Below are positions 1 through 40,045 of a stretch of DNA of 40,045 bases, piece by piece. The position numbers were made by a program, and so were the translations under genes. Below the pieces are notes generated by a model. The model made no database searches, was not told the origin of the DNA, and worked only from the letters and a program-made list of their open reading frames with translations. Location: contig JAUWND010000005.1 in NCBI GenBank assembly GCA_030612835.1, positions 1 to 40,045 of the forward strand, read 5' to 3'. Position 1 is the first letter of the stretch, and every line of letters begins with the position of its first letter. The DNA comes from Candidatus Methanophagales archaeon (lineage in GTDB: Archaea; Halobacteriota; Syntropharchaeia; Alkanophagales; Methanospirareceae).

Positions 1-1
1 G

Positions 2-601
2 CTAGAACGCACGACACGATTGAAAAAGATTTGTATCGCAGAGATAAAAGTCGCTGAGATCTTGTCTTCGCAGACAGGTAACGAAACTCTGGAAGGTTTG
101 GAGAAGGAAATAAGAGCGGCAATCCGTGGAGTTTCTGATTATTTTGTGATAAACAACGACGGAAATGAAATAACAGTAAATCCTCACTCAGAAAATCGAA
201 AAAATGCAAGGCTTCGAGATGGTAAATGTTTGATTTTCACAACGAATTTTGAGAAGAGTGCATCAGAGATCATTTCTACGTATTTTGGTAAAGATGTCAT
301 TGAAAAGATCTTCGATTGCTTCAAAAACTGGTTAGATCTGCAGCCGATAAGGCATTTTGGGGAAGGAAATATAGACGTTTATATTTTTATCTGCTATCTT
401 GCATATTTGGCTCTGGCACTGTATAAGCATCATTTAGGCGTTACGGGCTGGGCAGGTGTTAAAGATAGTCTGGATGAACTGGGTGGAATACGAAAAACCA
501 CTCTTGATTTTGGAGGAGAAAAATATGACAAAATTTCGGTTCTCACTAAAGAGCAAAAGGAGATTATTGAAAAGTTGGGGTTTGCGGATGCACTCTTTTA
601 G
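2..601 (+). CDS. IS1634-like transposase, C-terminal part (cut by window edge)
   Basis: The reading frame is open to the left edge, so the true start lies outside the window and only about 200 C-terminal residues are seen. The segment around DGKCLIFTTN, then EIISTYFGKDVIEKIFDCFK and LQPIRHFGEGNIDVYIFICY matches the end of the DDE domain and C-terminal helices of IS1634/IS4-type transposases. It should cut and join the ends of its own element. After the TAG stop the same frame stays open for about 30 more codons, to a TAA near 691, which could be a worn extension of the gene. The family assignment is by motif recognition only. The head of a gene of the same family, in the same orientation, lies at the other end of the window. 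Confidence 0.75.
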   Translation, partial: LERTTRLKKICIAEIKVAEILSSQTGNETLEGLEKEIRAAIRGVSDYFVINNDGNEITVNPHSENRKNARLRDGKCLIFTTNFEKSASEIISTYFGKDVIEKIFDCFKNWLDLQPIRHFGEGNIDVYIFICYLAYLALALYKHHLGVTGWAGVKDSLDELGGIRKTTLDFGGEKYDKISVLTKEQKEIIEKLGFADALF

Positions 602-758
602 GGTTGTAGCCTATACAACGCTGAAAGTCAGGTTATAATTACAAAAGATGAGCTGAAAGTAGCAAAGAAGATTCTCAAAAGTCTGAAAACCTAAAGAGCC
701 TATACAAATTAAAAACCCTTTTGCAGAGTATAAAAATTATATCTCCATACTGGTAAAT

Positions 759-1886
759 CTATGCAGGCGGCGTGATTACACCCATATCACTAACTAAATA
801 CTCGTAAAACGCGCTCCCCACCTCAATACTACCCTTGTATTGGATCACTGCATCGTCTGGTTGAAAAGCCATGAAATTAACAAAGCCAATATTAGCAAGA
901 TGGATCATATCGAAATCGATGACGTTTTCCGCATTAACGGTAACATTCAGATCGGGAGTTGAGAATACAACCATGGCTGGCCTTTTCCTGTTGAACTCAC
1001 TCTCATTTATCCAATCAGTTTCTGTAATCGTTATTTCATCGGCTGAATACTCTGCAAGTACCGACCCATTATGCTTGTCTAACAATGTCATGTGTTTATA
1101 CGCATAATCATCGTAGCCATCATCCAGACCCCTAACGGCATAAGCAACAGCTTGGTAGTTCTCTGTCGTCACTTCGACCCAACTCCAGCCATGCATATCC
1201 ATTGGCCACGGCCTGCTGCTAATAGGGATCACATGCTCCCTGTATCCATCGGCATCAGTGACATTGTATCTTTTGCCTTCTAACAGTATCGAACCGTGAA
1301 TAGTGCCATAGGGACGCTCGTATGAAGTAAAGTTAAGAGGATGTTCCACTTGATCAATTATCTCCTCTACCTTTGGTCTGAAGATCAAGTCCATAGCAAT
1401 ATCACCCGATGTGTAATTCAAATTATAGCCCGAGAGTGCAGAGCCATTAAATCGCTTTGCGCCATCCGGGTACACATAGTCCACGTAAGGAGTATGCAAT
1501 GCTATGTAATTACCGACTGTGGTTTGTGGAATGTAGGTCTCAGTATAATTGAAGGTTGTTGTGCCATTCTCAAAATAAAGACCGTAGAAAGTAACTAGAT
1601 GCGAGAGTTGTGTTCCATTCAAGCTAACAATTATAGGCGATTCTTGATGGGCCATAGTAACAAAGAAACCAATAACCTTCTCTTCACCTTCGGACGATAC
1701 TAATGTCGCTTTTCCATTTAGGTACCACCATTCGGCCATAAAGTCAACATTGTAATCTGTCTCTAAGTGCCCACCTTCGGTAAAGTCTGCCATATTTGCA
1801 GATGAATCCGCTGATGCGGGCACTATGCACATCACCACCACAAGCAATAACGTTAGCCCTAACAATATCTTACTTGTTTTGTTCAT
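759..1886 (-). CDS. Secreted AttH/CrtC-like (lipocalin-fold) protein
   Basis: A 375-residue protein with a clear signal peptide (residues 1-26: lysine, then a Leu/Val-rich core, then an ASA cleavage-like site). The mature part begins with the EWWYLNGKAT block and GFFVTMAH typical of the AttH/CrtC (hydroxyneurosporene synthase-like) double-lipocalin family. A second-half motif, MHGWSWVEV (about residues 230-240), is also typical. Many N-x-S/T sequons suggest a glycosylated exported protein. Members act on or bind hydrophobic ligands such as carotenoids; the substrate here cannot be read from sequence. It lies upstream of no obvious pathway genes and is separated by about 400 bases from the other secreted gene on the same strand. 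The family call is fairly sure, the function unknown. Confidence 0.65.
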   Translation of the reverse strand: MNKTSKILLGLTLLLVVVMCIVPASADSSANMADFTEGGHLETDYNVDFMAEWWYLNGKATLVSSEGEEKVIGFFVTMAHQESPIIVSLNGTQLSHLVTFYGLYFENGTTTFNYTETYIPQTTVGNYIALHTPYVDYVYPDGAKRFNGSALSGYNLNYTSGDIAMDLIFRPKVEEIIDQVEHPLNFTSYERPYGTIHGSILLEGKRYNVTDADGYREHVIPISSRPWPMDMHGWSWVEVTTENYQAVAYAVRGLDDGYDDYAYKHMTLLDKHNGSVLAEYSADEITITETDWINESEFNRKRPAMVVFSTPDLNVTVNAENVIDFDMIHLANIGFVNFMAFQPDDAVIQYKGSIEVGSAFYEYLVSDMGVITPPA

Positions 1887-2289
1887 TTTCTTATTGTATA
1901 TGAAGTATAACTATCTTCTATTAAAGACACTGATTTACACGGACTTACTTAAGTTTGACATTGTTGATCATTATCATCCGTGTCAATCTGCGTTAATCCG
2001 TGTCAATAATTTATTTCTTGTGATTTTGTAAAATCTTGATCAGAGGACAGATAAAAGCTTTTCGATTTTGGATGGTTGAACTGCTTAACGGCTGATATTT
2101 TCAACCGCTTCTTCTATTACATCGGGTCCGTCAAAAGTACAGAAAGCTAAAATAATTTCTGCTCGTTCGTATGACAGACAAAAGCACCGATGCCCATAGA
2201 CACTAATCTACTGCCCTTGTACCCCCTATCGCACCAGGGGCCATTGTTTTTCATTTATTATCTCCTCCCTTAGTTTCGATTTTATTTTA
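1887..2289. other. 403-base gap between two secreted-protein genes
   Basis: No intact gene seen. The left part (about 1926-2020) carries a degenerate direct/inverted repeat element of the type GATTTACACGGA / AATCCGTGTCAAT, described separately. On the minus strand about 2090-2170 there is a short open stretch of roughly 25 codons without a start, possibly a gene scrap. Promoter elements for the 759-1886 gene must lie here, but none stands out. Confidence 0.5.
1926..2020. repeat. Intergenic ATCCGTGT-type repeat, copy 1
   Basis: Contains GATTTACACGGA on the left, and CCGTGTCAATCTGCGTTAAT followed by CCGTGTCAAT on the right. The left arm is the reverse complement of the right-arm word, so the element has inverted arms around an AT-rich middle. 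The same words occur at 19125-19265 and, weakly, at 27370-27392. The function is unknown; it may be a small non-autonomous palindromic element. Confidence 0.5.
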
Positions 2290-5200
2290 TCAATTATTCT
2301 TTATCCAATCTGCGACATTATCAATAACAATTGGAGCTACATGACCAGGTATGAAAAGATCCGCGGGCGTGGCCTTACCCGTGCCGGGCACGGCCATAAA
2401 GAGATGATTGAAATCAGAATAAAGTATATTTTTGAAGCACAGGTTATTTTTTCCTGGCAGACCTTCTATCCACATCTCATAATCTACCATTGTAACGTGG
2501 TAATCGCGTTCTCCTTGAAGAATAAGAAAAGGACAAGTCAAATTTCTTGCGGTTTTTACGGGATTATAACCACTTAGATCCGCCCAATACGATTTCGGAG
2601 CGCCTAAGAGTATTTCGCCTTTGCTTATGTTAAGTTCTTTCACTTTCTTTGCTTGTTCCCTTAGTTCTTCTAAACTCTTTAGTTCCTTCTCGTCGGTCGT
2701 TCCATCCAGAGATGCCAGATACACTGTTTGTTCTAGTATCAAATCCGGTAAACTTCTCGCTCCGGCAGCAAGGAGAATAAGTCCGGAGATATTTTCATCG
2801 CGAGCCGCTATCCGAGGAGCGAGATACCCGCCCCAACTATGCCCCAAAACGGAAATATCGTCAGGGTCAATCCTTTCGGTTTCACGAAGCAAATCAACCG
2901 CTGCTATTGCATCATCAATTGCCTCATCGTTTACTGTGAAATTATCATTCTTAATCATAGCAATGCATTCTTCTGGATATCGGTAGGTGCGCTTGTCATA
3001 GCGGAGCACAGCAATGCCTTCTGTAGCAAGTCCCCAGGCGAGGTCTTTAAAGGGCTTATTGGGGCCTATAGTTTCATCCATGTCCTCTGGTCCTGAGCCC
3101 GCGACTAAAACAACAGCACGAAAAGGCCCTTTCCCTTTCGGTATGGTTAAAATTCCCGGCAACTTCCATTTACCTGTGCCAACTGTGCATTCTGATTCCG
3201 TGAATGAGTTAGGATCCGCATATTCCGGGGGTTGGTAGATTGGTTGAAAAAAAAGCCCCGCTATCTTTTCATGAATGTCAAAAACGATTTTCGCATCAAT
3301 GTAAGTTTTGGAAAAGTTACATGTGACAAAAACGATTTCATAGCCCTTTTCCTCGGTGCTACTGATATTCACAATTCCTGTAAACGCACCGTATTGATCA
3401 ATCAAACCATTCCAGGTTGCATTGAGTTTATCAACGGGTAAGGCTTCCGCCATATCCATGTTAAAAAAACCATGTGCCTTTTCAAATTCACTTTCATTGA
3501 GGAGAGTAACAAAGGTCTTAGCTATTGTTTCCAGATTAGACGTAGCTGCTACTTCCGTCACTGATTCACTACTTATGTAGTACTCAAAAGGCGTCAATAA
3601 TGGATAAAAATCACATTCTTCCTTTTCTGAATCTATGCTATAAGGTCTGTCGCCAATGCCATCTGCATCTGCTCTTCCTTTGTAATCCGCCCAGTAGTTG
3701 CCTAAGTAGCTTGCGTAAGTTGTTCTGTTATAAGTGTAGGTTATTTCTTCTGGCGAGTTCCAGATGTTGGTTGATGCATAAGAATAAACATTAAAAGTGT
3801 TGTTTATGTAGTTGTTTAGATAGATGCTATTGTTGCTGGAAAAGGAGAGGTGGATGCCGCCATTGCTGTTGTTGCGGACATTGTTGCCCGTTATCGTGTT
3901 GTTGCGGGAATCGGAGAGAATGATGCCTGTATTGCTATTGTTGCTGACAGTATTGTTTAAGACTTTACTATCTTCTGTCTTCCATAGTTCTATCCCAACG
4001 CTCGTATTGGATAAATCCAGACCTTCTACCGTGATACTAGTGCAATTGACAAGTATTACCTGTCCTGCATCTTCAACCGTATATTCCGAAGCATCTACCA
4101 GATAAACAAGAGGCTTACCATTTACTGTATTGTCTTCCACGGTGTTTTGATAGTTTTCAAAAACAAAAAGACCACAATTTACAAATGTATTGCCTGTAAT
4201 GGTATTGTTGCTGCAGGAATCCCAGAGGCTGATGCCGCCAATGCTGTTGCTTCCGACATTGTTGCCTGTTATTGTGTTGTTGCTAGATCCCCAGAGGGAG
4301 ATGCCGCCAATGCTGTTGTTGTTGACTTTGTTGCCGGTTATGCTGTTGTTGCTGGAACGGGAGATGCTGATGCCGTTTCCGTTGTTGCAGACAGTATTGT
4401 TTAAGACTTTACTATCTTCCGTCTTCCATAGTGCTACCCCAACGCTCGTATTGGCTAAATCCCGATTTTCTACCGTTATATTAGTGCAATTTACAAGTAT
4501 TACCTGTCCCGCATCTTCAACAGTATAATCGGAAGCATCTTCCAGATAAACAAGAGGCTTACCATTTACTATATTGCCTTCCACAGTGTGTTGAGAGCAA
4601 TCATCAACACTAATACCCTCATTTACGAATGTATTGCCGGTTATGCTGTTGTTGGTGGAACGGGAGAGGCAGATGCCGTCATCGTTGTTGTCGCCGACAT
4701 TGTTGCCTGTTATGCTGTTGTTGCTGGAACGAGAGAGGTAGATGCCGCCATTGTTATTGCGGACATTGTTGCCAGTTATTGTGTTGTTAAAAGGGAATAG
4801 CACGAAAGAGGAGAGCCAGATGCCGACATTGCTGTTGTTGCCGACATTGTTATCTGTTATTGTGTTGTTGGAAGAGTCGCCGGAAAGGTAGATGCCAACA
4901 TTGCTGTTGCTACGGACATTGTTGCCTGTTATGGTGTTGTTACAGGAATCTGAGATGCTTATGCCGTCCCCATTGTTGTTGCTGTCATTGTTGCCTGTAA
5001 TGGAGTTGTTGCTGGAATCAGAGAGGCTGATGCTGCCACAGTTGTTGTTGCTTACTTTGTTGTTTGATATTCTACTGTTTTTTGTCTTACATAACTCTAT
5101 ACCAACGTCCGTATTAGATAAATCCAGATTATCCACTGTGATATTAGTGCAATTTACAAGTATTACCTGTCCCGCATCTTTAACCGTATAATCCGAAGCA

Positions 5201-5817
5201 TCTTCTAGATAAACAAGGAGCTTACCATTTACTATATTGCCTTCCACAATGTTTTGATAGGAATTAAAAACACGAAGACCATTATTTACAAATGTATTGC
5301 CTGTAATGGTGTTGTTGTTGCTGGAATCGGCGAGGTAGATGCCGCCATATTCGTTGTTGCTGACATTGTTGCCGGTAATGGAGTTGTTGCTGGAAGAGTC
5401 GACGCTGATGCCGTCACTGTTGTTGTAGACATTGTTACCTGTTATTGTGTTGTTGCTGGAAATTACTCTGATCCCAGCACCATTCCACATACTCCCTGAG
5501 TTTGTTGCATTGAATCCTTCAAACGTAATCCCATCTGCATTTAAAGTAATCGCACTACCACTGCCGTTTGCATCCACAACAGGATAATCAATCCCTTTTA
5601 GTGTAACCGACTTATTAACATACACATGTTCATAGTAAACACCGGAATGTACTATAATCGTATCACCCATAGAAGCATTATTTATCGCTTCTTGTATCAC
5701 TGAGAAATCCGCTTCACCGCTGCCATCCACAGACCAGTTCGTTGCAGATGCAGTAGCCACAAAACTCAGCACCAAAATCGTAGCACATATGACCAATAGC
5801 CCACTTTTTTTATCCAT
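2290..5817 (-). CDS. Secreted NosD-like beta-helix protein fused to DUF3887-like and alpha/beta-hydrolase domains
   Basis: A 1175-residue protein. Residues 1-26 are a signal peptide. Residues about 28-740 are a right-handed parallel beta-helix of the NosD/CASH type, with dozens of turns of the form NNTITGNNV or SSNNSITGNN. Three long modules carry LVYLEDASDYTV and GQVILVNCTNITV. Residues about 760-875 (TIAKTFVTLLNESEFEKAHG) resemble DUF3887. Residues about 880-1175 are an alpha/beta hydrolase with oxyanion-loop GSGPEDMDE, nucleophile Ser994 in GHSWGG, Asp1105 in GERDYH and His1138 in DFNHLF, so the catalytic triad looks complete. It is exported and probably heavily N-glycosylated. The hydrolase resembles bacterial DUF3887-hydrolase esterases, here attached to an archaeal surface beta-helix. 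The fusion is unusual; the natural substrate is unknown. Confidence 0.8.
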   Translation of the reverse strand: MDKKSGLLVICATILVLSFVATASATNWSVDGSGEADFSVIQEAINNASMGDTIIVHSGVYYEHVYVNKSVTLKGIDYPVVDANGSGSAITLNADGITFEGFNATNSGSMWNGAGIRVISSNNTITGNNVYNNSDGISVDSSSNNSITGNNVSNNEYGGIYLADSSNNNTITGNTFVNNGLRVFNSYQNIVEGNIVNGKLLVYLEDASDYTVKDAGQVILVNCTNITVDNLDLSNTDVGIELCKTKNSRISNNKVSNNNCGSISLSDSSNNSITGNNDSNNNGDGISISDSCNNTITGNNVRSNSNVGIYLSGDSSNNTITDNNVGNNSNVGIWLSSFVLFPFNNTITGNNVRNNNGGIYLSRSSNNSITGNNVGDNNDDGICLSRSTNNSITGNTFVNEGISVDDCSQHTVEGNIVNGKPLVYLEDASDYTVEDAGQVILVNCTNITVENRDLANTSVGVALWKTEDSKVLNNTVCNNGNGISISRSSNNSITGNKVNNNSIGGISLWGSSNNTITGNNVGSNSIGGISLWDSCSNNTITGNTFVNCGLFVFENYQNTVEDNTVNGKPLVYLVDASEYTVEDAGQVILVNCTSITVEGLDLSNTSVGIELWKTEDSKVLNNTVSNNSNTGIILSDSRNNTITGNNVRNNSNGGIHLSFSSNNSIYLNNYINNTFNVYSYASTNIWNSPEEITYTYNRTTYASYLGNYWADYKGRADADGIGDRPYSIDSEKEECDFYPLLTPFEYYISSESVTEVAATSNLETIAKTFVTLLNESEFEKAHGFFNMDMAEALPVDKLNATWNGLIDQYGAFTGIVNISSTEEKGYEIVFVTCNFSKTYIDAKIVFDIHEKIAGLFFQPIYQPPEYADPNSFTESECTVGTGKWKLPGILTIPKGKGPFRAVVLVAGSGPEDMDETIGPNKPFKDLAWGLATEGIAVLRYDKRTYRYPEECIAMIKNDNFTVNDEAIDDAIAAVDLLRETERIDPDDISVLGHSWGGYLAPRIAARDENISGLILLAAGARSLPDLILEQTVYLASLDGTTDEKELKSLEELREQAKKVKELNISKGEILLGAPKSYWADLSGYNPVKTARNLTCPFLILQGERDYHVTMVDYEMWIEGLPGKNNLCFKNILYSDFNHLFMAVPGTGKATPADLFIPGHVAPIVIDNVADWIKNN
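3970..5240. repeat. Three ~160-base direct repeats inside the beta-helix gene
   Basis: Near-identical copies lie at about 3970-4130, 4411-4580 and 5076-5245. Each encodes the NGKPLVYLEDASDYTV and QVILVNCTNITV module. Between them run shorter, degenerate repeats of about 66-72 bases (words such as TTGTTGCCTGTTATGGTG and TTGTTGCTGGAA) that encode single beta-helix turns. The nested arrangement suggests growth by unequal crossing-over or slippage within the gene. Confidence 0.8.
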
Positions 5818-6336
5818 TCTTTCATAGCCCTCTTAACAGTAATCTTCCATTTTTATTTGGTGGTATTAGTATATAATCTGTAGACCTTCTCTCAAATTAG
5901 ACCATATATTAGACAGTAGTAGAAACGCCATATTTAAACTTGTAGCCATATCTAGGTCATCATAATAAACGCACCCATAATTTCGTTTAATTCTTCTGAT
6001 TTATCATTGACTTTTGATTTATCCCTTTCACCGACGAAAATGAGTGTTGACACTTTTACGATAAAGCCTGGATTGAATCGTCACCTTCCGGTTTCTCAGA
6101 CCGGCCGTGTCCTCTATGCTTATATGCCACCATAGGGTACGGTTTAGCGAAAAATTCTATTTATGTGTCCCATGCTGAACAGTCGTCCATCTGGCCCTGA
6201 ACAATTTTGATATTTCAAATGATATTTCAGCTTATATGATACTCTTGTCCTGGTTGTAAATGACCATATTCGAAGGCTTTTTATAGGTGCATTGTCGTCT
6301 AAAGCTCATCGAAAAGATAGCCATTTTCTGCTTTTG
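5818..6336. other. 519-base gap; one hairpin, no gene
   Basis: No coding frame is convincing on either strand. A perfect 5-base-pair hairpin with a 7-base loop sits at 6088-6104 (CCGGT, loop TTCTCAG, ACCGG). Its reverse complement mimics a tRNA-Leu anticodon arm, but no proper T-arm or acceptor stem follows. The region separates the exported-protein pair from the moaC/Sec61-beta/valS cluster. Confidence 0.5.
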
Positions 6337-6807
6337 CTAACTCTGCAACGCTCGCTTCTCTTTCTTCTCTACCTTTATCTCTTCGATCTTTGTATGCGGA
6401 TAATTACCGGTTTCGTCCTTCTCCTCCGGTTTCACCATGTCCCATAACGTCAGCAAAGCCACAGTCACACCATGCAGTGCATCCATCTCAACACCAGTTT
6501 TTCCAACTGATTTCACTGATACCACTGCTTTTATATCGCGTTCGCCAATAGAAAAATCAACCTTTACGGAATCTATACTTATAGGATGACACATAGGGAT
6601 CACAGCAGGCGTTTTTTTTACCGCTAATATCGCTGCTGTTTCCGCACATCCAAGCACATTCCCCTTCCTCACAGTACCACTTTTTATCTTCTCTATCGTA
6701 CTGCTCTTAATTTGTATCCTACCAGAAACTACTGCCACTCTCACGACATCGCCTTTTTCACTTATGTCTATCATACCCGATTGAGTCATAGTCACCCTAT
6801 ACATCAA
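6337..6807 (-). CDS. moaC: Cyclic pyranopterin monophosphate synthase MoaC
   Basis: 156 residues, the usual MoaC length. MoaC converts the 3',8-cyclo-GTP product of MoaA into cyclic pyranopterin monophosphate, the first stable intermediate of molybdenum/tungsten cofactor synthesis. Seen here are MIDISEK near the start, MCHP at residues 72-75, VEMDALHGVTVALLTLWDM at 107-124 and KPEEKDETGNYP just after. Asp123 and Lys126 align with the catalytic Asp/Lys pair of the family. The start codon overlaps the stop of the upstream Sec61-beta gene by four bases, so the two are probably co-transcribed. In this genome the cofactor is needed by formylmethanofuran dehydrogenase, encoded about 21 kb away. The gene ends in TAG. 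Confidence 0.95.
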   Translation of the reverse strand: MMYRVTMTQSGMIDISEKGDVVRVAVVSGRIQIKSSTIEKIKSGTVRKGNVLGCAETAAILAVKKTPAVIPMCHPISIDSVKVDFSIGERDIKAVVSVKSVGKTGVEMDALHGVTVALLTLWDMVKPEEKDETGNYPHTKIEEIKVEKKEKRALQS

Positions 6808-7034
6808 AGTGGCCAGACACCAAAATATATCTCCAGTCCTAATACTATTACACCAATAGCTATGCCTGCGATCAATATCGTCTTCGGCGACATTTTGACT
6901 GCAGATTCTTCTACGTCATAATATCGCATTAAGCCGGCAGAGGACATAAGCCCACGCTCTTCTCCACCACCGCCTCCACCACTACTACCCCGTCCTTCTT
7001 TCTTTGCTTTCTTCGCGGTTTTTACTTTTCCCAT
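6804..7034 (-). CDS. secG: Preprotein translocase subunit Sec61-beta (archaeal SecG)
   Basis: A 76-residue protein with a Lys-rich, Gly-rich flexible N-terminus, the family signature LMSSAGLMRYYD (about residues 29-40) and one C-terminal transmembrane helix (about 51-73). This is the small non-essential subunit of the archaeal SecYE-beta channel, oriented with its N-terminus in the cytoplasm. The coding region overlaps moaC by four bases. The identification is firm in spite of the small size because the GLMSSAGLMRY motif is specific. Confidence 0.9.
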   Translation of the reverse strand: MGKVKTAKKAKKEGRGSSGGGGGGEERGLMSSAGLMRYYDVEESAVKMSPKTILIAGIAIGVIVLGLEIYFGVWPL

Positions 7035-7076
7035 ATTTCACCATTTGTTTTTGCTCTTATATTAAGTTTCTAGAAA

Positions 7077-9509
7077 CTAAAATTCAATCTCCAGTTTCAA
7101 ACCATATTTCTCAGTTATAATATCCACTCCCGCATCGCCTGATTCTATCGCATCCACATGTAATGTCGCTTTCAAATCGTCATATGTACTTTTTAACTGC
7201 TCTTTTGTCTCTTCATCGCATTTTAATAAAATCCGACTTACCTGCGCATTCAACGCCTTCTTGTTAAGTGTTTTATATTTCCTCACTGCCGAAATCACAT
7301 CCACTGTCTTATCGCCTATCTCCTCTGCTTCTGTGTCAATCATAGCCTCATCCACTTTAGGCCATTTTGATATATGTATGCTCTTACAGTTCTCCCTATC
7401 CGCGAAATAAGCGTGGTATATCTCTTCTGTGATGTGGGGCTGTATGGGTGCCATCATTTTGAGCATCGCCAGTAATGAGACATAGAGCGTATATTGCGCA
7501 CTCAGCTTCGCTTCTCCTCCACGCTCGGGAGTATACAACCTGTCTTTCACTATCTCTAAATATAAATCGCAGAAAGTATGCCAGAAGAAATTCTCCATGT
7601 CTTTCTTGACCGTTGAGAATTCGTATGCAGTGAAACTAGCCGTGCATTCTCCGATTAACCTATTCAATTTGGAAAGCAGCCACTTATCCATGAGCTCTAA
7701 CTCACACCCGTTGTTCAAATCATAGCCTTCCAAATGCAGTAACGCAAATTTGGACGCATTCCATAATTTGTTCACGATTTTCACGCCTCGCCTTATCTCT
7801 TTCTCTTCATACGGTAAATCTTCACCAAGCTTGGCTGAGCAAGCCCAGAACCGTAACGCATCTGCCGAATACCGTTCAATAACGCCCTGCGGCTGTATCA
7901 CATTACCTTTACTCTTGCTCATCTTCGCCTTCTTCGGGTCAAGGACGAAACCGTTGATTATAACATCCTTCCAGGGTATCTGATTCTCATGCAGCAGCCC
8001 CTTCACGACTGTATTGAAGAGCCAGAAAGTGATAATATCATGGCCATTGCTCCTCAACGACATCGGATAGATTTTATTGAAAAACGCATCGTCCTCTTTC
8101 CATTTAGTTGCGATTTGGGGCGTTAGTGATGAGGTGGCCCATGTATCCAGCACATCCTTTTCCGGTTTGAATCGTTCACAGCCGCATTTTGGGCATTTCG
8201 CTATCGGAGGTGCATCTGCTGTTGGGTCCACCGGCAAATCCTTATCGTCCGCAATCACTTCAAAATCGCATTCTTCACAGTACCAAACAGGGAATGGGAT
8301 ACCATAGTACCTTTGTCTTGATATGCACCAGTCCCATTTTAAGCCCTTTACCCAATTATCATATCGCGCCTTCATATACGGCGGATACCAGTTGAGCTCC
8401 GCACTCGCATCGAGAAACTGATCCTTCAAGTCTAGATATTTTATGAACCACTGTTTGGTCATGATATATTCTACTGCAGTGCCACATCGCTCATGCACAT
8501 TAACAGTATGAGTAATCTCCTTTTTACCCGTTAACAGTCCTTGTTCATCTAAATCTGCGACTATTGCAGTTCTCGCTTTCTTTATGCGCATACCCGCGTA
8601 TTTTCCCGCCTCTTCTTTCATTCTTCCGTGTTCATCAATAACGGAAATCCAGGGTAAATTGTGCGTCTTCCACCATTCTACATCTGTGCTGTCTCCCGCA
8701 GTGCAGCACATCACGATTCCTGTCCCGCTCTCCGGATCCACCGCTTCATCTTCCATAATCGGGACTTCAAGCCCAAATAGCGGCACTTCTGCCTTTTTAC
8801 CGCGGTAGCTCTTATATCTTTCATCATCGGGATGATAGAAAACAGCCACGCAAGCGGGTAAAAGCTCGGGTCTTGTAGTAGAAATCAGCAAATCCGCGCC
8901 TTCTAGCTTGAATGTTATGTCATAAAACGATGAAGGTAGGGTTTTATCTTCTGTCTCTACCTGAGCGATGGCCGTGCCGCATTTTGGACACCAAACGGTA
9001 GGTTCATGTTTCCTATATGCCCGTCCATTATTGTGAAGTAGGATAAAACTCCTTTGTGACGTCTTCCTGCTCCATTTGTTAATCGTACGATAGGTAATAT
9101 CCCAATCTGGGCTTATACCCAAACTTTTCCAATCCTCGAGCATCGCCTGTGCCGCTATTTCGCTCTCCTTCAGACAGAGTTCAATAAATTCCTGCCTTGA
9201 CATCTCCTCTGCCATCTTCCCGGTCTTCTTCTCAACATAAAGCTCAGTGGCAAGCCCATTATTGTCAAACCCGAAGGGATAGAATATGTTTTTGCCCTGC
9301 ATACGCTGAAAGCGCATTATTGTGTCCGCCTGGATGTATGCCATTGCATGTCCGATATGCATATTACCAGAAACCGTTGGTGGTGGTGTATCTAAGGAAT
9401 AAATAGGATCTTTACTTTCCGGATCAAACTTGTAAACGCCTTCTGTTTCCCAGAATACCTGCCATCGCCTTTCTGCTTCTTTTACCTCGTATCTTTTGGG
9501 GATGTTCAT
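7077..9509 (-). CDS. valS: Valine--tRNA ligase
   Basis: 810 residues, class I synthetase of the archaeal ValRS type (shorter than the bacterial enzyme, without a long C-terminal coiled coil). It charges tRNA-Val and edits mischarged threonine. Visible are TPPPTVSGNMHIGHAMAY with HIGH at residues 51-54, an editing (CP1) domain about 190-340, a zinc-like Cys pattern in CEECDF and CPKCGCERF, and KMSKS at 529-533. The start immediately follows an unusual AATRA pentamer array, and no ribosome-binding site is visible, so translation is probably leaderless or uses the repeat region. It is transcribed in the same direction as Sec61-beta and moaC, 42 bases upstream of them. Confidence 0.95.
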   Translation of the reverse strand: MNIPKRYEVKEAERRWQVFWETEGVYKFDPESKDPIYSLDTPPPTVSGNMHIGHAMAYIQADTIMRFQRMQGKNIFYPFGFDNNGLATELYVEKKTGKMAEEMSRQEFIELCLKESEIAAQAMLEDWKSLGISPDWDITYRTINKWSRKTSQRSFILLHNNGRAYRKHEPTVWCPKCGTAIAQVETEDKTLPSSFYDITFKLEGADLLISTTRPELLPACVAVFYHPDDERYKSYRGKKAEVPLFGLEVPIMEDEAVDPESGTGIVMCCTAGDSTDVEWWKTHNLPWISVIDEHGRMKEEAGKYAGMRIKKARTAIVADLDEQGLLTGKKEITHTVNVHERCGTAVEYIMTKQWFIKYLDLKDQFLDASAELNWYPPYMKARYDNWVKGLKWDWCISRQRYYGIPFPVWYCEECDFEVIADDKDLPVDPTADAPPIAKCPKCGCERFKPEKDVLDTWATSSLTPQIATKWKEDDAFFNKIYPMSLRSNGHDIITFWLFNTVVKGLLHENQIPWKDVIINGFVLDPKKAKMSKSKGNVIQPQGVIERYSADALRFWACSAKLGEDLPYEEKEIRRGVKIVNKLWNASKFALLHLEGYDLNNGCELELMDKWLLSKLNRLIGECTASFTAYEFSTVKKDMENFFWHTFCDLYLEIVKDRLYTPERGGEAKLSAQYTLYVSLLAMLKMMAPIQPHITEEIYHAYFADRENCKSIHISKWPKVDEAMIDTEAEEIGDKTVDVISAVRKYKTLNKKALNAQVSRILLKCDEETKEQLKSTYDDLKATLHVDAIESGDAGVDIITEKYGLKLEIEF

Positions 9510-9558
9510 TTTATTTTATTTTATTTCATTTCATTTCATTTTATTTTATTTCATTTCG
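9509..9558 (-). repeat. Pentanucleotide (AATAA/AATGA) array at the valS start
   Basis: Read on the minus strand, about ten tandem five-base units (AATGA or AATAA) run directly into the valS ATG, and the last unit supplies that ATG. The copies are uninterrupted apart from the G/A alternation. Such arrays can change length by slippage. Several units contain ATG, each followed by an early in-frame stop. Confidence 0.8.
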
Positions 9559-9627
9559 TTCTACCGATATGTATTGTATAGTTCATACTTTTTTTAAAAG
9601 GCTTTAGAGCATAAAATTAATATAAAT

Positions 9628-10071
9628 ATGATCCTGAAGATGAAACTAACGCAGATTGGGGTAATCCACACGCCGTATAAGACTCTGAGTGAATGCCCCC
9701 ACCAAACGTGCAAATCGGAACAGATTGCCGAGATCGAAGTCTATGACGACTACGTGGGTGGCTTAAAGGATGTAGAAGGTTTTTCGCATATCCTTATTCT
9801 ATACTGGCTGCATAAAGCAACGGGGTACTCGCTCCTTGTAAGAACGCCCTGGGATGCTAAACCACATGGCTTATTTACCACGAGGTCGCCAAGAAGACCA
9901 AATCCAATTGGTATCTCTGTTGTTGAGTTAATAGAAAGAAGAGGGCACATTCTGAGGATTAAAGGAATCGATGCAATTGATGGCTCCCCTTTGATAGATA
10001 TAAAACCCTATGTCCCGGAATTTAATGAAAAAGGGGCTGTGAAGATAGGCTGGCTTGAAGGGAAGGTTTAA
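9628..10071 (+). CDS. trmO: tRNA (N6-threonylcarbamoyladenosine37-N6)-methyltransferase TrmO
   Basis: 147 residues of the UPF0066/TsaA-like family. TrmO methylates t6A37 in certain threonine tRNAs using S-adenosylmethionine. Diagnostic segments are IGVIHTPYKT near the N-terminus, YDDYVGGLKDVEGFSHI (about 45-60), GLFTTRSPRRPNPIGISVVE (about 92-111) and AIDGSPLIDIKPYVP near the C-terminus. It forms a small beta-barrel dimer. The frame has ATGs at 9628 and 9640, and the second begins at MKLTQIG, which matches the usual family start. A T/A-rich TATA-like stretch at about 9591-9600 would give a leaderless transcript. It is divergent from valS. Confidence 0.9.
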   Translation: MILKMKLTQIGVIHTPYKTLSECPHQTCKSEQIAEIEVYDDYVGGLKDVEGFSHILILYWLHKATGYSLLVRTPWDAKPHGLFTTRSPRRPNPIGISVVELIERRGHILRIKGIDAIDGSPLIDIKPYVPEFNEKGAVKIGWLEGKV

Positions 10072-10164
10072 ATCTGAAAGTTTTATATTTAAATAGATAA
10101 GGGTGTTAAACTATTGAGGATATGAGTTTGAGATAGAAATAAAGGGGGTAAGAAAAAAGGGGAT

Positions 10165-10479
10165 ATGGAAGTAAGAAATGTTATATTCTCGGTTGTGATG
10201 GTCTTCTGCACTTTCGTGCTGACGTACAAATGGCTAAGCCGGTATGGGAATGACCCAGTGATTGTAACTTCTGCTGTGATACTAGCAGCAATGGTTGCAC
10301 TCTTGTTCTTAAGTGTAGATGAGAAATTAAAGAAGATAGAAGAGGAGATAAGCGAAAAGGAGCGGTCTTTACGGGTGAGTATGCAATCGGTGGAAGTGGA
10401 AGTGCGAGAGAAAGTAGACACTGCAACGAGGAAGATCGAAGATGTGAGAGAATCAATAGTGAAGCGAGGATATCGGTAA
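10165..10479 (+). CDS. Small membrane protein with coiled coil
   Basis: 104 residues; function unknown. Two hydrophobic helices (about residues 5-23 and 32-50) make a membrane hairpin, followed by a strongly charged helical segment (about 51-98, rich in Glu/Lys with heptad spacing) that should form a cytoplasmic coiled coil. A GGGGAT ribosome-binding-like stretch lies just before the ATG. The stop is only 8 bases from the next gene, so it is probably in an operon with the ACT-domain regulator. No recognised family beyond this layout. Confidence 0.6.
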   Translation: MEVRNVIFSVVMVFCTFVLTYKWLSRYGNDPVIVTSAVILAAMVALLFLSVDEKLKKIEEEISEKERSLRVSMQSVEVEVREKVDTATRKIEDVRESIVKRGYR

Positions 10480-10487
10480 GATGGAAA

Positions 10488-11000
10488 ATGTGGCAAGAAA
10501 TAATGGCGATGTTCGAGGGTTTACCATCGCAAAAGAAAGTTATCGAACTATTATTGGCAAGAGGTTTTCAGGTAACTCCTGAAGGTAAAGTTGCCTCGGG
10601 CGGGATTGATATACCACATACGCAGATAGCAAGTGAGATAGGTGTGGATAGGCGTGTAGTAGATATGACGGTGAAACGGATACAGAAGGAGCCCGTGTTG
10701 ACGAATGTATTCGAGAATATTCGCTCTATTGCGTTTCTTGTTGATGTCGCACCTTTGTTAGGGCTCAGCGTGGTTATAATCCATCCTATGAATGCGCGAG
10801 AATGTGGGATTCTTAGCGATGTCGCTATGGTGATAGCGAAACGAGGCTTTAGCATAAGACAGGCGGTTAGTGACGACCCTTATTTAACCGACGATCCGAA
10901 ACTCACGATTATTACCGATAAAAATATACCAGGTGAATTAATAGAAGAGATAGGGAAGCTAAAGAGTGTTAAAGGCGTGCAAATACATACGCCGTTATAA
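10488..11000 (+). CDS. ACT-domain regulator of amino acid metabolism (COG2150-like)
   Basis: 170 residues. The N-terminal half holds a helix-turn-helix-like segment (IASEIGVDRRVVDMTVKRI, about residues 46-65), and the C-terminal half (about 85-170) is an ACT-type ligand-binding fold containing GILSDVAMVIAKRGFSIRQA. This architecture fits the archaeal predicted regulator of amino acid metabolism. Beginning at MWQEIM fits my recollection of this family's usual N-terminus and supports the chosen ATG over the two inside ATGs shortly after. It follows the small membrane protein by 8 bases. Which amino acid it senses is not visible. Confidence 0.75.
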   Translation: MWQEIMAMFEGLPSQKKVIELLLARGFQVTPEGKVASGGIDIPHTQIASEIGVDRRVVDMTVKRIQKEPVLTNVFENIRSIAFLVDVAPLLGLSVVIIHPMNARECGILSDVAMVIAKRGFSIRQAVSDDPYLTDDPKLTIITDKNIPGELIEEIGKLKSVKGVQIHTPL

Positions 11001-11044
11001 GATAAGTATCGAATTTCAAATGCAGTGTAAGGTAATTAAGATGA

Positions 11045-11725
11045 AGCATAACAGAAAGGCGTGAACGGTGGCCAGAGGTTATTATTACCGGTGGCGGATG
11101 GACTGTGCTGGCCGGTCTGGAGGAAGTGGCACATCTACTTGCGGGAAAGGATGTAAATGTGTATGCGATGCCAGAGGGCACGATTTTCTATCCTTATGAG
11201 CCGGTTTTGCGTATTGAAGGCCGCTATTTGGAGTTTGCGAGATACGAAACGCCGTTACTTGGGTTCCTATGTCATGAATCCGGGATAGCAACGAAGGCGG
11301 CACGGATAAAGCTCCTTGCGGGAGATGTCCCGGTCATTTCATTCGGTACGAGACGGCAGCATCCGGCATTAGCGGCCATTATAGAGCGATGTGCATATCT
11401 TGGTGGTATGGATGGTGTGAGCAACGTTGCCGGTGCTGACAGGATAGGACTAGAAGCAACAGGGACAATGCCGCATTCTCTAATTATCTGTTTTGGCGAC
11501 CAGAAAGAGGCATGGGCGGCATTTGACGAAGTCATTGCGAAGAAAGTGCCACGAATATGCTTGTGCGACACTTATTATGACGAGAAGACGGAATCAATAT
11601 TGGCGGCAGAAGCGCTTGGCGAGTCTTTACATGCTGTCCGTTTAGATATAATAGAACGGGACGGCGAGCCATGTGCAAAGAGAGGTAAGCGAGGAAACGG
11701 GTGCAGGAGCAGTTAAAAGTCATTG
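11045..11725 (+). pseudogene. Nicotinate phosphoribosyltransferase, broken at both ends
   Basis: The frame at 11105-11716 encodes the core of an archaeal nicotinate phosphoribosyltransferase (NAD salvage): AGLEEVAHLL, YAMPEGTIFY, PVLRIEGRYLEFARYETPLL, SGIATKAARIKLLAG, GTMPHSLIICFGDQ and a VPRICLCDTYYDEKTES segment. The family normally has about 40-60 more N-terminal residues and about 150 more C-terminal residues, including the rest of the phosphate-binding barrel. Upstream the frame is open to 11045 but offers no ATG; GTG at 11105 is the only usable start and lies inside the domain. Near 11675 the family-like reading shifts frame (to REVSEETG) and stops at about 11725. I infer a decayed gene. 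The ACT regulator ends 44 bases upstream. Confidence 0.6.
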
Positions 11726-11760
11726 AGAGTGCACCTATCTCGTAATGTTTATTTCGGTCG

Positions 11761-11816
11761 TAATTGCAAAATGCAAATTTTGACTTTTGCAGTTTGCATT
11801 TTAAATTTTGCAATTT
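11761..11816. repeat. AT-rich inverted repeat between convergent genes
   Basis: AATTGCAAAAT at 11762-11772 is a perfect inverted match to 11805-11815, and the inner words ATGCAAA / TTTGCAT (11771-11777 and 11793-11799) pair as well, leaving a loop of about 15 bases. It lies between the nicotinate phosphoribosyltransferase relic and the convergent gene at 11838. It may work as a two-way terminator or be a small palindromic repeat. Confidence 0.55.
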
Positions 11817-11837
11817 AGTTGCCATTCATTGTATCAC

Positions 11838-12899
11838 CTACCCCTGTAATTCCGACAATTCTTCTATCTCTAACCGATCCAGGAGCAGATAAAAGAGTCT
11901 CTGTTTGAAATTTGAGTATGCCCCCTTATTCGGCACTACTATTGCTATCTTTCGTTCCGATAACCTTGGATAGGCAGCTTTAAAGACAGCACCCGTTTTC
12001 CCTAGCCATCTTGGCATTGCATCTGTTACAAAAACCACCGGAAAGTTCTTCCACTCCCGCGCCTCAAATCTCGATAAACTATCAATAATTACTATATGCA
12101 CTGTGTCGTGCTCTAAAAGCAGGTCACTTGTAAGAAATAGAAATGTGTCATCCATCTCGAACCCGCTGAAATATCCTGCCGTCTCCACTACTGTTTCGCT
12201 TTCTGGTATACCAAGAGTATCAGCAAGTCCTCGCCCTTTCATTCTCTCCCTTGCACCTCTTACAAGTTCTCCTATCTCCTTTTCAAGCTGTTTTTTCAGG
12301 GGCATATCTGCGAGTTCTTTCGCTTTCCACGCCCACATCCGCTCTTTTAATTCGCTTTTTTTCGCGTCACTCTGATACAAATCGAGGAATTCCGTTTCAT
12401 ACTTTTCGCCATATACGCAGATTCTATCTCTGATCAATCGCTCTTCTACGGACTGAAAGACAGCAGGAGAGAATATCTCAGAAATATCGGTTTTCAGTAT
12501 TTCATATTGCGAGGACCCAAGAAGGCCGTGCCTTCCCAGTTCCAAAAGTAAGTATAGCGCTTTTAGTGTCGCTTTATCCTCTTCTTCTACCGCTTTTTCA
12601 AAATAGGCCAATAAATCGCCGGGCTGCGGTGAATATTCCGCGGCTAAATCATTGAAAATATCTTCATAGCCGGCCAAGCAAAGATATGCATCATGTGCCC
12701 CTATTTTCAGTATCTGTTTCTGTCTAAGCAATTTTAACAGATCCTTGCCGTCTTTTCCAGTCAGTGCATTGAAGTTCTTCACAAGCGCTTCTTCTGTTGT
12801 ACATCCATCCATAATATGAAATAGCCCTATCAGTGTCTTCACATCCTCATTTTCCTTCACCAAACTCAAAATAGTGTTTTTATATTCTTCAAGAAGCAT
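11838..12899 (-). CDS. Unknown protein overlapping ftsY
   Basis: 353 residues; no family recognised. The N-terminal third is helical with a possible winged-helix (DGCTTEEALVKNFNALTG then KDLLKLLRQKQILKIG). The middle is helical and charged (about 160-230). The last ~110 residues alternate beta strands and helices (FLFLTSDLLL, VHIVIIDSLS, FPVVFVTDA, IAIVVPNKG), which looks like a Rossmann-type or nuclease-like fold, although no catalytic motif is obvious. Its start lies 11 bases inside ftsY, so translation is probably coupled. That suggests a role near signal-recognition-particle targeting, but this is inference only. Confidence 0.6.
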   Translation of the reverse strand: MLLEEYKNTILSLVKENEDVKTLIGLFHIMDGCTTEEALVKNFNALTGKDGKDLLKLLRQKQILKIGAHDAYLCLAGYEDIFNDLAAEYSPQPGDLLAYFEKAVEEEDKATLKALYLLLELGRHGLLGSSQYEILKTDISEIFSPAVFQSVEERLIRDRICVYGEKYETEFLDLYQSDAKKSELKERMWAWKAKELADMPLKKQLEKEIGELVRGARERMKGRGLADTLGIPESETVVETAGYFSGFEMDDTFLFLTSDLLLEHDTVHIVIIDSLSRFEAREWKNFPVVFVTDAMPRWLGKTGAVFKAAYPRLSERKIAIVVPNKGAYSNFKQRLFYLLLDRLEIEELSELQG

Positions 12900-13941
12900 T
12901 TCTTCTCTCTCCTCCGTTTTTGCCTAATAACCTATCTACGAGCCATACTGCATCAAACTCCACTAAATCATCATAATCTTGACCTTTACCCAGGAACAGA
13001 ATGGGTTTGGATGTAGAATGAGCGATTGAAATAGCTGTTCCGCCTTTCGCATCCACGTCCACCTTTGTCAATATTGCGGCATCTATACCTATATCTTCGT
13101 TAAACTTCTTCGCCCTTTCTACCGCATCGTTACCTGCAACCGCTTCATCCACAAATAGCACCATGTCCGGCTTGGCCACGCGGCAGATCTTCTTTAACTG
13201 CTCCATAAGATTTATGGATGTGTGCATCCTTCCTGCGGTATCTGCCAGAACCACATCTATCCCATTTGCGCTTGCATATTTATTCGCGTCATATACAACT
13301 GCTGCTGGGTCTGAACCATATTGGTGCTTAATCACTTTTAGCCCCAGATTCGATGCATGTATCTCTATCTGTTCTGCTGCCCCAGCCCTATATGTATCGG
13401 CAGCCGCAATCACCACTGAATGGCCGGTACCAAGTAATTTCTTCGCCACTTTCGCTATACTCGTGGTCTTACCCGTGCCATTCACACCCACAAAAACGAT
13501 AGTTATGGGTTTTTTGCCCTTATCTACAAACGCATCAAAATCAAGTTCAGAATCAGCGGAAAAGACATTTAATAGCGCATTCCTTATCGCTTCTTCCACT
13601 AATCTCTCTGTATCTGCACCCCATTTCCGTCTCTTACCTACTAATTCGCGTTTCACACTAACTTTTATCTCCTCGGCTACTGAGAACGCAACATCGCTCT
13701 CCAATAAAGCCAGCTCCAGCCCTTCCAGCGGCTTTTCCAAATCCTTCTCATCCAAAATAGTCTCGCGATCTAATATCGCCTTACCTTTCTCCTTTAGCTT
13801 CGTCCCAATACCCTTTGTTACTTCCTCTTCTACTTCCTCTACCTTTTCTTCCTCTAGCTCTTCGCTCTCATCCTTCGCCTTTATCCGCACCACTACGTTT
13901 TCGCGAAATTCGCCAATCTTCTTCCTCAGCCCGTCAAACAT
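12889..13941 (-). CDS. ftsY: Signal recognition particle receptor FtsY
   Basis: 350 residues. FtsY is the membrane-associated SRP receptor; its GTPase pairs with that of SRP54 to hand ribosome-nascent chains to the Sec channel. An acidic/charged A-region (about 22-60) precedes the NG domain. The GTPase motifs are GVNGTGKTT (152-160), DTYRAGAAEQ (182-191), DTAGR (234-238) and TKVD (292-295), with GGTAISIAH after. The gene lies between prefoldin alpha upstream and an overlapping unknown gene downstream, all on the minus strand, which suggests one transcript. Confidence 0.95.
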   Translation of the reverse strand: MFDGLRKKIGEFRENVVVRIKAKDESEELEEEKVEEVEEEVTKGIGTKLKEKGKAILDRETILDEKDLEKPLEGLELALLESDVAFSVAEEIKVSVKRELVGKRRKWGADTERLVEEAIRNALLNVFSADSELDFDAFVDKGKKPITIVFVGVNGTGKTTSIAKVAKKLLGTGHSVVIAAADTYRAGAAEQIEIHASNLGLKVIKHQYGSDPAAVVYDANKYASANGIDVVLADTAGRMHTSINLMEQLKKICRVAKPDMVLFVDEAVAGNDAVERAKKFNEDIGIDAAILTKVDVDAKGGTAISIAHSTSKPILFLGKGQDYDDLVEFDAVWLVDRLLGKNGGERRNAS

Positions 13942-13998
13942 TTTTGCTCGCTTTTACTTTCGCCCTTCTCCCTTCTCCCTTCTTATTCTCTCTCAAGT

Positions 13999-14469
13999 CT
14001 AACCTTGCCCGCCCGGTCCGGAAGTGAGTTCTTGCAATCTTGCCTGTAATTTCTGCGCCTCTTGCTCCATTTTTTGCAGTGCACCCGCCATCTCACGCTG
14101 TGTACCCTCTAATTGAGTCTTCTTTTCTGTGAGAAAGACAATCGAAGAATCCGGGTCTTTTTCGGCACTTATTCCACCACCTATTGGGACTAAAATCGTA
14201 TCTATATTGCTGACTGAGACATAGATCAACGAGTTCGCACCTATAGGTACCATAAGCTCGTCCCCCACTTTCAGATTTTTCAACTGTTTTATCGTCTCTA
14301 TCGCCTTATCATGCTCAGCTAATGCCTGCCCAACAAAGGACAATTCCTGTGTTATTGTCTCCGCCTGTGCCTGATACTGTCGCAATTGTAAAAGCAAAGA
14401 TTGCGCCTCCGCCTGCATCTCTTGCTCCTTCTCAGTTACCCCTCTCGCTCTTTCCTCCATTTCTATCAC
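13999..14469 (-). CDS. pfdA: Prefoldin subunit alpha
   Basis: 156 residues with two long terminal coiled-coil helices (about 5-60 and 105-150) around a beta-hairpin region holding LKVGDELMVPIGANSLIYV and ILVPIGGGISAEKD. This is the alpha subunit of the archaeal hexameric prefoldin, which captures unfolded chains and passes them to the thermosome. The C-terminus is a short Gly-rich tail. The stop codon is TAG. It precedes ftsY by 57 bases on the same strand, a neighbourhood I recall from other archaea. Confidence 0.9.
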   Translation of the reverse strand: MIEMEERARGVTEKEQEMQAEAQSLLLQLRQYQAQAETITQELSFVGQALAEHDKAIETIKQLKNLKVGDELMVPIGANSLIYVSVSNIDTILVPIGGGISAEKDPDSSIVFLTEKKTQLEGTQREMAGALQKMEQEAQKLQARLQELTSGPGGQG

Positions 14470-14509
14470 CTACAAGATTTATTACTTCTTTCATCCATAT
14501 AAGAGAATA
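14470..14509. promoter_or_regulatory. Very short divergent promoter region
   Basis: Only 40 bases separate the prefoldin alpha start (minus) from the phosphomevalonate dehydratase start (plus). A plus-strand TATA-like ATTTATTA sits near 14478-14485, and a minus-strand TATA-like CTTATATG near 14496-14503. Each is roughly 25-30 bases before the opposite gene, so the two promoters must overlap and both leaders must be very short. Inferred from spacing only. Confidence 0.45.
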
Positions 14510-14914
14510 ATGAAGATAAAGGGCAGGAGTATTTCAAAGGGTACAGCCAAAGGGAAAGTATTATTATCAAAGCAAAAGATCTCCTTCCTCGGTGCTGTGG
14601 ACCCTCTCACGGGCATCATCGTAGATAAGTCACTGGACATCTATGGTAAGAACATAACGAATCGCATTTTGATATTCCCGGGCGGGAAAGGCTCAACTGT
14701 TGGCTCTTATGTCATATACCAGCTCAAAAAGCACGGTAAGAGCCCGTGTGCCATGATTAATCGCCGTTCCGATACAATAGTGGCTGTTGGTGCGATCATA
14801 GCAGAGATACCCGTGGTTGACTCGCTTGAAATTGACCCGATCGAAGCTGAGCAGATAAAGGATGACATGGAGGTGCTTGTGAATGGAACCGAAGGCTATA
14901 TCGAATTACCATGA
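14510..14914 (+). CDS. Phosphomevalonate dehydratase, small subunit (aconitase-X swivel domain)
   Basis: 134 residues of the DUF126 / aconitase-X swivel family. With a large AcnX subunit (not in this window) it dehydrates mevalonate 5-phosphate to trans-anhydromevalonate 5-phosphate in the archaeal mevalonate pathway for isoprenoid lipids. Seen are GRSISKGTAKGKVLLSKQ at the N-terminus, the core block FPGGKGSTVGSYVIYQL (about 63-79), with the serine expected in the active site, and AIIAEIPVVDSL (about 104-115). The coding end overlaps taw1 by 32 bases in another frame, so the two are probably coupled. Confidence 0.9.
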   Translation: MKIKGRSISKGTAKGKVLLSKQKISFLGAVDPLTGIIVDKSLDIYGKNITNRILIFPGGKGSTVGSYVIYQLKKHGKSPCAMINRRSDTIVAVGAIIAEIPVVDSLEIDPIEAEQIKDDMEVLVNGTEGYIELP

Positions 14915-15842
14915 GGCGACATTGGAAAAACAGGGATACCATTTTGTAGCTCCACACAAGCACAGTGCGGTGAAAACATGTTTATGGTTAAGACGGTCCA
15001 TTAGAGCGGAGGGAAACTGCTATAAGGGCAAATTTTACGGTATTAGTGCGCATAGATGTGTCCAGATGACGCCTTCTATCTTCTGCAACCAGAGATGTAT
15101 CCATTGCTGGCGCCCTCTTGAGGCGTTTAACATGGAGGAGGAGGCTGTTGCATGGGATACTCCTTTAGAGATAGTCGAAGGCTGTATGAAAGAGCAACGG
15201 CGGCTCATTTCCGGATTCAAAGGCTCGTCTAAGACCAGCAAGGCCGCATTTGCAGAGGCCGAAGAGCCTAAACATGCTGCCATCTCGCTCATTGGCGAGC
15301 CTACATTGTATCCACATTTACAGGAGCTTATACAGGAATTCCATTCGCACGGGATGACCACTTTTGTGGTGACAAACGGCACGAAGCCCGCTGTGCTGTG
15401 CGAGATACACCCGTCTCAATTGTATATATCTCTGAATGCACCCGATGAAGCGATTTACAAAAGGGTCGCACATGCAGACTATTGGGCTCAGATACAGGAA
15501 TCGCTGGAAGTGATGAAACTGATGAAAGAGAGAACGGTGATAAGAATAACCGCTATGGCAGGGACGAATATGGTAGATCCTGGAGGCTATGCGGAATTGT
15601 TAGAAACAGCAAATCCCGATTTCGTCGAGGTGAAGGCATACATGCACATCGGGTATTCAAGAAAGCGATTGAGTAGGGCGGTTATGCCCTCACATACAGA
15701 AGTGAAAGAATTTGCAGGTGATATTGCAGAGCACTTGACTGCCTCATGCTGTAACTATAAGATTGTAGATGAATCGGAGATAAGTCGAGTGGTTCTTATA
15801 TCAAACCTTTCTTCAGAAGTGAAAGCATTGCCAAAGCTATGA
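14883..15842 (+). CDS. taw1: tRNA 4-demethylwyosine synthase Taw1/TYW1
   Basis: 319 residues, radical-SAM enzyme that condenses N1-methylguanosine 37 of tRNA-Phe with pyruvate carbons to make the tricyclic 4-demethylwyosine core. The radical-SAM cluster cysteines C68, C72 and C75 (IFCNQRCIHCW) are present. The three extra cysteines that hold the second iron-sulfur cluster are C33, C46 and C59. SLIGEPTLYPHL and FVVTNGTKP are the usual SAM- and substrate-contact segments. The proposed ATG lies inside the previous gene; a later start is possible but must precede C33. No flavodoxin domain, as expected for archaea. Confidence 0.93.
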   Translation: MEPKAISNYHEATLEKQGYHFVAPHKHSAVKTCLWLRRSIRAEGNCYKGKFYGISAHRCVQMTPSIFCNQRCIHCWRPLEAFNMEEEAVAWDTPLEIVEGCMKEQRRLISGFKGSSKTSKAAFAEAEEPKHAAISLIGEPTLYPHLQELIQEFHSHGMTTFVVTNGTKPAVLCEIHPSQLYISLNAPDEAIYKRVAHADYWAQIQESLEVMKLMKERTVIRITAMAGTNMVDPGGYAELLETANPDFVEVKAYMHIGYSRKRLSRAVMPSHTEVKEFAGDIAEHLTASCCNYKIVDESEISRVVLISNLSSEVKALPKL

Positions 15843-15879
15843 AGTCTTCTTTTCTTTATTTAAATCGTCGTCTCTCTGG

Positions 15880-16407
15880 TCATTCCTGCACATGCTTCAT
15901 TATATGCGCGATCTCAGGCATGATTATCGAAGTTATGGCTAATCTAACAGCATTTGGCGAGCCGGGAAGGCAGAAAATCGCCTTCTGGGCTATCACACCG
16001 GCAATTGCACGGCTCAATACCGCTGCGGTACCAACTTCATCATAACTTATCAACCGGAAGAGCTCGCCAAAGCCTGAAATCTCTTTCTTCAAGAGCATTG
16101 ATACAACTTCTATTGTAATATCGTTCTTTGTCAATCCCGTACCGCCGGAGGTGATGATGAATTCGGCATCGGAATTCAAAGCTTTTGTTACGCCTTCGTG
16201 TATTTTGTCTTCCTCATCAGGCACTATGGTATAATAAACGACCTCATGACCGTTTCCGGTCACAATCTCTTTTGCTATTTCGCCTGATAAGTCCGCGACG
16301 TCCGTTTCTCCTTCTTCCTTCTTCCAGTATTTGGAAGTGCTTATCGTAATTATAGCACATTTGTATTGCTTCTTCGCACCTCTTTTATGCTTTGCTGGCG
16401 TCGACAT
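15880..16407 (-). CDS. moaB: Molybdenum cofactor biosynthesis protein MoaB
   Basis: 175 residues from the ATG at 16407. MoaB/MogA-family proteins adenylate molybdopterin before metal insertion. Visible are YKCAIITISTSKY at the start of the fold, IITSGGTGLTKNDITIE (the GTG loop), ISYDEVGTAAVLSRAIAGV and FCLPGSPNAVRLA, all family hallmarks. The frame continues upstream to 16482, but those 25 residues (MRPRRFLKIL onward) have unusual composition and overlap a different reading frame, so I prefer the start MSTPAKHK. Convergent with taw1. Together with moaC it would supply the pterin cofactor of formylmethanofuran dehydrogenase. Confidence 0.88.
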   Translation of the reverse strand: MSTPAKHKRGAKKQYKCAIITISTSKYWKKEEGETDVADLSGEIAKEIVTGNGHEVVYYTIVPDEEDKIHEGVTKALNSDAEFIITSGGTGLTKNDITIEVVSMLLKKEISGFGELFRLISYDEVGTAAVLSRAIAGVIAQKAIFCLPGSPNAVRLAITSIIMPEIAHIMKHVQE

Positions 16408-16482
16408 TTTTTTTAACGTTTTATTACTATTCTGAATAATCCTGTTCAATCTCAAGATTTTCAAGAACCGCCTTGGCCTCAT

Positions 16483-16812
16483 CTATGATTTTATTAAAAT
16501 GTCTTCTAATCTCATTTTCCATTCTTCCAATTCTTTCTCCCAGTATTCCCATCCAATCATATCTTCTTCCCAATTCGGACTCTTCTTTTCGATTGCTTTT
16601 AAACCGTCCTCAATTGAAACTTTTGTGATAAATTCTGCGTAATTACAATCGTATTTCCTCTCAAATTCTTCAATTTCCCGCTTTGATTTTTCAATTCTCC
16701 CCACACATTTATCTATCAAATATTTCCGTATTGCGTCTTCAACCGCAGTGTCAGCACAACCTAAAGAGTTTAAAATTTCCAAATAGTCTTTTTTGATAGT
16801 AATTGCTGCCAT
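16483..16812 (-). CDS. Antitoxin-like small protein
   Basis: 109 residues, acidic and helical, with an N-terminal ITIKKDYLEILNSLG segment like the DNA-binding start of antitoxin proteins and a Trp/Glu-rich tail (NWEEDMIGWEYWEKELEEW). It resembles antitoxins paired with small archaeal toxins, but no intact toxin follows. Right after the stop another frame stays open to about 16427 for some 22 codons (beginning near NKIIDEAKAVLENLEI), which could be the scrap of a partner or a frameshifted tail. It lies upstream of moaB. I hold the antitoxin call only loosely. Confidence 0.5.
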   Translation of the reverse strand: MAAITIKKDYLEILNSLGCADTAVEDAIRKYLIDKCVGRIEKSKREIEEFERKYDCNYAEFITKVSIEDGLKAIEKKSPNWEEDMIGWEYWEKELEEWKMRLEDILIKS

Positions 16813-16919
16813 TCTTTCATCCCTCTCAAATGTTAGATTTAGTATAATGATACTTTATTATTTTCCCGCTTAAACTTAAATAATATATCACCATCACTTC
16901 AAATGCAGGTGTTTCAATA

Positions 16920-17855
16920 ATGGCGACTATAACCGGAAAAGTACTTCGAATACTAGCTTTTAACTCTGCGGATGAAACTAAAGAAGTCGTTGATCTCATA
17001 ATAGCCGATGAATACGATTATACACGGGTATCACTATGGGATGACAAAGCCGAACTTGTGCGCCGTGGCGAGCTAAAAGCAGGCGATGTGTTAAGAATAG
17101 AGAACGCTTCTGAAGCTAGGGGTGAGAAAAGGGGAAATGCAGGTAAAAACGCGCGAATTACTAAACTTGCTACGGACATCCATGCGTTAAGTCATGCTAA
17201 ATCATCGAACCTTACCGTACTCGCAGTTGCGAGACCAGAGAAGGGGCAAGTCTGCATCGCGGGCATAGACAAAAACGGCGAATGGATAAGACCACAAGGC
17301 GTTTATGAAACTGACGTTTTCGGTTCTGGAAGCGAAAAATTCAAAACTCTTTGCATCTCGAAAGTATATGTTGATGCGTGGAGAGGAAGACGTCCACGAA
17401 AAGAGGATCGTTTTTTTGTCTTTTGTGACGGTCCGGCGCGTGAATTAAACGCGGAAAAGAGACGTGAATTCTTGGATCGTAATACTGACGAGTCCGTAGA
17501 TGCAGTATTTAAACGAGGGCGGAGTTTGGGATTGATAAAGCCGCGCATATTGCAAGTTTATGAAGAGAGAAAGAAGAAGAAGGGCCAGAAGAGCCATGAG
17601 CTATACATCCGTTTCAACTTCAAAGACGCTTCCGGCAGGGTATACCGAAGATGGTCATGCAGATGCAGTGACTTTTACAATTCCTGGAACGAATTGAAGA
17701 GGACGCATCGCTGGACTTATGGATGGCGAATGCTTAGATATTTGAGGAAGAATGACACTTATCTTGCTATCGGGCTTACGTATACAGATTACGGCAGTAA
17801 CCGGCTGGAATATGGTACGTATCCGATGATCGTTGGTGTGCATGTATTAGCGTAA
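16920..17855 (+). CDS. OB-fold protein: RPA-like OB plus dual-OB domain
   Basis: 311 residues. Residues 1-90 resemble an archaeal replication-protein-A type OB-fold (ATITGKVLRI, TRVSLWDDKAELVRRGELK, GDVLRIENA). Residues about 105-311 match the dual-OB-type domain (ARPEKGQVCIAGIDKNGEWI, then YGWRMLRYLRKND and IGLTYTDYG). Such proteins likely bind single-stranded nucleic acid; the role is not established. A TATA-like TAAATAATATATC about 30 bases upstream suggests a very short leader. Its end nearly touches convergent cfbD, with a shared palindrome between. Confidence 0.6.
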   Translation: MATITGKVLRILAFNSADETKEVVDLIIADEYDYTRVSLWDDKAELVRRGELKAGDVLRIENASEARGEKRGNAGKNARITKLATDIHALSHAKSSNLTVLAVARPEKGQVCIAGIDKNGEWIRPQGVYETDVFGSGSEKFKTLCISKVYVDAWRGRRPRKEDRFFVFCDGPARELNAEKRREFLDRNTDESVDAVFKRGRSLGLIKPRILQVYEERKKKKGQKSHELYIRFNFKDASGRVYRRWSCRCSDFYNSWNELKRTHRWTYGWRMLRYLRKNDTYLAIGLTYTDYGSNRLEYGTYPMIVGVHVLA

Positions 17856-17859
17856 GGCT

Positions 17860-17878
17860 AATTTGACAAGGTCAAATT
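17860..17878. terminator. Perfect palindrome between convergent genes
   Basis: AATTTGAC, three bases, GTCAAATT: a perfect 8-base inverted repeat located between the OB-fold gene stop and the cfbD stop, overlapping the latter. A closely similar sequence (AATTTGACAATGTCAAACT) lies at about 23370-23390, so it may be a small repeated motif as well as a terminator. Confidence 0.5.
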
Positions 17879-18968
17879 ACTGTTTCAGCTTCAATATAGT
17901 ATCACCGAATTCCGAAGGGATGATACCAGTAGCACCCATCGTCTTAGGATGAAGGTCAATTTCAAGCACGGCATAGTCATGACCAAGCCATTTTAACGGC
18001 TCGATTGTCCTTGGACCGTTAGTAACCGAGAATATCTCCATTTTTATGTTATACTTCGCTAATGGCACGCCATGCGGAATGCCTAACAGAACTGCGAACT
18101 CATAATCTGAATAGAGGTCTTTGATAATAGCAGCAGCTTTATCGCCTGCAACCGCATATTCATCCAACCCACCGATTTGATGGTCTATCTTGATACCGTC
18201 CGCAGCTAACTCGTCACGAATTATCGCTGAATAGCCTCGGATCTTTCTCACGCCTACGTTTATATCAAGGTTCGCGATATTAACGATTTGCGAAGCCGCA
18301 GCGACATTATTAACAGCCCTTAAAATGTCCGCGAACATGAATGCCGTCTCCTTCTTCGCATTTAAAACGCACACACCCTTTTTTCCCGCGTCTATGAGCT
18401 CAAGCAGCCTACGGGCAACGTCTATTTTAGAATCGCCTTTAGAGGGTGGGATAAAGCTTTTGCTTGCTGCTCCTACTTCCTTTTCTAATAACGTTGCCGC
18501 TTCAAGCATTCTCTTCTGACGTTCAAACTCATCACTACTGATTATACCCGCATTATATGCGGATTCTAAGGTTAAGATAACGCCTACGGTGTTGTCTCGA
18601 TAACCCGCATGCACGTCTACCGCAATCACCTTGCAGCCTACGCCACTGTCCACTATCGTCTGAGACAGGTCTTCACCGATGATCATGCTCGCACAGGTGC
18701 CCACTACGCCCATCAATTCCGGCTGGAACATCTCTTCTGCCTTTTTCAGTACTCTCACGAGCGCTTCCTGTCCTCCGAACACGAAATTACTCTCGTTCAT
18801 TGCAGAGGTTAAAACATGCATACCGTCTTCTTCAAGCAGCCGGCTGTGCTTGAAACTGCAGCCCGGTGGGCCATGCAGAATCGCAACGTCCACATCTAAA
18901 TCACGGAGCGTATAAAGCGCAGCTACTATCGCGCTCGGTCTCGGATGCAGTATCATCTCTTCGCTCAT
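17877..18968 (-). CDS. cfbD: Ni-sirohydrochlorin a,c-diamide reductive cyclase, catalytic subunit CfbD
   Basis: 363 residues, a NifD-like protein. With the NifH-like CfbC (not in this window) it reduces and cyclises Ni-sirohydrochlorin a,c-diamide on the way to coenzyme F430, the cofactor of methyl-coenzyme M reductase. Seen are [15 protein letters not shown] with Cys37 and [14 protein letters not shown] with Cys92, matching the conserved cysteines that hold the iron-sulfur cluster in this family. The length fits CfbD, which is shorter than true NifD, and no FeMo-cofactor ligand pattern is expected. It marks a methane-metabolising archaeon. Convergent with the OB-fold gene. Confidence 0.9.
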
Positions 18969-19078
18969 GTCTTGGGGTTCCTACTTTTTTAGCCTTTACT
19001 TTACAGAAGAAGTGTTTAGGAAAAGAAAGTTTTTATTCTATATTATTTTAATGGCATAGTCTAAAAACGCCAGGGATT

Positions 19079-19265
19079 TATCAACGCGGAGATCGCAGAG
19101 TTATGGCGCAGAGTTTAAGACTATTTAGGACGCAGATTTACACGGATTTACACAGATTTATTTTTTGTTGTTGGGCTAGGCTATTTTTAACGGCATTGCT
19201 CGTTTCATCATATTTTTTGGTAAAGCTTTTTGCTTGCAAAAAGGTTTGTGTTAATCTGTGTCAAC
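19079..19265. repeat. Composite intergenic repeat (CGCAGAG-type and ATCTGTGT-type)
   Basis: CGCGGAGATCGCAGAG and CGCAGAG words occupy about 19085-19115. GATTTACACGGATTTACACA follows at about 19136-19156, and the opposite-strand equivalent TGTGTTAATCTGTGTCAACA at 19247-19266, so the arms are inverted around about 90 bases. The same words occur at 1926-2020. The right arm supplies the premature stop of the vapC gene beside it. I see no protein frame inside. Confidence 0.6.
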
Positions 19266-19539
19266 AATTAATTTTCTTGAATCGCTCTGCTGTAATACGC
19301 TCTAAACGCAGGTAGCCTTTCTTGATAGCAAGGTCTATTATATCGAGCGAATGCTTAGCTTCCTTGAATGGCACACGTCTGAAAAGAAGTGTGAATGTTT
19401 CGTCCAGGATATAATCTGTGGTGTAACTCATAACCTCCTGGTCTTTCCACGACGAATAAGAGCTCGTAAGCTCGGTATGCCTTGGTTCACGGTTATTTCC
19501 TAATACAATCCAACCCCAGGTGTCAATGAAGAGCTTCAA
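19261..19539 (-). CDS. vapC: PIN-domain toxin VapC, truncated C-terminus
   Basis: 92 residues, where VapC toxins usually have about 130-140. The N-terminal PIN motif KLFIDTWGWI (first catalytic Asp) and a helical segment with YTTDYILDETFTLLFRR (second acidic residue) are present. The C-terminal strand and the last acidic residue, normally in a TxDxxF-like block, are missing. The frame ends in TGT TGA inside the flanking repeat element, which suggests the element or a rearrangement removed the 3' end. It overlaps the antitoxin gene by four bases. VapC proteins are ribonucleases cutting tRNA or rRNA; this copy is probably inactive. Confidence 0.75.
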   Translation of the reverse strand: MKLFIDTWGWIVLGNNREPRHTELTSSYSSWKDQEVMSYTTDYILDETFTLLFRRVPFKEAKHSLDIIDLAIKKGYLRLERITAERFKKINC

Positions 19540-19784
19540 TCTTCCTCTCCGTAGAGTATTTCGTCTATCTTGTGGGCAAATGGCTCAACCGATACCCCAC
19601 CTATATATTTCAGAAGAGGGTCTTTTTTAGGGTCTAATTCTTCCGCCTTTTCTTCTCTCTGCTCTATTGCCAAAAGATAGCTAACGAAATCAAAGACTTC
19701 TGTGAGTTTATCCTCTGAGAGACGCCCTATTGCTTCTTTAACAACATCTTCTAATACTTGCCGTTTATGCGAAGCATTTTTCAT
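19536..19784 (-). CDS. vapB: Antitoxin VapB-like (DUF2281-type)
   Basis: 82 residues. The segment LEDVVKEAIGRLSEDKLTEV then VFDFVSYLLAIEQREE resembles DUF2281/VapB-type antitoxins, and the acidic C-terminus (VEPFAHKIDEILYGEE) is the usual toxin-wrapping tail. The four-base overlap with the PIN-domain gene is the classical antitoxin-first arrangement. With the toxin truncated, it may persist as an orphan antitoxin able to cross-neutralise others, but that is speculation. Confidence 0.7.
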   Translation of the reverse strand: MKNASHKRQVLEDVVKEAIGRLSEDKLTEVFDFVSYLLAIEQREEKAEELDPKKDPLLKYIGGVSVEPFAHKIDEILYGEED

Positions 19785-20261
19785 CTACCTTCTCACCTCC
19801 AATAATCTCATTATGTATCGAGAATTGTCAATATCTAAGATGATGGTTTATCTCATTATAAAGTTGTCATTTTCATTCAAGACTTCGCTACATAAAAGAG
19901 AAGGCGGATAGGACGATTACTCTTGCTCAGGTTCGGCAGTAGTTATCTTCAATTAAAGGTAATCTATTGGAGACTATTGTCTGCACAGATGCAAGATTTT
20001 GCGAGATAATTCGATTGAACGGCTTTCACGTTATCAATCCAAAGGAAAACGGGAGAATAGCAGGATGTTGAAACCAAGGAAAAAAATAAGAGCGCCATTT
20101 AGCCCATCACTGTCTTTCAATTTCCCATAGGTGACATTTCAGGTATTCTATGGAATGTAGTATAAGAGAGCTAACGTAACTTCATACTGTTGATTGGGCA
20201 CTTTCGATTCGCTTTATCTCTTCTGCTATCTGCTGTTTTTGATTTTGAATTAAAACAGAAA
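19785..20261. other. 477-base gap with a possible PIN-domain scrap
   Basis: No intact gene. On the plus strand, about 19952-20071, one frame reads IVCTDARFCEIIRLNGFHV followed by INPKENG and a stop. This looks like the C-terminal end of a PIN-type toxin (acidic residue before a helix, then a final strand) without any upstream part. The rest is AT-rich and featureless to me. Confidence 0.4.
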
Positions 20262-20852
20262 TTGAGAGGACATCTTACAGGGGCGACATTACGCTCTTAG
20301 CATGGGCAATAACCACGAAGAATCTAATCGAGAGCATGAAGCAGAAGCTTGTGAAATCCGTCTTCGAGGGCGATATATTCTACTGGTGGGAAGACAGTTA
20401 TAGGGAATTGAAACCCGGTGCTGCTCTTTACAGTCCACAGTATGAGAAGCAAAAAGCTCGCTTTGGCGAAGCCCTTGCTGAGATCATCTTAACGCTCTAT
20501 AAGTTTGTTAAACGTTCAGGAATATTTTGCAGCACTTCAAGCGGTTTTTGACACTGTAAAAGAGTCGGCATGGCAGGAGGAATATACGACTGATAGAGCA
20601 AAGCTGGAACGGAATTTCAAGCTGTATCTTGAAGATAAGGATTGGAACAAATTGGTATCTTTCTTTATGCCTTATGCTGAGCACTTCTTGCTGAAGTTCG
20701 AGGAACTCAAAGAGGCTTTCGGTGACGGTAAGCTGATAAAATCGCCTTCTGTTGCAGAACTCGAGGACGCGATAAACGGGCTTGTTTACACGTTGTACGG
20801 ATTAAACGAAAAGGATGTAGATGTTATTGAGGATTTTTTGAGGCGGTTTTAG
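20262..20852 (+). pseudogene. C-terminal relic of an Eco57I-type restriction-modification methylase
   Basis: Two overlapping frames carry consecutive parts of one protein. The first, from about 20262 without a proper start, includes TLLAWAITTKNLIESMKQK and GDIFYWWEDSYRELKPG, then YSPQYEKQKARFGEALAEII. The second, in another frame from about 20505, continues LNVQEYFAALQAVFDTVKES, then AWQEEYTTDRAKLERNF, and ends KSPSVAELEDAINGLVYTLY. I recognise this as the tail of large Eco57I-like N6-adenine methylase/restriction proteins. The catalytic methylase motifs are absent, and one frameshift near 20510 separates the halves. Assignment to the exact class (type IIG versus related) is uncertain. Confidence 0.5.
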
Positions 20853-20881
20853 CGTTTTGTCGACGTTCTGGAATCGGAATC

Positions 20882-21407
20882 TCATTTGCTATCATTTCCT
20901 TCTGCCACTCCTTTAATTATTCCACCTAAAACCGCATCAAATGTTTTATTAAAATCCGGGAGCTGTTTCAATTGGTGCCTGAGTGAATTCTCCCACGCAT
21001 TATTAAAATCGCTTTTTCTCGCTATAAGAGATGACGTGTTGATGCTTACACCTTTAAATCGACATTTCTCTTCCAGTAGCTCTACCGCCTTCTCTTTATT
21101 GATCCTATTCCATAGATACCACACATCATAGAGGTCCCTTGGTCTCGTTCTTTCAAATAAAGCACGTGTCTTTTCAGCGACAATCTCCTCCAGAGAATAA
21201 GCAGGTATTTCCGCTTTGTAATCATCAGAATAAGGATGAATAATGGGCCTCTTTTCTACAGGGAGCTTTATTATTTCCTTTTTAGCGTTTGTAATATCCA
21301 GTTTGATTTTTAGTGGGTTCCCAACGTTGCGCATAACCCGAAAATGGATAAAAACCACGTATCCGTTTTCATTCATTCTAAATCACCCATTAGTTTCTCA
21401 TCCAGGT
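20882..21407 (-). pseudogene. AbiEii-type nucleotidyltransferase toxin with central deletion
   Basis: A Shine-Dalgarno GGAGG precedes an ATG at 21407, which gives MNLDEKLMGDLE and then a stop. Shifted by one frame, the sequence resumes at 21376 with the C-terminal half of an AbiEii toxin (FRVMRNVGNPLKIKLDITNA, IPAYSLEEIVAEKTRALFER and RPRDLYDVWYLW). About 100 residues holding the nucleotidyltransferase GGT and DxD-type motifs are gone. AbiEii blocks growth by modifying tRNA or nucleotides in phage-infected cells; this copy cannot be catalytic. The antitoxin partner lies directly upstream and appears intact. Confidence 0.7.
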
Positions 21408-21413
21408 TCATAA

Positions 21414-22133
21414 TCAACCTCCATTTTGCGTTTTTTGTCCCTTGTGAGACATCGTAGGGTCAAGTAACAGGTAATTCCGGGTTTTGATTTCCGGGAGGGC
21501 AATATCTATGGCAAATAAATCGCAGAGATAGCCCAACCGTCTAATCACACCCGAATTATTAAGCTTTTTTGCATATTCCACGAGTTTTTTCTTATCCAGT
21601 TCGCTACCGTATTTTAGTGCCTTGGCAACTTCTACCACACCACCGCAATATTGTGGTTTATCAAGGCAATCCAATAAAGTTTTTTCTTTATCTGTGATGT
21701 GTATTTGCGTGTTTTCAATCCATTCCTTTCGTATTCCGAAAAACTTCTCTTCTTTTATCCTAACAATCCGGTATCGGACACCAAAGATCTCAGTTGCCTG
21801 TTTCTTCTTTCTTGATGTTGTCTGTAAGAAAACAGTATTCGGTATCTGCTCGGTCAAGCCATAAAAATTGAGTGCGCTCCAGTAAGCAACAGAATAAGGA
21901 TTTACCAGCAAAGAACCAATAATGAATTCATTTAACGTATATTTCCCCTTTTCTGCACCCAGCGGGATGATCATATATTTACCTTTTTCTATGCGTTCAA
22001 TCCATCCCTTCTTCTCCAGTCGTGAAAGAATTACCCATAACACCTCTTTTTGGATATTTGTCGTACTTAAGACATTCTCAATAGAAAATGTATCCCCTTT
22101 TTTTGCCAGTTCTTCAAGTATGCGAATTCTCAT
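21414..22133 (-). CDS. AbiEi-type antitoxin / transcriptional repressor
   Basis: 239 residues. The N-terminal winged helix (FSIENVLSTTNIQKEVLWVI, then LSRLEKKGWIERIEKGKYMI) is the DNA-binding part, and the rest matches the AbiEi C-terminal domain (NPYSVAYWSALNFYGLTEQI, HITDKEKTLLDCLDKPQYCG). AbiEi represses its own operon and neutralises AbiEii. The toxin that follows overlaps in the classical order but is gutted. A Shine-Dalgarno GGAGG near the end of this gene serves the toxin start. Confidence 0.8.
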   Translation of the reverse strand: MRIRILEELAKKGDTFSIENVLSTTNIQKEVLWVILSRLEKKGWIERIEKGKYMIIPLGAEKGKYTLNEFIIGSLLVNPYSVAYWSALNFYGLTEQIPNTVFLQTTSRKKKQATEIFGVRYRIVRIKEEKFFGIRKEWIENTQIHITDKEKTLLDCLDKPQYCGGVVEVAKALKYGSELDKKKLVEYAKKLNNSGVIRRLGYLCDLFAIDIALPEIKTRNYLLLDPTMSHKGQKTQNGG

Positions 22134-22262
22134 TCTTATGCACTATCCTTAACAGTTTTGTTATTGTTGGTGTATGTGATTGAGAGAAACTTCTCACTTC
22201 TTTTTGTTATTTTCCATTCCTTCTAAATCATTTCCCACAGTCAGCCATTTTGTTTCATTCCC

Positions 22263-23033
22263 CTATTCCACAAGTTCCCCCACATATTCTTCCCTCTTAG
22301 ACCACGGCAGAGGTCTTATTCTGTACTGTTGAAGAGCACTTATTAACTCAGGCTTTATCGGCTGTTCACTATCATTTAAAACCCCATAGGCCGTAGAGTC
22401 CACAGGTCTAACATCCTTTGTATCTTGTGCCCATGCAAAGATTAGCATACTTATACTCTGACGCTCTGGTCGATTTATAGCTTTAATAACTCTCTCAGGT
22501 CGTTTTTGAGATTCCGGGATCACGAAATCAAAAGACTGGTCAAATCCACTCTTACCTGTAAACTTCACGGAAGGTGTAAATCGTATTCCATGAAGACGAA
22601 GATACTCCTCCACATCTTCTTTGAAAATACTTTCCACTATTGGTTTAGCTATTACGAACAGATCGTTTACGGCAAGCATTGCTTGAATTATATTATGTTT
22701 CTTTTTAGGGAAATTTTCAGTTCTTGCCTCTACATTAATCTCATCTCCTTGAAGACGGACACCAAAACCATTTAATATTGTGTGTAGTACCTGTTCTCTT
22801 TTCCCTGGGGCAATCTTAAAACCACTCAGTTCCAGGTCTCTGATTGTATATCCATCATCTGTAAGAATGAGTGTATCTCCCGTCCTTTTTACATATATCT
22901 GTAAATGGTCATTGTGTCGGTCGAGGAAGGGTGTGGTGATCTCACAAAGGCCTTCTATATCCCTCACACTGATTTTCTGCTTGAACCATTCTATATATGT
23001 ATTAACCAGATCCTGACATTCGTTAAAATTCAT
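22263..23033 (-). CDS. DUF1828/DUF1829 domain protein
   Basis: 256 residues. The N-terminal part (about 1-115) carries ITTPFLDRHNDHLQIYVKR and LILTDDGYTIRDLELSG, typical of DUF1828. The C-terminal part (about 130-256; SIFKEDVEEYLRLHGIRFTP and DFVIPESQKRPERVIKAINR) fits DUF1829. Proteins of this kind occur in phage and mobile regions and beside defence genes; the activity is unknown. A good GGAGG ribosome-binding site lies 10 bases before the ATG. It stands alone, downstream of a group II intron relic and upstream of the abiE pair on the same strand. Confidence 0.7.
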   Translation of the reverse strand: MNFNECQDLVNTYIEWFKQKISVRDIEGLCEITTPFLDRHNDHLQIYVKRTGDTLILTDDGYTIRDLELSGFKIAPGKREQVLHTILNGFGVRLQGDEINVEARTENFPKKKHNIIQAMLAVNDLFVIAKPIVESIFKEDVEEYLRLHGIRFTPSVKFTGKSGFDQSFDFVIPESQKRPERVIKAINRPERQSISMLIFAWAQDTKDVRPVDSTAYGVLNDSEQPIKPELISALQQYRIRPLPWSKREEYVGELVE

Positions 23034-23623
23034 TCCATGTTGGCCTCCAGTATATTTTAGGTGCTACAACAACATTAACCTTCCGCGAGCCTTGAGAAAG
23101 AGGATAAGCTATTGGACATCTACTGACCAGACTTTTCGCCAATTGGTATATCTTGGACAATGAACGACCACCATCACTCTTGACGCCTTCATTTTAATCG
23201 ACCAACGGCTCAAAGAGAAGCTTTTAGGGGGGATGTCCGACAGCCTTCGAGAGATAAATGACAACCGACAGAAACCTTGAAAGGAAAAAATCCAATTCCT
23301 CAATCAACCTTTTACCGCTTCGTTAATAGCCGAAAAGAGTCGTTAACAGCCCCATGAGAATTGCAATGGTTAATTTGACAATGTCAAACTAATCAAAAGT
23401 TCCTATTCGGGGAATTTCCCCACTATAAAGGTTATAGGGCAACGCCATAGGATAGCCTTATACAGGAAATCCGTACGTGTGGTTCGATGAGGGGGTGGAG
23501 GTCGTAAGACCTCCTCCTACCCTACTGACTGCGACATAGCTAGTCCTGCGTATTCTTGTGGAGTATAGCAGGTATTTTTCACGATAAATGAATGGCTGGT
23601 TCTTACACCATTTATATGAAGTA
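23034..23623. other. 590-base gap containing a group II intron tail
   Basis: The part from 23034 to about 23440 shows no credible gene and no reverse-transcriptase remnant. At about 23370-23390 there is a near palindrome (AATTTGACAATGTCAAACT) similar to the one between the OB-fold gene and cfbD. The intron tail is at 23452-23526. From 23527 to 23623 the sequence is AT-rich, up to the stop of the STAND gene. Confidence 0.5.
23452..23526 (+). mobile_element. Group II intron 3' end (domains V and VI)
   Basis: About 23453-23485 folds as domain V: TAGCC at its 5' side with the catalytic AGC triad, a short apical loop around GGAAAT, a bulge near GTACG and closing GGTTC. Domain VI follows, with a perfect 7-base-pair stem GGAGGTC / GACCTCC around a GTAA tetraloop (23497-23514) extended by further G-C pairs. 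An unpaired A at 23519 is a good branch point, seven bases before a likely 3' splice site; the last intron bases end in AC, as expected. No domains I-IV or maturase gene are seen upstream, so this is a relic. Confidence 0.7.
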
Positions 23624-25999
23624 TTAAAGGCTCTGAGAATAGAATTTCTCATCCATTGCAATGATACACGCTAAAAGCTCGTGATTGACAATTTCACCTT
23701 TTGCATAACTTGCTGAAATGTCCATTAAATCACTTTCCTTCCCTAATTTCTCATACACCGCAACCGCCGCTTGTCTCACATCTTTATCAGGGTCATTGAA
23801 CATGGATTTTACGTCTGGCAGGTCTTCATGGGTGACTGATTTTTCATACACAGCAACCGCCGCTCCTCTCACACTTGAAATTGGACTTGATAATGCTTTT
23901 TGTATGATATTTTGATAGACTTTTTTCCCATCTTCTTTTATCCACCATAATGCAGGTCCATTTTCTGCTAAATAGCTAAAGATCAGTAATTCCTTTTCCT
24001 GAATTGTAGGCCTGATAGAATCTCTCAATGTATATAATAGAGTCATTTCGTTGGATTCAAGAAGGGAAGGTGTGGGCATGAACAGGTAATGCTGTGCCTT
24101 TGTGCGTAAGATGTCCCGCACACTCCTGATTGTACGCTCGTCATCTTCGATCATCTCTTCCACTCTTAAAGCAAGATAATCATGGATAATTTCATAGTTC
24201 TCGTTTTCAAGATGCCTTATCAGTCTTTTGTCAACTAGCCCATCAAGTAATTCCTGAAGCTCATCACCATAAATGTCGAGGATGTGTTCAAGTTCATTTT
24301 TTGATTTCTGTTCTTTTGCACCGTCTCGTACAAGTTCTTTTAATATTCGCTCTGCATTTTTCCTTTTTGCTGAGGTATCATCGCCAAACTCATTCAGTCG
24401 GTTGAGAAGATACGTTCCAATGATGTTATCAACGCTGATGGCTTGATTTTGATACAGATCTTCGGTTATGATGTTATTATCATTGGACTTTGCAAGATTG
24501 ATGAGGCTGCTGGCGACTATTTGAATAAAAGGCGGATAAAATCTGCCATGCACCGATTCTTTTTTCAGTTCATGAACGATCCTAGTTAATAGTTCATCAG
24601 TAATTCCTACGGTATTTGTCTCAAATATATTTCTGATGACTTCGCCAGCAATCAGTGCATCAAGCCCGAGAAGAGAAGATCGTTGTGAGTGCGTTATCCC
24701 GGCATTGGTGAGAAAAGCATTTATTTCCGGCTCATAATCACCCCTGTAAGCTATAAGAACATGGATATTTTTGAATGTCCTGCTGTAAATATGTAATAGT
24801 ATAGTCCCGATTTCTTCTTGAATGGGCTGTGGTGATCTGACTACATCTTCAAATTGGTCAATAGCAATAATGGTTTTTTTGTTTTTCTCCGATAATTTCT
24901 TAATGCTTGAGAGTAGATCATCAGAACTCTCATTCATATATGCATTGATGTCTTTCAGAACACCGCCAACCGGATTGGGGTTCAAAACTCTTGTCCATAT
25001 ATAATTCCAGCCCATTTTCTCGAGTCTTGGAAATAAGCCGGCACGTATTAATGAGGTTTTTCCTATTCCCGAGTTTCCGATAAGTAACGAAATATTCTTC
25101 TTCCCATATATCATTTGGTGCAGTTGCCTGATTTCTCTCTCTCTCCCTTTAAAAATATCTGCATCATCTTCCGTATAGTAATCCATCTCAAGGATGGTAC
25201 GTGCACTTCCCTTTTCTGCTTCCCACCTCATTCCACGATCATCGCAAGAATACTGTATTTCATATGGGTATCCATGTAACCGCAAAACGGGAGCTACCGC
25301 TTCAACTTGATCATGCATCATGGATACTCCCTCTGCAATAATATCAATATCTTCAGAATTCTCTGGAGTAGCAGTGAGTATAAATTGAGAATTACCTTTA
25401 AAACCCCATCCCTTCACCAGTCTTCTGAATTTTGTCTTATCATCCTCTTCTTTAGCATCTCCCACGTTGATATGGGGAATTCTCGAGTCATCCGTGTGCA
25501 AAACATCCGCCAACCTGAATAATGCTGAAAGAATCTTGACATGAATATCTTCGTTTGCTATTGTGTATATTTCAGGAGTTTCATCGAAGATATGATCAAG
25601 ATCATGAGAGCCAATGATATAACTAAGAACTTTTCCTTCCGGATCGCTGACATGATATTTTTCCGGATGGGAATAAATATCTTTCATTACCACTGATGCG
25701 TGATTTTCCTTAAAATCATCAGATTTTCCTGCATCATGGTAACATGCAGCAACCGACAATAAGAATAATTCAGTAGGAGAATAGCGGTCATGTTTTTCTT
25801 CATCAGGTATGAGTTTACCTAGATTTTCTTCTACAGTTAAGCAATGCAGGGTACCTTGCTGATGATGTTCTTTAGATTGCTGTCGTTCTTGGAGCTCGTG
25901 CGCTGTGCCCCATAAGCTCAATAGTCTGGCGTCGAGCGTCGGGTTCCGTTCCTTTAAAACATTTCTTATTGATAGCTTTCCTTTCTTTCGATTATTCAT
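23624..25999 (-). CDS. HD-domain / nSTAND1 NTPase / HEAT-repeat protein, candidate defence effector
   Basis: 791 residues. Residues about 45-240 form an HD-type phosphohydrolase with a complete-looking metal set: His52, His88-Asp89 (ACYHDAGKSDD), His100, His132 (GSHDLDH) and Asp165 (RLADVLHTDD). Residues about 280-640 are a STAND P-loop NTPase of the nSTAND1 kind: FKGREREIRQLHQMIYGK, Walker A GNSGIGKTSL (308-317), Walker B TIIAIDQFED (376-385), followed by a winged-helix/helical region. Residues about 700-760 hold two HEAT-like repeats (VRGAAVAVYEK and VRQAAVAVYEK). The layout effector-STAND-repeat sensor is that of prokaryotic NLR-like immune proteins. What it cleaves and senses is unknown. 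A TATA-like CATATAAAG and a perfect palindrome lie just upstream. Confidence 0.8.
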   Translation of the reverse strand: MNNRKKGKLSIRNVLKERNPTLDARLLSLWGTAHELQERQQSKEHHQQGTLHCLTVEENLGKLIPDEEKHDRYSPTELFLLSVAACYHDAGKSDDFKENHASVVMKDIYSHPEKYHVSDPEGKVLSYIIGSHDLDHIFDETPEIYTIANEDIHVKILSALFRLADVLHTDDSRIPHINVGDAKEEDDKTKFRRLVKGWGFKGNSQFILTATPENSEDIDIIAEGVSMMHDQVEAVAPVLRLHGYPYEIQYSCDDRGMRWEAEKGSARTILEMDYYTEDDADIFKGREREIRQLHQMIYGKKNISLLIGNSGIGKTSLIRAGLFPRLEKMGWNYIWTRVLNPNPVGGVLKDINAYMNESSDDLLSSIKKLSEKNKKTIIAIDQFEDVVRSPQPIQEEIGTILLHIYSRTFKNIHVLIAYRGDYEPEINAFLTNAGITHSQRSSLLGLDALIAGEVIRNIFETNTVGITDELLTRIVHELKKESVHGRFYPPFIQIVASSLINLAKSNDNNIITEDLYQNQAISVDNIIGTYLLNRLNEFGDDTSAKRKNAERILKELVRDGAKEQKSKNELEHILDIYGDELQELLDGLVDKRLIRHLENENYEIIHDYLALRVEEMIEDDERTIRSVRDILRTKAQHYLFMPTPSLLESNEMTLLYTLRDSIRPTIQEKELLIFSYLAENGPALWWIKEDGKKVYQNIIQKALSSPISSVRGAAVAVYEKSVTHEDLPDVKSMFNDPDKDVRQAAVAVYEKLGKESDLMDISASYAKGEIVNHELLACIIAMDEKFYSQSL

Positions 26000-26013
26000 T
26001 CGTTCGTAATTCT

Positions 26014-26039
26014 TTATATGATTAATAATTTTTATTAAT
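26014..26039 (-). promoter_or_regulatory. Palindromic operator-like site and TATA box before the STAND gene
   Basis: ATTAATAA, three T bases, TTATTAAT at 26021-26039 is a perfect 8-base inverted repeat. It abuts a minus-strand CATATAAAG TATA-like box (about 26014-26022) which is 15-25 bases before the ATG at 25999. Its position suggests a repressor site or a strong AT-rich promoter. It also sits close to a divergent plus-strand TATA-like TTTATAAA (about 26055). Confidence 0.45.
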
Positions 26040-26069
26040 TTAACGTTCCAGACCTTTATAAAGTTACAC

Positions 26070-26204
26070 CTGGGGACAAAAGCAATAACAATTACAGAAG
26101 ATGCGTATAGAAGGTCAAAAGTGGAAAAGATGGAAGGGAAGAGCTTCAGCGAGCTTATCCATTGGCTTACCGATAAGAACAGGAAAGTTTCAGAGTATAA
26201 ATAA
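26070..26204 (+). pseudogene. VapB-type (DUF217) antitoxin relic
   Basis: This frame reads KAITITEDAYRRSKVEK, then SFSELIHWLTDKNRK, and stops; this is the ribbon-helix-helix-like start of DUF217/VapB antitoxins. A normal start is missing (the best in-frame candidate is CTG at 26070), although a TATA-like box lies at about 26055. The C-terminal toxin-binding tail is absent, and no PIN-domain partner follows. The sequence from 26205 to 26329 has no convincing gene. Confidence 0.55.
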
Positions 26205-26329
26205 TCATGTCCTTCGCTGTTTCATGTGGGTAGATGTGGTTAGGATGCTGTCAAACAATATTGAGTCGCCCATACAAAATAGCGAAGAGCCAATAATAAA
26301 TCAGATCAAGGAGAAAGATTAAAGCAAAA

Positions 26330-26644
26330 ATGTTAACAGAGACTATTGTTGACAGGTTCAATAGAGAAATCAGATTTACAAGAGAAAGGTGGGACTACAT
26401 TGTTTCTAAACGCCCTATAATGAGTGAATACAAAAATCAATTCATAGATACGATAAAAGAACCAGAACTCATTAAAACGAGTGTGTATGACCCAGAAGTA
26501 GTTTTATATTACAAACACTTTAAAAATATATTAGGTGGGAAATATATGGTTACCGTGATAAAAATGAATACAGACCGATTTGTATTAACCGGTTATATCT
26601 CAGACAGGATCAAAGAAGGTGATGTGATATGGAGAAAAGATTGA
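26330..26644 (+). CDS. PBECR-like nuclease-fold protein, candidate toxin
   Basis: 104 residues. The order of segments RFNREIRFTRERWDYIV, then a helix, then VYDPEVVLYYKHF, GGKYMVTVIKMN, RFVLTGYISDRIKEGDVIW resembles the PBECR2-like (barnase/EndoU/colicin/RelE) nuclease fold often seen in phage and mobile regions. The fold family is assigned by eye, so I keep it as likely rather than sure. Its end overlaps the next gene (DUF2283) by 16 bases, a pairing typical of toxin-antitoxin modules. Confidence 0.55.
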   Translation: MLTETIVDRFNREIRFTRERWDYIVSKRPIMSEYKNQFIDTIKEPELIKTSVYDPEVVLYYKHFKNILGGKYMVTVIKMNTDRFVLTGYISDRIKEGDVIWRKD

Positions 26645-26862
26645 AACTGTGGTACGATAAAGAAGGCGATATCCTGGAGATTTCTGCTGGTGAACCCCAA
26701 GAGGCAATCTCAGAAGAAATTGGGGATGACGTAGTCCTACATCGGAACTTTAAAAAAGAAATTGTTGGTTTCACAATACTAAATTTCCGAAGGCGGTTCG
26801 AAAAAATGGGGAGAGAAGACTTGCCAATAAGCGTTGAATTTTTTGCGCTTTCAAAAACGTAA
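26629..26862 (+). CDS. DUF2283 protein, candidate antitoxin
   Basis: 77 residues. The N-terminus LKLWYDKEGDILEISAG and EAISEEIGDDVVLHRNFKKE, then VGFTILNFRRRF, are characteristic of DUF2283, a small beta-rich domain widespread next to short toxin-like genes. It begins 16 bases inside the PBECR-like gene, so the two are translationally coupled and probably function together. No DNA-binding motif is visible, so autoregulation is not clear. Confidence 0.75.
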   Translation: MEKRLKLWYDKEGDILEISAGEPQEAISEEIGDDVVLHRNFKKEIVGFTILNFRRRFEKMGREDLPISVEFFALSKT

Positions 26863-27435
26863 AAAGCTTAAACTCGACATGAAACGGATTTTCTTTCTTT
26901 GTTTGTAAGATAAAGAAAGTTTGCTATAATTCATTAATGAACCCGGTTAGTACAGTGTTAATCTCGCTGAACATATTCTCTTCTTTACTAAATCGTTTTA
27001 CAACCACTTGTAAACCCTGGAATAATCGGTTTGTGTTATACCGTTTTCCCGTGACTATCCTCTTTATATCCGCTTTTGATACACCTTTATAGCTGTGAGC
27101 GTCAATACTTAATTATGTATTCAGGATCGAATTGATCGGTAACGAAGAGAAAGACTTTATTTGCTTTTTCTTTAAATCGTTCTAAGAAGGGAGATGCGAG
27201 TTCAAAACTCAATCGTTGTTTATATCTAAGTAAAGCCCTCTAAAAACTTCTTTTTTCTGCTTTTTCATTTCTGATAAATATTCATATGCGTCTTTTGACG
27301 TCTTAAGTCACACATATTTTATCTTTCCGCCATGAAATATTTTGATACTCAATTTTATCCTAAAATCTCGTGATAATCTGTGTAATCTTGTGGTCTTAAT
27401 AAAAATAAAAAGAGGGTTTACACCCCCTCACTCAC
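26863..27435. other. 573-base gap holding one decayed gene
   Basis: Apart from the minus-strand pseudogene at about 26923-27306 I see only AT-rich sequence and, at about 27370-27392, a weak copy of the AATCTGTGT-type repeat next to the end of the fwd operon. Confidence 0.5.
26923..27306 (-). pseudogene. Frameshifted relic of an unknown gene
   Basis: On the minus strand, three consecutive pieces in different frames read like one protein: DAYEYLSEMKKQKKEVFRGL, then LASPFLERFKEKANKVFLFV and TDQFDPEYIIKY, then HSYKGVSKADIKRIVTGKRY and NTNRLFQGLQVVVKRF, ending INEL and a stop. At least two frameshifts separate them. The composition (Lys/Glu-rich, alternating strands and helices) is protein-like, but I do not recognise a family. 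It adds to the decayed genes of this region. Confidence 0.4.
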
Positions 27436-28248
27436 TCACTTCACGTACAGTGTTCCTTTAGCCTTCTTCGCAGTCATTGCGAGATCGCCACTATATTTCT
27501 TGTATTCCGCACCGTCTATTGATTCCGTACCTTCCAACTTAAAAGAAGGCATCATATCCCGTACAGTACCCTTCACCGTTATCTCACCACTCGTCATATC
27601 CGCACCAGGCATAACGGCATCGCCCTCTATCACTATTTTACCGCCGTGCATGTTCAAGCCCGCAAGCATTCTCGCATTTCCCTTTATCACTATCTCGCCA
27701 CCACCCATGTACTGCCCGACACACTCATCGGCATTGCCGCCAACCGTCACTTTTCCGCCTGTCATACCTGTCGTCTCGCCCCGGTACATAGCACAGAGGT
27801 TAGCCGCAGCATCTCCGTCTATAACCAGGTCTCCACCGTGCATTTCACGACCTGCCCAGCAATCGGCATTACCCTTTACGGTTATTTTACCTCCGTTCAT
27901 CATCGCACCGCAGTGCATGTCCACATCACCGTTAGCCTCTATCTCGCCTGCGGTCATACCATCGCCTATCCGCTTCACACGAGACAAATCGCCATCCAGC
28001 ACGATCTTCACCTCGTCCGCACTACCGGCAGTCCCATCTACGCTCACATCGAACAGATCGCCCGTATTCTCTTCTTTGTTGCCCCACCAGACAGTAACCG
28101 CCTTTATCTCCGCTTCCGTCTTACCAAACAGTTTATCTGGAGTCAATGAATCCACCTCAACGGGTATCTTCGCAACTCCGCTCGTAACTTCACTCTTTAA
28201 CTTCAATTTTATCGTCTGCATTTTTTTTCTTTCCTCCCTCTTAGCCAC
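27436..28248 (-). CDS. fwdC: Formylmethanofuran dehydrogenase subunit C
   Basis: 270 residues. FwdC is a right-handed beta-helix scaffold (glutamate-synthase alpha C-terminal-like) built of G-x-x-x-G-x-x turns: visible repeats include GDVDMHCGAMMNGGKITVKG, GNADCWAGREMHGGDLVIDG and GNADECVGQYMGGGEIVIKG. It supports FwdA and FwdB in the complex that reversibly reduces CO2 and couples it to methanofuran. Overlaps fwdA by 8 bases, the last gene of the fwdDBAC operon. Confidence 0.95.
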   Translation of the reverse strand: MAKREERKKMQTIKLKLKSEVTSGVAKIPVEVDSLTPDKLFGKTEAEIKAVTVWWGNKEENTGDLFDVSVDGTAGSADEVKIVLDGDLSRVKRIGDGMTAGEIEANGDVDMHCGAMMNGGKITVKGNADCWAGREMHGGDLVIDGDAAANLCAMYRGETTGMTGGKVTVGGNADECVGQYMGGGEIVIKGNARMLAGLNMHGGKIVIEGDAVMPGADMTSGEITVKGTVRDMMPSFKLEGTESIDGAEYKKYSGDLAMTAKKAKGTLYVK

Positions 28249-29929
28249 GCATTTGCGTTTTTATCTCATATGGATTCGGTACGTAAGCGTCCTGCACAGG
28301 ATAATTATTGAGGGTCACCGTGTAGTAATGGTCGAATTTGTCTTTTAACTTGACCATCATCTCATCCGTCAGCTTATCGTCACATTCCGGCGTCACGAAG
28401 TACGTCTTTCCATCAGGTGTCGCAACCACTTCGCCGTCCTTTACCACTATTTGGCCGTCTTTTATCGTGTATTTCGTGTTCAAGAACGCTTTCTGTATCT
28501 TACCTGCATCCGTTTCTTCTGGTGACATATCATAAATTGCAACGTCACCGTCCGCACCAACACCAAGATGTCCTTTTCCGTGCTCATGCAATCCCAACGC
28601 CTTCGCAGTCATACCCCTCGTTATTATCGCTATCTCATTTAAGTCGTACTCACGGTCTATAGAAGGCAGCAGCGCCTTATCGTATATTACCTTGTGCATA
28701 TCCGCCGACGACTCTTCACGCCTCTTCTTGCTCATCAGCATCGAGATAAGGATCGGATACCCAATGAACGGTCCTGCATTTGGATGGTCGGTCGTAAGCG
28801 CAATCTTCCACGGGTCTTCAACCAGCAGTGCTAATTCCATACCTATTGCCCACTGGATAGTATTTACGGGCGATTTACCGGAATACAAAAACGGTGTTAT
28901 TCCCGAACCCGTCTCAAGCTCGACATCGTGGTTCGTCCATTTCCGGCCCGTTATCTGATACAAACTGTATTCCATCGGACCGTCTGCGGTCATTGTCGTT
29001 GTGTCGCCCAGTATCACCGAGCCGATGTCAATAGTCGCATGGTCGTTTTGGTTTATATAACCAGCAATTGCATCCGCCTTCGACTCGAAATCACCCCAGT
29101 TCGTACCGCCGTAAGAATGGAACTGCGTATGTGTGGTATGCATAACCTGACGATCTTTAACAGTGTTTACGCCTTTCACGAGGTCATAAGTCTCCTTTGT
29201 TATCTCAAAGTTCCCCGGATGACCGAGCATGTTCGTATGCACGTGGATAGAATGCGGCATCTCTAACTTCTCATTCGCTTCTGCTAAACCTTTTATTATC
29301 TCTGCCGGTGTAACATCGAACGTAGGCACGGTATCATTCAAACTGCAGTTCTTTCCCCAGCCCCACATCTCCGTTCCGCCTGGATTCACGATTTTCACGC
29401 CGAAGCCCTTTGTTGCTTTCATTATCCATGCAACATACGCAGCAAGCAGGTCCATGTCCCCGCCATTTACATATTCCATTGTCATCCAGTTGTTGTCAAG
29501 GAGCGGTAATGCAGCATTATCCAATATCGGAATGTCTACCAACTCTTCATGCGTATGTCTTGCTGCAAGAGGAGGCATTGCCGCTTCCATCACGAACGTA
29601 TAGCCCATCTTCGCATACCGGTAACCGATAGCGAACGTATTCGGCACCGAATAACCAGATTGCATCCGGCAAACCTTTGTCTTCGCTTCTAACCCTTTCC
29701 TACCATCTTCTGGTCGGAACAGCCGTCCCGAATTGACTTTACCACCTGCAATGTGCGAATGAATGTCTACACCTCCAGGCATTACCACTCGGCCCTCGGC
29801 ATCTATCACCTTCGGATTCGTTACCGATTCAACTACTTTACCGTCACGAATGCAAATGTCCTTCTTCTCGCCCTTCACACCATTTAGCGGGTCATAAACC
29901 ACTCCGTTCTTTATTAATACTTCTGCCAT
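28241..29929 (-). CDS. fwdA: Formylmethanofuran dehydrogenase subunit A
   Basis: 562 residues, amidohydrolase-fold subunit that joins formate, produced in FwdB and passed through a tunnel, to methanofuran (and the reverse). Visible metal-site elements are GGVDIHSHIAGGK with His57 and His59, Lys179 in GVKIVNPGG (position of the carboxylated bridging lysine), HIHVHTNMLGHPG-like SIHVHTNMLGHPGNFE and TTDHPNAGPF. It starts one base after fwdB ends and overlaps fwdC. The length and order match FwdA of methanogens. Confidence 0.96.
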   Translation of the reverse strand: MAEVLIKNGVVYDPLNGVKGEKKDICIRDGKVVESVTNPKVIDAEGRVVMPGGVDIHSHIAGGKVNSGRLFRPEDGRKGLEAKTKVCRMQSGYSVPNTFAIGYRYAKMGYTFVMEAAMPPLAARHTHEELVDIPILDNAALPLLDNNWMTMEYVNGGDMDLLAAYVAWIMKATKGFGVKIVNPGGTEMWGWGKNCSLNDTVPTFDVTPAEIIKGLAEANEKLEMPHSIHVHTNMLGHPGNFEITKETYDLVKGVNTVKDRQVMHTTHTQFHSYGGTNWGDFESKADAIAGYINQNDHATIDIGSVILGDTTTMTADGPMEYSLYQITGRKWTNHDVELETGSGITPFLYSGKSPVNTIQWAIGMELALLVEDPWKIALTTDHPNAGPFIGYPILISMLMSKKRREESSADMHKVIYDKALLPSIDREYDLNEIAIITRGMTAKALGLHEHGKGHLGVGADGDVAIYDMSPEETDAGKIQKAFLNTKYTIKDGQIVVKDGEVVATPDGKTYFVTPECDDKLTDEMMVKLKDKFDHYYTVTLNNYPVQDAYVPNPYEIKTQMRG

Positions 29930-29930
29930 T

Positions 29931-31235
29931 TTAGTTGCCCTCCTTCTCTTTTATCGCACGCACTTCGTCCAGTATCCGCTTCAGTATCGCCTCATCCTCT
30001 GGATATTCCGAATCAATTAGCTTACGCAGCCGTATAGGTATATTATCCATCCGGTAGACGTTCCCCTCCGCTTCCACACCACTTACCGCAGCCGGGAAGA
30101 CGACATCTGCAAATTCGGTCGTCGGATTCGGGAATGGATCTATCTGAATGACCGGAATCTTAGCGAGGTGCTTTATTGATTCACCCGGGAAATGCGCGCC
30201 TGGGTCCGAGGCGATTATCAATGCCGCATCACACTCTTGCCGGATTAAAAGGTCCGTAGCCGATAGCTCACCCGGGTTGTACCATGCGTAACCGCGAGTT
30301 AAGTCAACGGCAAATGGAAATCCTGTCTCCCACGTGCAGACCTGATTGATCCCTGCTACGTTATAATGCCCTCGCATTGGCGTTATAGTGAACTTGGTGT
30401 GCGTATGCGCTGCTCGCGTCATTTGTATCGCATTCACGATATTGTTCTGCCTTGCTCCAGTGTGCGTCACACCCATCCCGAAGAAAGTTGCCCCGAACTT
30501 CGCGCCTTTCATCATCTCCGCGGTCTCTAATAAGTCCTTCTTCGACACACCGCCTACCTCGTCCGGTACTACATCTGCATGCCCGTACAGAATAGCCCTT
30601 AACGCAGAGAACACTAGATAATCTTTACCTTGCTCTATTTGTAAGAATACATCCGCCATCTTCGACGTCTTTGTCGCCCGTACATCAACCACGACAAGTT
30701 TCTTCGCCTTTTTGCCCTCTTCTGTCCAAAACCCCTTTGAAACATAGGAGTATCGCTTCATGTGGTTAGCATGCGCCTCTGCAGGGTTCGCACCCCAGTA
30801 TATAATGACGTCTGCACGGTTCTTCACCTCTCCAAGCGTACATGAGGGCAGACCAACATCTTGAATCGCCAGCACGGAAGGGCCGTGACATACTGAAGCC
30901 GTATTATCTATAACGGCTCCTAGCTCCTCTGCAAGCTCGACACCTACTTTATCCGCCTCACAAACCGTAGAACTCCAGCCATATAGTAGCGGTCTTCGCG
31001 ATGCCGCTAATATCTCTGCCGCCTTCTTTATCGCTTCGTCGTAAGAGCAGTCCTTGAGCTCCCCATTTACTCTTATCGCAGGGCTCTTTATCCGGTTGTG
31101 TCCCATTAGCTTGCTCTTCCCTACAGAACATGCCCCCCGCTTCACCTTCGTCACTTTGTTATCTTCTACTTCTACCACTATATCGTCGCATACACAGCCA
31201 CACAATGAGCATACAACATCCGTAACTTCTACCAT
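29931..31235 (-). CDS. fwdB: Formylmethanofuran dehydrogenase subunit B
   Basis: 434 residues; the molybdenum/tungsten-pterin catalytic subunit that reduces CO2 to formate. The N-terminal [4Fe-4S] cluster is built by C9, C12, C16 and C36 (VCSLCGCVCDD and RGACSVG). The metal ligand is Cys116 in TASVCHGPS, a cysteine rather than selenocysteine. WGANPAEAHANH and ASDPGAHFPGES are cofactor-contact segments. It depends on moaC/moaB-type cofactor synthesis, also in the window. The gene follows fwdD by 14 bases. Confidence 0.96.
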   Translation of the reverse strand: MVEVTDVVCSLCGCVCDDIVVEVEDNKVTKVKRGACSVGKSKLMGHNRIKSPAIRVNGELKDCSYDEAIKKAAEILAASRRPLLYGWSSTVCEADKVGVELAEELGAVIDNTASVCHGPSVLAIQDVGLPSCTLGEVKNRADVIIYWGANPAEAHANHMKRYSYVSKGFWTEEGKKAKKLVVVDVRATKTSKMADVFLQIEQGKDYLVFSALRAILYGHADVVPDEVGGVSKKDLLETAEMMKGAKFGATFFGMGVTHTGARQNNIVNAIQMTRAAHTHTKFTITPMRGHYNVAGINQVCTWETGFPFAVDLTRGYAWYNPGELSATDLLIRQECDAALIIASDPGAHFPGESIKHLAKIPVIQIDPFPNPTTEFADVVFPAAVSGVEAEGNVYRMDNIPIRLRKLIDSEYPEDEAILKRILDEVRAIKEKEGN

Positions 31236-31249
31236 TTTTCCTTTTCCTC

Positions 31250-31630
31250 CTAGCCCATATACGTCTGCATCAGTTCTTTTACATGCAGAACTTTCTCGCC
31301 TGTCTTCTCTATCTCCGCATCTATGCCCTTATACACAGGCATACCAGCACCATGTGTATCTCCACTGACGACAGCATTTGCCCAGGGTCCCATCGGCATA
31401 AAAGCTATCCCTTCCGGAGTTCCCCCATCTTCTTTCGCTTTCACTATCACTTCGCCATAACTCGTGTTCACCTTCACCGACTCATCAGCAGCCACACCCA
31501 GCTTTTCCAGATCCGCTTTGTTCAGATCACATCGTGCCACTTCATCAAAATACTCTTCCGAAAGTTTGCTGTCCAAATTTCGACCTTGAACAGTTGTTCT
31601 TCCGCTTATCAAATTCACTTTTGTTCCCAT
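31250..31630 (-). CDS. fwdD: Formylmethanofuran dehydrogenase subunit D
   Basis: 126 residues from ATG at 31630; molybdopterin-dinucleotide binding subunit (the C-terminal domain of formate-dehydrogenase-like enzymes as a separate chain). Markers are KVNLISGRTTVQG at the N-terminus, VKVNTSYGEVIVKAK and EGIAFMPMGPWANAV. An in-frame ATG at 31663 is earlier, but it sits at the TATA box of the promoter, so 31630 is the better start. First gene of fwdDBAC. No fwdE, F or G is present beside the operon. Confidence 0.93.
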   Translation of the reverse strand: MGTKVNLISGRTTVQGRNLDSKLSEEYFDEVARCDLNKADLEKLGVAADESVKVNTSYGEVIVKAKEDGGTPEGIAFMPMGPWANAVVSGDTHGAGMPVYKGIDAEIEKTGEKVLHVKELMQTYMG

Positions 31631-31661
31631 TTTTATCCACTTATATCTCGTACAAACGAAC

Positions 31662-31674
31662 ATTTAAATATATC
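31662..31674 (-). promoter_or_regulatory. TATA box of the fwdDBAC operon
   Basis: On the minus strand GATATATTTAAAT lies about 35-45 bases before the fwdD ATG at 31630, giving a leader of roughly 10 bases. This position excludes the longer reading frame start at 31663. Confidence 0.5.
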
Positions 31675-31726
31675 GGAATTTTCCTCGATACTTTTAAAGT
31701 CTATACTTTCTACTTTTAATACCCCT

Positions 31727-31735
31727 ATTTATAAT
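31727..31735 (+). promoter_or_regulatory. TATA box of tyrS
   Basis: ATTTATAAT lies about 60 bases before the ATG at 31793. The predicted transcript start (about 31755) is downstream of another in-frame ATG at 31745, so the 31793 start is preferred. Confidence 0.5.
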
Positions 31736-31792
31736 GGTGATAGGATGGCGAGTCATCCAACTTGTACCATAAAGAAAGAAAGAATAAAAACA

Positions 31793-32749
31793 ATGACAGA
31801 AAGCGAACCAATGAGAATATTGGAACGGAATGTAGAGGAGCTAATAACAAAGGGCGAGTTAGAAGAGGTATTGTCGTCAAAGAAGAAGCCAAGAGCGTAT
31901 GTAGGCTATGAGCCAAGTGGTCGTGTCCACATCGGACATTTACCTATACTAAACAAGCTGAAAGAACTGCAACGTTTCGGCTTTCACATAATCGTGCTCC
32001 TTGCTGATCTGCATGCGTATCTAAACGAAAAAGGTAGCCTGGATCAGATACGGGAGACAGCAGAGTATAATAAGCGCTGTTTCGCCGCTGCTGGCTTAAG
32101 TGACGAGACGGAATTCATTTTTGGGTCTTCTTTCCAATTGGACAACGAATATATGATGAATGTATTAAAACTTGCCACAGTGACGACGGAAAAGAGGGCG
32201 AAGAGGAGTATGGACGAGCTCTCAAGGAGCAAGGAAGACCGGAAAGTGTCTCAGACGATATATCCACTGATGCAAGCAGTGGATATAGCATACCTTGATA
32301 TAGATGTAGCAGTAGGCGGGATAGACCAGCGGAAGATACATATGCTTTCGCGCGAGAACATACCGAAATTAGGCTTCAAAGCACCTATTTGTATCCATAT
32401 GCCGCTATTAATCGGATTGGATGGAGAGAAGATGTCCTCCTCATTGGGCAATTACATTGCGGTGGACGAGCCTGCAAAAAGCGTAGAGAAGAAGATAATG
32501 AGCGCTTTTTGTCCTGCCAAGATCGCAGAGGGCAATCCCATACTGCAAATATACAAGCATACGATATTTCCCGCTGTAGATAAAGTGACAATAGAAAGAA
32601 AAGACAAATACGGTGGCAATATAACTGCTAATAGCTACGAGGAGCTCGAACTCGATTATTTACACGAGCGGGTACATCCGTTAGATGTAAAGACAAATAC
32701 AGTGCGGTATTTAAATGAGGTTTTAGCGCCTATGAGGGATTTGAAATAA
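31793..32749 (+). CDS. tyrS: Tyrosine--tRNA ligase (archaeal type)
   Basis: 318 residues from ATG at 31793, the usual archaeal TyrRS size. Class I synthetase for tyrosine. HIGH is at residues 46-49 (SGRVHIGHL), VAVGGIDQRKIHML at 172-185 and KMSSS at 213-217. The frame is open far upstream of the start; that stretch has no homology to the family and crosses the fwdD gene on the other strand, so it is not translated. The promoter is divergent from fwdDBAC. A hairpin sits at the stop codon. Confidence 0.95.
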   Translation: MTESEPMRILERNVEELITKGELEEVLSSKKKPRAYVGYEPSGRVHIGHLPILNKLKELQRFGFHIIVLLADLHAYLNEKGSLDQIRETAEYNKRCFAAAGLSDETEFIFGSSFQLDNEYMMNVLKLATVTTEKRAKRSMDELSRSKEDRKVSQTIYPLMQAVDIAYLDIDVAVGGIDQRKIHMLSRENIPKLGFKAPICIHMPLLIGLDGEKMSSSLGNYIAVDEPAKSVEKKIMSAFCPAKIAEGNPILQIYKHTIFPAVDKVTIERKDKYGGNITANSYEELELDYLHERVHPLDVKTNTVRYLNEVLAPMRDLK

Positions 32750-32779
32750 CCGTGAAAAAAATTGACAAGACGGTTATTT
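32744..32779. terminator. Hairpin at the tyrS stop
   Basis: AAATAACCGT at 32744-32753 is a perfect inverted repeat with 32770-32779, with an A-rich 16-base loop. It overlaps the stop codon of tyrS and precedes topA in the same direction, so it could end or stabilise the tyrS transcript. Confidence 0.45.
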
Positions 32780-32840
32780 TCAAATTTAGTTTATAAGGGC
32801 CTAGGAAATAATACGTTAATATCCTAATCGGAGAGGTCAA

Positions 32841-34892
32841 ATGCATTACATAATTACAGAGAAGGGGACAACAGCAAAAAAAATTGCGGCCATTCTATCG
32901 AATGGTAAGGCTAAGAAGAAAAAGATTGGTGGTATAGATGCACACGAGTTCGATGAAAAGGTAGTTATAGGACTGAGCGGGCATGTCTTTCGTCTTGACT
33001 TCCCGGATAGCTATAATAATTGGAGCAAAGTGGATCCTTACAAGCTGATAGATGCCAAAATAGTTACTGTTGCATTAAAAAAGGATATAGTTAAAACGCT
33101 GGGTCAGATAGCCAAAAAAGCCGATTATATTACCATTGCTACTGATTACGATCGTGAAGGGGAGTTAATAGGCGTTGAAGCGCTCAACAGTATCAAAAAA
33201 ATAAACCCTGATTTGGAGGTTGACCGGATGCGATACAGTGCGATAACAGAGAAGGACATAAAAGATAGTTTTGCGGCAAGAAGTGAGGTAGATTATAACT
33301 TAGCGGCATCCGCCGAAGCGAGACAGATAATAGACCTGGTCTGGGGTGCATCACTGACAAGGTTCGTATCCCTATCTGCAAATCGATTGGGAGAGGACTT
33401 CTTCTCTGTTGGACGTGTGCAATCCCCAACACTTGCGTTACTGGTAGAGAAGGAGAAGGAGATAGCTAAATTCGTACCGCGTAAATATTGGGAACTGCAT
33501 GCGAAATTAAAGACAGAAAACGGTGAGATTTTTGATGTAACACATAAAACAGGTAAATTCTGGGAGAGGGACGAAGCGGAAGTGGCAAAAGCGAGAATAG
33601 AAGCCGCCAAGTCGGGTTTTATTCGTACGCTAAAGACAAAGTTACGGGTTGAGAAGCCGCCTGCGCCTTTTGATACTACCAGTTTTATAAGTGCTGCATC
33701 CGCTATAGGCTATACTCCGAAGCGTCTAATGGCTATCGCAGAGGGGTTATACCTTGGCGGACTCATCTCTTATCATCGTACTGATAATACCACATATCCC
33801 GACACGCTTGATTTAAAGGCGTTAGTGCAGATGTTCCAAAAGCACAAAGAATTTGGTAAGCATGCCAAGTTGCTACTCACGAAAAAGGAATTAAAGCCAA
33901 CTGCAGGTAAAAAAAAGACCACAGACCATCCACCTATACATCCAGTCGCAGAAACAACAAAAGATAAGCTAGAGAATGCCGAATGGAAAGTCTATGAACT
34001 TGTAGTTCGGCGTTTTTTAGCTACACTCTCGGACGCTGCGAAATGGGAAGATACAAATGTGACGGCTGAGATAGGCGACGAGCCATTAACAGCAAAGGGT
34101 AGGCTACTGAAGGAGCAAGGTTTCCTCGCTATATATCCGTATCAGAAGAAGGAGGAGCTGGTAATACCACAGTTAAAAGAGGATGAGAAAGTAGATCTTG
34201 AGCATATCGAGCTTGTAGAGAAGGAAACGAAACCGCCAAACCGGATTTCACAAGCGGGACTAATAAAGAAGATGGCGGACTTGGGGCTAGGCACGAAGAG
34301 TACGCGACATGAGATAATAGGGAAGTTGTATGATAGAACATACGTGCAGGGCAACCCGGCAAAACCAACGGAGAAGGCAGTTGCGCTTATGGATTCATTA
34401 GAGAAATATGCCGCGCTGATAACGAAGCCGGAAATGACAAAAACGCTCGAGCTGGAGATGGATGGGATAAGCGAGGGAAAACGGGAGAAGGACGATATTG
34501 TGGACGATTCAAGAGATATGCTGAGGGCTGCATTCAAGGAGATGGTGGCTAACCGGGACGAGATAGCAAACTCGCTTAAAGATGCTTCAAAGGATTCTAA
34601 AATCGTGGGTACATGTCCAGAATGTGGTGCAAATCTCTTCTGGGCTACTTCGAAACGGAGGAAAAGATTCGTTGGTTGTACTAATTATCCTACATGCAGT
34701 TTTTCACTGCCTCTGCCGCCTGCCAGTTCCGGGAGACTGATAGTGACCGAAGATAAGTGCGATGTGCATCCTACTTTGTTTAAGTTGAAGATAATAAAAA
34801 AGGGTGCGCGCCCCTGGGATTTCGGCTGTCCATATTGCAATTTCTTAGCGTGGAAGGATAAAGTAAAGGGCGAGAAAAACGGTGAGAATTGA
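32841..34892 (+). CDS. topA: DNA topoisomerase I (type IA)
   Basis: 683 residues. Relaxes negative supercoils through a covalent 5'-phosphotyrosine. The Toprim acidic set is DYDREGE at 102-108, with an N-terminal YIITEKGTTAKK. The active tyrosine is Tyr311 in the motif ISYHRTDN. The C-terminus has a zinc ribbon (CPECGANLFW, then GCTNYPTC) and a second Cys-rich end (DKCDVHP and FGCPYCNF). A good ribosome-binding site GGAGAGG lies a few bases before the ATG, and a TATA-like TTTATAAG about 50 bases upstream. Convergent with the ATP synthase genes. Confidence 0.95.
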   Translation: MHYIITEKGTTAKKIAAILSNGKAKKKKIGGIDAHEFDEKVVIGLSGHVFRLDFPDSYNNWSKVDPYKLIDAKIVTVALKKDIVKTLGQIAKKADYITIATDYDREGELIGVEALNSIKKINPDLEVDRMRYSAITEKDIKDSFAARSEVDYNLAASAEARQIIDLVWGASLTRFVSLSANRLGEDFFSVGRVQSPTLALLVEKEKEIAKFVPRKYWELHAKLKTENGEIFDVTHKTGKFWERDEAEVAKARIEAAKSGFIRTLKTKLRVEKPPAPFDTTSFISAASAIGYTPKRLMAIAEGLYLGGLISYHRTDNTTYPDTLDLKALVQMFQKHKEFGKHAKLLLTKKELKPTAGKKKTTDHPPIHPVAETTKDKLENAEWKVYELVVRRFLATLSDAAKWEDTNVTAEIGDEPLTAKGRLLKEQGFLAIYPYQKKEELVIPQLKEDEKVDLEHIELVEKETKPPNRISQAGLIKKMADLGLGTKSTRHEIIGKLYDRTYVQGNPAKPTEKAVALMDSLEKYAALITKPEMTKTLELEMDGISEGKREKDDIVDDSRDMLRAAFKEMVANRDEIANSLKDASKDSKIVGTCPECGANLFWATSKRRKRFVGCTNYPTCSFSLPLPPASSGRLIVTEDKCDVHPTLFKLKIIKKGARPWDFGCPYCNFLAWKDKVKGEKNGEN

Positions 34893-34905
34893 CAAGTGCC
34901 TCAAC

Positions 34906-34929
34906 TTTTTTTTTTTGCACGCAAAAAGT
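34906..34929. terminator. Poly-T terminator between topA and ATP synthase F
   Basis: A run of 11 T follows the topA stop by about 14 bases. It is flanked by AACTTTTT and AAAAAGTT as inverted arms, so it may serve as an intrinsic terminator for the plus strand, and also for the minus strand coming the other way. Confidence 0.55.
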
Positions 34930-34930
34930 T

Positions 34931-35254
34931 TCACTTAATCGCGACACCAACTGCACGTTTTATCAATAAGCCTATTTCGTCAATAGCATCCACCATCGGC
35001 CCTTTCTTATCGGGCACTTCAATGATAACCGGGATCACACCACTTTTCTTCGCATTTATCGCCCTTATCTTCTCTTTGTTCCGAGCTACGGCGGCAATCC
35101 TTTCGCTTATAATTACAACAGCAACCTCATCTCGTACCAATTTATCTAACACACGAGTAACATCCTCATTGTCCGTGGAACATTCATGCACTTCCGTTAC
35201 TCCCGCAAGCCGGAAACCACTTGCAGTCTCAGAGTCACCAATTACTGCAATCAT
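34931..35254 (-). CDS. atpF: A-type ATP synthase subunit F
   Basis: 107 residues. Part of the central rotor shaft of the archaeal A1AO ATP synthase, binding subunit D. MIAVIGDSETASGFRLAGV at the N-terminus, an acidic turn and VVIISERIAAVARN, then GVIPVIIEVPDKKGP, are family-typical. It overlaps the stop of subunit E by four bases. It is the last gene of an H-E-F cluster; the usual neighbours C (before) and A, B, D (after) are not here. Confidence 0.9.
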   Translation of the reverse strand: MIAVIGDSETASGFRLAGVTEVHECSTDNEDVTRVLDKLVRDEVAVVIISERIAAVARNKEKIRAINAKKSGVIPVIIEVPDKKGPMVDAIDEIGLLIKRAVGVAIK

Positions 35255-35910
35255 TTTTCTGTAAAGAGCGTTTTCATTATATCTTCCCTTATACTGGCAG
35301 AGTATCGAGTCATACGCTGTTCAAAAGTATTATTCACCTCTATTTTACCTTCTTTTCCTCGCACTATGACTCCACCTGCGGACTTTATCCTTTCACTGGA
35401 TAGCGATAAGTTTACAGGTACAGTCATATCCTGGCTTAGTTCAGTAGATACTTTCTTAAGTATAGATTTGTCTATGTAAGACACATCCTCCTCGCAAATC
35501 AGTGCTTCCAATTCATTGTCTGTGCCACCACCAGCAATTAGACTTATTGAAGCGTCCTTTATCAAACCAGCCATGATATCAGAATACGAAACACCTTTGA
35601 AACCTTCTTCTTTTACTTTCTTTATCCTTTTCATTGTTTCCTCTAACGCCTTCTTTGTCATCTCCTCCTCTGCATTCCATTTAAGCTTCCTTGCATTCAA
35701 TCGCGCGGCTCTAACCATCCGCTCTTTCTCCTCCAGACCTCTCGCTTCCTCAGCCACACTAAAATCCTTTTTTCGATCTTCTATCTCTTCTCTCGCTTCA
35801 CTAATCAGCTCACTCGCCTTCGCATCAGCTTCGCTCACTATCTTATCGCGCTCAGCATTTGCTTCGTCTTTTATCCGCCCCTCTATCTCATTCACACCCA
35901 AGCGAATCAC
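35251..35910 (-). CDS. atpE: A-type ATP synthase subunit E
   Basis: 219 residues; peripheral-stalk subunit forming a heterodimer with H. A long N-terminal helix (about 1-90, rich in Glu/Lys/Ala) leads into a globular alpha/beta C-terminal part (SYSDIMAGLIKDASISLIAG, GGVIVRGKEGKIEVNNTFEQ), typical of the V-type E subunit. It overlaps H by four bases upstream and F by four bases downstream, so the three are tightly coupled. Confidence 0.88.
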   Translation of the reverse strand: MIRLGVNEIEGRIKDEANAERDKIVSEADAKASELISEAREEIEDRKKDFSVAEEARGLEEKERMVRAARLNARKLKWNAEEEMTKKALEETMKRIKKVKEEGFKGVSYSDIMAGLIKDASISLIAGGGTDNELEALICEEDVSYIDKSILKKVSTELSQDMTVPVNLSLSSERIKSAGGVIVRGKEGKIEVNNTFEQRMTRYSASIREDIMKTLFTEK

Positions 35911-36224
35911 CCCAACCCCAATATTTTTTCTAACACTATGTTTGCCGTGTTCTCGATATTAGATTCAGCAATAGATCTCAACTTATCCGCCTCGGCCTTC
36001 GCATTTTCCATTAGCTCTTTCTCTTCCTCTCCGCCTTCCTTCGCATACTTAGCGGCAACCTCAAAGGCGACGTTCTTCTCATCCACACGTGCTGCCTCTT
36101 TTTGCCGCTTTACTTCTTCCTCTGCCGTCCTTGCTATCTCTACAGCACGCTCTTTGGCCGCTTCTATCTGCTTCTGACCTGCCTCTTCCCTTTCTCTTAT
36201 AAACCTTAATGCTTCTACTGCCAT
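35907..36224 (-). CDS. atpH: A-type ATP synthase subunit H
   Basis: 105 residues, almost entirely helical and charged (AAKERAVEIARTAEEEVKRQ, NAKAEADKLRSIAESNIENT), as expected of the small peripheral-stalk partner of subunit E. It is the first gene of the H-E-F group. The promoter must lie in the AT-rich 136 bases shared with the divergent isomerase gene. Confidence 0.83.
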   Translation of the reverse strand: MAVEALRFIREREEAGQKQIEAAKERAVEIARTAEEEVKRQKEAARVDEKNVAFEVAAKYAKEGGEEEKELMENAKAEADKLRSIAESNIENTANIVLEKILGLG

Positions 36225-36328
36225 TGTATATTCTTCTATAAGATGATGACTGTATTATAGCTTTTTAAATGTTTCATTTATATTTATTTATCCTTTTTAA
36301 AAGATAGTTAAACTCGTTCTTTCTATTC

Positions 36329-36337
36329 TATATAAGA
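36329..36337 (+). promoter_or_regulatory. TATA box of the isomerase-like gene
   Basis: CTATATAAG lies about 24 bases before the ATG at 36361, which implies a nearly leaderless transcript. Confidence 0.45.
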
Positions 36338-36360
36338 ATACTAAAAAAGTTAGGTTAATT

Positions 36361-37152
36361 ATGATACCGAAAATAAGTTTCTCCTCGGTAGATGCGACCA
36401 GTAACCCCGTGGAGTGGATGTATAGATTAGAAGATGCAGGCTTTCAGGGCTGGGAGATTGTGGGCGAAGGCCCGCAGAAAGTGGAAGGCAAATTTAAAGA
36501 GCGGGTGAGGGAGCTAAGCGAAACGACAAATCTCACCCTTTCATTACATTCCCCGCTCTCGGATATTAACATAGCAAGTGTAAACGAGCGGATGAGGGAA
36601 GAGAGCATAAGGCAGATAAAAGAGTGCATAGATGCGGCATACGAGTTCATTGCAGATATATGCGTAGTACATCCCGGTCTTTTCTCGCCATTGACCGTGC
36701 AGATGCCGGAAAAGGCGTTCCAGAAAGCGATTGCAAGTCTAACAACAATATGTGATTTTGCTGCGGAACGTGGGTTGCGAATAGCATTAGAGAATCTAAC
36801 ATCGGCGAAAATGCTTATGGGTCGGGATTCGGAAGAACTCAATCGAATAGTGCGCGGTGTGAATGCGGATAATCTTGGACTCTGTCTTGACGTGGCGCAT
36901 GCAAATACGACAAAGACGCTAGACGAATTTTTAAATAAGAAGACGACGGCTGTAGAGATAATACACATGCATGCAAGCGACAACTTTGGCGCTGATGACC
37001 TGCATTTGCCATTGGGCGAGGGCAACCTGGATTGTAAGAAGGTGTTTGCAGGGATTAAGGACTATGAATATCGCGGGTTAATTGTGCTGGAATTGTATAC
37101 CTTAGAGGGCGGGACAGAGAGCTTAGCACTCATACAAAAGCTCTTAACATGA
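36361..37152 (+). CDS. Xylose-isomerase-like TIM-barrel protein
   Basis: 263 residues. The pattern of strands FSSVDATSNPVEWMYRLEDA, LTLSLHSPLSDINIAS, ICVVHPGLFSP, RIALENL, LGLCLDVAHAN, IIHMHASDNFGADD and LIVLELYT is that of the sugar-phosphate isomerase/endonuclease IV superfamily. Metal-binding residues are likely in HSP, HPG, ENL (Glu), DVAHAN and HMHASD. Family members act on sugars, AP sites or inositols; the precise substrate is not clear. The gene lies between the ATP synthase genes and atwA with no obvious partner. Confidence 0.8.
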   Translation: MIPKISFSSVDATSNPVEWMYRLEDAGFQGWEIVGEGPQKVEGKFKERVRELSETTNLTLSLHSPLSDINIASVNERMREESIRQIKECIDAAYEFIADICVVHPGLFSPLTVQMPEKAFQKAIASLTTICDFAAERGLRIALENLTSAKMLMGRDSEELNRIVRGVNADNLGLCLDVAHANTTKTLDEFLNKKTTAVEIIHMHASDNFGADDLHLPLGEGNLDCKKVFAGIKDYEYRGLIVLELYTLEGGTESLALIQKLLT

Positions 37153-37310
37153 TGTCGAATTGAATAGTGATGTCGCAACGGTAATAGCAAGTATTATTAT
37201 TGCAGTGCGTGCTCAACCCTTTTGGTTTTTAGCCATTAATTAGATAAAATATTTATGATTCATAGTTATAGTATGTCAATATATCAGGAGATAAGAAAGA
37301 GGCGATAAAA

Positions 37311-39029
37311 ATGAGTGCAATATTGCGTGTTCATGGGCTTTGTAAGCGGTACGAATTGTCAAAGATAGATAGAGATCTGGTAGCGCTGGATGATGTATCT
37401 TTTAAGTTAGAAAAAGGCGAGACGCTAGGGGTAATCGGAATGAGTGGGGCAGGTAAGACGACTTTGCTTCGTATGCTTCGCGGTTATGAACGGTTTGATG
37501 AAGGTGTAATAGAGATGGATGGCATTAAGGTGACACCCGATTCATCTTGGTCTGAGTACAGGAAGCTTAGAGAAAAGACGGCTTTTCATCTTCAGCGCTC
37601 TTTTGCACTTTATAATGTTTCCGTGATAGACAATGTAATAAAACGGCTGAGGGCGAAGCAAACGGGTTTTGAAGATGTGCCGACGTTTGATGACGAATAC
37701 GATGAGTTAAAGGAAGAGGCTTTTAAAATTCTCGACCTTGTTGGATTACGAGACAAATGGAATCATCTATACACGATTTTGAGCGGTGGCGACAAACAAC
37801 GGGTTTTGCTCGCGCGGCAACTAGCAAAAGAGCCTGCCATATTGCTCCTTGATGAACCCGGCACGATGTCCGACCCTCTAACGAGGAAATATCTGCTTGA
37901 GTCTGTAAGACGGGTGAAAGATAAAACAGATCTATCCATTTTACTCGTCTCTCACATGCCAGAAGTGCATGAATATCTTTGCGATCGGTTGCTCATGATG
38001 GATAAAGGTAAGATAGTAGAAGACGGAGAAACGAAAAGCGTGATTGATAAGTTCTTAATCCCTCTTGAGCCCGTAAAGCCGTTAGCGCCAATAAAGGATG
38101 TGCATGACACGATGATCTGGATTGACGGTGTCTGGAAGAAATATGACCTGGTCACATACCATACATTGATGCGAACGATAGAAATGCAAGATATTAATGT
38201 CCGGATTCCGAGAGGCAACATAGTGGGGATAGTTGGTCCTTCTGCAATGGGGAAGACGGTTTTAATGCGCTTATTAGGCGGTTTTGAGAGGCCCGATAGA
38301 GGACATATCCTGATCAGGATAGGAACTGTAGACTTTGCTAATATTAGCGAGTATGGTAGTAGATCGATAGAAGCGAGGAGCAAATTAGGCATTATTCATC
38401 AGGAGTTTGCACTTCCACCTTACCAGCTCGTTCAAGACCTCTTTGCGCGACGGATAGGGTTGAAGAAGTTCGAGATGGTGAAACATGCGATGGAAAGGGC
38501 GGAGGAATTTGGTATTAGTGACGTCACACTGGATGTTCTTTTACGACTTGCTGATTTGCCGGAGGAAGAGGCTAAGGGTAGACTCCGGGAGATAGATCTT
38601 GATATAGGGCTATTGAATGAACTGTTCCCAATATATCCGGCGACCGAAGCATTTAATGCGGCTAAGCCATACCTAAAAGCAGTGAACCTGCCTGAGGAGA
38701 TATTCAGTCGTTACATTTCGGAGACGAGTATAGGCGAGGAGATAAGGCTCGCAATTGCTTCTCTTATGGCCTCAAACTGTGAAATTCTACTATTAGATGA
38801 GCCTTTTGGTGACATAGACCCTGTTTCGTTGCGTATGGTAACGAATTCATTGAAAGATTTGAATCGTGAGTTCGGTACAACTATGTTGGTTGTGAGTCAT
38901 CAGCTAGACGTGATTCGAGAGCTTGCGCACGAAGCGATACTAATAGATGAGGGAAGACTTGTGTTGCGTGGAGATCCGGATGAGGTGTGTGATACATTCC
39001 TGGCGCAGAAGTTTAAAGAGCTGGAATAA
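37311..39029 (+). CDS. atwA: Methyl-coenzyme M reductase activation component A2 (tandem ABC ATPase)
   Basis: 572 residues with two fused ABC nucleotide-binding domains and no membrane part. Component A2 works in the ATP-dependent reductive activation of methyl-coenzyme M reductase, in which the nickel of F430 is brought to Ni(I). Domain 1: Walker A GMSGAGKTT (43-51), signature LSGGDKQRV (157-165), Walker B ILLLDEPGT (177-185). Domain 2: Walker A GPSAMGKTV (309-317), a degenerate signature TSIGEEIRL (472-480) and Walker B ILLLDEPFG (492-500). Ribosome-binding-like AGGCGAT precedes the ATG. The tRNA-Glu gene follows by 19 bases. Confidence 0.92.
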   Translation: MSAILRVHGLCKRYELSKIDRDLVALDDVSFKLEKGETLGVIGMSGAGKTTLLRMLRGYERFDEGVIEMDGIKVTPDSSWSEYRKLREKTAFHLQRSFALYNVSVIDNVIKRLRAKQTGFEDVPTFDDEYDELKEEAFKILDLVGLRDKWNHLYTILSGGDKQRVLLARQLAKEPAILLLDEPGTMSDPLTRKYLLESVRRVKDKTDLSILLVSHMPEVHEYLCDRLLMMDKGKIVEDGETKSVIDKFLIPLEPVKPLAPIKDVHDTMIWIDGVWKKYDLVTYHTLMRTIEMQDINVRIPRGNIVGIVGPSAMGKTVLMRLLGGFERPDRGHILIRIGTVDFANISEYGSRSIEARSKLGIIHQEFALPPYQLVQDLFARRIGLKKFEMVKHAMERAEEFGISDVTLDVLLRLADLPEEEAKGRLREIDLDIGLLNELFPIYPATEAFNAAKPYLKAVNLPEEIFSRYISETSIGEEIRLAIASLMASNCEILLLDEPFGDIDPVSLRMVTNSLKDLNREFGTTMLVVSHQLDVIRELAHEAILIDEGRLVLRGDPDEVCDTFLAQKFKELE

Positions 39030-39048
39030 ATAAAGAATGGTTTGTTTT

Positions 39049-39123
39049 GCTCCGCTGGTGTAGTTCGGCCAAGCATGCGGGCCTCTCGAGCCCACGACCG
39101 GGGTTCAAATCCCCGGCGGAGCA
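39049..39123 (+). tRNA. tRNA-Glu (anticodon CTC)
   Basis: 75 bases. The acceptor stem GCTCCGC / GCGGAGC pairs fully, discriminator A at 39123, CCA not encoded. The anticodon loop CTCTCGA (39083-39089) gives CTC, reading GAG codons. T-arm is CGGGG-TTCAAAT-CCCCG. The top pair of the anticodon stem is C27 (39078) opposite A43 (39094), a mismatch, whereas I would expect a C-G pair there. A TATA-like AATAAATA sits about 16-24 bases upstream, overlapping the end of atwA. Confidence 0.95.
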
Positions 39124-39361
39124 TTGCTTTATCGTGATTTAAACCCTTCTCCAGCTTTTTCAAATTCCCCAATGTATCACACCCTATGTTAACATTAGAA
39201 TCACTGGCTATAAGAGCGTCAATTGATTGAATAGGGGATATAAAAAGAGTTATCCCATCAGCGATGCACATCTACCTCATTTTCGCTTCCCTTTTTAAGA
39301 ACATATGCAGTTCCTTTGAAATCCAAATAAACTTTTTATAGTTAACATAGAAAGAAATGGA
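39124..39361. other. 238-base gap after the tRNA, no gene
   Basis: Nothing convincing on either strand. Near its end a TATA-like CTTTTTATAG (about 39331-39340) precedes the frameshifted gene at 39362. No clear tRNA-end repeat that would mark an attachment site was found inside the window. Confidence 0.45.
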
Positions 39362-39801
39362 ATGATAGAGAACTACAAAATTAGAAATAGAAAAAAAGAA
39401 CGTATAACAAGAAGTTCTATGAATTCTCTAAAAAGCCTCCAGAAGGAAAAGGCCTGGTTGAGTTCAGCAAAAGAGGAAGGTCATTTTGCTACTGGCTGTC
39501 TCAATGGGGCGAAATTGCCTTTGCGGAAAAGTTTAAGGTTCCTTCTGACCGGGCAATAAATGAACTTGGCGGCGGCGGTAAATTATCAAGAGCAATTGCT
39601 TTGGAAGTAATCAAAGAATGGCTTGAACCTAGGGGATACCAAGTAAGCAAAGAAGACGAAGTAGAGACTGATTTAACTAAGAGCCATAGAGGTTATACCG
39701 ACCTAATCGCTGAAAAAGGCGATGAAGTTTTGAGGATAGAAATCGAACACCGCTCCTCTAAAGAGCAAATCTATGGGGTCAAAATAAGGTTGGATTTTTA
39801 G
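39362..39801 (+). pseudogene. Possible nuclease-like gene with a frameshift at an A7 run
   Basis: The ATG at 39362 opens a frame reading MIENYKIRNRKK; the downstream protein-like frame (RTYNKKFYEFSKK, then KRGRSFCYWLSQWGEIAFAE, AIALEVIKEWLEPRGYQV, ending GVKIRLDF) is one base back. They would join across A7 at 39391-39397, giving 146 residues. The motif RGYTDLIAEKGDEVLRIEIE resembles a PD-(D/E)XK-like Asp...Glu-x-Glu nuclease core, but this is weak. The missing base may be a real mutation, a sequencing error or a slippage site. Confidence 0.45.
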
Positions 39802-39879
39802 GTTACTAAAATCCACCCACCGCATCGCATTCTACCTCTACGTGTTGAATCGGGGGTTTCTCACTAAAAAGCGATAGTG

Positions 39880-39909
39880 ATATATAGTAGTGGAACGTTA
39901 CACCACAAT
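39880..39909 (+). promoter_or_regulatory. Imperfect palindrome before the transposase start
   Basis: GTAGTGGAACGTTACACCAC (about 39888-39907) is an inverted repeat with 8 of 10 pairs matching, centred on AACGTT, directly before the transposase ATG. It could be a binding site for the transposase near the element end, or part of its promoter (preceded by GATATATAG). Confidence 0.35.
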
Positions 39910-40045
39910 ATGAGCTACATACGAAAAATTATTCGGCGTAATAAAAGCGGCAAAATCAAGGTCTATTACGCCGAGGTAGAATCTGTCCGAGTTGGTGGAA
40001 AAGTTATCCAGCGGCACATCCGATCTTTGGGTACTAACCCGTCTT
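39910..40045 (+). CDS. IS1634-like transposase, N-terminal part (cut by window edge)
   Basis: 45 residues before the right edge. MSYIRKIIRRNKSGKIKVYY followed by VESVRVGGKVIQRHIRSLG matches the typical N-terminus of IS1634-family transposases. The same orientation and family as the C-terminal fragment at the left edge. Whether it is intact depends on sequence beyond the window. Confidence 0.7.
   Translation, partial: MSYIRKIIRRNKSGKIKVYYAEVESVRVGGKVIQRHIRSLGTNPS

Follow-up and report, generated by a model that had tools for sequence, protein, structure and literature searches.

What kind of protein results when a NosD-type beta-helix runs on into an alpha/beta hydrolase in an ANME-1 archaeon, and is such a protein encoded by a genuine gene? 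The question is raised by one locus in the window, by which we mean the whole stretch of 40,045 nucleotides that was analysed; the organism is an ANME-1 archaeon whose genome is available in 213 contigs and is 86% complete. The ORF in question begins with ATG, is uninterrupted, lies on the minus strand and encodes 1175 amino acids, with the following features.

2290–5817, minus strand: whole ORF, 1175 aa, fusion of a beta-helix, DUF3887 and an EstD-like hydrolase (ORF list, Pfam, NCBIfam and the copy at locus L029)
5743–5817, minus strand: predicted signal peptide, residues 1–25, a hydrophobic stretch and then ATASA-TN (hydropathy at residues 3–27; cleavage site placed by eye)
3583–5742, minus strand: NosD-type right-handed parallel beta-helix, residues 26–745 approximately (Pfam, NCBIfam)
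3523–3582, minus strand: junction, residues 746–765; a PTPGFE-hydrophobic-RRR tail stands at the equivalent point of the nearest helix paralog (alignment)
3253–3522, minus strand: DUF3887 (NTF2-like), residues 766–855 (PF13026, E 1.5e-20, 74 bits, cut-off 31.8)
2296–3192, minus strand: EstD-like alpha/beta hydrolase, residues 876–1174 (NF041096, PF00326 and PDB relatives by sequence)
3100–3102, minus strand: Ala906, replacing the His of the oxyanion-hole HG motif (VAGSGP versus VHGSGP; alignment)
2836–2838, minus strand: Ser994, nucleophile in GHSWG (position check and family alignment)
2503–2505, minus strand: Asp1105, triad acid (position check and family alignment)
2404–2406, minus strand: His1138, triad base (position check and family alignment)
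759–1886, minus strand: neighbouring gene for the putatively exported protein P0002, 375 aa, no family match (Pfam, NCBIfam)

The beta-helix is composed of coils of 22–27 aa and three longer modules with NGKxLVYL, and is closed by the C-terminal cap GNYWADY...GIGDRPY...YPLLTPFEYY. In Pfam it was matched above the gathering cut-offs by NosD (PF05048, 268 bits) and Beta_helix (PF13229, 208 bits), in five stretches each, and in NCBIfam also by the para_beta_helix repeat (TIGR03804). Identity with the NosD copper maturation protein (TIGR04247) was rejected, the score of 178.8 bits being below the cut-off of 300. In the enzyme part, Peptidase_S9 (PF00326) was matched above its gathering cut-off at residues 964–1140 (E 4e-10), the PDB relatives found by sequence are ordinary alpha/beta hydrolases only, and the NCBIfam model for esterase EstD (NF041096), which spans both DUF3887 and the hydrolase, was matched at residues 757–1174 (E 1.9e-139, 465.4 bits). 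An alpha/beta hydrolase preceded by a DUF3887-type domain is an arrangement already on record (PMC3924330). Thus, DUF3887 and the hydrolase together form the standard EstD layout, the helix is the sole added element, and in the fusion known parts appear to be newly combined, without amounting to a new kind of system. An AlphaFold2 model of the full-length protein, built from a two-row alignment, had a mean pLDDT of 43, with about 40–80 in the helix and about 20–37 in the enzyme (past residue 670), and was uninformative for the latter.

That the gene is genuine was established by comparison with a second genome. The same fusion, with 1199 aa and 88–89% identity, is encoded in the same genomic place, adjoining ValRS and MoaC, in the ANME-1 cluster archaeon AG-394-G06 (PRCZ01000001.1, locus L029; genome G003), a separately assembled single-cell genome, which rules out an assembly chimera. 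L029 was the sole match in a single scan of genome contigs for the fusion. The original prediction of a real helix-hydrolase fusion, to be recognised by the same domain order in other genomes and by the lack of a stop or assembly join at residues 740–880, has therefore held: no stop occurs there, GC content is smooth across the junction, and the window contains no N characters. Relative to the window copy, that of G003 has an insertion of 22 aa, corresponding to a whole helix coil; the only other gaps in the alignment are a few short ones at the ends or of single residues. Between them, dN/dS is 0.41–0.57 for the helix, 0.44–0.46 for the NTF2-like domain and 0.25–0.28 for the hydrolase; all values are below 1, the hydrolase being the most constrained.

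The enzyme unit has a narrow distribution among close relatives. EstD-like matches were found in 45 of 392 genomes of the phylum, none of which reaches the equivalog cut-off of NF041096 (600 bits); frames longer than 1000 aa occur only in the window genome and G003, the next longest being 734 aa. Within the class, the unit is present in 4 of 58 genomes, all from this one ANME-1 genus (four of its five genomes), where it is fused in the window genome (G000) and G003, stand-alone with an additional fragment in G002, and broken in G004. The stand-alone gene is a complete ORF of 447 aa (51–53% identical) with a hydrophobic N-terminus as judged by eye, and the second match in G002 is a fragment ended by the contig start (77–80% identical). 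In G004, at the locus between MoaC and the same neighbouring gene, approximately 1.5 kb of the helix and 0.8 kb of the NTF2-hydrolase region, including Ser994, are gone, and the remaining sequence is divided over two frames. The unit was not found in G001, a genome 81% complete; together with the broken copy, this makes the gene look dispensable. In the tree, from which the fragments L012 and L022 were left out, the two fused copies group with the stand-alone G002 copy (92/86), and these three group with G068 (100/100). Stand-alone, fused and broken copies within a single genus thus show the making and the loss of such a protein, and a feasible origin would be that the genus-resident EstD gene became attached to the cap-coding end of one of the many beta-helix genes. 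As to more distant relatives, many haloarchaeal ones have N-terminal AGC motifs, as judged by eye, and so resemble exported lipoproteins; no EstD was found in IMG/VR viral contigs, and plasmids gave 18 records, mostly from Streptomyces and all below 60% identity.

The junction itself suggests where such a joining would have taken place. Within its own genome, the helix is matched best at the DNA level on contigs C131, C132 and C176. Aligned at the cap, the C176 paralog reads FENYIISTSAHTELPTPGFELLFAIIGVVVAMRLVRRRGQV and then ends, whereas the fusion reads FEYYISSESVTEVAATSNLETIAK into DUF3887. The C176 tail, PTPGFE followed by a hydrophobic and a basic stretch, is one that we take to resemble the PGF-CTERM sorting signal; in a motif library it gave only a sub-threshold match to Heimdall-CTERM. 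Out-of-frame remnants of apparently the same tail are found on C131 and C132, the C176 gene has two in-frame stops, and the paralog L096:2337-3842 possesses the C-terminal signature, the hydrophobic segment and the basic end. A match to the archaeosortase A model is also present in the genome (194.5 bits against a cut-off of 75), as in four of the five genus genomes. From the tail at the cap end and the alignment it follows that the position of the enzyme is the one occupied by an anchor in close paralogs, and the point of joining would have been the place of this membrane-anchor tail. On the other hand, a strongly hydrophobic tail occurs in only one of the 35 helix ORFs found, which speaks against the anchor site as a general rule. 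The fusion protein has no C-terminal hydrophobic segment in hydropathy windows over its last 60 residues, and its identification as a PGF-CTERM, archaeosortase-anchored surface protein was rejected. Display of the enzyme on the cell surface, as originally proposed alongside the alternative of action on extracellular esters or peptides, is accordingly not favoured; the protein does have an export signal, and the most plausible guess is that of an ester hydrolase acting outside the cell.

These arrangements might also have arisen if recombination among helix genes had simply set a helix before an EstD gene, with no joint function of the parts. Helix genes are numerous (91 NosD matches in the window genome), the close paralogs contain tail remnants and in-frame stops, and the G004 copy is broken, all of which would favour such an accident. 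However, two genomes have kept the fusion intact, in none of its domains does dN/dS reach 1, and the joining of helices to enzymes recurs with other cargo, as described below; a neutral origin is in our opinion quite improbable.

The state of the active site was assessed from an alignment of 24 rows, consisting of the window copy, L029, L011, the fragments L012 and L022, and 19 other loci from the phylum scan; eight loci with partial or 26–33% matches (L050–L057) and matches without loci were left out. The predicted triad is placed exactly at Ser994, Asp1105 and His1138 and aligns with conserved columns of the relatives. Its Asp and His are kept in all 24 rows, and its Ser in 17 of the 22 rows having the region (the Ser and HG region is missing from L012 and L022). 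The other five, of haloarchaeal type, have Gly, suggesting that probably inactive relatives exist in the EstD family. In oxyanion loops, the anion is held by the backbone more than by the His side chain. Residue 906 is Ala in both fused copies, whereas all 20 unfused relatives have His; the HG motif contributes to the oxyanion hole (PMC5110521). Being common to both fused enzymes, Ala906 is a shared change through which the activity of the fused hydrolase may be altered. EstD of Thermotoga is described as a carboxylesterase with a GHSLG motif that is best on C5–C8 substrates (PMC6622161). Compared with this enzyme of T. maritima (lipolytic family X; NF041096), the fusion has the NTF2-like and alpha/beta hydrolase domains at full length (757–1174), the GxSxG motif and the Ser-Asp-His triad; it differs in its score of 465.4 bits, below the equivalog cut-off, in GHSWG instead of GHSLG, in Ala-Gly instead of the HG oxyanion motif at 906–907, and in the 745-residue, putatively exported beta-helix part in front.

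The missing oxyanion His could alternatively mark a degenerate hydrolase, the fold of which is kept as a binding or structural module in a non-catalytic or acyl-binding protein heading for loss. The uniform Ala906 of the fused copies, the broken gene in G004 and the haloarchaeal relatives with Gly for Ser would all fit this explanation, whereas both fused copies retain a complete triad, constraint is strongest in the hydrolase, and the anion in oxyanion loops is held by the backbone more than by the His side chain. The intact triad and the low dN/dS argue against plain decay of the hydrolase, and we consider degeneration unlikely, although it deserves more weight than a neutral origin.

The reading to which we incline, with slightly better than even confidence, is that the fusion acts as a secreted esterase whose helix directs it to its target. 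Sec export would carry the protein outside the cell, where the beta-helix may form a rigid stalk for binding to, and presentation at, a glycan or matrix surface; as in EstD, the NTF2-like domain would be part of the enzyme unit, and the hydrolase, provided that catalysis survives the His906-to-Ala change, would use Ser994-Asp1105-His1138 to cleave acyl esters of short to medium chain length close to that surface. This reading is based on the intact fusion in two assemblies, the end-to-end EstD match, the tree grouping and the constraint on the hydrolase; on the restriction to the genus, the hydrophobic N-terminus of the stand-alone G002 copy and the lipoprotein-like haloarchaeal relatives; and on the junction at the paralog anchor site, the archaeosortase A match and the other helix-enzyme ORFs. 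Counted against it are Ala906, which could lower or abolish hydrolysis, the EstD score under the curated cut-off (465 versus 600), the apparent dispensability of the gene, the lack of an anchor to account for retention at the cell, and the pLDDT of about 20–37 in the block of the AlphaFold2 model past residue 670.

The neighbouring gene at 759–1886 contributes little to this picture. Its product had been assigned to the AttH/CrtC type, an assignment that was not upheld: P0002 has no match in Pfam, PF07143 included, or in NCBIfam, and the G004 ortholog matches CrtC only below threshold (E 0.15, 13.1 versus 22.5 bits). A PDB profile search with the P0002 family gave no match at E up to 1, and an AlphaFold2 model of the protein alone was uninformative, with a pLDDT of 33. 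It is separated from the fusion by a gap of 403 bp with a dispersed genomic repeat inside; it is intact in G004, where the fusion is broken, and broken in G003, where the fusion is intact; and in G002 it is intact, has a C-terminal extension and lies on a different contig from both EstD matches. Since it neither travels nor decays with the fusion, the suggestion that the two serve one extracellular process is weak, and an operon with this gene as a functional unit was rejected on the grounds of the gap and the independent decay. Across the window, Rfam identified one tRNA only, and in scans for bacterial-type promoters and terminators the counts were close to the mean of shuffled sequence.

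Right-handed beta-helices include polysaccharide lyases and epimerases. It is thus conceivable that the helix of the fusion is itself a pectate-lyase-like lyase or epimerase and that the esterase deacylates the same polymer, making a two-step polysaccharide enzyme. A weak match to the AlgG epimerase model (29 bits against a cut-off of 700) points in this direction, whereas no lyase family was matched in Pfam, the helix consists mostly of Asn/Ser/Gly repeats (N 18.6%, S 12.7%) of generic NosD type, and the gain or loss of a coil has involved the complete unit, as would suit a stalk; the chances of a second catalytic domain therefore appear slim. As in archaeal NosD-type proteins (PF05048, TIGR03804), a signal peptide, coils of 22–27 aa and the same C-terminal cap are present, the difference being that the nearest paralogs terminate past the cap, some of them in an anchor tail, and the fusion continues into an enzyme. 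A similar layout is seen in ANME proteins that combine a helix-type part with multihaem cytochromes, in which a large N-terminal helix-type domain precedes a functional exported module; their cargo is a cytochrome rather than a hydrolase, and the likeness is one of layout. Among titles and abstract openings of the open-licence literature, no description of a beta-helix-EstD fusion was found.

Beta-helices in archaea had been supposed to occur as a rule by themselves or combined with adhesion modules, which is not the case in this genome. On fetched stretches of its 213 contigs, phmmer found 35 helix ORFs, 22 of which, other than the fusion, were scanned against Pfam; those outside the scan are mostly short or stand-alone. 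Enzyme domains are carried by 8 of these 22, and in 6 of 22 an enzyme-type Pfam domain scored above the cut-off: C25 (L092 and L110), subtilase (L088:15209), cell-wall hydrolase (L088:1103), metallophosphatase with FGE-sulfatase (L091) and PLD (L089). Two further ORFs, both at L080, carry C25-like cargo according to a separate C25 assignment and 48–49% identity to the L092 cargo, bringing C25-like peptidase cargo to four helix ORFs, and two at L082 carry DUF3160 (Pfam), to which no function is assigned. The remaining ones have DUF11, PKD, kelch, RHS, CBM96 or nothing recognised. Like the fusion, the ORFs with C25-like, DUF3160, subtilase, PLD and metallophos/FGE cargo combine a NosD helix in frame with an exported enzyme-type domain; they differ in the cargo and, in some, in an enzyme N-terminal of the helix. 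The fusion, encoded in two genomes, thus unites exported proteins of two known kinds and belongs to a set of several helix-enzyme proteins in ANME-1. It is also tempting to speculate, as a possibility that we hold only tentatively, that the ANME-1 beta-helix is an interchangeable targeting stalk for exported hydrolases (EstD, DUF3160, C25-like, subtilase, PLD and others), repeatedly joined to act on the shared matrix or bacterial partner surface in the methane-oxidising consortium, with EstD retuned by loss of the oxyanion His. For the question of how ANME build, remodel and hold together the matrix shared with their sulfate-reducing partners, helix-borne exported enzymes offer a concrete, testable list of candidate enzymes for the matrix or the partner surface. 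DUF3160 occurs in 29 of 51 family genomes, mostly in frames of about 770–820 aa, and among six long-frame loci fetched and checked outside the window genome a helix was present only in that of G003. C25-helix ORFs occur also in G002 and in G225, which belongs to another ANME-1 genus.

The genome that carries the beta-helix-hydrolase fusion gene also encodes other beta-helix ORFs, among them those at the following loci:

L080 (contig C8), L092 (C121) and L110 (C154): beta-helix ORFs with C25 (gingipain-like) cargo
L082 (C135): two beta-helix-DUF3160 ORFs side by side, 1121 and 1734 aa
L081 (C21): a 2114-aa helix ORF ending in two dockerin-like repeats

Four ORFs in this genome combine a beta-helix with mutually related C25 cargo (~900 aa), and in the tandem pair among them the cargo of the two is 86% identical. 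The DUF3160 pair is followed by a third helix ORF; elsewhere in ANME-1 genomes, DUF3160 is found for the most part in shorter frames. The C-terminal repeats of L081, VDMGDVILLLNN, were identified by eye.

The archaeosortase A model was matched in the same genome:

G000:C128:18957-19724 (L122): match to TIGR04125

The cut-off of this model was exceeded in four of the five genomes of the genus, whereas a 2017 review gives ANME-1 as having none (PMC5244752).

The catalytic Ser (Ser994 in the fusion protein) is replaced by Gly in five EstD-like proteins of the same phylum, all with the motif GHGLGG:

L040, L043, L045, L046 and L047: EstD-like proteins of family f22

These are probably non-catalytic paralogs.

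Two further features concern the exported neighbour P0002 and the gap separating it from the fusion gene:

G002:C127 (L100): P0002 ortholog, extended to 607 aa
Window 1985-2004 (-): dispersed 20-base repeat inside a hairpin region (~1915-2012)

The extension of the ortholog is a second domain without a recognised family. With ≤2 mismatches allowed, the repeat occurs in 109 copies across the fusion gene's genome (64 forward, 45 reverse), and its reversed control was found at 0 places in the same search. No Rfam match was obtained for the hairpin region, and the strand around the repeat folds much better than shuffled sequence (z -3.9). The repeat and hairpin possibly constitute a MITE- or REP-like element.
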